In this document: one piece after another, positions 1 through 45,024 of the stretch
Position numbering within the stretch: position 1 is the stretch's first letter
How the letters are laid out: each line of letters opens with the position of its first letter
NCBI GenBank assembly: GCA_902579065.1
Contig: CACHFI010000006.1
Span: 1 to 45,024, forward strand
Direction of reading: 5' to 3'
DNA from: an uncultured Bacteroidota bacterium
GTDB taxonomy: Bacteria > Bacteroidota > Bacteroidia > Flavobacteriales > BACL11
DNA length: 45,024 bases
Position numbers and translations under genes: made by a program
Notes under the pieces: model-generated
Databases searched by the model: none
What the model was told of the DNA's origin: nothing
Seen by the model: the letters and a program-made list of their open reading frames with translations, nothing else

Positions 1-1437
1 TGTTGAATAATTAGCCCCATTAACTGTACCGTTATTAGAATTAACTAAATCATATGCTATATTTCCACTTCCCTCATTAAAATCCCATTTTCCAATAAGA
101 CCTGGACTGTTAATTAAAGGAGAGCAAGTATGTAATTCACTAATTTGGTTTGGATTTAATGCAGTATTCCAAATATTAACTTCATCAATTTTACCATCAA
201 AAAATGTTGAATTTCCAGTAATACCTGTTAAATCTTCAGATCTAGCACCGATAACTAAATCGTAGGTTGATGAAACTAATGTACCTGGAATTGTTTGAGA
301 ATTTACAAAAATACCATCCAAATACATTTTAAGAATCCCATTGTCATATGTTACTACATAATCATACCACTGTCCAGTAGAATAGGAAGGAGATGGATAA
401 TAAATTAAAGTATGTTCTCCAGTATTACCAGCATTAGTAGAAACTGAAAACTTCAAACCATTACTGCTGTAATTATTTTCAATAGCAAGTTCAAAACCAC
501 TTGTAGACGAACCATTATTACCAAAGTTTGAAACTAATGCTTCATGGCCACCATTGTTACTTAGCCAAGTATCGGCTTTGAATCTTGCCTGAATTGTAAA
601 TGAATTAGTGAAATTGTAAAGAGAATCATTTGGTATAACAACATGATCACTAGTCCCATCAAAATCTAATGAGGATCCAAATGGTGGATTTTGATTAACT
701 TCTCTATATCTTAGATAATATTTCCAAACCATATTACATGAATCATTCATATTATCCCACGATACTTGAGCTTTTGTATTGGTAACCCAATTTGTATTTA
801 AGTTTGTTGGAACCGTATCTACTGGGTTGCAATAATAACATGATGAGTCATCTATTGTTGCCAATGGATCGTAATTAAACGCAAGGGAATCCATACATCC
901 TGAAACTGGTGGTGTCCATGCAGCAATGGCTGTATTTAATTGATTTTCGATTGTAGAATAAGAACTTGTAGTTACACAATACATTGGACATAGTGTTGTA
1001 TAAGATCTGTCCGGGTATACTACAAAATAGCTTGGAGTATAATAAAGTTGGTAATTAATACCAACTGGAGATACATTATCTGCAATAGGCATTGTAACAC
1101 CATAAGTTGACATAAAATTGGCAATGGCCGCACTATCTGTAGAAGAATTAACCTCTAAACCAAGAAAACGAGCAACATTTGTACCATTTGGACCATTGGT
1201 TTGATATGAGTTTTCAGTTCCAGGAGCATAAGCAATACAATGTCCACAAGTAACACTTAAAAGTTCAAGCACCATAACATATCCACTATCTAAAACATCA
1301 TATAAAGTATGGGATGTACCATTAATATCAGTTACCGAAAAATTTGGTGCATAGCCTGTTCCATTTAACATTCCAGTTTGAGAATAACTAGAAAAATTTA
1401 AAAAAATTAATATAAATAATAGATAAATTTTCTTCAT
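1..1437 (-). CDS. Secreted thioredoxin-like / LamG-like protein, C-terminus cut off by window edge
   Basis: The frame is open from an ATG at 1437 to the window edge, giving 479 residues with no stop seen. Residues 1-19 form a Sec signal peptide (KKIYLLFILIF core, likely cleavage at SYS-Q). Residues about 28-165 look like a thioredoxin/TlpA fold: redox motif CGHC at 64-67 and a YTPSYFVVYPD cis-proline loop further on. Around residue 180 lies a GCxDxxAFNYDPxATxDDxSC-type module, common in secreted proteins of marine flavobacteria. Residues about 250-440 resemble a LamG/concanavalin-like domain (LDFDGTSDHVVIP, KIDEVNIWNTAL, GKWDFNEGSG). A type IX sorting tail would be expected beyond the edge but is not visible. 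It is probably a cell-surface or exported protein; its substrate is unknown. It is transcribed divergently from dapD. Confidence 0.85.
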   Translation of the reverse strand, partial: MKKIYLLFILIFLNFSSYSQTGMLNGTGYAPNFSVTDINGTSHTLYDVLDSGYVMVLELLSVTCGHCIAYAPGTENSYQTNGPNGTNVARFLGLEVNSSTDSAAIANFMSTYGVTMPIADNVSPVGINYQLYYTPSYFVVYPDRSYTTLCPMYCVTTSSYSTIENQLNTAIAAWTPPVSGCMDSLAFNYDPLATIDDSSCYYCNPVDTVPTNLNTNWVTNTKAQVSWDNMNDSCNMVWKYYLRYREVNQNPPFGSSLDFDGTSDHVVIPNDSLYNFTNSFTIQARFKADTWLSNNGGHEALVSNFGNNGSSTSGFELAIENNYSSNGLKFSVSTNAGNTGEHTLIYYPSPSYSTGQWYDYVVTYDNGILKMYLDGIFVNSQTIPGTLVSSTYDLVIGARSEDLTGITGNSTFFDGKIDEVNIWNTALNPNQISELHTCSPLINSPGLIGKWDFNEGSGNIAYDLVNSNNGTVNGANYST

Positions 1438-1459
1438 AATAACTTGAACTTATTCCATA

Positions 1460-1490
1460 CAAATTTAGCAAAAAAAGAAGAAAATATCAA
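1460..1490 (-). promoter_or_regulatory. Promoter for the secreted thioredoxin/LamG gene
   Basis: Read on the minus strand, TAAATTTG (1467-1460) fits the Bacteroidota -7 element TAnnTTTG. A TTG (1490-1488) lies 20 nt upstream at the -33 position. The predicted start of transcription is near 1454, about 17 nt before the ATG. Confidence 0.55.
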
Positions 1491-1503
1491 GTAATAAATC
1501 TAG

Positions 1504-1519
1504 ATTAAAGTATATTTGC
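1504..1519 (+). promoter_or_regulatory. Promoter of the dapD operon (leaderless arrangement)
   Basis: TATATTTG at 1511-1518 matches TAnnTTTG and ends only 5 nt before the dapD ATG at 1524, so the predicted transcript starts at or next to the start codon. The 16 bases ATTAAAGTATATTTGC are identical to those upstream of acnB (41373-41388). No clear -33 TTTG is seen. Confidence 0.6.
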
Positions 1520-1523
1520 TTTT

Positions 1524-2342
1524 ATGAAAAAGCAATGGATAGAATCAATAAATAATGTATGGGAAGACAGAGAGCTTCTAAAAGATGAAAAAACTCAACA
1601 AACAATTCATCAAATTATAGAAGAAGTTGATAAAGGAAGATTGCGTGTTGCTGAAAAATTAGAGTCTGTTTGGCAAGTAAATGATTGGGTAAAAAAAGCC
1701 ATAATTCTTTACTTCCCAATTCAAAAAATGGAGACCATAGAAGTTGGTCCTCTTGAGTTTCATGATAAAATGAAACTAAAATCCAACTATAAAGATCTTG
1801 GTGTTCGTGTTGTACCTCATGCCGTTGCTAGATATGGAGCATTTATTGCAAGTGGAGTTATAATGATGCCATCATATATCAATATTGGCGCTTATGTTGA
1901 TTCAGGAACTATGGTTGATACATGGGCAACCGTTGGCTCTTGTGCTCAGATAGGTAAAAATGTACATCTTTCTGGTGGAGTTGGAATTGGAGGTGTTTTA
2001 GAACCAATTCAAGCTGCTCCAGTAATTATTGAAGATAATGTTTTTATTGGATCGAGATCAATTGTTGTTGAAGGGGTAAAAATTGAACAAGAAGCTGTTC
2101 TTGGTGCAAATGTAGTTTTAACTGCATCAACTAAAATAATTGATGTAAGTGGTAAAGAATCAATTGAATATAAAGGTATTATCCCATCAAGATCAGTAGT
2201 TATACCTGGATCATTAAAAAAAGATTTTCCAGCAGGTGAATATTCAGTCCCATGCGCCTTAATTATTGGTAAAAGAAAAGAGAGTACAGATAAAAAGACT
2301 TCATTAAATGATGCATTAAGAACCTATAATGTGTCAGTGTAA
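1524..2342 (+). CDS. dapD: 2,3,4,5-tetrahydropyridine-2,6-dicarboxylate N-succinyltransferase
   Basis: DapD transfers a succinyl group from succinyl-CoA to tetrahydrodipicolinate in the succinylase branch of lysine and meso-diaminopimelate synthesis, in the cytoplasm. The 272-residue length is normal for the family. An alpha-helical N-terminal part (to about residue 95) precedes a left-handed beta-helix of hexapeptide repeats, with the family signature GAYVDSGTMVDTWATVGSCAQIG and then HLSGGVGIGGVLEP and IEDNVFIGSRS. It is the first gene of a six-gene run. Its TAA stop overlaps the ATG of the glycosyltransferase (TAATG), suggesting translational coupling. Meso-diaminopimelate supply fits a Gram-negative peptidoglycan. 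Confidence 0.97.
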   Translation: MKKQWIESINNVWEDRELLKDEKTQQTIHQIIEEVDKGRLRVAEKLESVWQVNDWVKKAIILYFPIQKMETIEVGPLEFHDKMKLKSNYKDLGVRVVPHAVARYGAFIASGVIMMPSYINIGAYVDSGTMVDTWATVGSCAQIGKNVHLSGGVGIGGVLEPIQAAPVIIEDNVFIGSRSIVVEGVKIEQEAVLGANVVLTASTKIIDVSGKESIEYKGIIPSRSVVIPGSLKKDFPAGEYSVPCALIIGKRKESTDKKTSLNDALRTYNVSV

Positions 2343-3463
2343 TGCGTATAGGTTTTGATGCAAAAAGAGCTTTTTCAAATTTTACTGGACTTGGGAACTA
2401 TTCTAGAGATACCATTAGAATACTAGAAAAATTTTATCCTAAAAATCAATATTATTTATTTACTCCTAACTCAAAGCTTAACAAAAGATTAGATTTCATA
2501 AATAAAAAAGAAAATATTCATACTGTTAGCCCTAATAATTTTTTCGACAAAACATTTAAATCATTATGGAGATCAAAAAATATAGTTCGAGACATTATTA
2601 AACATAAGATTGATATATTTCATGGGCTTAGTCATGAGTTACCCATTGGAATTGAAAAGACTAATATTAAAACAGTGGTTACTATACATGATCTTATTTA
2701 TCTTAGATACCCTAAACTGTTTACAAAAATTGATAGAAAAATTTATGATAAAAAATTTAGATCTGCATGTGAAAGAGCTGATAAAATTATTGCTGTTAGC
2801 AAGCAAACTAAAAGTGATATAATTGAATTTTTCAATATTAATCAAGACAAAATTGAAGTAGTATATCAAGGATGCAATCAGGAATTTAAAACAAAAAAAA
2901 GTGAAGACGAAATTTCAAATATTAAAAATAAATATAGCCTGTTTGACAACTATCTTTTGTACGTGAGTTCAATAGAGGAAAGAAAGAATCTTTTGACATT
3001 ACTAAAAGTATTAAAAAATCTTCCTGAAAGGAATTTAGTTATTATTGGTGATGGTTTATCATACAAAAAGAAATGTTTAGATTTTATTCATCACAACAAG
3101 CTTGAAAAAAGAGTTAAAATACTTTCTGGTTTAGATTTATTTGAAATGTCATGTATTTATCAAAAAGCTGAAATGATGATATACCCATCAATATTTGAAG
3201 GATTTGGAATCCCAATTTTAGAAGCTTTAAATAGTCAAATCCCTGTTATTACTTCAAAGGGAGGTTGTTTTAGTGAGGCAGGTGGAAAAAATTCATTCTA
3301 CATTGATCCATTATCAATTGATTCAATTTCAGATGCAATTATTAAAATTGAACAAGATCAAAATCTTAAAGATAAAATGATAGAAGAAGGTCACAGACAT
3401 GCACAAAAATTTAACGATGAAACAATTGCAATTAATTTAATGAAAATATATAGTTCATTATAA
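2342..3463 (+). CDS. Glycosyltransferase, GT4 (group 1) family
   Basis: This 373-residue protein has the two Rossmann-like halves of a GT-B enzyme. The N-terminal acceptor domain opens with MRIGFDAKRAFSNFTGLGNYSR and contains FHGLSHELP and TIHDLIYLRYP. The C-terminal donor domain has YVSSIEERKNLLTLL and the EX7E motif in EGFGIPILE, typical of retaining GT4 enzymes using nucleotide-sugar donors. There is no signal peptide, so it should act on the cytoplasmic face of the membrane. Donor and acceptor cannot be told from sequence; mannosyl- or glucosyl-transfer into surface polysaccharide is plausible. It overlaps dapD and tsaC by one base at each end (TAATG), so it is probably co-expressed with lysine and tRNA genes without sharing their pathway. 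Confidence 0.9.
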   Translation: MRIGFDAKRAFSNFTGLGNYSRDTIRILEKFYPKNQYYLFTPNSKLNKRLDFINKKENIHTVSPNNFFDKTFKSLWRSKNIVRDIIKHKIDIFHGLSHELPIGIEKTNIKTVVTIHDLIYLRYPKLFTKIDRKIYDKKFRSACERADKIIAVSKQTKSDIIEFFNINQDKIEVVYQGCNQEFKTKKSEDEISNIKNKYSLFDNYLLYVSSIEERKNLLTLLKVLKNLPERNLVIIGDGLSYKKKCLDFIHHNKLEKRVKILSGLDLFEMSCIYQKAEMMIYPSIFEGFGIPILEALNSQIPVITSKGGCFSEAGGKNSFYIDPLSIDSISDAIIKIEQDQNLKDKMIEEGHRHAQKFNDETIAINLMKIYSSL

Positions 3464-4017
3464 TGGAAGAAGAAATTAAAAATTGTGTTGAAACTTTAAA
3501 AAAAGGCGGTATCATACTATATCCAACAGATACCGTATGGGGTATTGGATGTGATGCAACCAATGAAAAAGCTGTTAAAAAAATATATGAGCTAAAAAGA
3601 CGGTCTAAAAGTAAGGCGCTTATTATTTTAATAGCTGAATATGCTAATCTATATAGACTAATTGATCAAATTTCTCCAGATTCATACGAACATATTCACT
3701 CCAAAAAACCAACTACAGTTATTTTTGATAACGTAAAAAATATTTCTAAACATGCTATCGCAAATGATGGTAGTGCTGCAATTAGATTGCCAAATGATGA
3801 GTTTTGTAAGAAAATAATAAGTTCATTAGGACAACCTATTGTTTCTACATCTGCCAATATTAGTGGAGGAGATAATCCAAAATCATTTAAAGAGATTAAT
3901 AAAGAATTAAAAGACAATGTAGATTATGTAGTAAATTTACGTCAGAATGAAATAATGGATAGGCCATCATCAATTATTAAAATCTGTGAAGACGGTAAAA
4001 TTCAAAAAATAAGATAG
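3463..4017 (+). CDS. tsaC: L-threonylcarbamoyladenylate synthase (short YrdC/TsaC type)
   Basis: The enzyme makes threonylcarbamoyl-AMP from threonine, bicarbonate and ATP, the first step of t6A37 formation on ANN-decoding tRNAs. The 184-residue YrdC/Sua5 fold is single-domain, without the C-terminal Sua5 extension. Visible family motifs are GGIILYPTDTVWGIGCDA near the N-terminus, the basic YELKRRSKSKALIILI stretch at about 42-57 that binds ATP and substrate, and PIVSTSANISGG at about 126-137. The start overlaps the preceding stop (TAATG), and its own TAG stop shares its G with the GTG start of cca. The naming between tsaC and tsaC2/sua5 is a convention and either could be used. Confidence 0.93.
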   Translation: MEEEIKNCVETLKKGGIILYPTDTVWGIGCDATNEKAVKKIYELKRRSKSKALIILIAEYANLYRLIDQISPDSYEHIHSKKPTTVIFDNVKNISKHAIANDGSAAIRLPNDEFCKKIISSLGQPIVSTSANISGGDNPKSFKEINKELKDNVDYVVNLRQNEIMDRPSSIIKICEDGKIQKIR

Positions 4018-5435
4018 TGGAATTCAAAGAAGAACTTAATAAGCCTATATTTAAAACTGTCTCTGAAATTGCTGACAGCCTTAACTACCCAACATTTGTA
4101 GTAGGAGGATGGGTTAGAGACTTATTACTTGAAAGAAAAAGAGAAGTTGAAGATATAGATTTTGTTTGTATAGGAAGCGGAATAACTTTAGCAGAAAATA
4201 TAGCAGAAGAATTAGGAAATAGTGCTACTCTTAAAATCTTTAAAAACTTTGGTACAGCCATGATTTCATTTAAAGGAGAAAACTATGAATTTGTAGGAGC
4301 GAGAAAAGAATCTTATAGAAGAGATTCAAGAAAACCTATAGTGGAAGATGGAACCTTAGAAGATGATCAAAACAGAAGAGATTTTACTATAAATGCAATG
4401 GCTATTCAACTTAATAGTGAAAATTTTGGAAATTTTCTTGATCCATTTAATGGAAAAGAAGATCTAAAAAATAAAATTATCAAAACACCATTAGATCCGA
4501 ACACAACATTTAGTGACGATCCTTTAAGAATGATGAGAGCAATAAGATTTGCTAATCAACTCAATTTTAATATTGAAAACAAAACACTTAAAGCTATAAA
4601 GAATAATGCCGAAAGATTAGAAATAATTTCAAAGGAAAGAATTACAGATGAACTAAATAAAATAATAATGTGTGATAAACCATCTAATGGTTTTAAGTTA
4701 TTATTTAATACAAATTTACTACATCAATTTTTTAATGAAATGTGTAAATTACAAGGAGTAGAAAAGATTAATAATCATTCTCATAAAGATAACTTCTTTC
4801 ACACATTGGAAGTTTTAGATAATATTTGTAAGAATTCAGACGATCTATGGTTACGATGGGCTGCTATTTTACATGATATTGCAAAGCCACAAACAAAAAA
4901 ATATGAAGAAGGAATTGGATGGACATTTCATGCTCATGAATTTATTGGAAGTAAAATGGTAAAAGGAATTTTTAAAAAATTAAAACTCCCTCTTAACCAT
5001 AAAATGGAATTTGTAAAAAAAATGGTAGCTCTACACCTACGTCCAATTGTACTTGCACAAGATATTGTTACTGATTCTGCTGTAAGAAGATTATTATTTG
5101 ATGCTGGAGACGATATAGATAAATTAATGATGTTGTGTGATGCTGACATTACATCAAAAAATCCAAATAAAGTCAAAAAATATTTAGCTAATTTCAAACT
5201 TGTAAGAAAAAAACTGAAAGAGGTTGAAGAAAAAGACAGAATAAGAAATTTTCAACCACCAGTTGATGGAAATGAGATTATGCAGCTATTTAAAATAAAA
5301 TCTGGAAAACAAATTGGAGATTTAAAAAAATTAATTAAAGATGCTATTCTAGATGGTTTAGTAAAAAACAATAAGCAAGATGCTTTAATTTTTTTAGAAA
5401 AAAAAGCTACAGAATTAAATATCGAAAAAAAATGA
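4017..5435 (+). CDS. cca: CCA-adding tRNA nucleotidyltransferase with HD domain
   Basis: The 472-residue class II nucleotidyltransferase completes or repairs the 3' CCA end of tRNA. The head carries GGWVRD at about 30-35 and the metal-binding DID at 46-48. The RRDFTINAMA and DDPLRMMRAIRFA motifs follow, corresponding to the base-recognition and neck regions. A C-terminal HD hydrolase-type domain is present (HTLEVL, then HD at about 286-287 in AAILHDIAKP, HEFIGSK). The start is GTG at 4017, overlapping the tsaC stop (TAGTG); no other start gives the conserved N-terminus. The 3' end overlaps the next gene (ATGA). Whether it is a full CCA enzyme or an A- or CC-adding partial enzyme cannot be decided from the sequence alone. 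Confidence 0.93.
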   Translation: MEFKEELNKPIFKTVSEIADSLNYPTFVVGGWVRDLLLERKREVEDIDFVCIGSGITLAENIAEELGNSATLKIFKNFGTAMISFKGENYEFVGARKESYRRDSRKPIVEDGTLEDDQNRRDFTINAMAIQLNSENFGNFLDPFNGKEDLKNKIIKTPLDPNTTFSDDPLRMMRAIRFANQLNFNIENKTLKAIKNNAERLEIISKERITDELNKIIMCDKPSNGFKLLFNTNLLHQFFNEMCKLQGVEKINNHSHKDNFFHTLEVLDNICKNSDDLWLRWAAILHDIAKPQTKKYEEGIGWTFHAHEFIGSKMVKGIFKKLKLPLNHKMEFVKKMVALHLRPIVLAQDIVTDSAVRRLLFDAGDDIDKLMMLCDADITSKNPNKVKKYLANFKLVRKKLKEVEEKDRIRNFQPPVDGNEIMQLFKIKSGKQIGDLKKLIKDAILDGLVKNNKQDALIFLEKKATELNIEKK

Positions 5436-5887
5436 AATTTTGTTTAAGAATTACTTTAGAATCAAAAGAAGATGTAGTTAGAGAAATTGAAATTAACTCA
5501 GACATTGTATTAAGTGATTTACATCATTTCATTATTGAAGTTTTTGGTCTTGACAATAAAGAACTCGCTTCATTTTACACTGTCGATAATGAATTAGAAC
5601 TAATTGAAGAAATTCCCCTATTCTCTTTTGAAGAGCATACGCCAAGTATGGAAAATATAAAATTAAATAGTTTATTAACTGAAAAAATGGATAAACTTCT
5701 TTACGTTTTTGACTATATGAAGATGTGGAGATTTTTAGTTGAACTAATAGATGTTGAAAAGGGTTTTATTGAAAAAAAATGCACATTTCAAATAGGAGAA
5801 ATTCCAAATGAAGCCCCTGAAATAATTTTTTCTAATGAAAAAGAAAACGATTTTTGCTCTGAAGAAGAAGAGGATGAATTCTACTAA
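5432..5887 (+). CDS. pRiA4b ORF-3-like protein (IS1096 TnpR-like fold), function unknown
   Basis: This 151-residue acidic protein matches the pRiA4b ORF-3 family (PF07929) by its opening, KFCLRITLESKEDVVREIEI followed by LSDLHHFIIEVFGLDNKELASFY, and by WRFLVELIDVEK near residue 100. The tail is strongly acidic (EKENDFCSEEEEDEFY). The family is often labelled IS1096 passenger TnpR, but no transposase or inverted repeats occur here, and the gene looks like a resident operon member. It overlaps cca by 4 nt (ATGA) and miaA by 14 nt, so it sits between three tRNA-maturation genes. No catalytic residues are recognisable. A role linked to tRNA or translation is only inferred from position. Confidence 0.8.
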   Translation: MKFCLRITLESKEDVVREIEINSDIVLSDLHHFIIEVFGLDNKELASFYTVDNELELIEEIPLFSFEEHTPSMENIKLNSLLTEKMDKLLYVFDYMKMWRFLVELIDVEKGFIEKKCTFQIGEIPNEAPEIIFSNEKENDFCSEEEEDEFY

Positions 5888-6773
5888 AAAATTAGTTGTT
5901 ATTTTAGGTCCAACGGCTTGTGGTAAAACATCATTAAGTTTAGAAATTGCCAAAAAATTAAATACTGAAATAATTTCTTGTGATTCTAGACAATTCTATA
6001 AGGAACTTAAGATCGGGTCAGCCCCACCTACTATCGATGAGCAAAAACTTATAAAGCATCATTTCATTCAACATCTTTCAATAAACCAAGATTATAGTAT
6101 TGGTCAATACGAGAATGATGCAATTAAAAAAATCTCACAACTTTTTGATAAAAATGATTATTTAATTCTTGTGGGAGGTTCTGGATTATATATTGATGCT
6201 ATCTGTAACGGAGTAGATGAAATACCAAATGTCAATAAAGAAATTCGGGAAACTATTAATGAAGAATTTGATGAAAAAGGATTGGAATGGCTACAGAAAA
6301 AAATATTTGAAATAGATCCGGAACTTTATAGCAAGACAGATATTAAAAATCCACAAAGACTTAAAAGATGCTTGGAGGTTTTTATAGGAACAGGAAATAA
6401 GTTATCATCATATCATAAAAAAAAGAAAAAAAAGAGAGATTTTCAAATTATTAAAATTGGGATTAAAACAGACAGAGAAGATCTGTACAAAACAATTAAT
6501 AAAAGAGTCGATATGATGATTAATGATGGATTAGTCGAAGAATCAAAATCATTAATAAAATTTAAATATAAAAATGCATTAAATACAGTTGGTTATAAGG
6601 AATTATTTAACTACTTCGATAGTAATATAGAGTTAGACGAAGCAATTGAAGAAATTAAAAAAAATACAAGAAGATTAGCCAAAAGACAGCTTACCTGGTT
6701 TAGAAATGACAAAACAATAAACTGGTTTTTAAATAGTGAAAAAAATAAGATAATAGATACTATCTTAAAATAG
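5874..6773 (+). CDS. miaA: tRNA dimethylallyltransferase
   Basis: MiaA attaches a dimethylallyl group to N6 of A37 in tRNAs reading UNN codons. The protein is 299 residues from the ATG at 5874. An in-frame upstream ATG at 5835 would add 13 lysine-rich residues not typical of the family. The P-loop GPTACGKT lies at 12-19, followed by SCDSRQFYKELKIGSAPP (substrate aspartate), HHFIQH, LVGGSGLYIDAI and NPQRLKRCLEV, all family hallmarks, and TVGYKEL and TRRLAKRQLTWFRND towards the C-terminus. A run of six lysines near residue 180 (A-rich DNA at about 6416-6436) is unusual. It overlaps the previous gene by 14 nt, and its 3' end overlaps the convergent gene by 14 nt, so no terminator separates them. 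Confidence 0.96.
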   Translation: MNSTKKLVVILGPTACGKTSLSLEIAKKLNTEIISCDSRQFYKELKIGSAPPTIDEQKLIKHHFIQHLSINQDYSIGQYENDAIKKISQLFDKNDYLILVGGSGLYIDAICNGVDEIPNVNKEIRETINEEFDEKGLEWLQKKIFEIDPELYSKTDIKNPQRLKRCLEVFIGTGNKLSSYHKKKKKKRDFQIIKIGIKTDREDLYKTINKRVDMMINDGLVEESKSLIKFKYKNALNTVGYKELFNYFDSNIELDEAIEEIKKNTRRLAKRQLTWFRNDKTINWFLNSEKNKIIDTILK

Positions 6774-9700
6774 TAACAGTTCCCTGAATTGGATCATATC
6801 CATTTCCTAACTCAATGTGATAATAATAAACTCCATCAGGGACTTCATTTCCATTTTCAGTTTTACCATCCCAAGGAGTTTGATAACCTTCAGATTCAAA
6901 CACCTTTCTTCCAAACCTTCCCCAAACTGTAATCTCAGAATCACTATACAAATATGCTTGTTCTAAATTCCAATAGTCATTTACTTGATCATTATTTGGA
7001 GTAAATACATTTGGAACACACTCTGGTGTCATTGCAGCAATTCTGAAAATAGTGTCTAAAGTACATGCATTATTATCCATCACTTGCACTGATAATGGAC
7101 CAGGAGATAAAGCAAGATTAGTTGTACTATCTGTACCTCCATTTGTCCATAAATAAGTATATGGATCTGTTCCTCCTTCAGGAGTAACTGCCAGTTCAAC
7201 ATCTAAGTTTTCTAAATTACATTCAATTAAATTATCACCAGGAGTTAAAGTAACTGATATTGGATCAATGGTAAAAAATGTATCAATAGTACATCCATCT
7301 CTATCAGTAACTTCCAGCCAATGATCTCCAGGACAAATATTTGCTTGCTGAGTTGCAAAACCACTTGATGGTCCCCATAAATATGTATAAGGACCAAAGC
7401 CCCATAATAATGAATCTGGATATACTGTTGTTTTTTCTAAATCAACAATATCTCCAAGTAGATACCAATCAACAATTAAAGTATCCTCAACAAAACAACC
7501 GTTGGATTGATCTGTAGTTTTTACAACATAAGTTCCTTGACATAAATTAACAACATCCGATAAATTACTAGAAACTAAGGCTCCATTAATATCAAACCAT
7601 TCATATAAAAATGATGTACCTGAAGATAGTGGATCAACTTCAACAGAAGAAGTGTGATTTGTGTCGTTATAAGAAACACTTGTAATTAAATCATATGGAG
7701 GTAAATTAAATCCTACCGAATCTGTATTCCCACATGAATCTGTAGCAATTACCCAACAAGTACTTACAAATACATTACTAATTGATTGTGTTGTTTCTCC
7801 GGTACTCCATAAATAAGTAATAGGTGGTGTACCACCTGTTGTTTGAATACTTGCAGATCCACCATCTGAACATAGTGGATTATTTGATGATGAATCAGAA
7901 ATAAAAAACTCATCTGGTTGAGTGATGGTAACTGATGCAGAAACAGTACATCCATTATTATCAATAACATCACAAGACCAAGTACCAGCTCCAATTACAC
8001 TTTGAGAATTAGTAGATCCATTACTCCATAAAAAATTATATGGCCCAGTACCACCTGTAATTATTGCTGAAATAGACGTAAGTCCCCCATAACAATCTAG
8101 TGGGTTGCTATAATTATCAAAATATAGCAATAATGAATCTGGTTGGCTTAAAGTATATGTCGTACTATATTCGCATAAATTATCGTCAATCACATTTAGA
8201 GTATATGATCCAGCAGGAAGACCAAAAAGTGAATCACTCGTACCTGTTCCATTAGACCAATTCAAAGAATACGGAGATTGACCACCAGTAACATTGACAT
8301 GTATAACTCCATCGCTCAAACCATTACAAGAAGGTAAAGTTAAATTTGGATTAACATAAATGGAATTATTTTGATCAACATCAAAATAAAAAGTTTGTTT
8401 ACAACCTATGGAATCTTCAACTTCTAGAAAATAATTTCCTTCAAACAAACTATCTAATAATGGCCCTTGACCAAAACCACCCCATGTATAAACATAAGGA
8501 AAATTACCACCAAAAGTTGTATCAATATTTATAGAGCCTGAAGCTTCACCATAACACAATACATCATTAATAGTTTCACTAACAGATATTTCAAAATTAG
8601 CTTGGATCGTATCAATTAGAAGTGTATCAGAGCATCCAAAAATCGTATCCAAAATAATTATTTCGTAGCCTTGACCTACTTGTAATTCAAAACACCAATT
8701 TGAAGTAGTGTTTGATTCAGTCCAAAAATAATTTTCAGATCCATTACCACCAGTTATTGAGTCGATGACAAACAATCCAGAATCAGATAAACATTGTATT
8801 GGAATAACCTCAGAAACAAATAACTCATATTGATCAGGTTCTGTTAAAGTAAATAAAGTATCAATAAAGCAACCAAAACTATCTTCAATAACAATATTAT
8901 ATGTGCCAAATGAAAGATTATCAAATAAAATACTGTCGATAATTAAAGAAGAATCACTTAGAGCAGCAAGCTGAGAAAAATTATTAGAAACAACTAGATC
9001 GTCACTTCTATAAATTGTATCATTATTATTATCAAGTATATAGTATGAATAATTTCGAGTTGAATGATATTTCCTCCCCCCTTTAACAGCTAGCATAATA
9101 CTACCATCTTGACCGCCAAAACAACTTATATTATTTAGATTTAAACTATCTATCTCAATTGGATACGGGTTGTTTATTCTTCTAAAATCTAATGTATCTC
9201 TACATCCAATTGCATCTGTAACAACAACATTATAAAATCCAGCAGAAACATTTGAGAGTATATTTGTTGAATCTCCAATTGGCGTTAAATTAGCCCCAAG
9301 CAAATTGCTTGAACTAAACCATTGATAAGTATAATATTCGTCTCCAGTTGTGTCATTTGGATAATAAAAACCTAAAGAATCATATGTACTTGAATCTGGA
9401 TCAAATACAATACCTCCAAAAGTAGGAGCAGAAAGAATTCCAGAGGAATCTCCAAAACATTTTATTTTTTGTTCTTGACCCAGTCCAACGGTTACTGGAC
9501 ATGGTATAAAAAAGATATATTCATTAAATGAAAAATTTGATTGATCAAAAACAGTTACTCTGTGTTTTCCACATTGAGTAGTAAAAATTGAATCATTGGT
9601 TTGATTTATAAAATATAATGAGTTGGTATCAACAGGATACCATAATGAATCATCATAAGGTTGATGTTCCCAATCATCTGCTTCAAGGACATAGGAATTA

Positions 9701-9834
9701 TTAGACAATACAAGTTTAATAAAACCTGTATCGTTATAACAATCAATTCCTTGAATAGAAATAGTATCTATCTGTGAAAATGCGCTTGAAATACAGATGA
9801 AAACACAAAAAACGCTAGTGATAACTTGTCTCAT
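6760..9834 (-). CDS. Secreted SprB-repeat protein with type B T9SS sorting domain
   Basis: The 1024-residue protein starts with a Sec signal peptide (MRQVITSVFCVFICISSAFS-Q). It consists of about eight or nine degenerate SprB-type beta-sandwich repeats. Each begins with a cysteine and follows the pattern C(Y/F)G..SG.I..GG..PY.Y.W..G......L..G.Y.V.V.D..GC, for example around CYGEASGSINIDTTFGGNFP and CNGLSDGVIHVNVTGGQSP. The last 86 or so residues (from CVPNVFTPNNDQVNDYW to GTVTILR) match the gliding-motility-associated type B sorting tail, with WDGKTENGNEVPDGVYYYHIEL. It should cross the outer membrane by the type IX system and stay at the surface as an adhesin-like protein. Its ligand is unknown. 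It has its own promoter behind rnz. Confidence 0.93.
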   Translation of the reverse strand: MRQVITSVFCVFICISSAFSQIDTISIQGIDCYNDTGFIKLVLSNNSYVLEADDWEHQPYDDSLWYPVDTNSLYFINQTNDSIFTTQCGKHRVTVFDQSNFSFNEYIFFIPCPVTVGLGQEQKIKCFGDSSGILSAPTFGGIVFDPDSSTYDSLGFYYPNDTTGDEYYTYQWFSSSNLLGANLTPIGDSTNILSNVSAGFYNVVVTDAIGCRDTLDFRRINNPYPIEIDSLNLNNISCFGGQDGSIMLAVKGGRKYHSTRNYSYYILDNNNDTIYRSDDLVVSNNFSQLAALSDSSLIIDSILFDNLSFGTYNIVIEDSFGCFIDTLFTLTEPDQYELFVSEVIPIQCLSDSGLFVIDSITGGNGSENYFWTESNTTSNWCFELQVGQGYEIIILDTIFGCSDTLLIDTIQANFEISVSETINDVLCYGEASGSINIDTTFGGNFPYVYTWGGFGQGPLLDSLFEGNYFLEVEDSIGCKQTFYFDVDQNNSIYVNPNLTLPSCNGLSDGVIHVNVTGGQSPYSLNWSNGTGTSDSLFGLPAGSYTLNVIDDNLCEYSTTYTLSQPDSLLLYFDNYSNPLDCYGGLTSISAIITGGTGPYNFLWSNGSTNSQSVIGAGTWSCDVIDNNGCTVSASVTITQPDEFFISDSSSNNPLCSDGGSASIQTTGGTPPITYLWSTGETTQSISNVFVSTCWVIATDSCGNTDSVGFNLPPYDLITSVSYNDTNHTSSVEVDPLSSGTSFLYEWFDINGALVSSNLSDVVNLCQGTYVVKTTDQSNGCFVEDTLIVDWYLLGDIVDLEKTTVYPDSLLWGFGPYTYLWGPSSGFATQQANICPGDHWLEVTDRDGCTIDTFFTIDPISVTLTPGDNLIECNLENLDVELAVTPEGGTDPYTYLWTNGGTDSTTNLALSPGPLSVQVMDNNACTLDTIFRIAAMTPECVPNVFTPNNDQVNDYWNLEQAYLYSDSEITVWGRFGRKVFESEGYQTPWDGKTENGNEVPDGVYYYHIELGNGYDPIQGTVTILR

Positions 9835-9850
9835 TTACATATTTTACAAG

Positions 9851-9858
9851 CAAATATA
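9851..9858 (-). promoter_or_regulatory. Promoter -7 element for the SprB-repeat gene
   Basis: The minus strand reads TATATTTG (9858-9851), matching TAnnTTTG, 16 nt before the ATG at 9834. It lies immediately after the rnz stop codon. No TTTG is seen at the expected -33 distance. Confidence 0.55.
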
Positions 9859-9859
9859 C

Positions 9860-10798
9860 CTAAATATTATTTGATTTATATAAAGTCTCAAAATCTAAAA
9901 TATCTCCTTCTTTTGCTAAGAATGTATTTTCAAATATTTCTTTGCTTTCCATTAACAGTTCATTTAAATTTGAATATCTTTTTGAATAATGACCAATTAT
10001 AAGACGTTTAACATGTGCTTTTTTCGCAATTTTTGCTGCTTCTTTGGTTGTAGAATGACCTGTTTTATTTGCGATTTTAAAATCTTTATCAGAAAAAGTA
10101 GCTTCATGATAAAGGACATCAACATTCTTAATTTTTTTAACTATGTCTGAACAAAATCTTGTATCAGTACAATAAGCATATGAAAATGGCGCAGTTGGAT
10201 CTTTTGTAACATCTGAATTAAAAATAACTTTTCCATTATCTAATTTTATATCTCTTCCCTTTCTCAATTCTGGAATTTTATCAAAAGGAATTTCAAACTT
10301 CTCCAACTTTTCTTTTTTTATTTTTCTTTTGTGTTTAATTTCTTTAAAAATAAATCCAGAACAAACAATTGTGTGATCTAAAATTATATTTCGAACCTCT
10401 AAAGTATCATCCTTAAAAAGGATGATTTCTTCATCTAAAGGAATTTCATGAAAAAAAAGAGGGAAGTTAAGAGAAGTATTAGAAGCAGAAAGCTGTACAT
10501 TTATTACTTCCTTTAACTCAATGTGAGCATAAATATGTAACTCTTTTTTTCGTCCAAGAAGATGCATACTAGTAATCAAACCTATTAAACCAAAATAATG
10601 ATCTCCATGTAGATGACTAATGAAAATATGATTTATCCTTTGAAAACTTAATTGATATTTTCTGAGTTGAACTTGTGTATTTTCACCACAATCTATTAAG
10701 AAAAACCGCTCATTTACATTTAATAACTGAGCGGTTTGTTGTTTGTTAACAGTAGGAATAGCTGAGTCACATCCTAAAATTGTTAATTTATATGACAT
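9860..10798 (-). CDS. rnz: Ribonuclease Z (tRNA 3' endonuclease)
   Basis: RNase Z cuts tRNA precursors after the discriminator base; it is a zinc-dependent metallo-beta-lactamase-fold enzyme of the cytoplasm. The 312-residue length is that of the short form. Zinc ligands are visible in SHLHGDH (61-67) and in the later HEATF, the GHSTTKEAA histidine and GHYSKRY near residue 267. The exosite region around EIKHKRKIKKEKLEKFEIP corresponds to the flexible arm that contacts tRNA. Its ATG overlaps the stop of the upstream secreted-protein gene (TAATG). It is the last gene of the pyrR-led run. Together with tsaC, cca and miaA it is one of four tRNA-maturation genes within 9 kb. Confidence 0.95.
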   Translation of the reverse strand: MSYKLTILGCDSAIPTVNKQQTAQLLNVNERFFLIDCGENTQVQLRKYQLSFQRINHIFISHLHGDHYFGLIGLITSMHLLGRKKELHIYAHIELKEVINVQLSASNTSLNFPLFFHEIPLDEEIILFKDDTLEVRNIILDHTIVCSGFIFKEIKHKRKIKKEKLEKFEIPFDKIPELRKGRDIKLDNGKVIFNSDVTKDPTAPFSYAYCTDTRFCSDIVKKIKNVDVLYHEATFSDKDFKIANKTGHSTTKEAAKIAKKAHVKRLIIGHYSKRYSNLNELLMESKEIFENTFLAKEGDILDFETLYKSNNI

Positions 10799-11565
10799 TA
10801 GAAATCGCTAACTAATAGTTTTTTTGAAATAAATTTATCTGATGTTACAAAGCTGTACGAGTATATACCTTCAGAGAATTCTGATAAATCAAATTGAAAT
10901 TTATTTACACCTGTAACAGCGTGAATTTTTTTGTGACTAATTATTTTCCCTAAACAATCAATAATATAAAAATCAACAAACTCTGATTTTCCAATAACAA
11001 ATTGAAAGTTAGCCTGATTAGATACAGGATTTGGATATACATCAAGAATTTTTAATGTTGAATTAGTTAATTGTTCAATTGTGGCAGCAGTATTTGAAAT
11101 ATCAATATAAAAATAATCAACAGTATCTACTTGTGTTAAACTACCAATTAATGGTACGTTTATTGCCAAAGTTGATGTAGTCATAGTCAAAGGATAATAA
11201 CCAATATCAGCAGTTGAAGGATCTACAGTAGAAAAAATTTCAGCACATCCATATGTACCACCTGGGAAAACACATGTTGGAGGATTACATGAATAAGTAA
11301 AGTTATTAGGCAAGCCACTAACGCTTGTTAATTCAATATTATCGATAGTTACATTAACATTTATTCCGCTTAATGAAACAGATGTATCGAGTGGAGTTAA
11401 AACATCAATTTGAGCTACATATGGCTGACCGACAAAACCTTCTGGCAAATTAGTTATTTCGTCAGGGTAAATATTAGGAGATGTTATCGTTGTGTCAGGG
11501 GTGCATTGAGAAAATAATGAGTGTGATGAGAAAATAATAGTTATTGTAAGAATAAGTCTTTTCAT
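10798..11565 (-). CDS. Small secreted protein with type A T9SS sorting domain
   Basis: This 255-residue protein has a Sec signal peptide (MKRLILTITIIFSSHSLFS-Q). The beta-rich middle part starts CTPDTTITSPNIYPDEITNLPEGFVGQPY and contains four cysteines, including the close group YSCNPPTCVFPGGTYGC. A C-terminal type A sorting tail of about 80 residues runs from LKILDVYPNPVSNQANFQF through SEGIYSYSF to the basic KFISKKLLVSDF end. It should be exported by Sec, then moved to the surface or released by the type IX system. The middle domain is not one I recognise. It sits 10 nt after a small cytoplasmic gene and overlaps rnz by one base, an odd companion for pyrimidine and tRNA genes. Confidence 0.88.
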   Translation of the reverse strand: MKRLILTITIIFSSHSLFSQCTPDTTITSPNIYPDEITNLPEGFVGQPYVAQIDVLTPLDTSVSLSGINVNVTIDNIELTSVSGLPNNFTYSCNPPTCVFPGGTYGCAEIFSTVDPSTADIGYYPLTMTTSTLAINVPLIGSLTQVDTVDYFYIDISNTAATIEQLTNSTLKILDVYPNPVSNQANFQFVIGKSEFVDFYIIDCLGKIISHKKIHAVTGVNKFQFDLSEFSEGIYSYSFVTSDKFISKKLLVSDF

Positions 11566-11575
11566 ATTGTAAGTT

Positions 11576-11866
11576 TTAAAGTTCTAATTGTCTTTCTATT
11601 TCTTCCATATCAATAAAATCATAGGCTTCTTGAAGAGTTGGAACAATATTAAGATTTTCATCAAAATCATAATTATATACTATTACAAAAGAGCCCTTGT
11701 TTTGGTAAATGATTTTATCAAAAGCAACAAATTTATCTTTTAACAAATTTATTGTATTATTATCAATGTCAGTCAAGTCAGCAATGAAGTTTCTAACACT
11801 TTGCGCTGAATTAAGTTTTGAAAAATCATTTTCATCTGAAATTTTAAAAACAAGAGTATTATCCAT
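11576..11866 (-). CDS. Small acidic conserved protein, function unknown
   Basis: A 96-residue protein without signal peptide or membrane segment. Predicted alternating beta strands and helices (LVFKIS, SVRNFIADL, SFVIVYNYDF) and the C-terminal NIVPTLQEAYDFIDMEEIERQLEL stretch give it a small alpha/beta, STAS-like look. From memory, flavobacterial genomes often carry such a small gene beside rnz, with the same VPTLQEA...MEEIER ending, but I cannot verify this here. Its ATG shares a base with the pyrB stop (TAATG), so it is translated from the pyrR-pyrB message. The function is not known. Confidence 0.75.
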   Translation of the reverse strand: MDNTLVFKISDENDFSKLNSAQSVRNFIADLTDIDNNTINLLKDKFVAFDKIIYQNKGSFVIVYNYDFDENLNIVPTLQEAYDFIDMEEIERQLEL

Positions 11867-12792
11867 TAATTTAATTTATTTGAAAGCAAAAATAATACTG
11901 CCATTCTAATTGCTACACCATTTTCTACTTGATCTAAAATAAGTGAATGAGATGAATCAGCAACATCAGAAGTAAGTTCAACTCCTCTATTTATAGGACC
12001 CGGATGCATAATAGTAATTTCTTTATTCAATTTCTCTAAAACAGCATAATTTATACCATACACATTTGAATATTCTCTAAGAGAAGGAAATAGTTGAACA
12101 TCCTGTCTTTCTAACTGTATTCTTAATACATTAGCAATATCACACCAATTTAAGGCTTCTTTTAAATTTGAAAAATAATTTACTCCAAGATCATCTAAAT
12201 ACTTTGGCATCAAAGTCATCGGTCCACACACAGATACATTTGCCCCCAACATTTTCAAACAATATATATTTGACAATGCAACTCTTGAATGTAAAATATC
12301 TCCAATAATTACAATATTCTTATCTGATACTTCTCCATATTTTTCTCTAATTGAATATGCATCAAGTAAAGCTTGAGTTGGATGTTCATGAGTACCATCT
12401 CCTGCATTAATTATACTAGCATCAATATTTCTCGATAAAAAAACAGATGCCCCTGGATTTGGATGTCTCATAACAACCAAATCAACCTTCATAGCAAGAA
12501 TATTATTCACTGTATCTAATAAGGTCTCACCTTTTTTAACTGAGGAAGCGGCGCTTGAAAAATTTAAAACATCTGCAGATAATCTTTTTTCAGCAATCTC
12601 AAAAGAGAGTTTGGTTCTAGTTGAATTTTCAAAAAATAAATTAGCAATTGTAACATCTCTTAAAGATGGTACCTTTTTAATAGGTTGATTTATTATTTTT
12701 TTAAAATTATCAGCAGTCTTAAAAATAAGTTCAATATCATTTCTTTTTAAATATTTAATACCAAGTAAATGATTAACAGATAAACTATCCAT
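11866..12792 (-). CDS. pyrB: Aspartate carbamoyltransferase catalytic subunit
   Basis: PyrB condenses carbamoyl phosphate with aspartate to N-carbamoyl-aspartate, the committed step of pyrimidine synthesis. The 308 residues are of normal length. The carbamoyl-phosphate motif STRT lies at 57-60 within FENSTRTKLSFE. The protein also shows the SSVKKGETLLDT loop, HEHPTQALLDAY and the C-terminal MHPGPINRGVEL. No regulatory chain gene (pyrI) lies next to it, so it probably acts as a simple trimer. It starts one base after the pyrR stop and its own stop overlaps the next start, placing it second in the operon. Confidence 0.96.
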   Translation of the reverse strand: MDSLSVNHLLGIKYLKRNDIELIFKTADNFKKIINQPIKKVPSLRDVTIANLFFENSTRTKLSFEIAEKRLSADVLNFSSAASSVKKGETLLDTVNNILAMKVDLVVMRHPNPGASVFLSRNIDASIINAGDGTHEHPTQALLDAYSIREKYGEVSDKNIVIIGDILHSRVALSNIYCLKMLGANVSVCGPMTLMPKYLDDLGVNYFSNLKEALNWCDIANVLRIQLERQDVQLFPSLREYSNVYGINYAVLEKLNKEITIMHPGPINRGVELTSDVADSSHSLILDQVENGVAIRMAVLFLLSNKLN

Positions 12793-12793
12793 T

Positions 12794-13336
12794 CTATGAT
12801 TTTAAAATTAAAATATTCTTAATGTCATCTTTAACATCCATACTAACAACAACTTTTTCTGAATCAATAGAATCAACTTCCTTTCCTACATAGTTTGGTT
12901 CTATTGGCAATTCTCTTGTTAATCTTCTATTAATTAAAACAAGAAGTTCAATAGTTTTTGGTCTGCCAAATGGCATTATTGCATCAATAGCAGATCTAAC
13001 TGATCGTCCTGTATATAATACATCATCAATTAGTACAACCTTCTTATCATCAACAGTTACATTCATTGACATTTTATGTGGAACGATAGGCTTAGATTTT
13101 CTTCTTAAATCATCTCTATGAAAAGAACTATCTAATTCTCCATAATGAATTTTTTTGTCGATTATTTTTTCTAATTTCTCGTGTATTTTCTTACCGATAT
13201 TCCTTCCTCTAGGCATTAAAGAAACAAGTACCGAATTTTCAAAATCATCATGATTTTCAATTAACTCATGACATAACCGTTCAAAAATTATATCAATTTG
13301 TTTTTTATTTAATATTTCTCTACTTTTTGAACTCAT
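12794..13336 (-). CDS. pyrR: PyrR-type bifunctional protein / uracil phosphoribosyltransferase
   Basis: The 180-residue protein has the type I phosphoribosyltransferase fold with the PRPP loop VVLIDDVLYTGRS at 100-112. It also has the PyrR-like LVSLMPRGRNIGKKIHEKL start and DSSFHRDDLRRK at 69-80, which in Bacillus PyrR contributes to RNA binding and oligomerisation. In Firmicutes PyrR senses UMP and attenuates pyr transcripts through a leader RNA. Here the promoter lies only 6 nt from the ATG, leaving no leader for such an attenuator. The protein may act mainly as a uracil phosphoribosyltransferase or bind elsewhere. It is the first gene of the run to rnz. Confidence 0.92.
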   Translation of the reverse strand: MSSKSREILNKKQIDIIFERLCHELIENHDDFENSVLVSLMPRGRNIGKKIHEKLEKIIDKKIHYGELDSSFHRDDLRRKSKPIVPHKMSMNVTVDDKKVVLIDDVLYTGRSVRSAIDAIMPFGRPKTIELLVLINRRLTRELPIEPNYVGKEVDSIDSEKVVVSMDVKDDIKNILILKS

Positions 13337-13342
13337 TTCTTA

Positions 13343-13350
13343 CAAATATA
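13343..13350 (-). promoter_or_regulatory. Promoter -7 element of the pyrR operon (leaderless arrangement)
   Basis: TATATTTG on the minus strand (13350-13343) matches TAnnTTTG. Its last base is 7 nt from the A of the pyrR ATG (13336), so transcription should begin at or within a base or two of the start codon. The rpsA terminator occupies the bases just upstream, where a -33 element would be. Confidence 0.6.
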
Positions 13351-13352
13351 TT

Positions 13353-13377
13353 TAAAAAAAAACCCCGATAACGGGGT
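13353..13377 (-). terminator. Rho-independent terminator of rpsA
   Basis: On the minus strand ACCCCG-TTAT-CGGGGT forms a 6-bp perfect stem with a tetraloop (13377-13362). It is followed by nine T (13361-13353) and starts 7 nt after the rpsA stop. It cleanly separates rpsA from pyrR. Confidence 0.9.
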
Positions 13378-13383
13378 CTTTAA

Positions 13384-15297
13384 TTATTTTTTTTCCTTTT
13401 CTAAATCATCCTTTAGAGCAGATAAACTATCAAGATCACCTAGAGTAGACTGCTGTTGAGATTCTTGAATCTGCTGAACAGCTTTCTTTGTCTTTGACGC
13501 TTTCTTTTTACTTTCTGCTATTAACTCATCCTTAAACGATGCTGTATGAGAAACAAGTACCTTTTTATTTTCTTTTGAAAATTCAATTACTTTAAACTTA
13601 AGTTTCTCATTAATTTTAGCAGAACTACCATCTGCTTTCTCAAGATGACGTTTTGGTGCAAATGCTTCAATATCGTCATTTAATAGTACCAATGAACCTT
13701 TATCATATTCCTCAGTAACATGACCTTCAAATTCACTTCCTAAAGCATAAACCTTTTCGTGCTTATCCCAAGGATTTTCTTCAATTTGTTTGTGACCAAG
13801 GCTTATTTTCCTATTTTCTTTATCTATATCTAAAACAATAACATCTAGACTTGAATCTACTTTAGTAAATTCAGCAGGATGTTTAATTTTCTTGTGCCAA
13901 GAGAGATCAGAGATATGTACTAAACCATCAACACCTTCTTCTAGCTCAACAAAAATTCCAAAATTTGTAAAGTTTCTAACCTTTACAGTTAGCTTAGAGT
14001 TTAATGGATATTTTGTTTCGATTTCTGCCCATGGGTCTGGCAACATTTGTTTAAGCCCTAGTGACATTTTTCTTTGTTCTCTATCTAAAGTTAAAATCTT
14101 TGCTTCAACATCATCACCTTTACTAAAGAAATCATTTGCACTTCTTAAGTGTGTTGACCATGACATTTCAGAAACATGTAATAAAGCTTCAACTCCAGCC
14201 TGTAATTCAACAAACACTCCGTAATCAGCAACTACTACTACTTTTCCTTTAACAACATCTCCCACTTGAAGTTTTTCATCCAAATCTTGCCATGGATGAG
14301 ATCCTAATTGCTTTAGACCTAGCTGAATTCTACTTTTACCTTCATCAAAATCAAGAATCACAACATTTATAGTCTCATCTAATGTTACAATTTCTTCTGG
14401 ATGAGAAACTCTACCCCAAGATAAATCAGTAATATGAATTAACCCATCAATACCTCCAAGATCAACAAAAACACCATATGATGTAATATTTTTAACTGTT
14501 CCTTCAATCACTTGTCCTTTCTCAAGTTTAGACATTATTTCTTTAGTTTGAACAGCAAGATCTGCTTCAATCAATGCCTTGTGTGAAACAACAACATTTC
14601 TAAATGATTCATTAACTTTTACAATCTTAAACTCCATTTTTCTACCGACATATTCATCATAGTCTCTTATTGGCTTAACATCAATTTGAGATCCAGGCAA
14701 GAAACATTCTATACCAAATACGTCAACAATCATACCACCTTTAGTTCTACTTTTAATTTGACCATTAACTATTTCACCTGTATCAAGAGCTACATTTACT
14801 TTTTCCCAAGCTCTTAAAACACGAGCTCTTCTATGAGATAATATTAATTGTCCATTTTTATCCTCTTGTTTTTCAACTAAAACCTCTACAGAATCCCCTA
14901 TTTTTAGATCTTCGTTATATTTAAATTCAGAACTTGATATTACACCGTCTGACTTAAAATTGATATCAACTATAACTTCTCTATCAGAAATAGCAACTAC
15001 AATACCATCAATAACTTGCTTAGATTCTACAACAGGAAGTGTTTCTGAATATGTGTTAATCAATTCAGCTCTTTCTTTATCAGAGTACACTTCATCTTTA
15101 AGAACAGAGTCCCAACTGAACTCTTCATGTTTTTCTTCTACTACTTCCTCAGCAACTGGAGCTTCTTCTACTACTTCCTCAGCAACTGGAGCTTCTTTTA
15201 CTTCTTTTGATTTTTTACTTGTTGATTTAGATGTTTTCTTTTTTGCAACTTTTGCAACATCTTTTTTTTTGGTTTTTTCTTCTTGTTTTTTTGACAT
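13384..15297 (-). CDS. rpsA: 30S ribosomal protein S1
   Basis: S1 binds mRNA on the small subunit and helps load mRNAs with weak ribosome binding sites. The 637-residue protein has six S1 domains. The first two are divergent (IDGIVVAISDREVIVDINF; VNGQIKSRTKGGMIVDVFG). Three are canonical (SYGVFVDLGGIDGLIHITDLSW; DYGVFVELQAGVEALLHVSEMSW; NFGIFVELEEGVDGLVHISDLSW) and the last is degenerate (FEGHVTEEYDKGSLVLL). An N-terminal extension of about 60 residues is rich in Lys, Ala and Glu and holds a perfect duplicated decapeptide. A Lys/Gln-rich C-terminal tail follows the last domain. It is monocistronic, with its own promoter, a leader of about 115 nt and a strong terminator. Confidence 0.97.
   Translation of the reverse strand: MSKKQEEKTKKKDVAKVAKKKTSKSTSKKSKEVKEAPVAEEVVEEAPVAEEVVEEKHEEFSWDSVLKDEVYSDKERAELINTYSETLPVVESKQVIDGIVVAISDREVIVDINFKSDGVISSSEFKYNEDLKIGDSVEVLVEKQEDKNGQLILSHRRARVLRAWEKVNVALDTGEIVNGQIKSRTKGGMIVDVFGIECFLPGSQIDVKPIRDYDEYVGRKMEFKIVKVNESFRNVVVSHKALIEADLAVQTKEIMSKLEKGQVIEGTVKNITSYGVFVDLGGIDGLIHITDLSWGRVSHPEEIVTLDETINVVILDFDEGKSRIQLGLKQLGSHPWQDLDEKLQVGDVVKGKVVVVADYGVFVELQAGVEALLHVSEMSWSTHLRSANDFFSKGDDVEAKILTLDREQRKMSLGLKQMLPDPWAEIETKYPLNSKLTVKVRNFTNFGIFVELEEGVDGLVHISDLSWHKKIKHPAEFTKVDSSLDVIVLDIDKENRKISLGHKQIEENPWDKHEKVYALGSEFEGHVTEEYDKGSLVLLNDDIEAFAPKRHLEKADGSSAKINEKLKFKVIEFSKENKKVLVSHTASFKDELIAESKKKASKTKKAVQQIQESQQQSTLGDLDSLSALKDDLEKEKK
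15135..15194 (-). repeat. Two perfect 30-nt tandem repeats inside rpsA
   Basis: Positions 15135-15164 and 15165-15194 are identical 30-base units. They encode the duplicated acidic segment APVAEEVVEE in the S1 N-terminal extension. Identical bases, including third codon positions, point to recent duplication or ongoing unit-number change. Confidence 0.9.
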
Positions 15298-15330
15298 TAC
15301 AAGAGGGGGTTTTGTATCTTCAATTTGTTA

Positions 15331-15396
15331 GTAAGATTTAAATGCAACAAATTTGAAAAGCTTTTAATATTTGTTTTATCAATCTAGTTATCTTAC
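15331..15396 (-). ncRNA. Candidate structured RNA element in the rpsA leader
   Basis: Within the leader, two nested perfect 7-bp complementary pairs are seen. The outer pair is GTAAGAT (15396-15390 on the minus strand) with ATCTTAC (15337-15331). The inner pair is AACAAAT (15375-15369) with ATTTGTT (15352-15346), closing over an AAAAGCTTTT self-complementary core. This is a plausible cis-regulatory fold, for example for S1 autoregulation. In AT-rich DNA such pairs can occur by chance and no comparative support is available here. Confidence 0.4.
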
Positions 15397-15419
15397 ATAT
15401 GCACCACTAAATTGGGCGG

Positions 15420-15427
15420 CAAATATA
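15420..15427 (-). promoter_or_regulatory. Promoter -7 element of rpsA
   Basis: Minus-strand TATATTTG (15427-15420) matches TAnnTTTG and predicts a transcript start near 15414, giving a leader of about 115 nt before the rpsA ATG at 15297. A 14-bp AT-only palindrome (15434-15447) lies where the -33 element would fall. Confidence 0.6.
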
Positions 15428-15452
15428 CATCTTTTATTTTAAAATAAATAAT

Positions 15453-16337
15453 CTAGGAAATTTGCTTAATATGATCTGCTACTTCATCCATTAACCATCT
15501 TGGTGTTGAAGTTGCACCACAAATACCAACTGAGTTAGAGTTTTTAAACCAATTCTCATCAATTTCTTTTGTGTCTGAAACAAAATAAGATTGTTTGTTT
15601 TGCTCTTTACATGATAGAAATAACATTTTTCCATTCGAACTCTTTGTGCCACTAACAAAGACTATGACATCATTTTCACTAGCAAATGCTTTTAGCTGAG
15701 GTTCTCTACCAGAAACTTGTCTACATAAAGTGTCATGAACAACAAATTTTAAATCAACATCTTTGCCCAAATCAATTAATTCCTTTCTAATTTCATCTAC
15801 TATAATTTGAAAAGCTTTTGGACTCTTTGTTGTTTGAGAATAAATATAAATTGGTTTTTCAAAATCTATTTTGGAAATATCTTCTTTTGTAGTTACAATA
15901 ATTGCTTCTCCATTAGTTTGTCCAACTAAACCAGTTACTTCAGCATGTCCTTCTTTACCATAAATTATTACTTGTCCATCAATTTTTTTGATTGTTTCAT
16001 AGCCTTCTTTTATCTGATGTTGTAATTTTAAAACAACTGGGCATGAAGCATCCAATAATTCTATATTATTTTTTAATGCAGTTTCATAGGTTGATGGAGG
16101 TTCACCATGTGCTCTAATTAAGACTTTACAATCATTCAGTTCGCTTAAGCGTTTGTGATCTATGATTTCTAATCCTAAATTATTCAATCTATCAACTTCT
16201 CTATTGTTGTGAACTATATCTCCAAGACAATATAATTTGTTTTCTTCCTTTAAAATATTCTCTGCCATTTCAATGGCATATACAACTCCAAAACAAAAAC
16301 CTGACTTTGGATCTACAGTAATTTTAAGTTGTGACAT
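15453..16337 (-). CDS. ispH: 4-hydroxy-3-methylbut-2-enyl diphosphate reductase
   Basis: IspH performs the last step of the MEP isoprenoid pathway, reducing HMBPP to IPP and DMAPP with a [4Fe-4S] cluster. The 294-residue protein keeps the three cluster cysteines C15 (GFCFGV), C99 (DASCP) and C205 (HDTLC). It also keeps H43, H77, H131 and E133 (GHAEV) and the SQTT motif near 167-170. It overlaps the 3' end of cmk by 14 nt, so it is read from the same message. A use of the non-mevalonate pathway by this organism follows. It is the last gene of the lon-porQ-cmk-ispH run; no convincing terminator follows. Confidence 0.96.
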   Translation of the reverse strand: MSQLKITVDPKSGFCFGVVYAIEMAENILKEENKLYCLGDIVHNNREVDRLNNLGLEIIDHKRLSELNDCKVLIRAHGEPPSTYETALKNNIELLDASCPVVLKLQHQIKEGYETIKKIDGQVIIYGKEGHAEVTGLVGQTNGEAIIVTTKEDISKIDFEKPIYIYSQTTKSPKAFQIIVDEIRKELIDLGKDVDLKFVVHDTLCRQVSGREPQLKAFASENDVIVFVSGTKSSNGKMLFLSCKEQNKQSYFVSDTKEIDENWFKNSNSVGICGATSTPRWLMDEVADHIKQIS

Positions 16338-17016
16338 TATGAATATAATTAAAGATTAGTTCGTTTTGTTGTGCAAAATTAAGAGAAGTATTATCAATTA
16401 CAATAGCATCTTTAGATTTTATTAAAGGATTGATCTCTCTGTTAACATCATCATTATCTCTTTCATTTAAGTTATATAACACCTCAGAAAAAGTTAAGCT
16501 TTTGTCAGATGTTTTTAACTCATCATAACGTCTTTTTGCTCTGATTTTTACATCTGCTGTAATAAAAAATTTCAAATCTGCATTAGGCATTACTTTTGTA
16601 GCAATATCTCTACCGTCCATCACAACATTTTTATTTAGGCTAATATCTTTTTGAATTTTTATTAACTTTTTTCTTACTTCATGTATCTGACTAATTTTAC
16701 TAACAAATTGAGACACTTTTTTGGATCTTATTTTGTTTTCAACGTTCACTCCATTCAAAAAAATCTCAGAAATATTGGCGTTTATATTGTAATTATATTT
16801 TATTTCAATTTGATTTAATAATTCAACAACTTTGCTTTCATCAAATTTTTTATCATTAATTATGTTTTTTTCTAAACAAAAAAGAGTTATGGCTCTATAC
16901 ATTGCACCTGAATCAACATAAATCATATTAAAATTCCTTGAAATTTCTTTGGCAATAGAGCTCTTTCCACAAGAGGAATATCCATCAATAGCTATATTTA
17001 TTGCTTTTTTATTCAT
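16324..17016 (-). CDS. cmk: Cytidylate kinase
   Basis: Cmk phosphorylates CMP and dCMP with ATP. The P-loop GYSSCGKS lies at 12-19, followed by MIYVDSGAMYRAITLFCL, the family-specific VMDGRDIATKVMPNADLKFFITADVKIRAKRRYDE around residues 130-165, and NERDNDDVNREINPL and DAIVIDNTSL near the end. The 230-residue length is normal. It overlaps porQ by 4 nt (ATGA) and ispH by 14 nt. The order lon/porQ/cmk is, to my knowledge, common in Bacteroidota, although the products do unrelated jobs. Confidence 0.96.
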   Translation of the reverse strand: MNKKAINIAIDGYSSCGKSSIAKEISRNFNMIYVDSGAMYRAITLFCLEKNIINDKKFDESKVVELLNQIEIKYNYNINANISEIFLNGVNVENKIRSKKVSQFVSKISQIHEVRKKLIKIQKDISLNKNVVMDGRDIATKVMPNADLKFFITADVKIRAKRRYDELKTSDKSLTFSEVLYNLNERDNDDVNREINPLIKSKDAIVIDNTSLNFAQQNELIFNYIHNVTT

Positions 17017-18038
17017 ATACCAAATGTACTTAGATTTGTATTTAGAGAAAAAGAATTAATTTGTCCAGATAAATGATATGATGATCTACTGTAATTTATT
17101 CTAAATTTTGACACTTTCATTCCCAAACCAAATGAAAAACCAACTAAACCTGCATAAGAATCTAAAGTGTTATTAAATCTTCTTTGAAAGTTAAACCCTC
17201 CTCTAACAAAAAGATTTTCTTTAAATAGATTAAGTTCACCAGAAATAATTATGTGACGTAAAAATGTTTTAGCAATACTTTCATCACTAAATTCTATCTC
17301 ACCTGAATTATTATTTGTGAAGCTATTTAATGAATATTCATTGGAAATATCAAACTTATTTAAATTATTGTATACAATAGAGTACCTGAAAGGAAGGTGA
17401 TCAAGTTTTTTTGAAAGTCCAAGTTGAATTTCAAAGGGAATTTTTTCATTATCTGAAGTATAGGCATTTACAGGTCTTCCTATATTTTTAAATAACAATG
17501 TACTATGTAATCCATTTTCTGAGTTGTGATAGGTGGATGAAATATTTGATGTAATAGCACTCGATTGATAGCTCTCATATGAAGAATTAAAATAATTTAT
17601 ATTAAACCCAATATTAATTCTATTTGAAATACTTCTTCCAAAACCAAAATTAATAATTTGATCACTTGCTGAAAAGATTGAGTTTTGTTCTCCAATTTCT
17701 GTTGCTGATAAAAACTCTCCATAATCAGCTGAAATTATACCAAGAGAAAGACAACCTATGTCCTTGAAATTTTTTGCGTAACTAAATGAAACTATATTTA
17801 TATCTGCAAAATAATCAACATAACTAAAACTCAGATCATTATTCATTTCAGAACTAAGTATGGATGGAACTTTTTGAGAAATTAATAAGTCATTATCGTA
17901 TATGGATATTAAATCTCCTCCCATTGCAACTGATCTAGGTGAAGTTTCAAAATTCAGAAATTGATATGATGTATTTCCATTCTGTGAGAAAGAATTAAAA
18001 AAAGTGAAAAACAAAAAAAGAAAACTCTTGTATTTCAT
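17013..18038 (-). CDS. porQ: Type IX secretion system protein PorQ
   Basis: PorQ is an outer-membrane beta-barrel of the PorV/FadL-like type that acts at the cell surface in the type IX secretion attachment complex. The 341-residue protein has a signal peptide (MKYKSFLFLFFTFFNSFS-Q). The PorQ opening follows, SYQFLNFETSPRSVAMGGDLISIYDND, and then a long series of alternating aromatic/hydrophobic strands ending NTNLSTFGI. The GGDLISIYDND segment is typical of PorV/PorQ proteins. Its position 10 nt after lon and overlapping cmk supports the call. Its presence agrees with the two secreted proteins here that carry type IX sorting tails. Confidence 0.92.
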   Translation of the reverse strand: MKYKSFLFLFFTFFNSFSQNGNTSYQFLNFETSPRSVAMGGDLISIYDNDLLISQKVPSILSSEMNNDLSFSYVDYFADINIVSFSYAKNFKDIGCLSLGIISADYGEFLSATEIGEQNSIFSASDQIINFGFGRSISNRINIGFNINYFNSSYESYQSSAITSNISSTYHNSENGLHSTLLFKNIGRPVNAYTSDNEKIPFEIQLGLSKKLDHLPFRYSIVYNNLNKFDISNEYSLNSFTNNNSGEIEFSDESIAKTFLRHIIISGELNLFKENLFVRGGFNFQRRFNNTLDSYAGLVGFSFGLGMKVSKFRINYSRSSYHLSGQINSFSLNTNLSTFGI

Positions 18039-18048
18039 TATGTTTTAT

Positions 18049-20466
18049 TTATTTCTTTTCAAGTGCAATATCAATAACTTCATGCATATTATCTACATAA
18101 TGAAACGTCATATTCTTTAAATATTGTTTGTTGATAATTGAAACATCTTTTTTGTTTTGAGTTGATAAAATAATCTCAGAAATTCCAGATCTTTTTGCAG
18201 CTAATAATTTTTCTTTTATTCCTCCAACTGGAAGAACTTTACCTCTAAGAGTTATTTCTCCGGTCATTGCAATATTTTTCTTTACTAATCTTTGAGTAAA
18301 TACTGACACTAGTGATGTAAACATAGTTATCCCAGCCGATGGTCCATCTTTAGGGGTTGCCCCTTCTGGAACATGAATATGTACATTTGTATCTTGAAAT
18401 AAAGAATTGTCTATCCCATATTTTTCTGAGTTTGATTTCAAAAACTCAAGAGACAATGTTGCTGATTCTTTCATTATTTTTCCAATGTTGCCAGTTATAG
18501 TTAATTGACCTTTACCTTTACTTAAACTACTTTCGATAAATAAAATGTCTCCTCCAACACTTGTCCACGCTAATCCAGTAACAACACCAGGTATAGTATT
18601 TTCTAAAAATCTATCTCTGTCAAATTTAGGAGGACCCAGTACCTTTTCAACTGTTGCATTATCAATATTTGAATTATATTGTTCTTCCATTGCAATTGAC
18701 TTAGCAGCATATCTTATCATTTTACTCAGCATTTTCTCTAAACCTCTTACACCAGATTCTCTAGTATATTGATCAATTACTTTCTCTAAAACTGAATCTT
18801 TAATTTTTAAATCATTTTTATTTAATCCATGAGCTAGTAATTGTTTTGGCAGTAAATGCTTTTGGGCTATTTTTACCTTTTCTTCAACAGTATATCCATT
18901 AATTTCAATTATTTCCATTCTGTCTCGCAATGCAGGTTGAATTGAAGATAAAGAATTCGCAGTTGCAACAAATAATACTTTTGACAGGTCGTATTCTAAT
19001 TCTAAATAATTATCATGAAATTGCTCATTTTGTTCCGGATCAAGAACTTCTAAAAGCGCAGATGAAGGATCTCCATGCGAATCTCTTGTTACTTTATCAA
19101 TTTCATCTAATACAAATACAGGATTAGAAGATTCAGACTTTTTAATGGCCTTAATTATTCTTCCTGGCATTGCACCAATATATGTTTTTCTATGACCTCT
19201 TATTTCTGCCTCATCTCTTAATCCACCTAGTGATACCCTTTGATACTTCCTTCCTAATGCCTCTGCAATTGATTTTCCAAGTGATGTTTTTCCTACCCCA
19301 GGAGGACCATAAAGACAGATAATAGGAGATTTCATATCTCCTTTTAATTTTAGAACAGCAAGATGCTCAATAATTCTTTTTTTAACTTCATCTAGACCAA
19401 AATGATCTCTATTTAAAATTTTATTAGCTTTAGCTAAATCAAAAACATCTTTAGTATACTTGTTCCACGGTAAATCTAAAATAAGCTCTAAATAACTCCT
19501 TTGCACAGAATAATCAGACATGGAAGGATTCATTCTTTGAAGCTTTTTCAACTCCTTATCAAATGCTTCTTTAACTGAATCTGACCATTTCTTTTTTTTA
19601 GCTTGATTTCTCATCTCCTCTATCTCTTTACCTGATCCGGCCCCACCCAATTCTTCTTGAATAGCTTTCATTTGTTGATGTAAGAAATATTCTCTTTGCT
19701 GTTGATCCAAATCAGTTCTCACTTTAGATTGAATTTCATTTTTCATTTCCAACATTTGAAGCTCTTTTGATAAAAGCTCAAGTACTCTTATAGCACGTTT
19801 TTTAAGATCTATTTCCTCAAGTAACATTTGTTTATTTTCCATACTAATTGTCATATTTGAGGAGACAAAATTTATTACAAAAGACGAGCTTTTAATATTT
19901 TTTATAGCAATTGAAGCTTCATTTGGAATATTTGGAGATTCATTAATAATTCTTAACGCAATATCTTTTATTGAATCAACTAGTGCATCAAACTCTTTAT
20001 CTGAATATGGTTTTAATTCAATGTAGTCTTTAATTTTTGCTTTGTAGTATGGCTCATCAGAAATAATCTCTTCTAATTCAAATCTTTTTCTTCCTTGTAT
20101 GACGGCAGTAATATTTCCATCAGGCATCTTCAAAACTTTTAGAATTTGTGCTACTGTTCCAATTTTATTAAGATCCTCTTTTTTAGGCAACTCTATCTTT
20201 GAATCTTTTTGAGCTACTACACCAATTATTTTATTATTCTTTTCAGCTTCTTTGATTAATTTTACAGATCTTTCTCTTGTAACAGTAATAGGAATAATCA
20301 CCCCTGGAAAGAGAACAGTATTTCTTAATGGAAGAATTGGTAATTCTTTAGGATTTTTTTCTTTATCAATTTTTTGCTCATCTTCATCACTCAAAAGAGG
20401 AAAAAATTCACTTTCACCATCTAATGATGATGAAAAAAGTATGTCCTTTATTTCTATTTTTTTCAT
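18049..20466 (-). CDS. lon: ATP-dependent protease Lon
   Basis: Lon is a cytoplasmic AAA+ serine protease that degrades misfolded and regulatory proteins. The 805-residue protein has the N-terminal substrate-binding domain (LPILPLRNTVLFPGVIIPI) and a coiled-coil middle (QQQREYFLHQQMKAIQEELGG). The AAA module has Walker A GPPGVGKT and Walker B VFVLDEIDK. The protease domain has catalytic S710 in KDGPSAG and K753 in GGIKEKLLAAK, 43 residues apart as in E. coli Lon. No TAnnTTTG element is found in the 69 nt before it. Instead there is a perfect inverted repeat, which may mean stress-specific control. It leads the run into porQ, cmk and ispH. Confidence 0.97.
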   Translation of the reverse strand: MKKIEIKDILFSSSLDGESEFFPLLSDEDEQKIDKEKNPKELPILPLRNTVLFPGVIIPITVTRERSVKLIKEAEKNNKIIGVVAQKDSKIELPKKEDLNKIGTVAQILKVLKMPDGNITAVIQGRKRFELEEIISDEPYYKAKIKDYIELKPYSDKEFDALVDSIKDIALRIINESPNIPNEASIAIKNIKSSSFVINFVSSNMTISMENKQMLLEEIDLKKRAIRVLELLSKELQMLEMKNEIQSKVRTDLDQQQREYFLHQQMKAIQEELGGAGSGKEIEEMRNQAKKKKWSDSVKEAFDKELKKLQRMNPSMSDYSVQRSYLELILDLPWNKYTKDVFDLAKANKILNRDHFGLDEVKKRIIEHLAVLKLKGDMKSPIICLYGPPGVGKTSLGKSIAEALGRKYQRVSLGGLRDEAEIRGHRKTYIGAMPGRIIKAIKKSESSNPVFVLDEIDKVTRDSHGDPSSALLEVLDPEQNEQFHDNYLELEYDLSKVLFVATANSLSSIQPALRDRMEIIEINGYTVEEKVKIAQKHLLPKQLLAHGLNKNDLKIKDSVLEKVIDQYTRESGVRGLEKMLSKMIRYAAKSIAMEEQYNSNIDNATVEKVLGPPKFDRDRFLENTIPGVVTGLAWTSVGGDILFIESSLSKGKGQLTITGNIGKIMKESATLSLEFLKSNSEKYGIDNSLFQDTNVHIHVPEGATPKDGPSAGITMFTSLVSVFTQRLVKKNIAMTGEITLRGKVLPVGGIKEKLLAAKRSGISEIILSTQNKKDVSIINKQYLKNMTFHYVDNMHEVIDIALEKK

Positions 20467-20482
20467 ATAACATTATTTCTAA

Positions 20483-20502
20483 AGTTATTTATGTCAATAA
20501 CT
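20483..20502. promoter_or_regulatory. Inverted repeat upstream of lon, candidate operator
   Basis: AGTTATT and AATAACT are perfect 7-bp inverted arms around the 6-nt spacer TATGTC, centred about 26 nt before the lon ATG (20466). It lies in the only gap where the lon promoter could be, and no housekeeping -7 motif is present there. It could be a repressor site or a small RNA hairpin. Confidence 0.35.
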
Positions 20503-20535
20503 ATGCCAAGCGTATATATGTTGCCTTTATGTCAG

Positions 20536-21720
20536 CTATTTTTCGTTTCTATAACTTTTTGTCATATTGTAGACCTGTGACAAAATTTGTCTTTCATTGT
20601 CTGATAATACTTCGTGTCTTCTTGACAACACTTTTTCAGCAGTTATAAAAAATTTATTTAAATTATGAATTGTAAAACCAGAACTACCACCCCAACTAAA
20701 TGAAGGAATAAAGTTTCTTGGAAAACCCGATCCAAAAATATTTGATCCAACTCCTACAACAGTTCCTGTATTAAACATGGTGTTTATACCACATTTTGAA
20801 TGATCTCCCATAATTAGTCCACAAAATTGTAATTGTGTATCTTTAAATGAGTTAATACTATAATTCCATATCTTAACATTTTCATAATTATTTTTAAGAT
20901 TAGAATTATTTGTATCAGCACCAAGGTTGCACCATTCACCTATTATTGAATTACCTAAAAACCCGTCGTGTGCTTTTGATGAATATCCAAAAAATATAGA
21001 ATTATTTACTTCTCCACCTACTTTAGAATAAGGTCCAATCGTTGTAGATTCATAAATTTTAGCACCCATTTTTAAAACAGAATTGTTACACATAGCAAAA
21101 GGCCCTCTAATTATTGATCCTTCCATGACCTCAGCATCTTTTCCAATATAAATAGGCCCACTTGTAGTATTAAAAATACTATGATTTATTTTGGCACCTT
21201 TTTCAACATAAATTGGATATTGTCCAATTTTTATGTTAGAATTTGTTAATAACTCAGAATCATTTTGACCTTGCCAATCAGTTGTTTTATCTGATGAAAT
21301 AAAAAGAAAGTCATTTTTTATTTCAGCACCGTTTATTGTAAAAATATCAGTTATAGAATTTAAAAAAGAAAATTGAGCATTTGATGAAATTTCATTTAGA
21401 TTATTTGATTTAAAATCTTTACTTCGAAATGCTAAAATTTTAGAATCCCTTTTAAGAGATTCTCCAATTCTTAAGTTATTAATTTCAGTAATTATTGAAT
21501 CATTTGGAATTAACTGAGCATTTATCCATATATTATCATCTTTAACTATTGATGGATATTTGTTTGACAAATAGTCATCTGTATATACAGAAACTGAGTC
21601 AAAATATTTTTCCCATTTTTCTTTTATTGTAAAAATACCTACTCTAAACAAAGATATAGGACGTGTGAATGAAAGTGGAAAAAATTCAGATCTATTGTTA
21701 TCAAATAAGATAATATTCAT
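20536..21720 (-). CDS. GlmU-like putative sugar nucleotidyltransferase with left-handed beta-helix
   Basis: The 394-residue protein has a nucleotidyltransferase-like N-terminal half (MNIILFDNNRSEFFPLSFTRPISLFRVG) and a C-terminal series of hexapeptide repeats (for example GPIYIGKDAEVMEGSIIRGPFA and YSKVGGEVNNSIFFGYSSKAHDGFLG). This is the Bacteroidota family annotated as GlmU-related or putative sugar nucleotidyltransferase (PF13562-like). The usual LAAGxGTRM nucleotide loop of true GlmU is absent and replaced by DNNRSEFFPLSFTRP. Substrate and product are therefore uncertain; a role in cell-envelope sugar activation is likely. It follows rpmE2, has its own promoter, and ends 69 nt before lon. 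Confidence 0.85.
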   Translation of the reverse strand: MNIILFDNNRSEFFPLSFTRPISLFRVGIFTIKEKWEKYFDSVSVYTDDYLSNKYPSIVKDDNIWINAQLIPNDSIITEINNLRIGESLKRDSKILAFRSKDFKSNNLNEISSNAQFSFLNSITDIFTINGAEIKNDFLFISSDKTTDWQGQNDSELLTNSNIKIGQYPIYVEKGAKINHSIFNTTSGPIYIGKDAEVMEGSIIRGPFAMCNNSVLKMGAKIYESTTIGPYSKVGGEVNNSIFFGYSSKAHDGFLGNSIIGEWCNLGADTNNSNLKNNYENVKIWNYSINSFKDTQLQFCGLIMGDHSKCGINTMFNTGTVVGVGSNIFGSGFPRNFIPSFSWGGSSGFTIHNLNKFFITAEKVLSRRHEVLSDNERQILSQVYNMTKSYRNEK

Positions 21721-21734
21721 ATCACAATTTTAAG

Positions 21735-21742
21735 CAAACTTA
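21735..21742 (-). promoter_or_regulatory. Promoter -7 element of the GlmU-like gene
   Basis: Minus-strand TAAGTTTG (21742-21735) matches TAnnTTTG, 14 nt before the ATG at 21720. It directly follows the rpmE2 terminator. Confidence 0.5.
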
Positions 21743-21744
21743 AT

Positions 21745-21773
21745 TAAAAAACCCCATACATATGTACAGGGTT
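21745..21773 (-). terminator. Rho-independent terminator of rpmE2
   Basis: On the minus strand a 10-bp stem (AACCCTGTAC / GTATGGGGTT, two G-T wobbles) closes an ATAT loop (21773-21750), followed by a run of T down to 21745. It begins 25 nt after the rpmE2 stop. Confidence 0.88.
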
Positions 21774-21798
21774 ATTTGGATAGTAAAAAATTATAAAA

Positions 21799-22053
21799 TT
21801 ATTTTTTAAATTTTTCGTATTTACTCTTAAACTTATCAATACGTCCGGCAGTATCAACAAGTTTTGACTTACCTGTATAAAATGGATGTGAATCAGATGA
21901 TATTTCCATTTTTATTAAGGGATATTCCTTTCCATCTTCCCACTTAATTGTTTCACTAGATTCAGCACATGATTTAGTTAAAATTGCATAGTCTGTTGAC
22001 ATGTCCTTGAAAACACATAACCTATAATTTTCTGGATGAATACCTTTTCTCAT
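21799..22053 (-). CDS. rpmE2: 50S ribosomal protein L31, type B
   Basis: An 84-residue L31 of the zinc-free type B. It has the start [20 protein letters not shown], the [28 protein letters not shown] end, and none of the paired CxxC zinc ligands of type A. It is an exposed large-subunit protein near the central protuberance bridging to the small subunit. Bacteroidota normally carry this form. It stands alone with its own promoter and terminator between mdh and the GlmU-like gene. Confidence 0.96.
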
Positions 22054-22071
22054 ATTTTAAAATTTGGAATG

Positions 22072-22079
22072 CAAAAATA
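22072..22079 (-). promoter_or_regulatory. Promoter -7 element of rpmE2
   Basis: Minus-strand TATTTTTG (22079-22072) fits TAnnTTTG, 18 nt before the rpmE2 ATG. A GTTG occurs about 16 nt upstream, a little closer than the usual -33 spacing. Confidence 0.5.
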
Positions 22080-22125
22080 TAAAGTTTTATGAAAACAACA
22101 ATAAGAAACTATATTTTGTGAATTA

Positions 22126-23061
22126 TTAAATTTTCAAATCTGCAAGAAGTTTATTAGTTTGATTTACAGCAATTGCAGATTCTTGAAGTGTATGCTTTTC
22201 ATTCTCATTCAAATCAATTTGTACAATTGACTCAACTCCATTTCTACCAACAACAACAGGAACACCTATACACAAATCACTTAAGCCATATTCTCCTGCA
22301 AGTAAAACAGAGCATGGGAAAATCTTTTTCATATCGCATGATATTGAGTGTACAAGAGCTGAAACTGCAGCTCCAGGTGCATACCAAGCTGAAGTTCCAA
22401 GCATTGATGTTAATGTAGCACCCCCAACTTTAGTATCATTCAATACCTTTTCAAGTCTATCATTAGAAAGAAATTCAGAAACCCTTACACTATTTCTTGT
22501 TGCTAACCTTGTTAAAGGAATCATTCCTTTGTCTGAATGACCACCAATTACCATTCCATCAACATCGGATATAGGACATTCTAAAGCCTCTGCTAGCCTA
22601 TATTTAAACCTTGCGCTATCCAAGGCTCCACCCATACCAATAATTCGATTTTTTGGAATACCGCATACCTGATGAGTTAAATATGTCATAGTATCCATAG
22701 GATTACTTACAATAATTAGTATTGCTTCTGGAGAATGTTTTAACAATTGTTGTGCAACTGATTTAACAATACCTGCATTAATTCCAATTAATTCTTCTCT
22801 AGTCATACCAGGTTTTCTAGGAATTCCACTAGTTATAACAGCAATATCACTATTTGCTGTTTTAGAATAGTCATTTGTACTTCCAACAATTTTAGTGTCA
22901 AAATCATTTAGAGATGCTGTTTGCATCAAGTCCATTGCTTTTCCTTCAGCATAGTTTTCTTTAATATCTAGTAAAACTACTTCTGATACAAAGTTTTTGA
23001 TGGCAATATATTCTGCACAACTTGCCCCAACTGCTCCTGCTCCAACTACTGTTACTTTCAT
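22126..23061 (-). CDS. mdh: Malate dehydrogenase (LDH-like type)
   Basis: The enzyme oxidises malate to oxaloacetate with NAD+ in the TCA cycle. The 311-residue protein has the Rossmann start VTVVGAGAVGASCAEYIA with the NAD-selecting aspartate in VVLLDIKE. The mobile loop PRKPGMTREEL carries the arginine that favours malate over lactate, followed by IIVSNPMDTMTYL, GMGGALDSARFKY and the active-site histidine in VIGGHSD. It starts 15 nt after the gyrB stop and is probably co-transcribed with it. Confidence 0.96.
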   Translation of the reverse strand: MKVTVVGAGAVGASCAEYIAIKNFVSEVVLLDIKENYAEGKAMDLMQTASLNDFDTKIVGSTNDYSKTANSDIAVITSGIPRKPGMTREELIGINAGIVKSVAQQLLKHSPEAILIIVSNPMDTMTYLTHQVCGIPKNRIIGMGGALDSARFKYRLAEALECPISDVDGMVIGGHSDKGMIPLTRLATRNSVRVSEFLSNDRLEKVLNDTKVGGATLTSMLGTSAWYAPGAAVSALVHSISCDMKKIFPCSVLLAGEYGLSDLCIGVPVVVGRNGVESIVQIDLNENEKHTLQESAIAVNQTNKLLADLKI

Positions 23062-23076
23062 AATGAATTATTTTAA

Positions 23077-25050
<1,974 letters not shown>

Positions 25051-25054
25051 TCAA

Positions 25055-25062
25055 CAAATATA
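25055..25062 (-). promoter_or_regulatory. Promoter -7 element of gyrB
   Basis: Minus-strand TATATTTG (25062-25055) matches TAnnTTTG, with the gyrB ATG at 25029. A TTTG at 25080-25077 lies 14 nt upstream, closer than the usual 19-21 nt. Confidence 0.55.
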
Positions 25063-25098
25063 ATTTTTCCATCCTTCAAACAGGACTTTTTTAGTAAG

Positions 25099-25133
25099 AA
25101 AAATAAGCTTATTTTATCAACAAAAGTTGATAA
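25099..25133 (-). terminator. Two adjacent hairpins after the barrel gene, possible terminator
   Basis: Just after the stop at 25138 the minus strand can form TTATCAAC-TTTT-GTTGATAA, an 8-bp stem. This is followed by the 16-bp palindrome AAAATAAGCTTATTTT (25115-25100) and a short T run. The stems are AT-rich and the T tract is short, so termination is uncertain. The region also separates the TPR/barrel genes from the gyrB promoter. Confidence 0.4.
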
Positions 25134-25137
25134 CTTT

Positions 25138-26778
25138 TTAGAGAATATAATTGACAGAAAAGTTGAAATTTAAACCAATTTGGTCATATCCGTACCAATA
25201 TGGTTTTTGCTCATCCAAAATATTATTTATTTCAATTGAAAAATCAAGTTTTTCAGTGTATGAGTAATAGATTTTTAAATTAGCTAAATATTGATCATCT
25301 AAATTATCAAAAACTATTTCAGGAGGCGAAATAGACAATCCAGACATATAGCTATACTTTCGCTCACCAATATATTTAACAGATGGAATAAATTTTAATT
25401 TTTCTCTAAATTTTACAGGTAATGTTAAATTAGCCTCTAAATTAGTTTTATGAGGAATTTCTTCATTATACCAATTATACTGAACATCTAAGTTTAAAGA
25501 AAGAATATTGTTGAATTTTCTTTGATAATTTGCTTTTGCTCTTAAGCGCCAAGTCTCAATATAGTTAACATCAAATCTATTGAGATTTAAAGTTTCATCA
25601 TAATCGAAATAATGAAAATTTAACAATTTGCCATATCCAAGATTTAATGATAAAATCTGATTTTTAGAGAGTTTATTGTCTAAATTTATATAACACTCAT
25701 AAATATCTGTTGTTTCCAGTTCATGAAAATAACCAATAGAATCCTCAACATTTGTACTTATTCCTGGAGTATGAATATAAGGATTTTCTAAAGTAAGTGT
25801 ACTTATAGTGTTTCTATAATCGTCTCTATCAATACCAAAACTTAAATTAATTATATTATCTACTAATTCTTTATTAATTTCAATTATTGGGAAAATATCT
25901 AAAGATTTTTCAGGAGCAATACCAATTCCAAGATTAAAGCCTAAATCTATTCCAAAACCATATTTCTCCATTGAAAGATTCGGAGTGACATCCAAAATTT
26001 TAACATCCAATTTATCAACTTCAAAAGAAGGATCACTATTAATATAATTTATATAGTTATTGTACTCAAGAGATAGTTCAAATGGAAAGTTATTAATCGA
26101 ATATGAAATATCTGTATACAAACCTATTTGATTTTCTATTTGATTATTAAAATCTTTTAATAGTAATTGAGTAGAGTGTTGTAATTTTTTATTATCACTA
26201 GAATTATACGAAATTAAAACCTCTGAATAAGTTCTATCTGGCGTTTCTTCTTTACTTTGCTGATGAAATTCAGATAAATCTAAAATACTTAATCTGGAAT
26301 TTAAAACCCCTTTTTTTAAAATACTTTTAATGTATAAATAATATTCACGTGACTCTTTTTTGACATTTATATCATTTTTTGTGGTATAATCAAAAAGATC
26401 AATTTTAAAGCCCAAACTATAAATTAGCTTATCTTTTAATTTTCCACTATAATTAATATTACCAAATTTATACTTACGATTTCCTAAAGCAAAATAAAAA
26501 TTTGCATAATTGACCCTCTGATCAATCTTTCTTTTGATTTTAGCAGCTGACAATGGTCTTAAATCAAATGATGAAAAAAGATATTTATCTACAAATGAAT
26601 ATTCTTGAGTTTTATCAACTTCAGTAGTATCTTGAAAGCTTCCCTTAACATTCAATTTATTTGCTTCTGGAATACTGACATCTAATCCTTCTACAACTTC
26701 TATTTCAGTTGTTTTTAAATCCTGAGAAAACAAATTATTTACAATTAGAAATAATCCGATAAATATTAATTTATTCAT
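25138..26778 (-). CDS. Putative outer-membrane beta-barrel protein (TonB-receptor-like), partner of TPR protein
   Basis: From the ATG at 26778 the protein has 546 residues and a clear signal peptide (MNKLIFIGLFLIVNNLFS-Q). An in-frame ATG at 26808 would put ten residues before it and overlap the upstream gene by 38 nt, so 26778 is preferred. After a short linker (TTEIEVVEGLDVSIPEANKLNVKGSF) come about 450 residues of alternating aromatic strands with tight turns, ending YDQIGLNFNFSVNYIL, a C-terminal beta-signal-like strand. It has no plug domain of a true TonB receptor. It resembles, from memory, flavobacterial barrel proteins encoded after a large TPR protein. The substrate is unknown. It overlaps the TPR gene by 8 nt. 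Confidence 0.78.
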   Translation of the reverse strand: MNKLIFIGLFLIVNNLFSQDLKTTEIEVVEGLDVSIPEANKLNVKGSFQDTTEVDKTQEYSFVDKYLFSSFDLRPLSAAKIKRKIDQRVNYANFYFALGNRKYKFGNINYSGKLKDKLIYSLGFKIDLFDYTTKNDINVKKESREYYLYIKSILKKGVLNSRLSILDLSEFHQQSKEETPDRTYSEVLISYNSSDNKKLQHSTQLLLKDFNNQIENQIGLYTDISYSINNFPFELSLEYNNYINYINSDPSFEVDKLDVKILDVTPNLSMEKYGFGIDLGFNLGIGIAPEKSLDIFPIIEINKELVDNIINLSFGIDRDDYRNTISTLTLENPYIHTPGISTNVEDSIGYFHELETTDIYECYINLDNKLSKNQILSLNLGYGKLLNFHYFDYDETLNLNRFDVNYIETWRLRAKANYQRKFNNILSLNLDVQYNWYNEEIPHKTNLEANLTLPVKFREKLKFIPSVKYIGERKYSYMSGLSISPPEIVFDNLDDQYLANLKIYYSYTEKLDFSIEINNILDEQKPYWYGYDQIGLNFNFSVNYIL

Positions 26779-29776
26779 AGATAATTGTTGTATCGTTAAA
26801 ATTTTCATATTCTAAGTCGTCTTCAAAAATATCCATATAAAATATTTCTATCTCTTCATTTTTATTTGTAGTAAGTTCAGATTCAATTATTTCTTCTCTT
26901 TTCTTTTGAGCAATTAATTTTAAATCTTCACCGCTATAATTTTCTATTATACTTTCAAGTGTTGCCTTAGCTTGAAATTTATTTTCCTTTTTTAGGTATA
27001 TATCAGAAAGCAAGATAAATGATTTAGCAATAAAATAATCATCTGAAAATTTTTCTGGCATCTCAAATATTAAATCTTCGCATAAATCTAAACTATCATC
27101 TAAATAACTTAAATAAATAAGATTATACATTGCTTCAGCCCCTTCGCTATTATTATCTATATTAACAATCTGCTCAAATAAAGTTTTTGCTTTGTTATAA
27201 TTTCCTAATTCAAAATCATATCTAGAAATTATAAGTTTAGCTTTAGAAATTAACCAATCATCTATTTTATCTAAATCTAGTACTTTTAAAGCATAATTCA
27301 TTGCTTGCTTTTTGCTTCCTTTTTCATGACCATACATTAATCGAATTAATGCTTCTCTTTTTAAGCTGTTACTTGAAGCAATTTTTTCTAGTGCTGTATA
27401 ATAAATATTTGACGTGTTGTAATCTTGCTGTTTAAAATATACCCTTGAAAGGTGAATCAATGCATTTTCTAAATATTGGTTGACATTATTGTCTATTAGA
27501 TATTTAAAATATTTAATTGGTTCTATAGAATCGCCCATATAAAGATGAGAATAAGCAAGATAATTGTAAGCATCATATAAGAAAATCCCTTGATTAAACT
27601 CATCAATATATTTTTTAAATGCAATACTTGATGTCTTATAGTCTTGTTCTGAAAACTTCATAAAAGCAGCACTATAAGAAAGGGAATCTTGTTCCGACAA
27701 GCTTATTTTATACTGAGGAATTGTGTTAATAAAGGAAATGTATTCATCAACTTTTGCAATTCCAACATAAATAGATTTAAGACCAATTAATGCTTCTTTA
27801 AATGATGAAGTGTTCTGAAATTTTTCAATTATTAATTTATAATGTTCAATAGCATTTTGTATTTCATCATTATTAAAATAAATCATTGCTTTTCCAAGAT
27901 TAGATTTTGCCTTCAAATCATCATCTGTTGTTGTTTTTATTACATCGTCATAATATTTAATGGCATCATCAAACTTATTACTGTTTTTTAGATATTCTGC
28001 AAACAAAAACAAAGCATCATCCAAATAAATAGAGTTTTTGTGATCTTTCACTATTCTATTTAGCAATTGAACTTTTTTTGAATTATTGTTAAGTAAACTC
28101 ATGCAAAGTGATCTTTGAAATAAAGCATAATCTATATCAAATAGATTTAATGAAATTGATTTTTCATAATATTTTTCAGCAAGCACAAAGTCTTTTATCA
28201 TATAATAACAATCAGCAATTCTTAAATATGAATCATTTAAAAACATAGAATCAATATCATCTTTTATATATGTTCGAAAAACTATTGCTGACTCTTTAAA
28301 TTCATTTAATTGAAAAAGTGTATATGCTTCATTATACAATTTTAAACTGGTTAAAAATGAATCTCCAACAATTAAAGACTGTGAATAAACATCTTTAGCC
28401 AACTCAAATTCTTGAGTTTGAAAATATGCATCAGCTAGCCAAATTTTTGCAGCTGACATTAACTTATCGTTTTCTGCAGCTTGAATTGATTCTTTAAAGA
28501 ATTTAATTGAGGATTGAAAATTTTTATTATTGAACTCTTGAATACCTATAAAAAAAGTCAATTCTTGAAGCATTATTTTTTCTTCAAAAGATAATTGACT
28601 TTTACCTTGTAATGAAGTATAAGCATCAATATAATTACTTGTACCCTTTAATACAGAAACAGATAAAGATTTAATATGTTCCTTTTTTTCTATACTGGTA
28701 GCCGATAAACTAAATTCCTGAAAAATGGATAATGTGTTTTCAAATGGCAAATCTAATTCATAAGCTAATTTGGCGTAATTAAACAAGGATTCTTCTTTAA
28801 TTTCCTTATCATAATCCATTTTTGAAGCCTTTTTAAATCCTTGTAAGGCATAATTATTTTTATTTAATCTAAGATAACTTGCCCCTAAATAATATGAGGT
28901 AATTTGCCCCTGTCTATTATCTTCAATTTTTACCTTGTTTAAATACTCAACTGCTAATAAATAATCAGAAATTTGATAGTAAGAAAAACCAAGCATAAAA
29001 TTTTCTAAATCTTTTACATTATCAGATAAATCAGAATAAACTTTTAAAAACTTAACAGCATTGAGATAGTTTTTTTGCCTATAAAATGCTCCTCCCAGTA
29101 ATCTATTTGCTTCTAATTTTCTAGATTTAACAACATTATCAATTATTGGATATAAAAAATCTATTAATTGTTCATATTCGTTGAGATAATAATAAATCTG
29201 CGCTATGTAATATGGAACAATATGTTTGAACTTTTTATCATTTATTAGTTCCTTAAACCACCTAAGAGATGATTGATAATTCTGTGATTGATATGAAATG
29301 TGAGCAAAATAATATTTAGATGCAGATTGATAATCAGATTCAATCTGTAATAATTTTGAAAAATTTAATTTGGCCAAATCTAAAGAATCAATTTGGAAAT
29401 ATGAATAGGCCAAATCAAATCTCTGTTTATTATTCAACTCATTCAATTTAAGTAAAAAATCAATGGCTTTAGAATAATTTTCCTGTTTAAAATTAATTTG
29501 ATAAAGAGCTAAATATGCTTCGTTGTAATATATTGAAAATGGATATTCATCCAGCAATTGAAGAAAGAGATCTTCAGCGTTTTCTAGATTTAATTCTTGA
29601 GAACATCTAGCATTATAAAATAAAGCTGTTTCTCCACCTTCTTCTTCAAAAAGCAATTGAGCTAAAGTAAATTGCTTTTGATCAAAAAATTTAAGTGCTT
29701 GTTGAAATTTCTGATCTTGCGCATTTAAAGAAAGTAGCGCAAAATAAAAAATGAGAAAAATTATATTTTTTTTCAA
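26771..29776 (-). CDS. Large periplasmic tetratricopeptide-repeat protein
   Basis: The 1001-residue protein has a signal peptide (MKKNIIFLIFYFALLSLNA-Q) without a lipobox, so it should be soluble in the periplasm or held by a partner. Nearly all the rest is TPR/TPR_6-type helical repeats, about 25 by eye. Recurring patterns are A..YF..G.Y..A...F and Y..A...Y..A...Y, for example FALAEKYYEKSISLN and KFDDAIKYYDDVI. The C-terminal 40 residues are acidic (IEIFYMDIFEDDLEYENFNDTTIIYE). It is translated immediately before the outer-membrane barrel, and the gene ends overlap. TPR proteins paired with barrels often serve export or assembly (for example BamD or exopolysaccharide porins), but the exact role is unknown. 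Confidence 0.85.
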   Translation of the reverse strand: MKKNIIFLIFYFALLSLNAQDQKFQQALKFFDQKQFTLAQLLFEEEGGETALFYNARCSQELNLENAEDLFLQLLDEYPFSIYYNEAYLALYQINFKQENYSKAIDFLLKLNELNNKQRFDLAYSYFQIDSLDLAKLNFSKLLQIESDYQSASKYYFAHISYQSQNYQSSLRWFKELINDKKFKHIVPYYIAQIYYYLNEYEQLIDFLYPIIDNVVKSRKLEANRLLGGAFYRQKNYLNAVKFLKVYSDLSDNVKDLENFMLGFSYYQISDYLLAVEYLNKVKIEDNRQGQITSYYLGASYLRLNKNNYALQGFKKASKMDYDKEIKEESLFNYAKLAYELDLPFENTLSIFQEFSLSATSIEKKEHIKSLSVSVLKGTSNYIDAYTSLQGKSQLSFEEKIMLQELTFFIGIQEFNNKNFQSSIKFFKESIQAAENDKLMSAAKIWLADAYFQTQEFELAKDVYSQSLIVGDSFLTSLKLYNEAYTLFQLNEFKESAIVFRTYIKDDIDSMFLNDSYLRIADCYYMIKDFVLAEKYYEKSISLNLFDIDYALFQRSLCMSLLNNNSKKVQLLNRIVKDHKNSIYLDDALFLFAEYLKNSNKFDDAIKYYDDVIKTTTDDDLKAKSNLGKAMIYFNNDEIQNAIEHYKLIIEKFQNTSSFKEALIGLKSIYVGIAKVDEYISFINTIPQYKISLSEQDSLSYSAAFMKFSEQDYKTSSIAFKKYIDEFNQGIFLYDAYNYLAYSHLYMGDSIEPIKYFKYLIDNNVNQYLENALIHLSRVYFKQQDYNTSNIYYTALEKIASSNSLKREALIRLMYGHEKGSKKQAMNYALKVLDLDKIDDWLISKAKLIISRYDFELGNYNKAKTLFEQIVNIDNNSEGAEAMYNLIYLSYLDDSLDLCEDLIFEMPEKFSDDYFIAKSFILLSDIYLKKENKFQAKATLESIIENYSGEDLKLIAQKKREEIIESELTTNKNEEIEIFYMDIFEDDLEYENFNDTTIIYE

Positions 29777-29896
29777 TACAAAAAATTATGATGAATAAAT
29801 TTATATATAATCACAAATAAGTACATATTATAAGTTTTAAGTTTTCAACAAAGATTTTGAACAATTAGAAACAAAAAATTTCGTTTAATTAGGCAT

Positions 29897-30130
29897 ATGT
29901 TTTTATTTTGCATTGTGTTTTATATCTTAAAAATTAAGGGAACCAAAATCATACCTGATTTTATACAAATTAGAGATGAAAAAATGACTTTAAGAGCATA
30001 CTTTAGAGTAAGTCAAATTGAAAGAGGTCTTGAAAAAAATAATTTAAAGCAATACGCAGAAGAATTAACTAAGATTATTGAAAAATTACCTTTTGGAAAA
30101 ATTCACAAATACATTCCAAAAAATGGATAA
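29897..30130 (+). CDS. Small conserved-looking protein before ftsE, function unknown
   Basis: The open frame gives 77 residues from an ATG at 29897, but the start is uncertain: GTG at 29915 or ATG at 29984 are in frame. The first 14 residues (MFLFCIVFYILKIK) are hydrophobic and may be untranslated sequence or a membrane anchor. The following IPDFIQIRDEKMTLRAYFRVSQIERGLEKNNLK...IIEKLPFGKIHKYIPKNG looks like real soluble protein, with basic and acidic side chains alternating along helices. It overlaps the ATG of the FtsE-like ATPase by 8 nt (ATGGATAA), indicating coupling. I do not recognise the family. Confidence 0.55.
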   Translation: MFLFCIVFYILKIKGTKIIPDFIQIRDEKMTLRAYFRVSQIERGLEKNNLKQYAEELTKIIEKLPFGKIHKYIPKNG

Positions 30131-30806
30131 ACCTATTATTTTACTTGAAGGAGTTAATATTCATCAAGATGAAAGACTAATATTTGACAATATTAATCTT
30201 TCAATTAGTAAAGGAGATTTTATTTATTTGGTTGGTGAAACAGGAAGTGGAAAGAGCAGTTTAGTTAAATCATTTTATGCAGAAGTCAGTGTTTCTGCCG
30301 GAAATATATTTGTTACAGATTACAATTTAAATAAATTAAACAAAAATGAAATTCCATCACTAAGGAGAGATTTAGGAATTGTTTTTCAGGACTTTCAATT
30401 ATTATCAGACAGAACTATAAATGAAAATCTTGAATTTGTTTTAAAAGCAACAGGATGGAAAAACAAAGATGAAATTTCAAATAGAATAAATGAAGTTCTT
30501 GAAAGTGTACATCTTGAAAATTATAATACTAAAATGCCACATGAACTTTCTGGGGGTGAAAAACAAAGAGCTGCAATTGCTAGATCCCTCTTAAATAGAC
30601 CTAAAGTTATTTTAGCAGATGAGCCAACAGGAAGCTTAGATCCAAAAAAATCTGAAAAAATAGTTGAGCTTTTAAAAGAAATTAATGAAAAAGGAACAAC
30701 TGTAGTTATTGCTACACACGATTATGAGATAATTAAAAAGTTTAGTTCTAGAATAATCAAATGCTCAGAAAAAAAATTGCAGGAAATTACAATAGATGAA
30801 TTATGA
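30123..30806 (+). CDS. ftsE: FtsE-like ABC transporter ATP-binding protein
   Basis: The 227-residue ABC ATPase starts at 30123. An upstream in-frame ATG at 30078 would add 15 non-conserved residues. Motifs in order: Walker A GETGSGKS at 38-45, Q-loop VFQDFQLL, signature LSGGEKQRAAIARSLL, Walker B VILADEPTGSLD and the switch histidine in TVVIATHDYEII. FtsE with its membrane partner FtsX controls peptidoglycan hydrolases at the division site. The FtsE assignment rests on the GDFIYLVGETGSGKSSL/DFQLLSDRTINENL pattern and on the murB neighbour. No ftsX is adjacent, so another LolD/MacB-type exporter ATPase is possible. It overlaps murB by 4 nt (ATGA). Confidence 0.83.
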   Translation: MDKPIILLEGVNIHQDERLIFDNINLSISKGDFIYLVGETGSGKSSLVKSFYAEVSVSAGNIFVTDYNLNKLNKNEIPSLRRDLGIVFQDFQLLSDRTINENLEFVLKATGWKNKDEISNRINEVLESVHLENYNTKMPHELSGGEKQRAAIARSLLNRPKVILADEPTGSLDPKKSEKIVELLKEINEKGTTVVIATHDYEIIKKFSSRIIKCSEKKLQEITIDEL

Positions 30807-31822
30807 CACTATCTATTAAAAGCAATTTTCAATTAGAGAATTACAACACATTTAATATTTCAGCAAGTACAAAATTATTTTTTGAATTTGAAAATGAAAA
30901 TTCTCTTCGAAAAATTTTAGATAATGAAAAATATAAAAATGAAAATCTTTTAATTCTTGGTGGAGGCTCTAACATCCTTTTTTCTAAAAACTTTGAAGGA
31001 TTAATTCTAAAAAACAACATATTAGGAATTAAAAAAATATTAGATACAAAAGATTTTGTCGAAGTAGAGGTTGGTGCTGGAGAAAATTGGCATGAATTTG
31101 TTTTATGGAGTGTTAAAAATAATCTGTCAGGAATTGAAAATCTGGCATTAATCCCAGGGCTTGTCGGGGCATCACCCATCCAAAACATTGGTGCATATGG
31201 AGTTGAGGTTAAAGATACTATTACAACTGTTAAGTACTATGATATTGCAAGCGGGAAAACTATAATCATTAACAATAAAGATTGTAATTTTCAATATAGA
31301 AATTCTATTTTCAAGAATCAATTAAAAAATAAAATTATAATTCTACAAGTTAATTTTAAACTTTATAAAAAAGCGCAAAATATTACAAAATATGGAGCAA
31401 TAAAATCAGAACTTGAGTCATTAAAATCTAAACCATCTCCAAAGTCAATATGTCAAGCTGTAATAAACATAAGAACAAAAAAATTACCTGACCCTAAAAA
31501 AATTGGAAATAGCGGAAGTTTTTTTAAAAACCCTATAATTAATAATTCTAAATTCAAAGAACTACAGACACGTTTTCCAGATTTAGTTGCCTATAAAGAT
31601 TCTGAAACACATATGAAAATAGCTGCTGGGTGGCTTATAGAAAAAGCTGGATGGAAAGGATTTAAAGATAAAAACATTGGTGTTTATGATAAACAAGCTT
31701 TAGTGCTTGTCAATTATGGAGGAGGTACTGGAAGGGAAATCATTGAACTATCAAAAAAAATACAAGAATCAGTATTTAACAAATTTAATGTTGAAATCCT
31801 TCCTGAAGTAAATATAATTTGA
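30803..31822 (+). CDS. murB: UDP-N-acetylenolpyruvoylglucosamine reductase
   Basis: MurB reduces enolpyruvyl-UDP-GlcNAc to UDP-MurNAc with NADPH and FAD, an early cytoplasmic step of peptidoglycan synthesis. The 339-residue length matches the type I (E. coli-like) enzyme. Visible are NYNTFNI at the N-terminus, the FAD-binding LILGGGSNILF, LALIPGLVGASPIQNIGAYGVEV, CNFQYRNSIFK, the catalytic serine region GNSGSFFKNP, AAGWLIEKAGWKG and the C-terminal glutamate in ILPEVNII. It overlaps ftsE (ATGA), and its TGA stop shares two bases with the TTG start of the helicase gene. Confidence 0.96.
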   Translation: MTLSIKSNFQLENYNTFNISASTKLFFEFENENSLRKILDNEKYKNENLLILGGGSNILFSKNFEGLILKNNILGIKKILDTKDFVEVEVGAGENWHEFVLWSVKNNLSGIENLALIPGLVGASPIQNIGAYGVEVKDTITTVKYYDIASGKTIIINNKDCNFQYRNSIFKNQLKNKIIILQVNFKLYKKAQNITKYGAIKSELESLKSKPSPKSICQAVINIRTKKLPDPKKIGNSGSFFKNPIINNSKFKELQTRFPDLVAYKDSETHMKIAAGWLIEKAGWKGFKDKNIGVYDKQALVLVNYGGGTGREIIELSKKIQESVFNKFNVEILPEVNII

Positions 31823-33228
31823 ACACCATTAAAAATAAATTAATTGAAAAATTAAAATCTAATTTTTCTCATACTCCAAATAGCAATCAAAAAGATGCCA
31901 TCAATCAATTAGTAGATTTTATAACTACTATAGGAAATAGAAGCATCTTTATTTTAAAGGGATATGCCGGAACTGGTAAAACTTCATTAATCTCATCAAT
32001 TATTAAATCATTATCAATTGTTGGGAAAAGATCTGTTTTACTTGCCCCCACTGGAAGAGCAGCAAAAGTACTTTCATTGTACTCAAATAAAAAGTCATCA
32101 ACAATTCATAGAAAAATATATTGGATTAAAACAAATAAAACTGGAAATACATACGTAAGTCTAAAAGAGAACCATCATACAAATACTATTTTTATTGTTG
32201 ATGAGGCTTCAATGATACCTGAAGAAACTAAAGATAGTATTGGAAACAGATCATTATTAAAAGATATTATTCAGTATGTTTATGAGGGAGTAGATTGTAA
32301 ACTTATATTAATTGGTGATACTGCACAGTTACCACCAATTAATCTTGACATAAGCCCTGCACTAGATGAAAATATCATTAAAAATCAATATAACAAACAA
32401 GTAATTAGTAATGAGCTAAAAAAAGTAGTTAGACAACAAGAAAAATCTATTATTTTAAGAAATGCAACACATATTAGATCTCTAATTGAAAAAAACTCGT
32501 TTGTATATCCAAAAATTGATTTGAAAAATGAAGTAATAAAAGTTAATTCTGGCGAAGAGCTTCAAGAGTATATTGAAAGTGCATATAGTAATTCAGGAAT
32601 TGAAAACACAACCATAATATGTAAATCCAATAAAAGAGCTAATCAATATAATCAAAAAATAAGAAGCGAAATTTTATGGCAAGAAGATATTATTTCTGCT
32701 GGAGATATTATGATGGTTGTAAAAAATAATTACTATTGGTTAGATGAAGATCATGAAGTAGGATTTCTTGCAAACGGTGACATAATAGAAGTATTAAAAA
32801 TTAATGAAATTAAAAAAATATACGGATTTCAATTTGCTTTTGTATTAATTAAAATGCTTGATTATCCAGATCAAGATGAGATAGAGACAATTTTATTATT
32901 AGATTCAATTAATTCAGAATCACCTTCTCTAAACTATCAACAATATAAAAAATTGTACGAGGAAATAGCATTAGATTATAAAGGAGAAAAAGATAGAAAT
33001 AAAAAAATAAAGAAAAATAAATTCTTTAATGCCATACAGGTAAAATTTGCATATTCGATAACTTGTCATAAATCTCAAGGAGGACAATGGAACGAAGTAT
33101 TCATTGATCAAGGTTTTTTTAAAAAAGAATTTTTAAATAAAAATTATCTCAGATGGCTATATACCGCATTTACAAGAGCAACAAAAAAAGTATATCTTAT
33201 AAATTTTAATGATAATTTTTTTAAATAA
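31819..33228 (+). CDS. RecD/Dda-like superfamily 1 DNA helicase
   Basis: A 469-residue SF1B-type helicase. Walker A GYAGTGKT lies at 48-55, followed by VLLAPTGRAAKVLS (motif Ia), IFIVDEASMIPE (motif II), LILIGDTAQLPPI (motif III), and C-terminal UvrD_C_2 motifs with ITCHKSQGGQWNEVFID and RWLYTAFTRATKKVYLI. The likely role is 5'-3' DNA unwinding in repair or replication restart. It is not part of a RecBCD complex here. The start is TTG at 31819, overlapping the murB stop (TTGA); no ATG occurs near enough to keep the N-terminal helix. Its stop is one base from that of the convergent icd gene. Confidence 0.88.
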   Translation: MNTIKNKLIEKLKSNFSHTPNSNQKDAINQLVDFITTIGNRSIFILKGYAGTGKTSLISSIIKSLSIVGKRSVLLAPTGRAAKVLSLYSNKKSSTIHRKIYWIKTNKTGNTYVSLKENHHTNTIFIVDEASMIPEETKDSIGNRSLLKDIIQYVYEGVDCKLILIGDTAQLPPINLDISPALDENIIKNQYNKQVISNELKKVVRQQEKSIILRNATHIRSLIEKNSFVYPKIDLKNEVIKVNSGEELQEYIESAYSNSGIENTTIICKSNKRANQYNQKIRSEILWQEDIISAGDIMMVVKNNYYWLDEDHEVGFLANGDIIEVLKINEIKKIYGFQFAFVLIKMLDYPDQDEIETILLLDSINSESPSLNYQQYKKLYEEIALDYKGEKDRNKKIKKNKFFNAIQVKFAYSITCHKSQGGQWNEVFIDQGFFKKEFLNKNYLRWLYTAFTRATKKVYLINFNDNFFK

Positions 33229-33229
33229 A

Positions 33230-35449
33230 CTAAAAGTTATCTATAATGGTGTTTAAAGTCAAACTTGGTCTCATAGCATTATATAAAGCAGATTCTTTAG
33301 GCATGTAATAACCTGAAATTTCTTGAGAAATTCCTTGACAATTATTAAGCTCTAAAACTATTTGATCTTCATTTTCAGATAAATTCTTTGCAAAACTTGA
33401 AAATTTAGAGCTTAATTTTGGATTTTCTTTTCTATTAGATAATTCATCTGCCCAATACATAGCTAAATAATAATGAGAACCCCTATTATCTAACTCTCCA
33501 ACTTTTCTTTTAGGAGATTTACCACTTTTAAGTAGTCTTTCAATGGCATTATCTAGGCATTCAGCCATAATTTTTGCTTCTTTATTTTGATCTATTTCAC
33601 TCAAATGTTCTAATGAAACAACCATAGCCATAAATTCACCCAAGGAATCCCACCTTAAATGACCTTCATTGACAAATTGTTGAATATGTTTTGGTGCAGA
33701 TCCTCCAGCTCCAGTTTCAAATAAACCACCTCCATTCATTAATGGAACAATTGACAACATTTTTGCAGAAGTCCCCAACTCTAAAATTGGAAATAAATCC
33801 GTTAAATAATCTCTTAGCACATTTCCAGTAACTGAAATAGTATTTAATCCCTTAGCAACTCTATCTAATGTATATTCAGTTGCTTCTTTTGGAGGTAGAA
33901 TATGAATATCTAAATTCGACAAATCATAGTCACTGAGATATTTATTAACTTTTTTAATTAATTGTACATCATGTGAACGAGAATCATTTAACCAGAAAAC
34001 AGCAGGCCAATTTGTGAGCTTAGCTCTTTTAACAGCTAAACTAACCCAATCCTTAATTGGATCATCTTTAGTTTGACACATTCTCCATATGTCACCTGTT
34101 TCAACTTGGTGCTCTATTAAAATTTCTTCATTTGAATTCACGATTTTGATAACTCCATCTGATTCAACTTCAAATGTTTTATCGTGCGAACCATATTCTT
34201 CAGCCTTTTGTGCCATCAATCCAACATTTGGGACTGTTCCCATCTTAATTGGGTCAAAAGCACCGTTGGATTTACAAAAATCTATAGTTGCAGAGTAAAC
34301 AGATGCATATGAGCTATCTGGTATGATTGCTTTGGTGTCTCTTACAGATCCATTCTTATCCCACATTTTTCCAGAATTTCTGATCATTGCAGGCATAGAA
34401 GCATCAATAATTACATCAGATGGCACATGTAAATTTGTAATTCCTTTATTAGAGTCTACCATTGCAAGATCAGGACTTTCATTATAAACACTATCTATAT
34501 CTTGTAAGATTTCTTTTTGTTTTGATTCTGGAAGAGTTTTTATCTTATCAATCAAGTCTCCAAAACCATTATTAAAATCAACTGATAAATTCTCAAATAT
34601 TTCCTTGTGCTCGATAATTAAACTTTCATAAAATATTTTTACAACATGACCAAAAATAATAGGATCTGAAACTTTCATCATTGTTGCTTTCATATGCAGT
34701 GACAGTAAGATATCTGATTCTTTTGCATCATTAATTTCACTTCTTAAAAAATCTACAAGCTTTCTTTTACTCATAAATGTTGCATCAATAATCTCATCTT
34801 TTTTCAAAATAATATTTTGCTTTAAAATTGTTGAAATGCCTTTATCAGAAAGATGAACTATTTTTACTGAATCATCTTTAGAAATACAAATTGATTTTTC
34901 ATTACTATGAAAATCTCCACAAGACATAGTTGCAATGTGAGATCTAGAATTTGAATCCCAAGAACCCATATCATGAGGATTATCTTTAACATAATTTTTG
35001 ACAGACTTTGGTGCTCTTCTATCAGAATTTCCCTCTCTTAAAACAGGGTTAACAGCTGATCCTTTTACTTTATTAAAACGAGAAAAAACACTCTTTTCTT
35101 CTTCTGTTTGAGGATTTTCATTGTAAGAAGGAATATTGTACCCTTTAGATTGAAGTTCTTCAATAGCAGAAATAAGTTGAGGTACTGAAGCAGAAATATT
35201 TGGGAGTTTTATAATGTTAGCTTCTTTTTGTAAAACTAATTGTCCTAATTCTTGTAAGTCATTGTTGACTTTTTGTTCATCATCTAAAAATTCCGGGAAA
35301 ACTGATAAAATTCTTGCAGCTAAGGAAATATCTTTTAAATCAATTTCAACATCTATTTTTGACAAAAAGGATTTCAATATTGGCAACAAAGAATATGTTG
35401 CTAAAAGAGGAGCTTCATCAGTTTTAGTATATATAATTTTTGATTTCAT
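33230..35449 (-). CDS. icd: Monomeric NADP-dependent isocitrate dehydrogenase
   Basis: The enzyme converts isocitrate to 2-oxoglutarate and CO2 with NADP+. From the ATG at 35449 the protein has 739 residues beginning [24 protein letters not shown], the family start; an upstream ATG at 35473 would overlap the M16 gene. Family stretches include [76 protein letters not shown] and [22 protein letters not shown]. The 740-residue monomeric form is unrelated in length to the usual dimer of about 415 residues. It is third in the dnaX-M16-icd run. With mdh and acnB nearby, three TCA-cycle enzymes lie in the window. Confidence 0.96.
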
Positions 35450-35462
35450 CAATAATAAATTT

Positions 35463-38390
35463 TTAATATCCAAAAATATCTTCTAAATTAAGAACTTGTA
35501 CATTTCCATATCTTTCCAATATTTCCATATCTAGATCCTCAACATTTCCAAGAACCATATATGTGAAATTTTCATTATTAACATGTGAATTATGAAATTC
35601 ACGTAAATCATCCATGGAAAAACTACTTACATTATCAAAAAGGTCTTTTCTTTGATCGTATTCAATATTAATTTTCTGTGCAGCTTCAAAATAATCCAAA
35701 ACTTTTGTTTTTGTTATTCTTTCAGTTCTAATCTTTTGCAAAACAGCTTCTTTTGCATTTTCAAAATTTGAATTTGCCTCCGGCATTTGTGTTAAAAGGC
35801 CAAGCATTCCATCCATTGCTTCACCAAGTTTATCAGCCTGGGTTCCAATGTAAGAAAATTGATAATGAGAATCTTCTATTTTTTTTGGAATTGTATATGT
35901 ACTATATACAGAATATGCCAAAGCCTTCGACTCTCTAAGATCTTGAAATACAATTGAACTCATTCCACCACCAAAATATTCATTGTGTAATTTTATGATA
36001 GGATATTTATCATTATCTAATTTTGATCCTCTTGCATACATAATTATCTCAGCCTGTTTCATATCATAATCAACAACAAAAATTTGATTTGAATTCATTT
36101 CTCTTTCAGTATTTAAATTAATTTTTGGTATTGAAACTAAATCTGTGGTATTATGATATTTTGAAATAAGATTTTTTATCTCTTCTATTTTCTCAGGTCC
36201 ATAAAATAAAATTCTATGTTCTTTTTTAGTTAAACTTTTAATTAAATCAATTAATTCTTCAGAAGATATATTTTTTAATTCTTCATTTGACAACATATTA
36301 GTAAATGATGAATTAGAGCCGTATCTAGCAAAGCTAGTCATGGCAGAAAATAAAATAGTTTGCTTATTTAATTTAGCATCTCTCTTTTGCTTTTCATAAT
36401 TTAATTTCAAGTTTGCAAGAGCATTATCATCACCAACGGCATTTGATAAAATATCTTCTAATAAACTGAGAGACTGATCAAGATTGCTTGATAATCCTGT
36501 AAGATTAATCTTAGTTGATTTAGAGTCAGAAGTTACTTTTAAATCACAACCTAGTTTATAAAATTGCTCTAGTTTTTCACTAGCAGATATTTTATTAGTT
36601 CCTAAAAGTTTTAAGTAATCGACAGCTAGCTTTAATCTCTTTTCATTATCTGTTCCAAAATCTATAACATAGGTCAGTTGGAATCTTTCATTTTCTTCAT
36701 TTTGCTTATAAATAAAAGGAGCTTGATTTATTATATCAGACTTTAAATCTGAAGAAAAATTAACAAATCTTGGCTCTATATCATTCACTTCCTTATCTAA
36801 AACAGAAGCTAAAAATTCAGATTTACTATCTCTGTTAACACTAACAGGAGTAATTTGAGGTTTAGTTACTTTGATTGCATTGGGATCATCTCCAGTTCTT
36901 TTATATACAACAACATAATTATCTTTATAATTATTTTTAACAAAATCAACTATATCTTGTTTTTTAATTTTTGACAAATCACTCAAAAATGATGAATATT
37001 CTTCCCAGCTCTTATTTAATATAAATGCATCCACAAAATCATCTGTTCTTCCATTATTAGATTCATATTTTTTGATTTGTTCAAGTTTTAAATCTGAAAT
37101 AATTGCATCCAATATCCAATCTGGAAAATCACCACGTTTAATTTCATCTAGTTGAGAAATCAAGACGTCTTTTACATTTTCTAAACTTTGTCCAGAAGTT
37201 GGACTGGCATAAAATCCATGAATTGAATAATCATTTAAAATGTAAGGAAAACATCCAGCTCCAACAGCTTTTTGAGCTTGATTAACATTAATATCAATTA
37301 ATCCTGCTGAAGTGTTACTTAAAACCATGTCTACCATTCTTAACAAATTTGCATCTTCAGAATCAGCACCATTTAATCTATATCCAATATATAACCTCTC
37401 AGCTTCAGGCCCATATACATTAGTGATTTTGGGTTCATTTATTTTTTCTTCAGAAATCACATTAAATTTTGGATCCTCTTTTCTTTCAAAGGAACCAAAA
37501 TGTTTGTTTACTAAATTAATGACTTCATCATAATCAAAATCTCCAGACATACATAATGCCATATTATTAGGAACATAGTATTTATTATAGTATTTTCTTA
37601 TTTCTTTGAGCGATGGGTTTTTTAAATGATTAATTGTTCCAATTGTTGTTTGTGTACCATATTGATGGTTAGGGAATAGTCCAAGCATCAAAGCTTCAAA
37701 CATTTTACTTCCATCACTATCAAGTGCTCTATTTTTTTCTTCATATACGGTTTCTAATTCTGTATGAAACAATCTAAAAATTGGCATTCTGAATCTTTCA
37801 GCTTCAATTTCAAGCCAAGTTTCAATCTGATTAGAAGGGATATCATTTATATATACTGTTCTTTCATTTGATGTGTACGCATTTGTACCCTTTGCTCCAA
37901 TCCCACTCAACATCTTGTCATATTCATTGGCAATACACAACTTAGCAGCCTCTCCAGAAATTGAATCAATTTGATTCCATATCAAATCTCTTTTATTTGT
38001 ATCAGTCATGCTAATTCCTCTGTATTCTTCATATAGATTTTCTATTTTTTCAAGTAGAATCTTTTCTTTTTCAAAATTAAGTGAACCAAATTTATCTGTG
38101 CCTTTAAATAACATATGCTCTAAATAATGTGCTAAACCTGTAGCATCTGCAGGATCATTTTTACTTCCAGCTTTTACCGCAATACTTGTTTGAACTCTTG
38201 GAGCTTCTTTATAAGAAGATAAATAAACTTTCATTCCATTATCCAAAGTATAAACTCTGGCGTTTAAAGGATCATTTGCAACAGATTCATAATTATTTTC
38301 AATCATCATTTTATCTTTTTTAGCATTAATAGTTAAATAAATTCCAGCACTTATAATTAATAAAATTGTTAGTATATTTTTTGTTTTCAT
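35463..38390 (-). CDS. M16 (pitrilysin family) zinc peptidase, two-domain pair
   Basis: The 975-residue protein contains two M16 halves. The N-terminal half has the inverted zinc motif HYLEH at 88-92 and a third-ligand segment ELETVYEEKNRALD near 211-224. The C-terminal half (from about residue 540) lacks HxxEH and should be the inactive clamp half, with GGGMSSIVFQDLRESKALAYSVYSTY as the substrate-binding RxxxxY-type segment. The N-terminus has one hydrophobic stretch (NILTILLIISAGIYLTINA), a signal peptide or membrane anchor, so it acts in the periplasm or at the membrane, probably on oligopeptides. It lies 8 nt after dnaX and is followed by icd. Confidence 0.92.
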   Translation of the reverse strand: MKTKNILTILLIISAGIYLTINAKKDKMMIENNYESVANDPLNARVYTLDNGMKVYLSSYKEAPRVQTSIAVKAGSKNDPADATGLAHYLEHMLFKGTDKFGSLNFEKEKILLEKIENLYEEYRGISMTDTNKRDLIWNQIDSISGEAAKLCIANEYDKMLSGIGAKGTNAYTSNERTVYINDIPSNQIETWLEIEAERFRMPIFRLFHTELETVYEEKNRALDSDGSKMFEALMLGLFPNHQYGTQTTIGTINHLKNPSLKEIRKYYNKYYVPNNMALCMSGDFDYDEVINLVNKHFGSFERKEDPKFNVISEEKINEPKITNVYGPEAERLYIGYRLNGADSEDANLLRMVDMVLSNTSAGLIDINVNQAQKAVGAGCFPYILNDYSIHGFYASPTSGQSLENVKDVLISQLDEIKRGDFPDWILDAIISDLKLEQIKKYESNNGRTDDFVDAFILNKSWEEYSSFLSDLSKIKKQDIVDFVKNNYKDNYVVVYKRTGDDPNAIKVTKPQITPVSVNRDSKSEFLASVLDKEVNDIEPRFVNFSSDLKSDIINQAPFIYKQNEENERFQLTYVIDFGTDNEKRLKLAVDYLKLLGTNKISASEKLEQFYKLGCDLKVTSDSKSTKINLTGLSSNLDQSLSLLEDILSNAVGDDNALANLKLNYEKQKRDAKLNKQTILFSAMTSFARYGSNSSFTNMLSNEELKNISSEELIDLIKSLTKKEHRILFYGPEKIEEIKNLISKYHNTTDLVSIPKINLNTEREMNSNQIFVVDYDMKQAEIIMYARGSKLDNDKYPIIKLHNEYFGGGMSSIVFQDLRESKALAYSVYSTYTIPKKIEDSHYQFSYIGTQADKLGEAMDGMLGLLTQMPEANSNFENAKEAVLQKIRTERITKTKVLDYFEAAQKINIEYDQRKDLFDNVSSFSMDDLREFHNSHVNNENFTYMVLGNVEDLDMEILERYGNVQVLNLEDIFGY

Positions 38391-38398
38391 ATAAATAT

Positions 38399-40081
38399 TT
38401 AGTAATCTGGATCAAGGCCAAGCTTCTGACCTAGAATTGCCAAATTTTTATTTTGTTCGTACATTTTTTTATACTTATCAGAATTAGTATATAGAGTATT
38501 TTCAGCATTGGATTGAACAACCTTTGGTATTAAATCTATTAAATCATTGTTCAATCTTTTTCTTAAAAATCCAAGAAGATTCATCTTCTCTTCTTGAATT
38601 AGTTCTATTTGAGATGTATTACTTAAAGTAATTTCAATTAAAAAATTGTCACTTAAATTTGGTGTATTAGAAGTTAAAGCAAGTGAAAGATTAGTTTTTC
38701 CCTTTTTTGAAAACATACTATTCATTTCATTCCAAGCATCTAAAAATTCAACTTCAGTAAACTGATCAGATTTGATTGGAGTTTTATTTTCCTCTTCATT
38801 AGCTAATTCTTGTTTTAATGATCCTAAAATGGAAATTGTTTTAGGTTTGTGAGAAGATATTTTGTTTTCAACAACTTCTATTTTTTTTTCATCTGATTCT
38901 GCTTCAACTTTTACTTGTATATTATTATCAGATTCAATTTCTTTTTTTAAACTAATTTCTGATTCGGGATGATCTTTTTTTATGGAAGAGACTACAAATT
39001 TTTTATTTTTTTTTTTGCTATTATCTAAAAAATTAATCGAAGAAACTTGCATTAAACATATCTCAACAAGCAAACGCTTACTATTGCTGATTTTATATTG
39101 AAGATCGCAAGTATTTGTTAGTTTTAAAGCCTCAAGTAAAAAATTTGAGTCCGTATCCTTGGCTTGATCTAAATATTTTTCTCGTAAAGAATCATTTATA
39201 GATAATAACTCTATTGTTTCCTTATTTTGACAAAGTAAAAGTTTTCGTAAATGTTCTGAAAGTCCATTGATGAAATTCTGACCATCAAATCCATTACTTA
39301 TAACTTCATCAAATGTTAGCATTATTGAACTTATATCGTTTGAAAGTAAATGAGAAGTTATTTTGAAAAAATATTGATAATCTAAAACATTTAAATGATC
39401 AGCAACGTCCTTATATGTTAAATTATTATCAGAAAAACTAACTAATCTATCAAAAAGAGATAATGAATCTCTCAAAGCTCCATCAGATTTTTCAGCAATT
39501 AAATACAAGGCATCGTCGTCAGCTGATATACTTTCATTTTCAGCAACAAATTTTAGGTTTTTTACAATATCATCATTATTTACTCTCTTAAAATCAAAAA
39601 TTTGACAACGTGATAATATTGTTGGGATAATTTTATGTTTTTCAGTAGTGGCAAGTATAAATTTTGCATGCGATGGGGGTTCCTCTAATGTTTTTAAAAA
39701 TGCATTAAATGCTGCCTGTGACAACATATGAACTTCATCAATTATATAAACCTTATACTTACCAATTTGAGGAGGAACTCTTACTTGATCAGTTAAATTT
39801 CGTATGTCATCTACTGAATTATTTGATGCAGCATCTAATTCAAAAATATTATATGAAAAATCATCAATTGGACTTTCACTACTAAATTTATTGATTTCTT
39901 TTGCAAAAATTCTTGCGCAAGTTGTTTTTCCAACTCCTCTTGGCCCACAAAATAAATATGACTGAGCAAGCTGATTTGATTGTATAGCATTTTTTAGTGT
40001 AGATGTAACTGAAGATTGACCTACTACATCATCAAATGAAGTAGGTCTATACTTTCTTGCAGATACTAAAAATTCACTCAT
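38399..40081 (-). CDS. dnaX: DNA polymerase III subunit tau/gamma
   Basis: DnaX is the ATPase of the clamp loader and links polymerases to the helicase. The 560-residue protein has Walker A GPRGVGKT (46-53), Walker B IIDEVH (113-118), sensor 1 ATTE (144-147), the SRC arginine finger (157-159) and a collar domain to about residue 350. After it comes a charged linker and a short C-terminal domain. The four zinc-binding cysteines usually found between Walker A and the DAASNN motif are missing (segment 62-80 has none). An 11-A run starts exactly at codon 356, after the collar. The promoter is 24 nt upstream; the M16 peptidase gene follows. Confidence 0.96.
   Translation of the reverse strand: MSEFLVSARKYRPTSFDDVVGQSSVTSTLKNAIQSNQLAQSYLFCGPRGVGKTTCARIFAKEINKFSSESPIDDFSYNIFELDAASNNSVDDIRNLTDQVRVPPQIGKYKVYIIDEVHMLSQAAFNAFLKTLEEPPSHAKFILATTEKHKIIPTILSRCQIFDFKRVNNDDIVKNLKFVAENESISADDDALYLIAEKSDGALRDSLSLFDRLVSFSDNNLTYKDVADHLNVLDYQYFFKITSHLLSNDISSIMLTFDEVISNGFDGQNFINGLSEHLRKLLLCQNKETIELLSINDSLREKYLDQAKDTDSNFLLEALKLTNTCDLQYKISNSKRLLVEICLMQVSSINFLDNSKKKNKKFVVSSIKKDHPESEISLKKEIESDNNIQVKVEAESDEKKIEVVENKISSHKPKTISILGSLKQELANEEENKTPIKSDQFTEVEFLDAWNEMNSMFSKKGKTNLSLALTSNTPNLSDNFLIEITLSNTSQIELIQEEKMNLLGFLRKRLNNDLIDLIPKVVQSNAENTLYTNSDKYKKMYEQNKNLAILGQKLGLDPDY
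39006..39016 (-). other. 11-A run in dnaX, candidate slippage/frameshift site
   Basis: On the coding strand, codons 356-359 read AAA AAA AAA AAT. One added A (or a -1 ribosomal shift) gives four lysines then TAA. One lost A gives three lysines, IKNL and TAG. Either slip would end the protein at about 359-362 residues, just after the collar domain, like the gamma form in other bacteria. Confidence 0.4.
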
Positions 40082-40105
40082 CTGAGGGTAATAAAAATAG
40101 GATTA

Positions 40106-40139
40106 CAAATTTAACATTTATAGTAAAATAAAAACCAAA
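40106..40139 (-). promoter_or_regulatory. Promoter of the dnaX operon
   Basis: Minus-strand TAAATTTG (40113-40106) matches TAnnTTTG, with TTTG at 40139-40136, 22 nt upstream, as the -33 element. The dnaX ATG is at 40081. Confidence 0.6.
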
Positions 40140-40168
40140 AAATTACCCAAATTAAAATACATTTCATA

Positions 40169-40200
40169 TTTGGTTATTCTAGATAGTTTTTCTAAATTTG
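40169..40200 (+). promoter_or_regulatory. Promoter of the rpsF-rpsR-rplI operon
   Basis: TTTG (40169-40172) and TAAATTTG (40193-40200), 20 nt apart, match the two-part Bacteroidota consensus well. The predicted leader is about 25 nt to the rpsF ATG at 40232. It is back to back with the dnaX promoter, with about 30 nt between the two. Confidence 0.7.
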
Positions 40201-40231
40201 CCGGCCAAATATTAAATAAAAATAAATAAAA

Positions 40232-40579
40232 ATGAATAATTACGAAACCGTTTTCATCATTAATCCCGTCTTATCTGAAGATCAGGTAAGGGAAACGGTA
40301 AAAAAATTTATTGATTACCTTAAAAGTAAAAAAGCTTCAATTTCTCACGAAGAAAATTGGGGTTTAAAAAAACTTAAATATGTAATTCAAAAGAAAAAAA
40401 CAGGTTTTTATTACCTTATTGAATTCCAAGCAGATGGATCTATCATTAGTAATTTTGAAATAGAATTTCAAAGAGATGAAAGGATTATAAGATGGCAAAC
40501 TATTAGATTAGACAAATACGAAATGGAATATGCAGAAAGAAGAAGAAAGAAATTAAGTGAAACAGCTAAAGCAGAATAA
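40232..40579 (+). CDS. rpsF: 30S ribosomal protein S6
   Basis: S6 binds S18 on the platform of the small subunit. The 115-residue protein has the typical start [26 protein letters not shown] and the mid-sequence [24 protein letters not shown], where the usual KKLAY...GxY pattern is clear, and ends with a short basic/acidic tail. The ATG is preceded only by A-rich sequence without a Shine-Dalgarno motif. It is the first gene of the three-gene ribosomal operon, 2 nt before rpsR. Confidence 0.96.
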
Positions 40580-40581
40580 TT

Positions 40582-40851
40582 ATGAGTAATAAAACTGAAA
40601 TTAGATATTTATCTCCAGTAGATATTGAAAAAAGAAAACAAAGTAAATACTGTCGTTTTAAAAAAATGGGTATCAAATATATTGATTACAAAGATCCTGA
40701 GTTTTTAATGCGATTTTTAAACGAACAAGGAAAAATATTACCAAGAAGAATAACTGGAAATTCACTTAAATTTCAAAGAAGATTAGCTGTTGCTGTTAAA
40801 AGAGCAAGACAATTAGCACTTCTTCCATTTGTAGGTGATAATTTAAAATAA
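40582..40851 (+). CDS. rpsR: 30S ribosomal protein S18
   Basis: An 89-residue S18 with the recognisable [37 protein letters not shown] core and the [17 protein letters not shown] end. It forms the S6:S18 heterodimer on the 30S platform. It is translated 2 nt after rpsF, the conserved order in bacteria. Confidence 0.96.
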
Positions 40852-40867
40852 TTAAAAATATAGAACA

Positions 40868-41311
40868 ATGAATATTATTTTATTAGAAAACGTTGAAAAG
40901 CTTGGTTTTAAAAATGAAATTGTAAAAGTTAAACCAGGATATGGTAGAAATTTTTTAATACCTACTGGAAAAGCAATTCTTGCTACTGAATCAGCTGTTA
41001 AGGTTCTTCAAGAAAACCTAAGGCAACAAGAACAAAAAGATTCTAAAATTATAGCAGAAATGAATAAAACTGCTGAAGCACTACCAAAATTAGATATTAA
41101 TATTAAAGCAAAAGTAGCTGAAGGAGGAACTAAATTATTTGGATCTATAACCTCAGCTCAATTTGCTGAAACTTTATCTAGTCTAGGATATGAAGTTGAC
41201 AAAAGATTTGTCAAATTATCATCTATCAAAGAATTAGGCAAGTATGAAGCAGAAATAAGACTTCACAGAACTGTTAGAGTCACAGTTCCTTTTAATGTTG
41301 TTGCTGAATAA
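40868..41311 (+). CDS. rplI: 50S ribosomal protein L9
   Basis: The 147-residue L9 begins MNIILLENVEKLGFKNEIVKVKPGYGRNFLIPTGKAILAT, the conserved N-terminal rRNA-binding domain. A long connecting helix (VLQENLRQQEQKDSKIIAEMNKTAEAL) and the C-terminal domain with EGGTKLFGSITSAQFAETL follow. It closes the ribosomal operon and is followed by a strong terminator. Confidence 0.96.
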   Translation: MNIILLENVEKLGFKNEIVKVKPGYGRNFLIPTGKAILATESAVKVLQENLRQQEQKDSKIIAEMNKTAEALPKLDINIKAKVAEGGTKLFGSITSAQFAETLSSLGYEVDKRFVKLSSIKELGKYEAEIRLHRTVRVTVPFNVVAE

Positions 41312-41338
41312 AACTATTTTACAATACTTAAATTTAAA

Positions 41339-41367
41339 AACCGAGTTATAAAAAATTCGGTTTTTTT
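41339..41367 (+). terminator. Rho-independent terminator of rpsF-rpsR-rplI
   Basis: AACCGAGTT and AATTCGGTT form a 9-bp stem (one G-T wobble) around ATAAAA (41339-41362), followed by seven T (41361-41367). It starts 27 nt after the rplI stop. Confidence 0.9.
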
Positions 41368-41372
41368 ATTTC

Positions 41373-41388
41373 ATTAAAGTATATTTGC
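41373..41388 (+). promoter_or_regulatory. Promoter of acnB
   Basis: TATATTTG at 41380-41387 matches TAnnTTTG inside a 16-base block identical to that before dapD. It follows the rplI terminator directly and gives a leader of about 37 nt to the ATG at 41430. A TTG inside it is in frame with acnB but would be upstream of the transcript start. Confidence 0.65.
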
Positions 41389-41429
41389 GGAGTATCAATT
41401 TAATCAAAAAAATCTCAAGAAAAACAAAA

Positions 41430-44201
41430 ATGACTGAATACAAAAAATACATAAATGAGATTGAAAAAAGAAAAGCTTTAAATCTTAATCCCAAACCAAT
41501 TGATACAGCTAATCTAATTAAAGAAATAATACTTCAAATCAAGGACGAAAATCACCCTGAAAGAGAAAAATCACTTGATTTTTTAATTTACAATGTCTTG
41601 CCTGGCACAACAAGGGCTGCTGTAATAAAAGCTAATTTTCTTAAAGATATTATAATTAAAGAAGAGAGCATTAAAGAAATAAATGAAGATTTTGCTTTTG
41701 AATTGTTATCTCACATGAAAGGAGGACAATCAATTAAAGTCTTACTTGATCTTGTTTTTTCAGAAAACAAAAATATCGCTTCAAAAGCTGGGAAAGTTTT
41801 AAAAACACAAGTTTTCCTTTATGAGGCTGATACTGATAGATTGAGCAAAGCATTTTCTGATGGCAATATAATTGCAAAAGAAATTTTAGAAAGTTATGCT
41901 AAAGCAGAATTCTTCACTAATCTTCCAAAGCTTGATGAAGAAATAAAAATAATCACATATGTTGCAGGGGTTGGTGATATATCTACAGATTTACTTTCCC
42001 CTGGTAGCGAAGCTCATTCAAGATCGGACAGAGAACTACATGGAAAATGTTTGATTAGCCCTGAGGCTCAACAAGAAATTATTGAATTACAAAAAGCACA
42101 TCCTGATAAAAAAGTTATGATGATTGCTGAAAAAGGAACTATGGGGGTTGGATCTTCAAGAATGTCAGGAGTTAACAATGTTGCTCTTTGGATTGGGAAA
42201 CAGGCAAGTCCATATGTTCCATTTGTTAACATTGCTCCTATTGTTGCAGGAACAAATGGAATCTCTCCAATTTTTCTAACAACTGTTGATGTAACAGGAG
42301 GTATTGGAATTGATTTAAAAAACTGGAAAAAGAAAAAAGATGAGAAAGGAAATACAATTTTGGATTCAGATGGAGAACCAATATTAGAAGAAGTATACTC
42401 AGTAAAAACTGGAACTATTTTGACAATAAATACAAAAAAGAAGAAATTACTTAATGGCAATCTAGAATTAGTTGATATTTCATCATCACTGACTCCTCAA
42501 AAAATGGAATTTATGAGGGCAGGTGGTTCTTATGCTATTGTTTTTGGTAAAAAACTCCAAACATTTGCTGCTAAAACCCTAAATATTGAAGCTCCAAATA
42601 TTTATGCAAGCTCAAAGGAAATTTCTCATAAAGATCAAGGCCTTTCAGCAGTTGAAAAGATTTTTAATAAAAATGCTGTCGGAGTAAACAAAGACAAAAT
42701 TTTACATGCAGGTTCTGACGTGAGAGTAGAAGTTAATATTGTAGGGTCTCAAGACACAACAGGATTAATGACATCACAAGAACTTGAATCAATGGCAGCA
42801 ACAACAATTTCTCCTATAATTGATGGAGCTTATCAGTCTGGTTGTCACACTGCATCAGTTTGGGATTTTAAAGCTCAAGAAAACATTCCAAAACTGATGA
42901 ACTTTATGAATAATTTTGGCTTAATTACTGGAAGAGATCCAAAAGGAGAATATCATGCAATGACTGATGTAATACATAAAGTTTTAAATGATCTAACAGT
43001 AGATGATTGGTCAATAATTATTGGGGGGGACTCTCATACAAGAATGTCAAAGGGAGTTGCATTTGGAGCGGACTCTGGAACTGTTGCACTTGCACTTGCA
43101 ACAGGTGAAGTTTCAATGCCAATTCCAGAATCAGTAAAAGTAACTTTCAAAGGAGAGATGCAAGATTATATGGATTTTCGTGACGTTGTTCATGCTACTC
43201 AATCTCAAATGCTTGAAAAATTTGATGGAGAAAATGTTTTCCAAGGAAGAATAATAGAAGTTCATTTAGGCACACTTCCCTCTGACCAAGCATTTACCTT
43301 TACTGATTGGACAGCTGAAATGAAGGCAAAAGCTTCTATATGTATTTCTGAAGATGACACATTAATTAAATCTCTTGAAATTGCAAAGAACCGAATAAAT
43401 GTAATGATCGACAAAGGGATGGATAATGACAAAGCAGTTTTACAAGGTTTAGTCGACAGAGCAAACAAAAGAATTGATGAAATAAGGACTGGAAAAAAAC
43501 CAGCACTTACACCTGATGAAAATGCAAAATATTTTGCTGAATTTGAAGTAGACTTAGACATTATCGGTCAACCAATGATTGCTGACCCAGATGTAAACAA
43601 TGATGATATTTCAAAAAGGTATACTCATGATACAATAAGACCTCTATCATATTATAATGGTGAAAAGAAAGTAGATCTTGGATTTGTAGGATCTTGCATG
43701 GTTCATAAAGGTGATTTGAAAATTTTGTCTCAAATGCTCAAAAATTTAGAAAAAGCCACTGGAAAAGTCGAATTCAATGCACCTTTGGTTGTAACTGCAC
43801 CAACTTACAATATTATTGACGAATTAAAAGAAGAAGGAGATTGGGAAATTTTACAAAAATATTCTGGCTTTGAATTTAATGATAAGAATCCAAAAAGCAC
43901 TGCAAGAACTGAATATGAAAATATGATGTATTTAGAACGACCTGGATGCAATCTTTGTATGGGTAATCAAGAAAAAGCTGAAAAAGGAGATACAGTTATG
44001 GCAACATCAACTAGATTATTTAAAGGAAGAGTGGTTGCAGATTCAGACAGAAAAAAAGGAGAATCTCTTTTAGCCTCAACTCCAGTAGTTGTTCTTTCAG
44101 CAATACTTGGAAGAACTCCAACTATGAAAGAATATATTGAAGCTGTTACAGGAATTAATTTGACAAAATTTGCCCCTCCAAAATCTAAAATGTGTGCTTA
44201 A
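41430..44201 (+). CDS. acnB: Aconitate hydratase B
   Basis: AcnB isomerises citrate to isocitrate through cis-aconitate and may also hydrate 2-methyl-cis-aconitate. From the ATG at 41430 the protein has 923 residues. It has the N-terminal HEAT-like domain of the B type (to about residue 160), then the swivel and three aconitase domains. Cluster cysteines are C756 (FVGSCMVHKGDL) and C840/C843 (PGCNLCMGNQ). Active-site stretches include GEKGTMGVGSSRMSG-like EKGTMGVGSSRMSG and GGDSHTRMSKGVAFGADSG. A short lysine-rich insert (NWKKKKDEKGNTILDSDGEPILEE) near residue 300 is typical of longer Bacteroidota AcnB proteins as I recall them. Its stop overlaps the convergent nuclease gene by 3-4 nt. Confidence 0.96.
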   Translation: MTEYKKYINEIEKRKALNLNPKPIDTANLIKEIILQIKDENHPEREKSLDFLIYNVLPGTTRAAVIKANFLKDIIIKEESIKEINEDFAFELLSHMKGGQSIKVLLDLVFSENKNIASKAGKVLKTQVFLYEADTDRLSKAFSDGNIIAKEILESYAKAEFFTNLPKLDEEIKIITYVAGVGDISTDLLSPGSEAHSRSDRELHGKCLISPEAQQEIIELQKAHPDKKVMMIAEKGTMGVGSSRMSGVNNVALWIGKQASPYVPFVNIAPIVAGTNGISPIFLTTVDVTGGIGIDLKNWKKKKDEKGNTILDSDGEPILEEVYSVKTGTILTINTKKKKLLNGNLELVDISSSLTPQKMEFMRAGGSYAIVFGKKLQTFAAKTLNIEAPNIYASSKEISHKDQGLSAVEKIFNKNAVGVNKDKILHAGSDVRVEVNIVGSQDTTGLMTSQELESMAATTISPIIDGAYQSGCHTASVWDFKAQENIPKLMNFMNNFGLITGRDPKGEYHAMTDVIHKVLNDLTVDDWSIIIGGDSHTRMSKGVAFGADSGTVALALATGEVSMPIPESVKVTFKGEMQDYMDFRDVVHATQSQMLEKFDGENVFQGRIIEVHLGTLPSDQAFTFTDWTAEMKAKASICISEDDTLIKSLEIAKNRINVMIDKGMDNDKAVLQGLVDRANKRIDEIRTGKKPALTPDENAKYFAEFEVDLDIIGQPMIADPDVNNDDISKRYTHDTIRPLSYYNGEKKVDLGFVGSCMVHKGDLKILSQMLKNLEKATGKVEFNAPLVVTAPTYNIIDELKEEGDWEILQKYSGFEFNDKNPKSTARTEYENMMYLERPGCNLCMGNQEKAEKGDTVMATSTRLFKGRVVADSDRKKGESLLASTPVVVLSAILGRTPTMKEYIEAVTGINLTKFAPPKSKMCA

Positions 44202-44650
44202 AAATTATAATCAGGAACTTCCTTTAAAAACTTTTTTTCCCCTGTAATATAATTCATTTCACAACAATAGTGTTTTAAACCATTTGTTACAAAAAGATAT
44301 TTTGCCTTTAAAGTAAAATTATATTTTGCAATTTGATCAAAAGCATTTTTATCTATTTTGATTGATGGAGCTTTACATTCTACAAGCAAAATTGGATCTG
44401 CATTTTTATTAAGCGCAACTATATCAGCCCTTGTTTTTAAATTATTATACTTAATAAGCTTTTCAATTTGCATTAATCCTTTAGGATATTTTTTATTGAA
44501 TATTAAATAATGTATAACATGTTGTCGTACCCACTCTTCAGGTGTGAGTACAAAAAAGTTTTTTCTTACTATATCAAAAATTTGTATACTTTCATTAACT
44601 AGTTTACTTTTGATATCTATCTTAGGCAAATTAAGTTCCTGCATTAACAT
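44198..44650 (-). CDS. Stand-alone HsdR-N-terminal-like PD-(D/E)XK nuclease domain protein
   Basis: The 150-residue protein matches the type I restriction R-subunit N-terminal domain (PF13588-like): TPEEWVRQHVIHYLI at 36-50, then TRADIVAL with D76, and LLVECKAP with E91 and K93, the PD-(D/E)XK active-site pattern, plus Q107 in AFDQIAKYN. There is no helicase part and no hsdM or hsdS gene nearby. As I recall, a gene like this lies next to holA in many Bacteroidota, so it is probably a core DNA-metabolism protein rather than a restriction remnant. The start may be 44650 or the second ATG at 44644. It diverges from holA with 14 nt between the coding ends. Confidence 0.82.
   Translation of the reverse strand: MLMQELNLPKIDIKSKLVNESIQIFDIVRKNFFVLTPEEWVRQHVIHYLIFNKKYPKGLMQIEKLIKYNNLKTRADIVALNKNADPILLVECKAPSIKIDKNAFDQIAKYNFTLKAKYLFVTNGLKHYCCEMNYITGEKKFLKEVPDYNF
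44581..44612 (+). promoter_or_regulatory. Promoter of holA inside the divergent nuclease gene
   Basis: TTTG (44581-44584), a 20-nt spacer and TACTTTTG (44605-44612) match the full Bacteroidota consensus. The predicted start is near 44618, about 47 nt before the holA ATG. The element lies within the first codons of the opposite-strand nuclease gene. Confidence 0.55.
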
Positions 44651-44655
44651 AAAAA

Positions 44656-44663
44656 CAAATTTA
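44656..44663 (-). promoter_or_regulatory. Promoter -7 element of the HsdR-N-like gene
   Basis: Minus-strand TAAATTTG (44663-44656) ends 5 nt before the ATG at 44650, so the transcript should be leaderless or nearly so. It abuts the holA start codon on the other strand. Confidence 0.5.
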
Positions 44664-44664
44664 A

Positions 44665-45024
44665 ATGAAATATCATGAGATTATAGAAACTATTGATAAC
44701 AAAAATTATCAAAGTGTATATTTTCTCTCTGGAGATGAATACTATTACATTGACAAAATATCTAATTATGCCTCAACAAAAATTTTGACAGAAGAAGAAA
44801 AGTCATTTAATCAAGTTATCCTGTACGGAAAAGAGACAAATGTTAAAGAAATAATTGGAGAAGCAAAACAATATCCATTTGGTGCTAATAATAGAGTTGT
44901 CATTATAAAAGAAGCACAACAAGTTAGAAGTATTGAAGGACTTGAAAATTATATAGAAAATCCATTGAGCTCAACAGTACTAATTATTTGCTACAAAAAA
45001 AAGGTTGACAAAAGAAAGGGAATC
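44665..45024 (+). CDS. holA: DNA polymerase III subunit delta, N-terminal part (cut by window end)
   Basis: The first 120 residues are present, open to the window edge. The start MKYHEIIETIDNKNYQSVYFLSGDEYYYIDKIS matches the HolA pattern of a short N-terminal helix, then VYFLxGxExYYID. It continues with FNQVILYGKETNVKEIIGEAKQYPFGANNRVVIIKEAQQV and IENPLSSTVLIICYKKKVDKRKG, the usual delta-subunit domain I. Delta opens the sliding clamp within the clamp loader, whose ATPase subunit DnaX is encoded 4.6 kb away in this window. It is transcribed divergently from the nuclease-like gene. Confidence 0.9.
   Translation, partial: MKYHEIIETIDNKNYQSVYFLSGDEYYYIDKISNYASTKILTEEEKSFNQVILYGKETNVKEIIGEAKQYPFGANNRVVIIKEAQQVRSIEGLENYIENPLSSTVLIICYKKKVDKRKGI

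Follow-up and report, generated by a model that had tools for sequence, protein, structure and literature searches.

The leader of rpsA in a 45,024-nucleotide stretch of DNA from an uncultured bacterium of the Flavobacteriales (contig CACHFI010000006.1; the whole stretch is called the window below) almost certainly forms a pseudoknot of four helices, as judged from the comparison of related sequences. This fold is kept by matched mutations across the order, and the leader therefore probably lets ribosomal protein S1 (bS1) control its own production. With a probability of about 60%, it is an autoregulatory cis-acting leader bound by S1 that belongs to a new structural class, a reading in which we infer both the binding and its effect. 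By kind, the element belongs to the ribosomal-protein leaders, and its structure is new to Rfam 15 and to the literature searched.

The coding sequence of rpsA occupies positions 13384..15297 on the minus strand (637 amino acids in the list of open reading frames, with the ATG at 15297-15295), and its product was assigned to “30S ribosomal protein S1” by NCBIfam NF004953 with 857.8 bits at a cut-off of 720. The genes pyrR and pyrB are located downstream of rpsA, ispH (15453-16337) and cmk on its upstream side. Given the orientation of rpsA, the leader must be read on the minus strand, to which all features described below belong. The sequence contains a promoter element, TATATTTG, at 15427-15420 that agrees with TAnnTTTG, which we take to be the −7 promoter motif of Bacteroidota, and 122 nt separate its end from the ATG of rpsA. 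Transcription presumably starts a few nucleotides downstream of TATATTTG, so that the first hairpin, P1, would be positioned at or next to the 5′ end of the mRNA. The window contains 31 open reading frames of at least 120 amino acids (counted on both strands from ATG, without a check that they are genes), and a TAnnTTTG element was present not more than 200 nt upstream of 14 of them. Twelve of these 14 elements were at a distance of 4 to 42 nt and two were farther away, at 122 nt for rpsA and at 162 nt for one other reading frame, which thus has the second long predicted leader of the window. The earlier note on this DNA had described a leader of about 115 nt among short ones, in agreement with these distances. 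In F. johnsoniae, the mean leader length of genes for which a promoter is probable is 33 nt according to the sections of PMC6847099 used here, which also discuss the promoters of this species.

Four helices cover the leader, the two hairpins P1 and P2 and two helices, a and b, that connect their loops. In the joint structure search, the 5′ strand of P1 (CAAUUUAGU) was placed at 15406..15414 and its 3′ strand (ACUAGAUUG) at 15380..15388. The loop between them carries the 5′ strands of helix a (GGUGCA, 15400..15405) and helix b (GUAAGAU, 15390..15396). An A/U-rich linker at 15360..15379, delimited by gap statistics and unpaired in the model, leads to P2, which is composed of UUUUCAA (15353..15359) and UUGAAGA (15317..15323). 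The loop of P2 contains the 3′ strands a′ (UGCAUU, 15341..15346) and b′ (AUCUUAC, 15331..15337). The nested fold contains a longer P2, in which UUUGUU/AACAAA is added past a 1-nt bulge; this lengthening would take one nucleotide away from a′. The last nucleotide of P2 is the first A of an AUACAAA box (15311..15317) that is conserved in the relatives and unpaired beyond this A. The whole element was delimited at 15310..15419 by the covariance model R1 with 82.9 bits, the window being one of the 14 seeds of this model. With the strand order a-b-a′-b′, the two loop-loop helices cross each other in the manner of an H-type pseudoknot. No nucleotide is common to the four helices, so that they can coexist in one fold, sterics apart.

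The earlier note had reported two perfect 7-bp complementarities for the leader. Both exist letter for letter in the sequence of the window. The pair 15390-15396 with 15331-15337 is exactly helix b of the conserved pseudoknot, whereas the pair 15369-15375 with 15346-15352 is not conserved. It is missing from the leaders of the three nearest relatives examined (L002 and L003 of the same genus, and L098). In a comparison of 63 leaders, this region scored −3.81 for complementarity to its own partner and −3.78 with swapped partners, 2241 of 5000 permutations being as good. The proposal of nested pairs around a self-complementary core therefore did not hold, as conservation is limited to the outer pair, which is in reality one of two loop-loop helices joining two hairpins that the earlier note did not name; a structured leader different from that of E. 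coli stood, with strong support from covariation. The observation behind that note is thus confirmed, on the minus strand, and its interpretation of the leader is partly supported.

The comparison was based on rpsA homologues obtained by protein search. They came from 60 related genomes, from a genome collection of which the best 80 loci were kept (mostly of uncultured Flavobacteriales and Bacteroidales), and from further searches of the order (matches in 131 of 138 genomes) and of the class (60 genomes), the upstream regions being taken from a subset. This yielded 41 + 20 + 66 = 127 leaders of Flavobacteriales, the last 66 picked by hand from the 131 genomes so as to spread over genera. Three leaders were dropped for N (L011, L117, L128) and twelve because no box was in the right place (L116, L129, L130, L157, L158, L161, L191-L196), of which L116 and L161 were excluded by the start-codon rule despite a nearby box. 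The remaining 112 leaders, 108 of them unique, all have the box by selection, because their 3′ ends were positioned by it. The leader start in the relatives was set by a TA..TT[TC]G element with looser fallbacks, and the start rule took an in-frame ATG other than the first in 6 of 41 cases (L022, L024, L034, L038, L048, L054). In all seven fetched genomes of 300-600 kb (L129, L191-L196), the box before rpsA was absent, as if control by the rpsA leader had been lost on genome reduction.

Measured in 100 leaders, P1 has a median of 7 bp and begins 4 nt (median; interquartile range 3-4) past the promoter element, the loop segments a and b have medians of 5 nt and 7 nt, the linker between the hairpins a median of 22 nt, and P2 a median of 6 bp. 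The distance between the end of P2 and the start of the AUACAA box has a median of 0 with an interquartile range of 0-0, in a search that allowed −6 to +1. Loop L1 spans the 7-bp helix b with a median of 3 nt and L3 the 5-bp helix a with a median of 4 nt in these 100 leaders, lengths that fit the geometry of an H-type pseudoknot. Crossing stems and short L1 and L3 were thus found as in this type; L2 is not absent or very short, being composed of the 3′ strand of P1, the linker and the 5′ strand of P2. The strand order and the loop ranges were imposed by the joint search, and the covariation of a with a′ described below provides the independent support for the crossing. The AUACAA box starts 19 nt (median) before the ATG and is followed by an A in 94 of 108 leaders. 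In the 41 non-redundant leaders of the group to which the window belongs, ATACAA is located near the start codon without exception, and a promoter-like element is found at a similar distance. Shine-Dalgarno (SD)-like 4-mers (GGAG, GAGG or AGGA at −18 to −4) occur in 2 of 106 leaders. Adenine is present at 59 of 110 positions −12/−13, which is no clear preference. A UUAAC-like element just 5′ of P2 was also noted: UAA[CUA] is present here in 93 of 100 leaders compared to a proportion of 0.70 in shuffles, and UUAA[AC]?C in 33 of 44 rpsA leaders of another type from outside the order compared to 0.30. In this A/U-rich background, these figures are only suggestive of a possible conserved single-stranded site.

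The minimum-energy nested fold of the minus-strand leader gave a z-score of −0.86, with 36 of 200 shuffles as good, and −0.80 with 39 of 200 when the start of the gene was included; folding of the plus strand gave no signal. A folding energy beyond that of dinucleotide shuffles, as the earlier note had in mind, is thus not a property of ordinary nested folding of this leader, and it is ordinary because the fold is a pseudoknot. This indicates that z-scores from nested energies can miss pseudoknotted elements such as the rpsA leader. When pseudoknots were allowed, the four-helix search reached −36.3 for the leader of the window, and none of 1000 shuffles was as good. Applied across the Flavobacteriales, the joint search found 104 of 112 leaders at or below 5% of the dinucleotide shuffles, with none of 200 shuffles as good in 85 of these, and 100 of the 108 unique leaders with a box passed at the same threshold. 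A pass is no proof of homology for every helix assigned (for instance, in L022 and L030). The limits of the joint search were fixed after the first alignments had been viewed and were applied equally to the shuffles. As a background of real DNA, 305 other ATACAA sites from the loci and the window were scored with a placement advantage, and a single one reached −36, compared to 59 of 108 leaders.

All leaders passed in eight families with at least two leaders each, namely, f2 (2/2), f3 (15/15), f6 (13/13), f7 (3/3), f8 (19/19), f9 (5/5), f10 (4/4), and f14 (2/2). In f1, with a label that was partly assumed, 36 of 40 passed, and in f15, f4, and f5, it was 3/4, 1/1, and 1/1, while the single leaders of f11, f12, and f13 did not pass the joint search. 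The eight failures among the 112 leaders were L018, L023, L024, L059, L118, L126, L127, and L137. In three of these, L018, L023, and L059, P1 was absent in the search and a, b, P2, and the box could nevertheless be traced by eye, which suggests that the pseudoknot and P2 are the core of the element.

Covariation in the rpsA leaders of the relatives, which the earlier note had proposed as a check and which settles the question in favor of a structured leader, was found for every helix, both by partner swaps and in pairs of an alignment. The partner swap tests if the pairing of a strand with its own partner exceeds that with the partner from another species. For 69 leaders with less than 80% identity, it gave z-scores of −10.2 for P1, −10.8 for P2, and −15.0 for loop 1 against loop 2, with 0 of 10000 swaps as good in each case. 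Helix a against a′ reached −8.9, again with 0/10000, in 67 leaders and windows that had been chosen without using a. The alternative of a nested double-kissing topology was rejected: the a window gave a z-score of +3.0 with the stretch 3′ of b′, meaning no pairing, and the crossing arrangement was better in 49 of 55 leaders. Swaps within families gave −5.6 to −10.3 and 0/10000 (61-62 leaders), with the family labels of L034-L062 and L098 assumed to be that of the family of the window.

The first MAFFT alignments slid CCUUA blocks between lineages and were excluded from the pair counts. Alignment A3 contains 14 leaders picked since MAFFT, which is blind to structure, kept most blocks in register; L013, L015, L017, and L020 are still off by about a column in P1 or a. 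In this alignment, 90.6% of the cells pair and 13 of 29 pairs vary on both sides, with at least two such pairs in each of the four helices. None of 500 shuffles reached any of five measures, and sliding of the partners decreased the paired cells to 36-53%. Because A3 is a favorable subset, the general claim rests on the partner-swap tests.

The element is associated with one ribosomal-protein gene in the 60 genomes to which the covariance model R1, built from P1 and P2 only with 14 seeds, was applied. Of 25 hits with E ≤ 0.034, some of them being the seeds, 24 were directly upstream of rpsA, and the remaining one was at a contig end in a genome (G021) without an rpsA match in the protein search. 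One of seven weaker hits (E between 0.1 and 0.9) was also located before rpsA (G054). The sensitivity of R1 is limited, with first-look candidates alone scored and 31 of the 60 genomes without a hit at E ≤ 1, among them several with leaders that passed the structure search (for instance, G038, G041, and G044).

At the gathering threshold, Rfam 15 had no match in the window and none in the loci of 20 relatives; at E ≤ 10, seven matches were obtained in the leader, all of them far below the gathering scores. No description of a Bacteroidota rpsA leader came up in full-text searches limited to the CC-licensed papers of PubMed Central, including portions of PMC2704228, PMC8040213, and PMC2864571. 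The leader shares with the rpsA leaders of E. coli and other gammaproteobacteria the gene, the absence of a canonical SD sequence, a structured RNA with A/U-rich single-stranded parts, and translational feedback as the proposed outcome. Three successive hairpins, as in E. coli, for which the consulted part of PMC4679880 mentions no pseudoknot, were not found; the leader of the Flavobacteriales has two hairpins, an H-type pseudoknot, and the AUACAA box instead. The leaders for L13, S4, S15, and S16 from Bacteroidia and Flavobacteria described by Eckert and Weinberg in 2020 (PMC7247131) are alike in lineage and general kind, but the table of that paper, as far as available, contains no S1 or rpsA motif, and the word “pseudoknot” is absent from the main text. 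The 5′ pseudoknot of the tisB +42 mRNA and the pseudoknot selected by SELEX are both bound by S1 (PMC7708055). In the tisB mRNA, the pseudoknot forms between a hairpin loop and a flanking segment, whereas strands from two hairpin loops pair here and the gene is rpsA. The rpsO (S15) leader of E. coli is likewise an autoregulatory ribosomal-protein leader with a pseudoknot. According to extracts of PMC3858243, S15 binds to this pseudoknot, which extends into the coding sequence, whereas the pseudoknot of rpsA is located before the start codon and terminates at the AUACAA box. Within the same order, the 30S protein bS21 (rpsU) of F. johnsoniae also regulates itself, in connection with the unusual initiation of this species, but its control differs by a strong SD sequence read by ribosomes without bS21 (passages of PMC9976891).

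The following events may be envisioned for the S1-bound autoregulatory leader. Free bS1 in excess over the 30S subunits would bind to the pseudoknot, the A/U-rich linker, and the box. On the leader, it would compete with the bS1 of the 30S subunits, on which the choice of the start site depends in these SD-poor bacteria. In the simplest mechanism, surplus bS1 on the leader and the box would block initiation and so repress its own translation. For H-type pseudoknots obtained by SELEX, the S1 protein of E. coli has a nanomolar affinity, and it also binds the pseudoknots of tmRNA, preQ1, and rpsO (PMC7708055); in addition, it melts the rpsO pseudoknot on the 30S subunit (extracts of PMC3858243). 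Autorepression of gammaproteobacterial bS1 is described as a competition between free and 30S-bound bS1 in passages of PMC10931766. A contact of Bacteroidota bS1 with the mRNA at −12 to −15 has been suggested (sections of PMC6847099), and the 3′ A residues of the AUACAA box, which starts at a median of −19, are thus near this suggested contact.

The main alternative uses the same parts: the pseudoknot and the A/U-rich linker may be a standby site or enhancer without feedback that catches S1-loaded 30S subunits for the SD-less rpsA mRNA. We consider this rather unlikely, although the 5′ pseudoknot of the tisB mRNA, together with a single-stranded region, recruits S1 and the 30S subunit in E. 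coli (PMC7708055) and comparable elements are present in the rpsA leader, with its SD-like 4-mers in just 2/106 cases. Genes of Bacteroidota generally have no SD sequence, according to the portions of PMC6847099 at hand, and a standby site would leave the confinement of the strong R1 hits to rpsA unexplained.

It is improbable, more so than the standby site, that the leader senses another ligand, either a different ribosomal protein, for example, uS2, the partner of S1, or a small molecule, with rpsA as a mere output. Pseudoknots are also common in riboswitches. In E. coli, uS2 acts together with bS1 as a repressor (as stated in parts of PMC10931766). Such a sensor should nevertheless occur at other genes too, whereas the strong hits of R1, within its limited sensitivity, were before rpsA alone, and no strictly conserved unpaired pocket outside of the AUACAA box was noticed on general inspection. 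Protection of the mRNA and nothing more, with the 5′-terminal hairpin and the pseudoknot shielding a highly expressed transcript from decay, has a very small probability: the position of P1, 4 nt (median; interquartile range 3-4) past the promoter element, would agree with such a role, but covariation in four helices and a P2 that ends on the box near the start codon exceed what stability needs, and other strongly expressed genes should share the element, at which no strong R1 hit appeared. Chance complementarity in an A/T-rich leader, which would fit the ordinary nested folding energy and the non-conserved second pair, is refuted by the covariation, with the shuffles and the background of real DNA also against it, and deserves practically no credence.

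In Bacteroidota, bS1 is suspected of a role in start-codon choice and in the balance of ribosomal proteins without SD pairing (PMC6847099, in the sections used). With a pseudoknotted leader, kept by compensatory changes, before the bS1 gene, the question of bS1 becomes directly testable in Flavobacterium johnsoniae, from which bS1 has been purified and for which gfp reporters exist, a test of the rpsA mRNA not being reported in the parts of PMC9976891 used here. The pseudoknots selected by S1 in vitro would also have a natural counterpart in this leader.

A wider reading, held tentatively and at somewhat less than even odds, assumes an ancestral bS1-sensing leader in Bacteroidia, composed of two hairpins connected by crossing helices between their loops and of a UACAA box. 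The full four-helix form would be the version of the Flavobacteriales, and the different rpsA leaders found in other orders would have diverged from the same element. If so, a group of bacteria that does not rely on SD pairing would gauge its free bS1 by means of this leader, with the UACAA box near the presumed contact of bS1 with the mRNA upstream of the start codon. Outside of the order but inside the class, 40 leaders were taken from 58 genomes, and box plus promoter were found in 17 of them. A simpler form, P1 with one loop-loop helix and P2, was at or below 5% of the shuffles in 13 of these 17 leaders, that is, in 13 of 40. With crude windows, the swap of loop partners in the class sample gave z-scores of only −0.7 (17 leaders) and −1.8 (28 leaders); the value of −4.3 obtained after the windows had been changed is weaker than the number suggests, because this change followed the null result of the first test.

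Another 44 rpsA leaders, mostly of Bacteroidales, were of a different type, and 30 of them have no TACAA box. Of the box-bearing leaders of this type, 8 of 14 fit one relaxed model and 3 of 13 the model of the class sample. These other-type leaders contain further structured types. In seven Bacteroidota rpsA leaders (L072, L075, L084, L097, L103, L108, L109), a different pseudoknot seems to be present, as judged by eye: a CCAUUUU/AAAUGG-like hairpin has a loop, such as UCCGGGGU, with complementarity to a AAAUCCCCGGA-like stretch farther downstream, which is followed by UUAAACCCGG and often then by a GC-rich hairpin.
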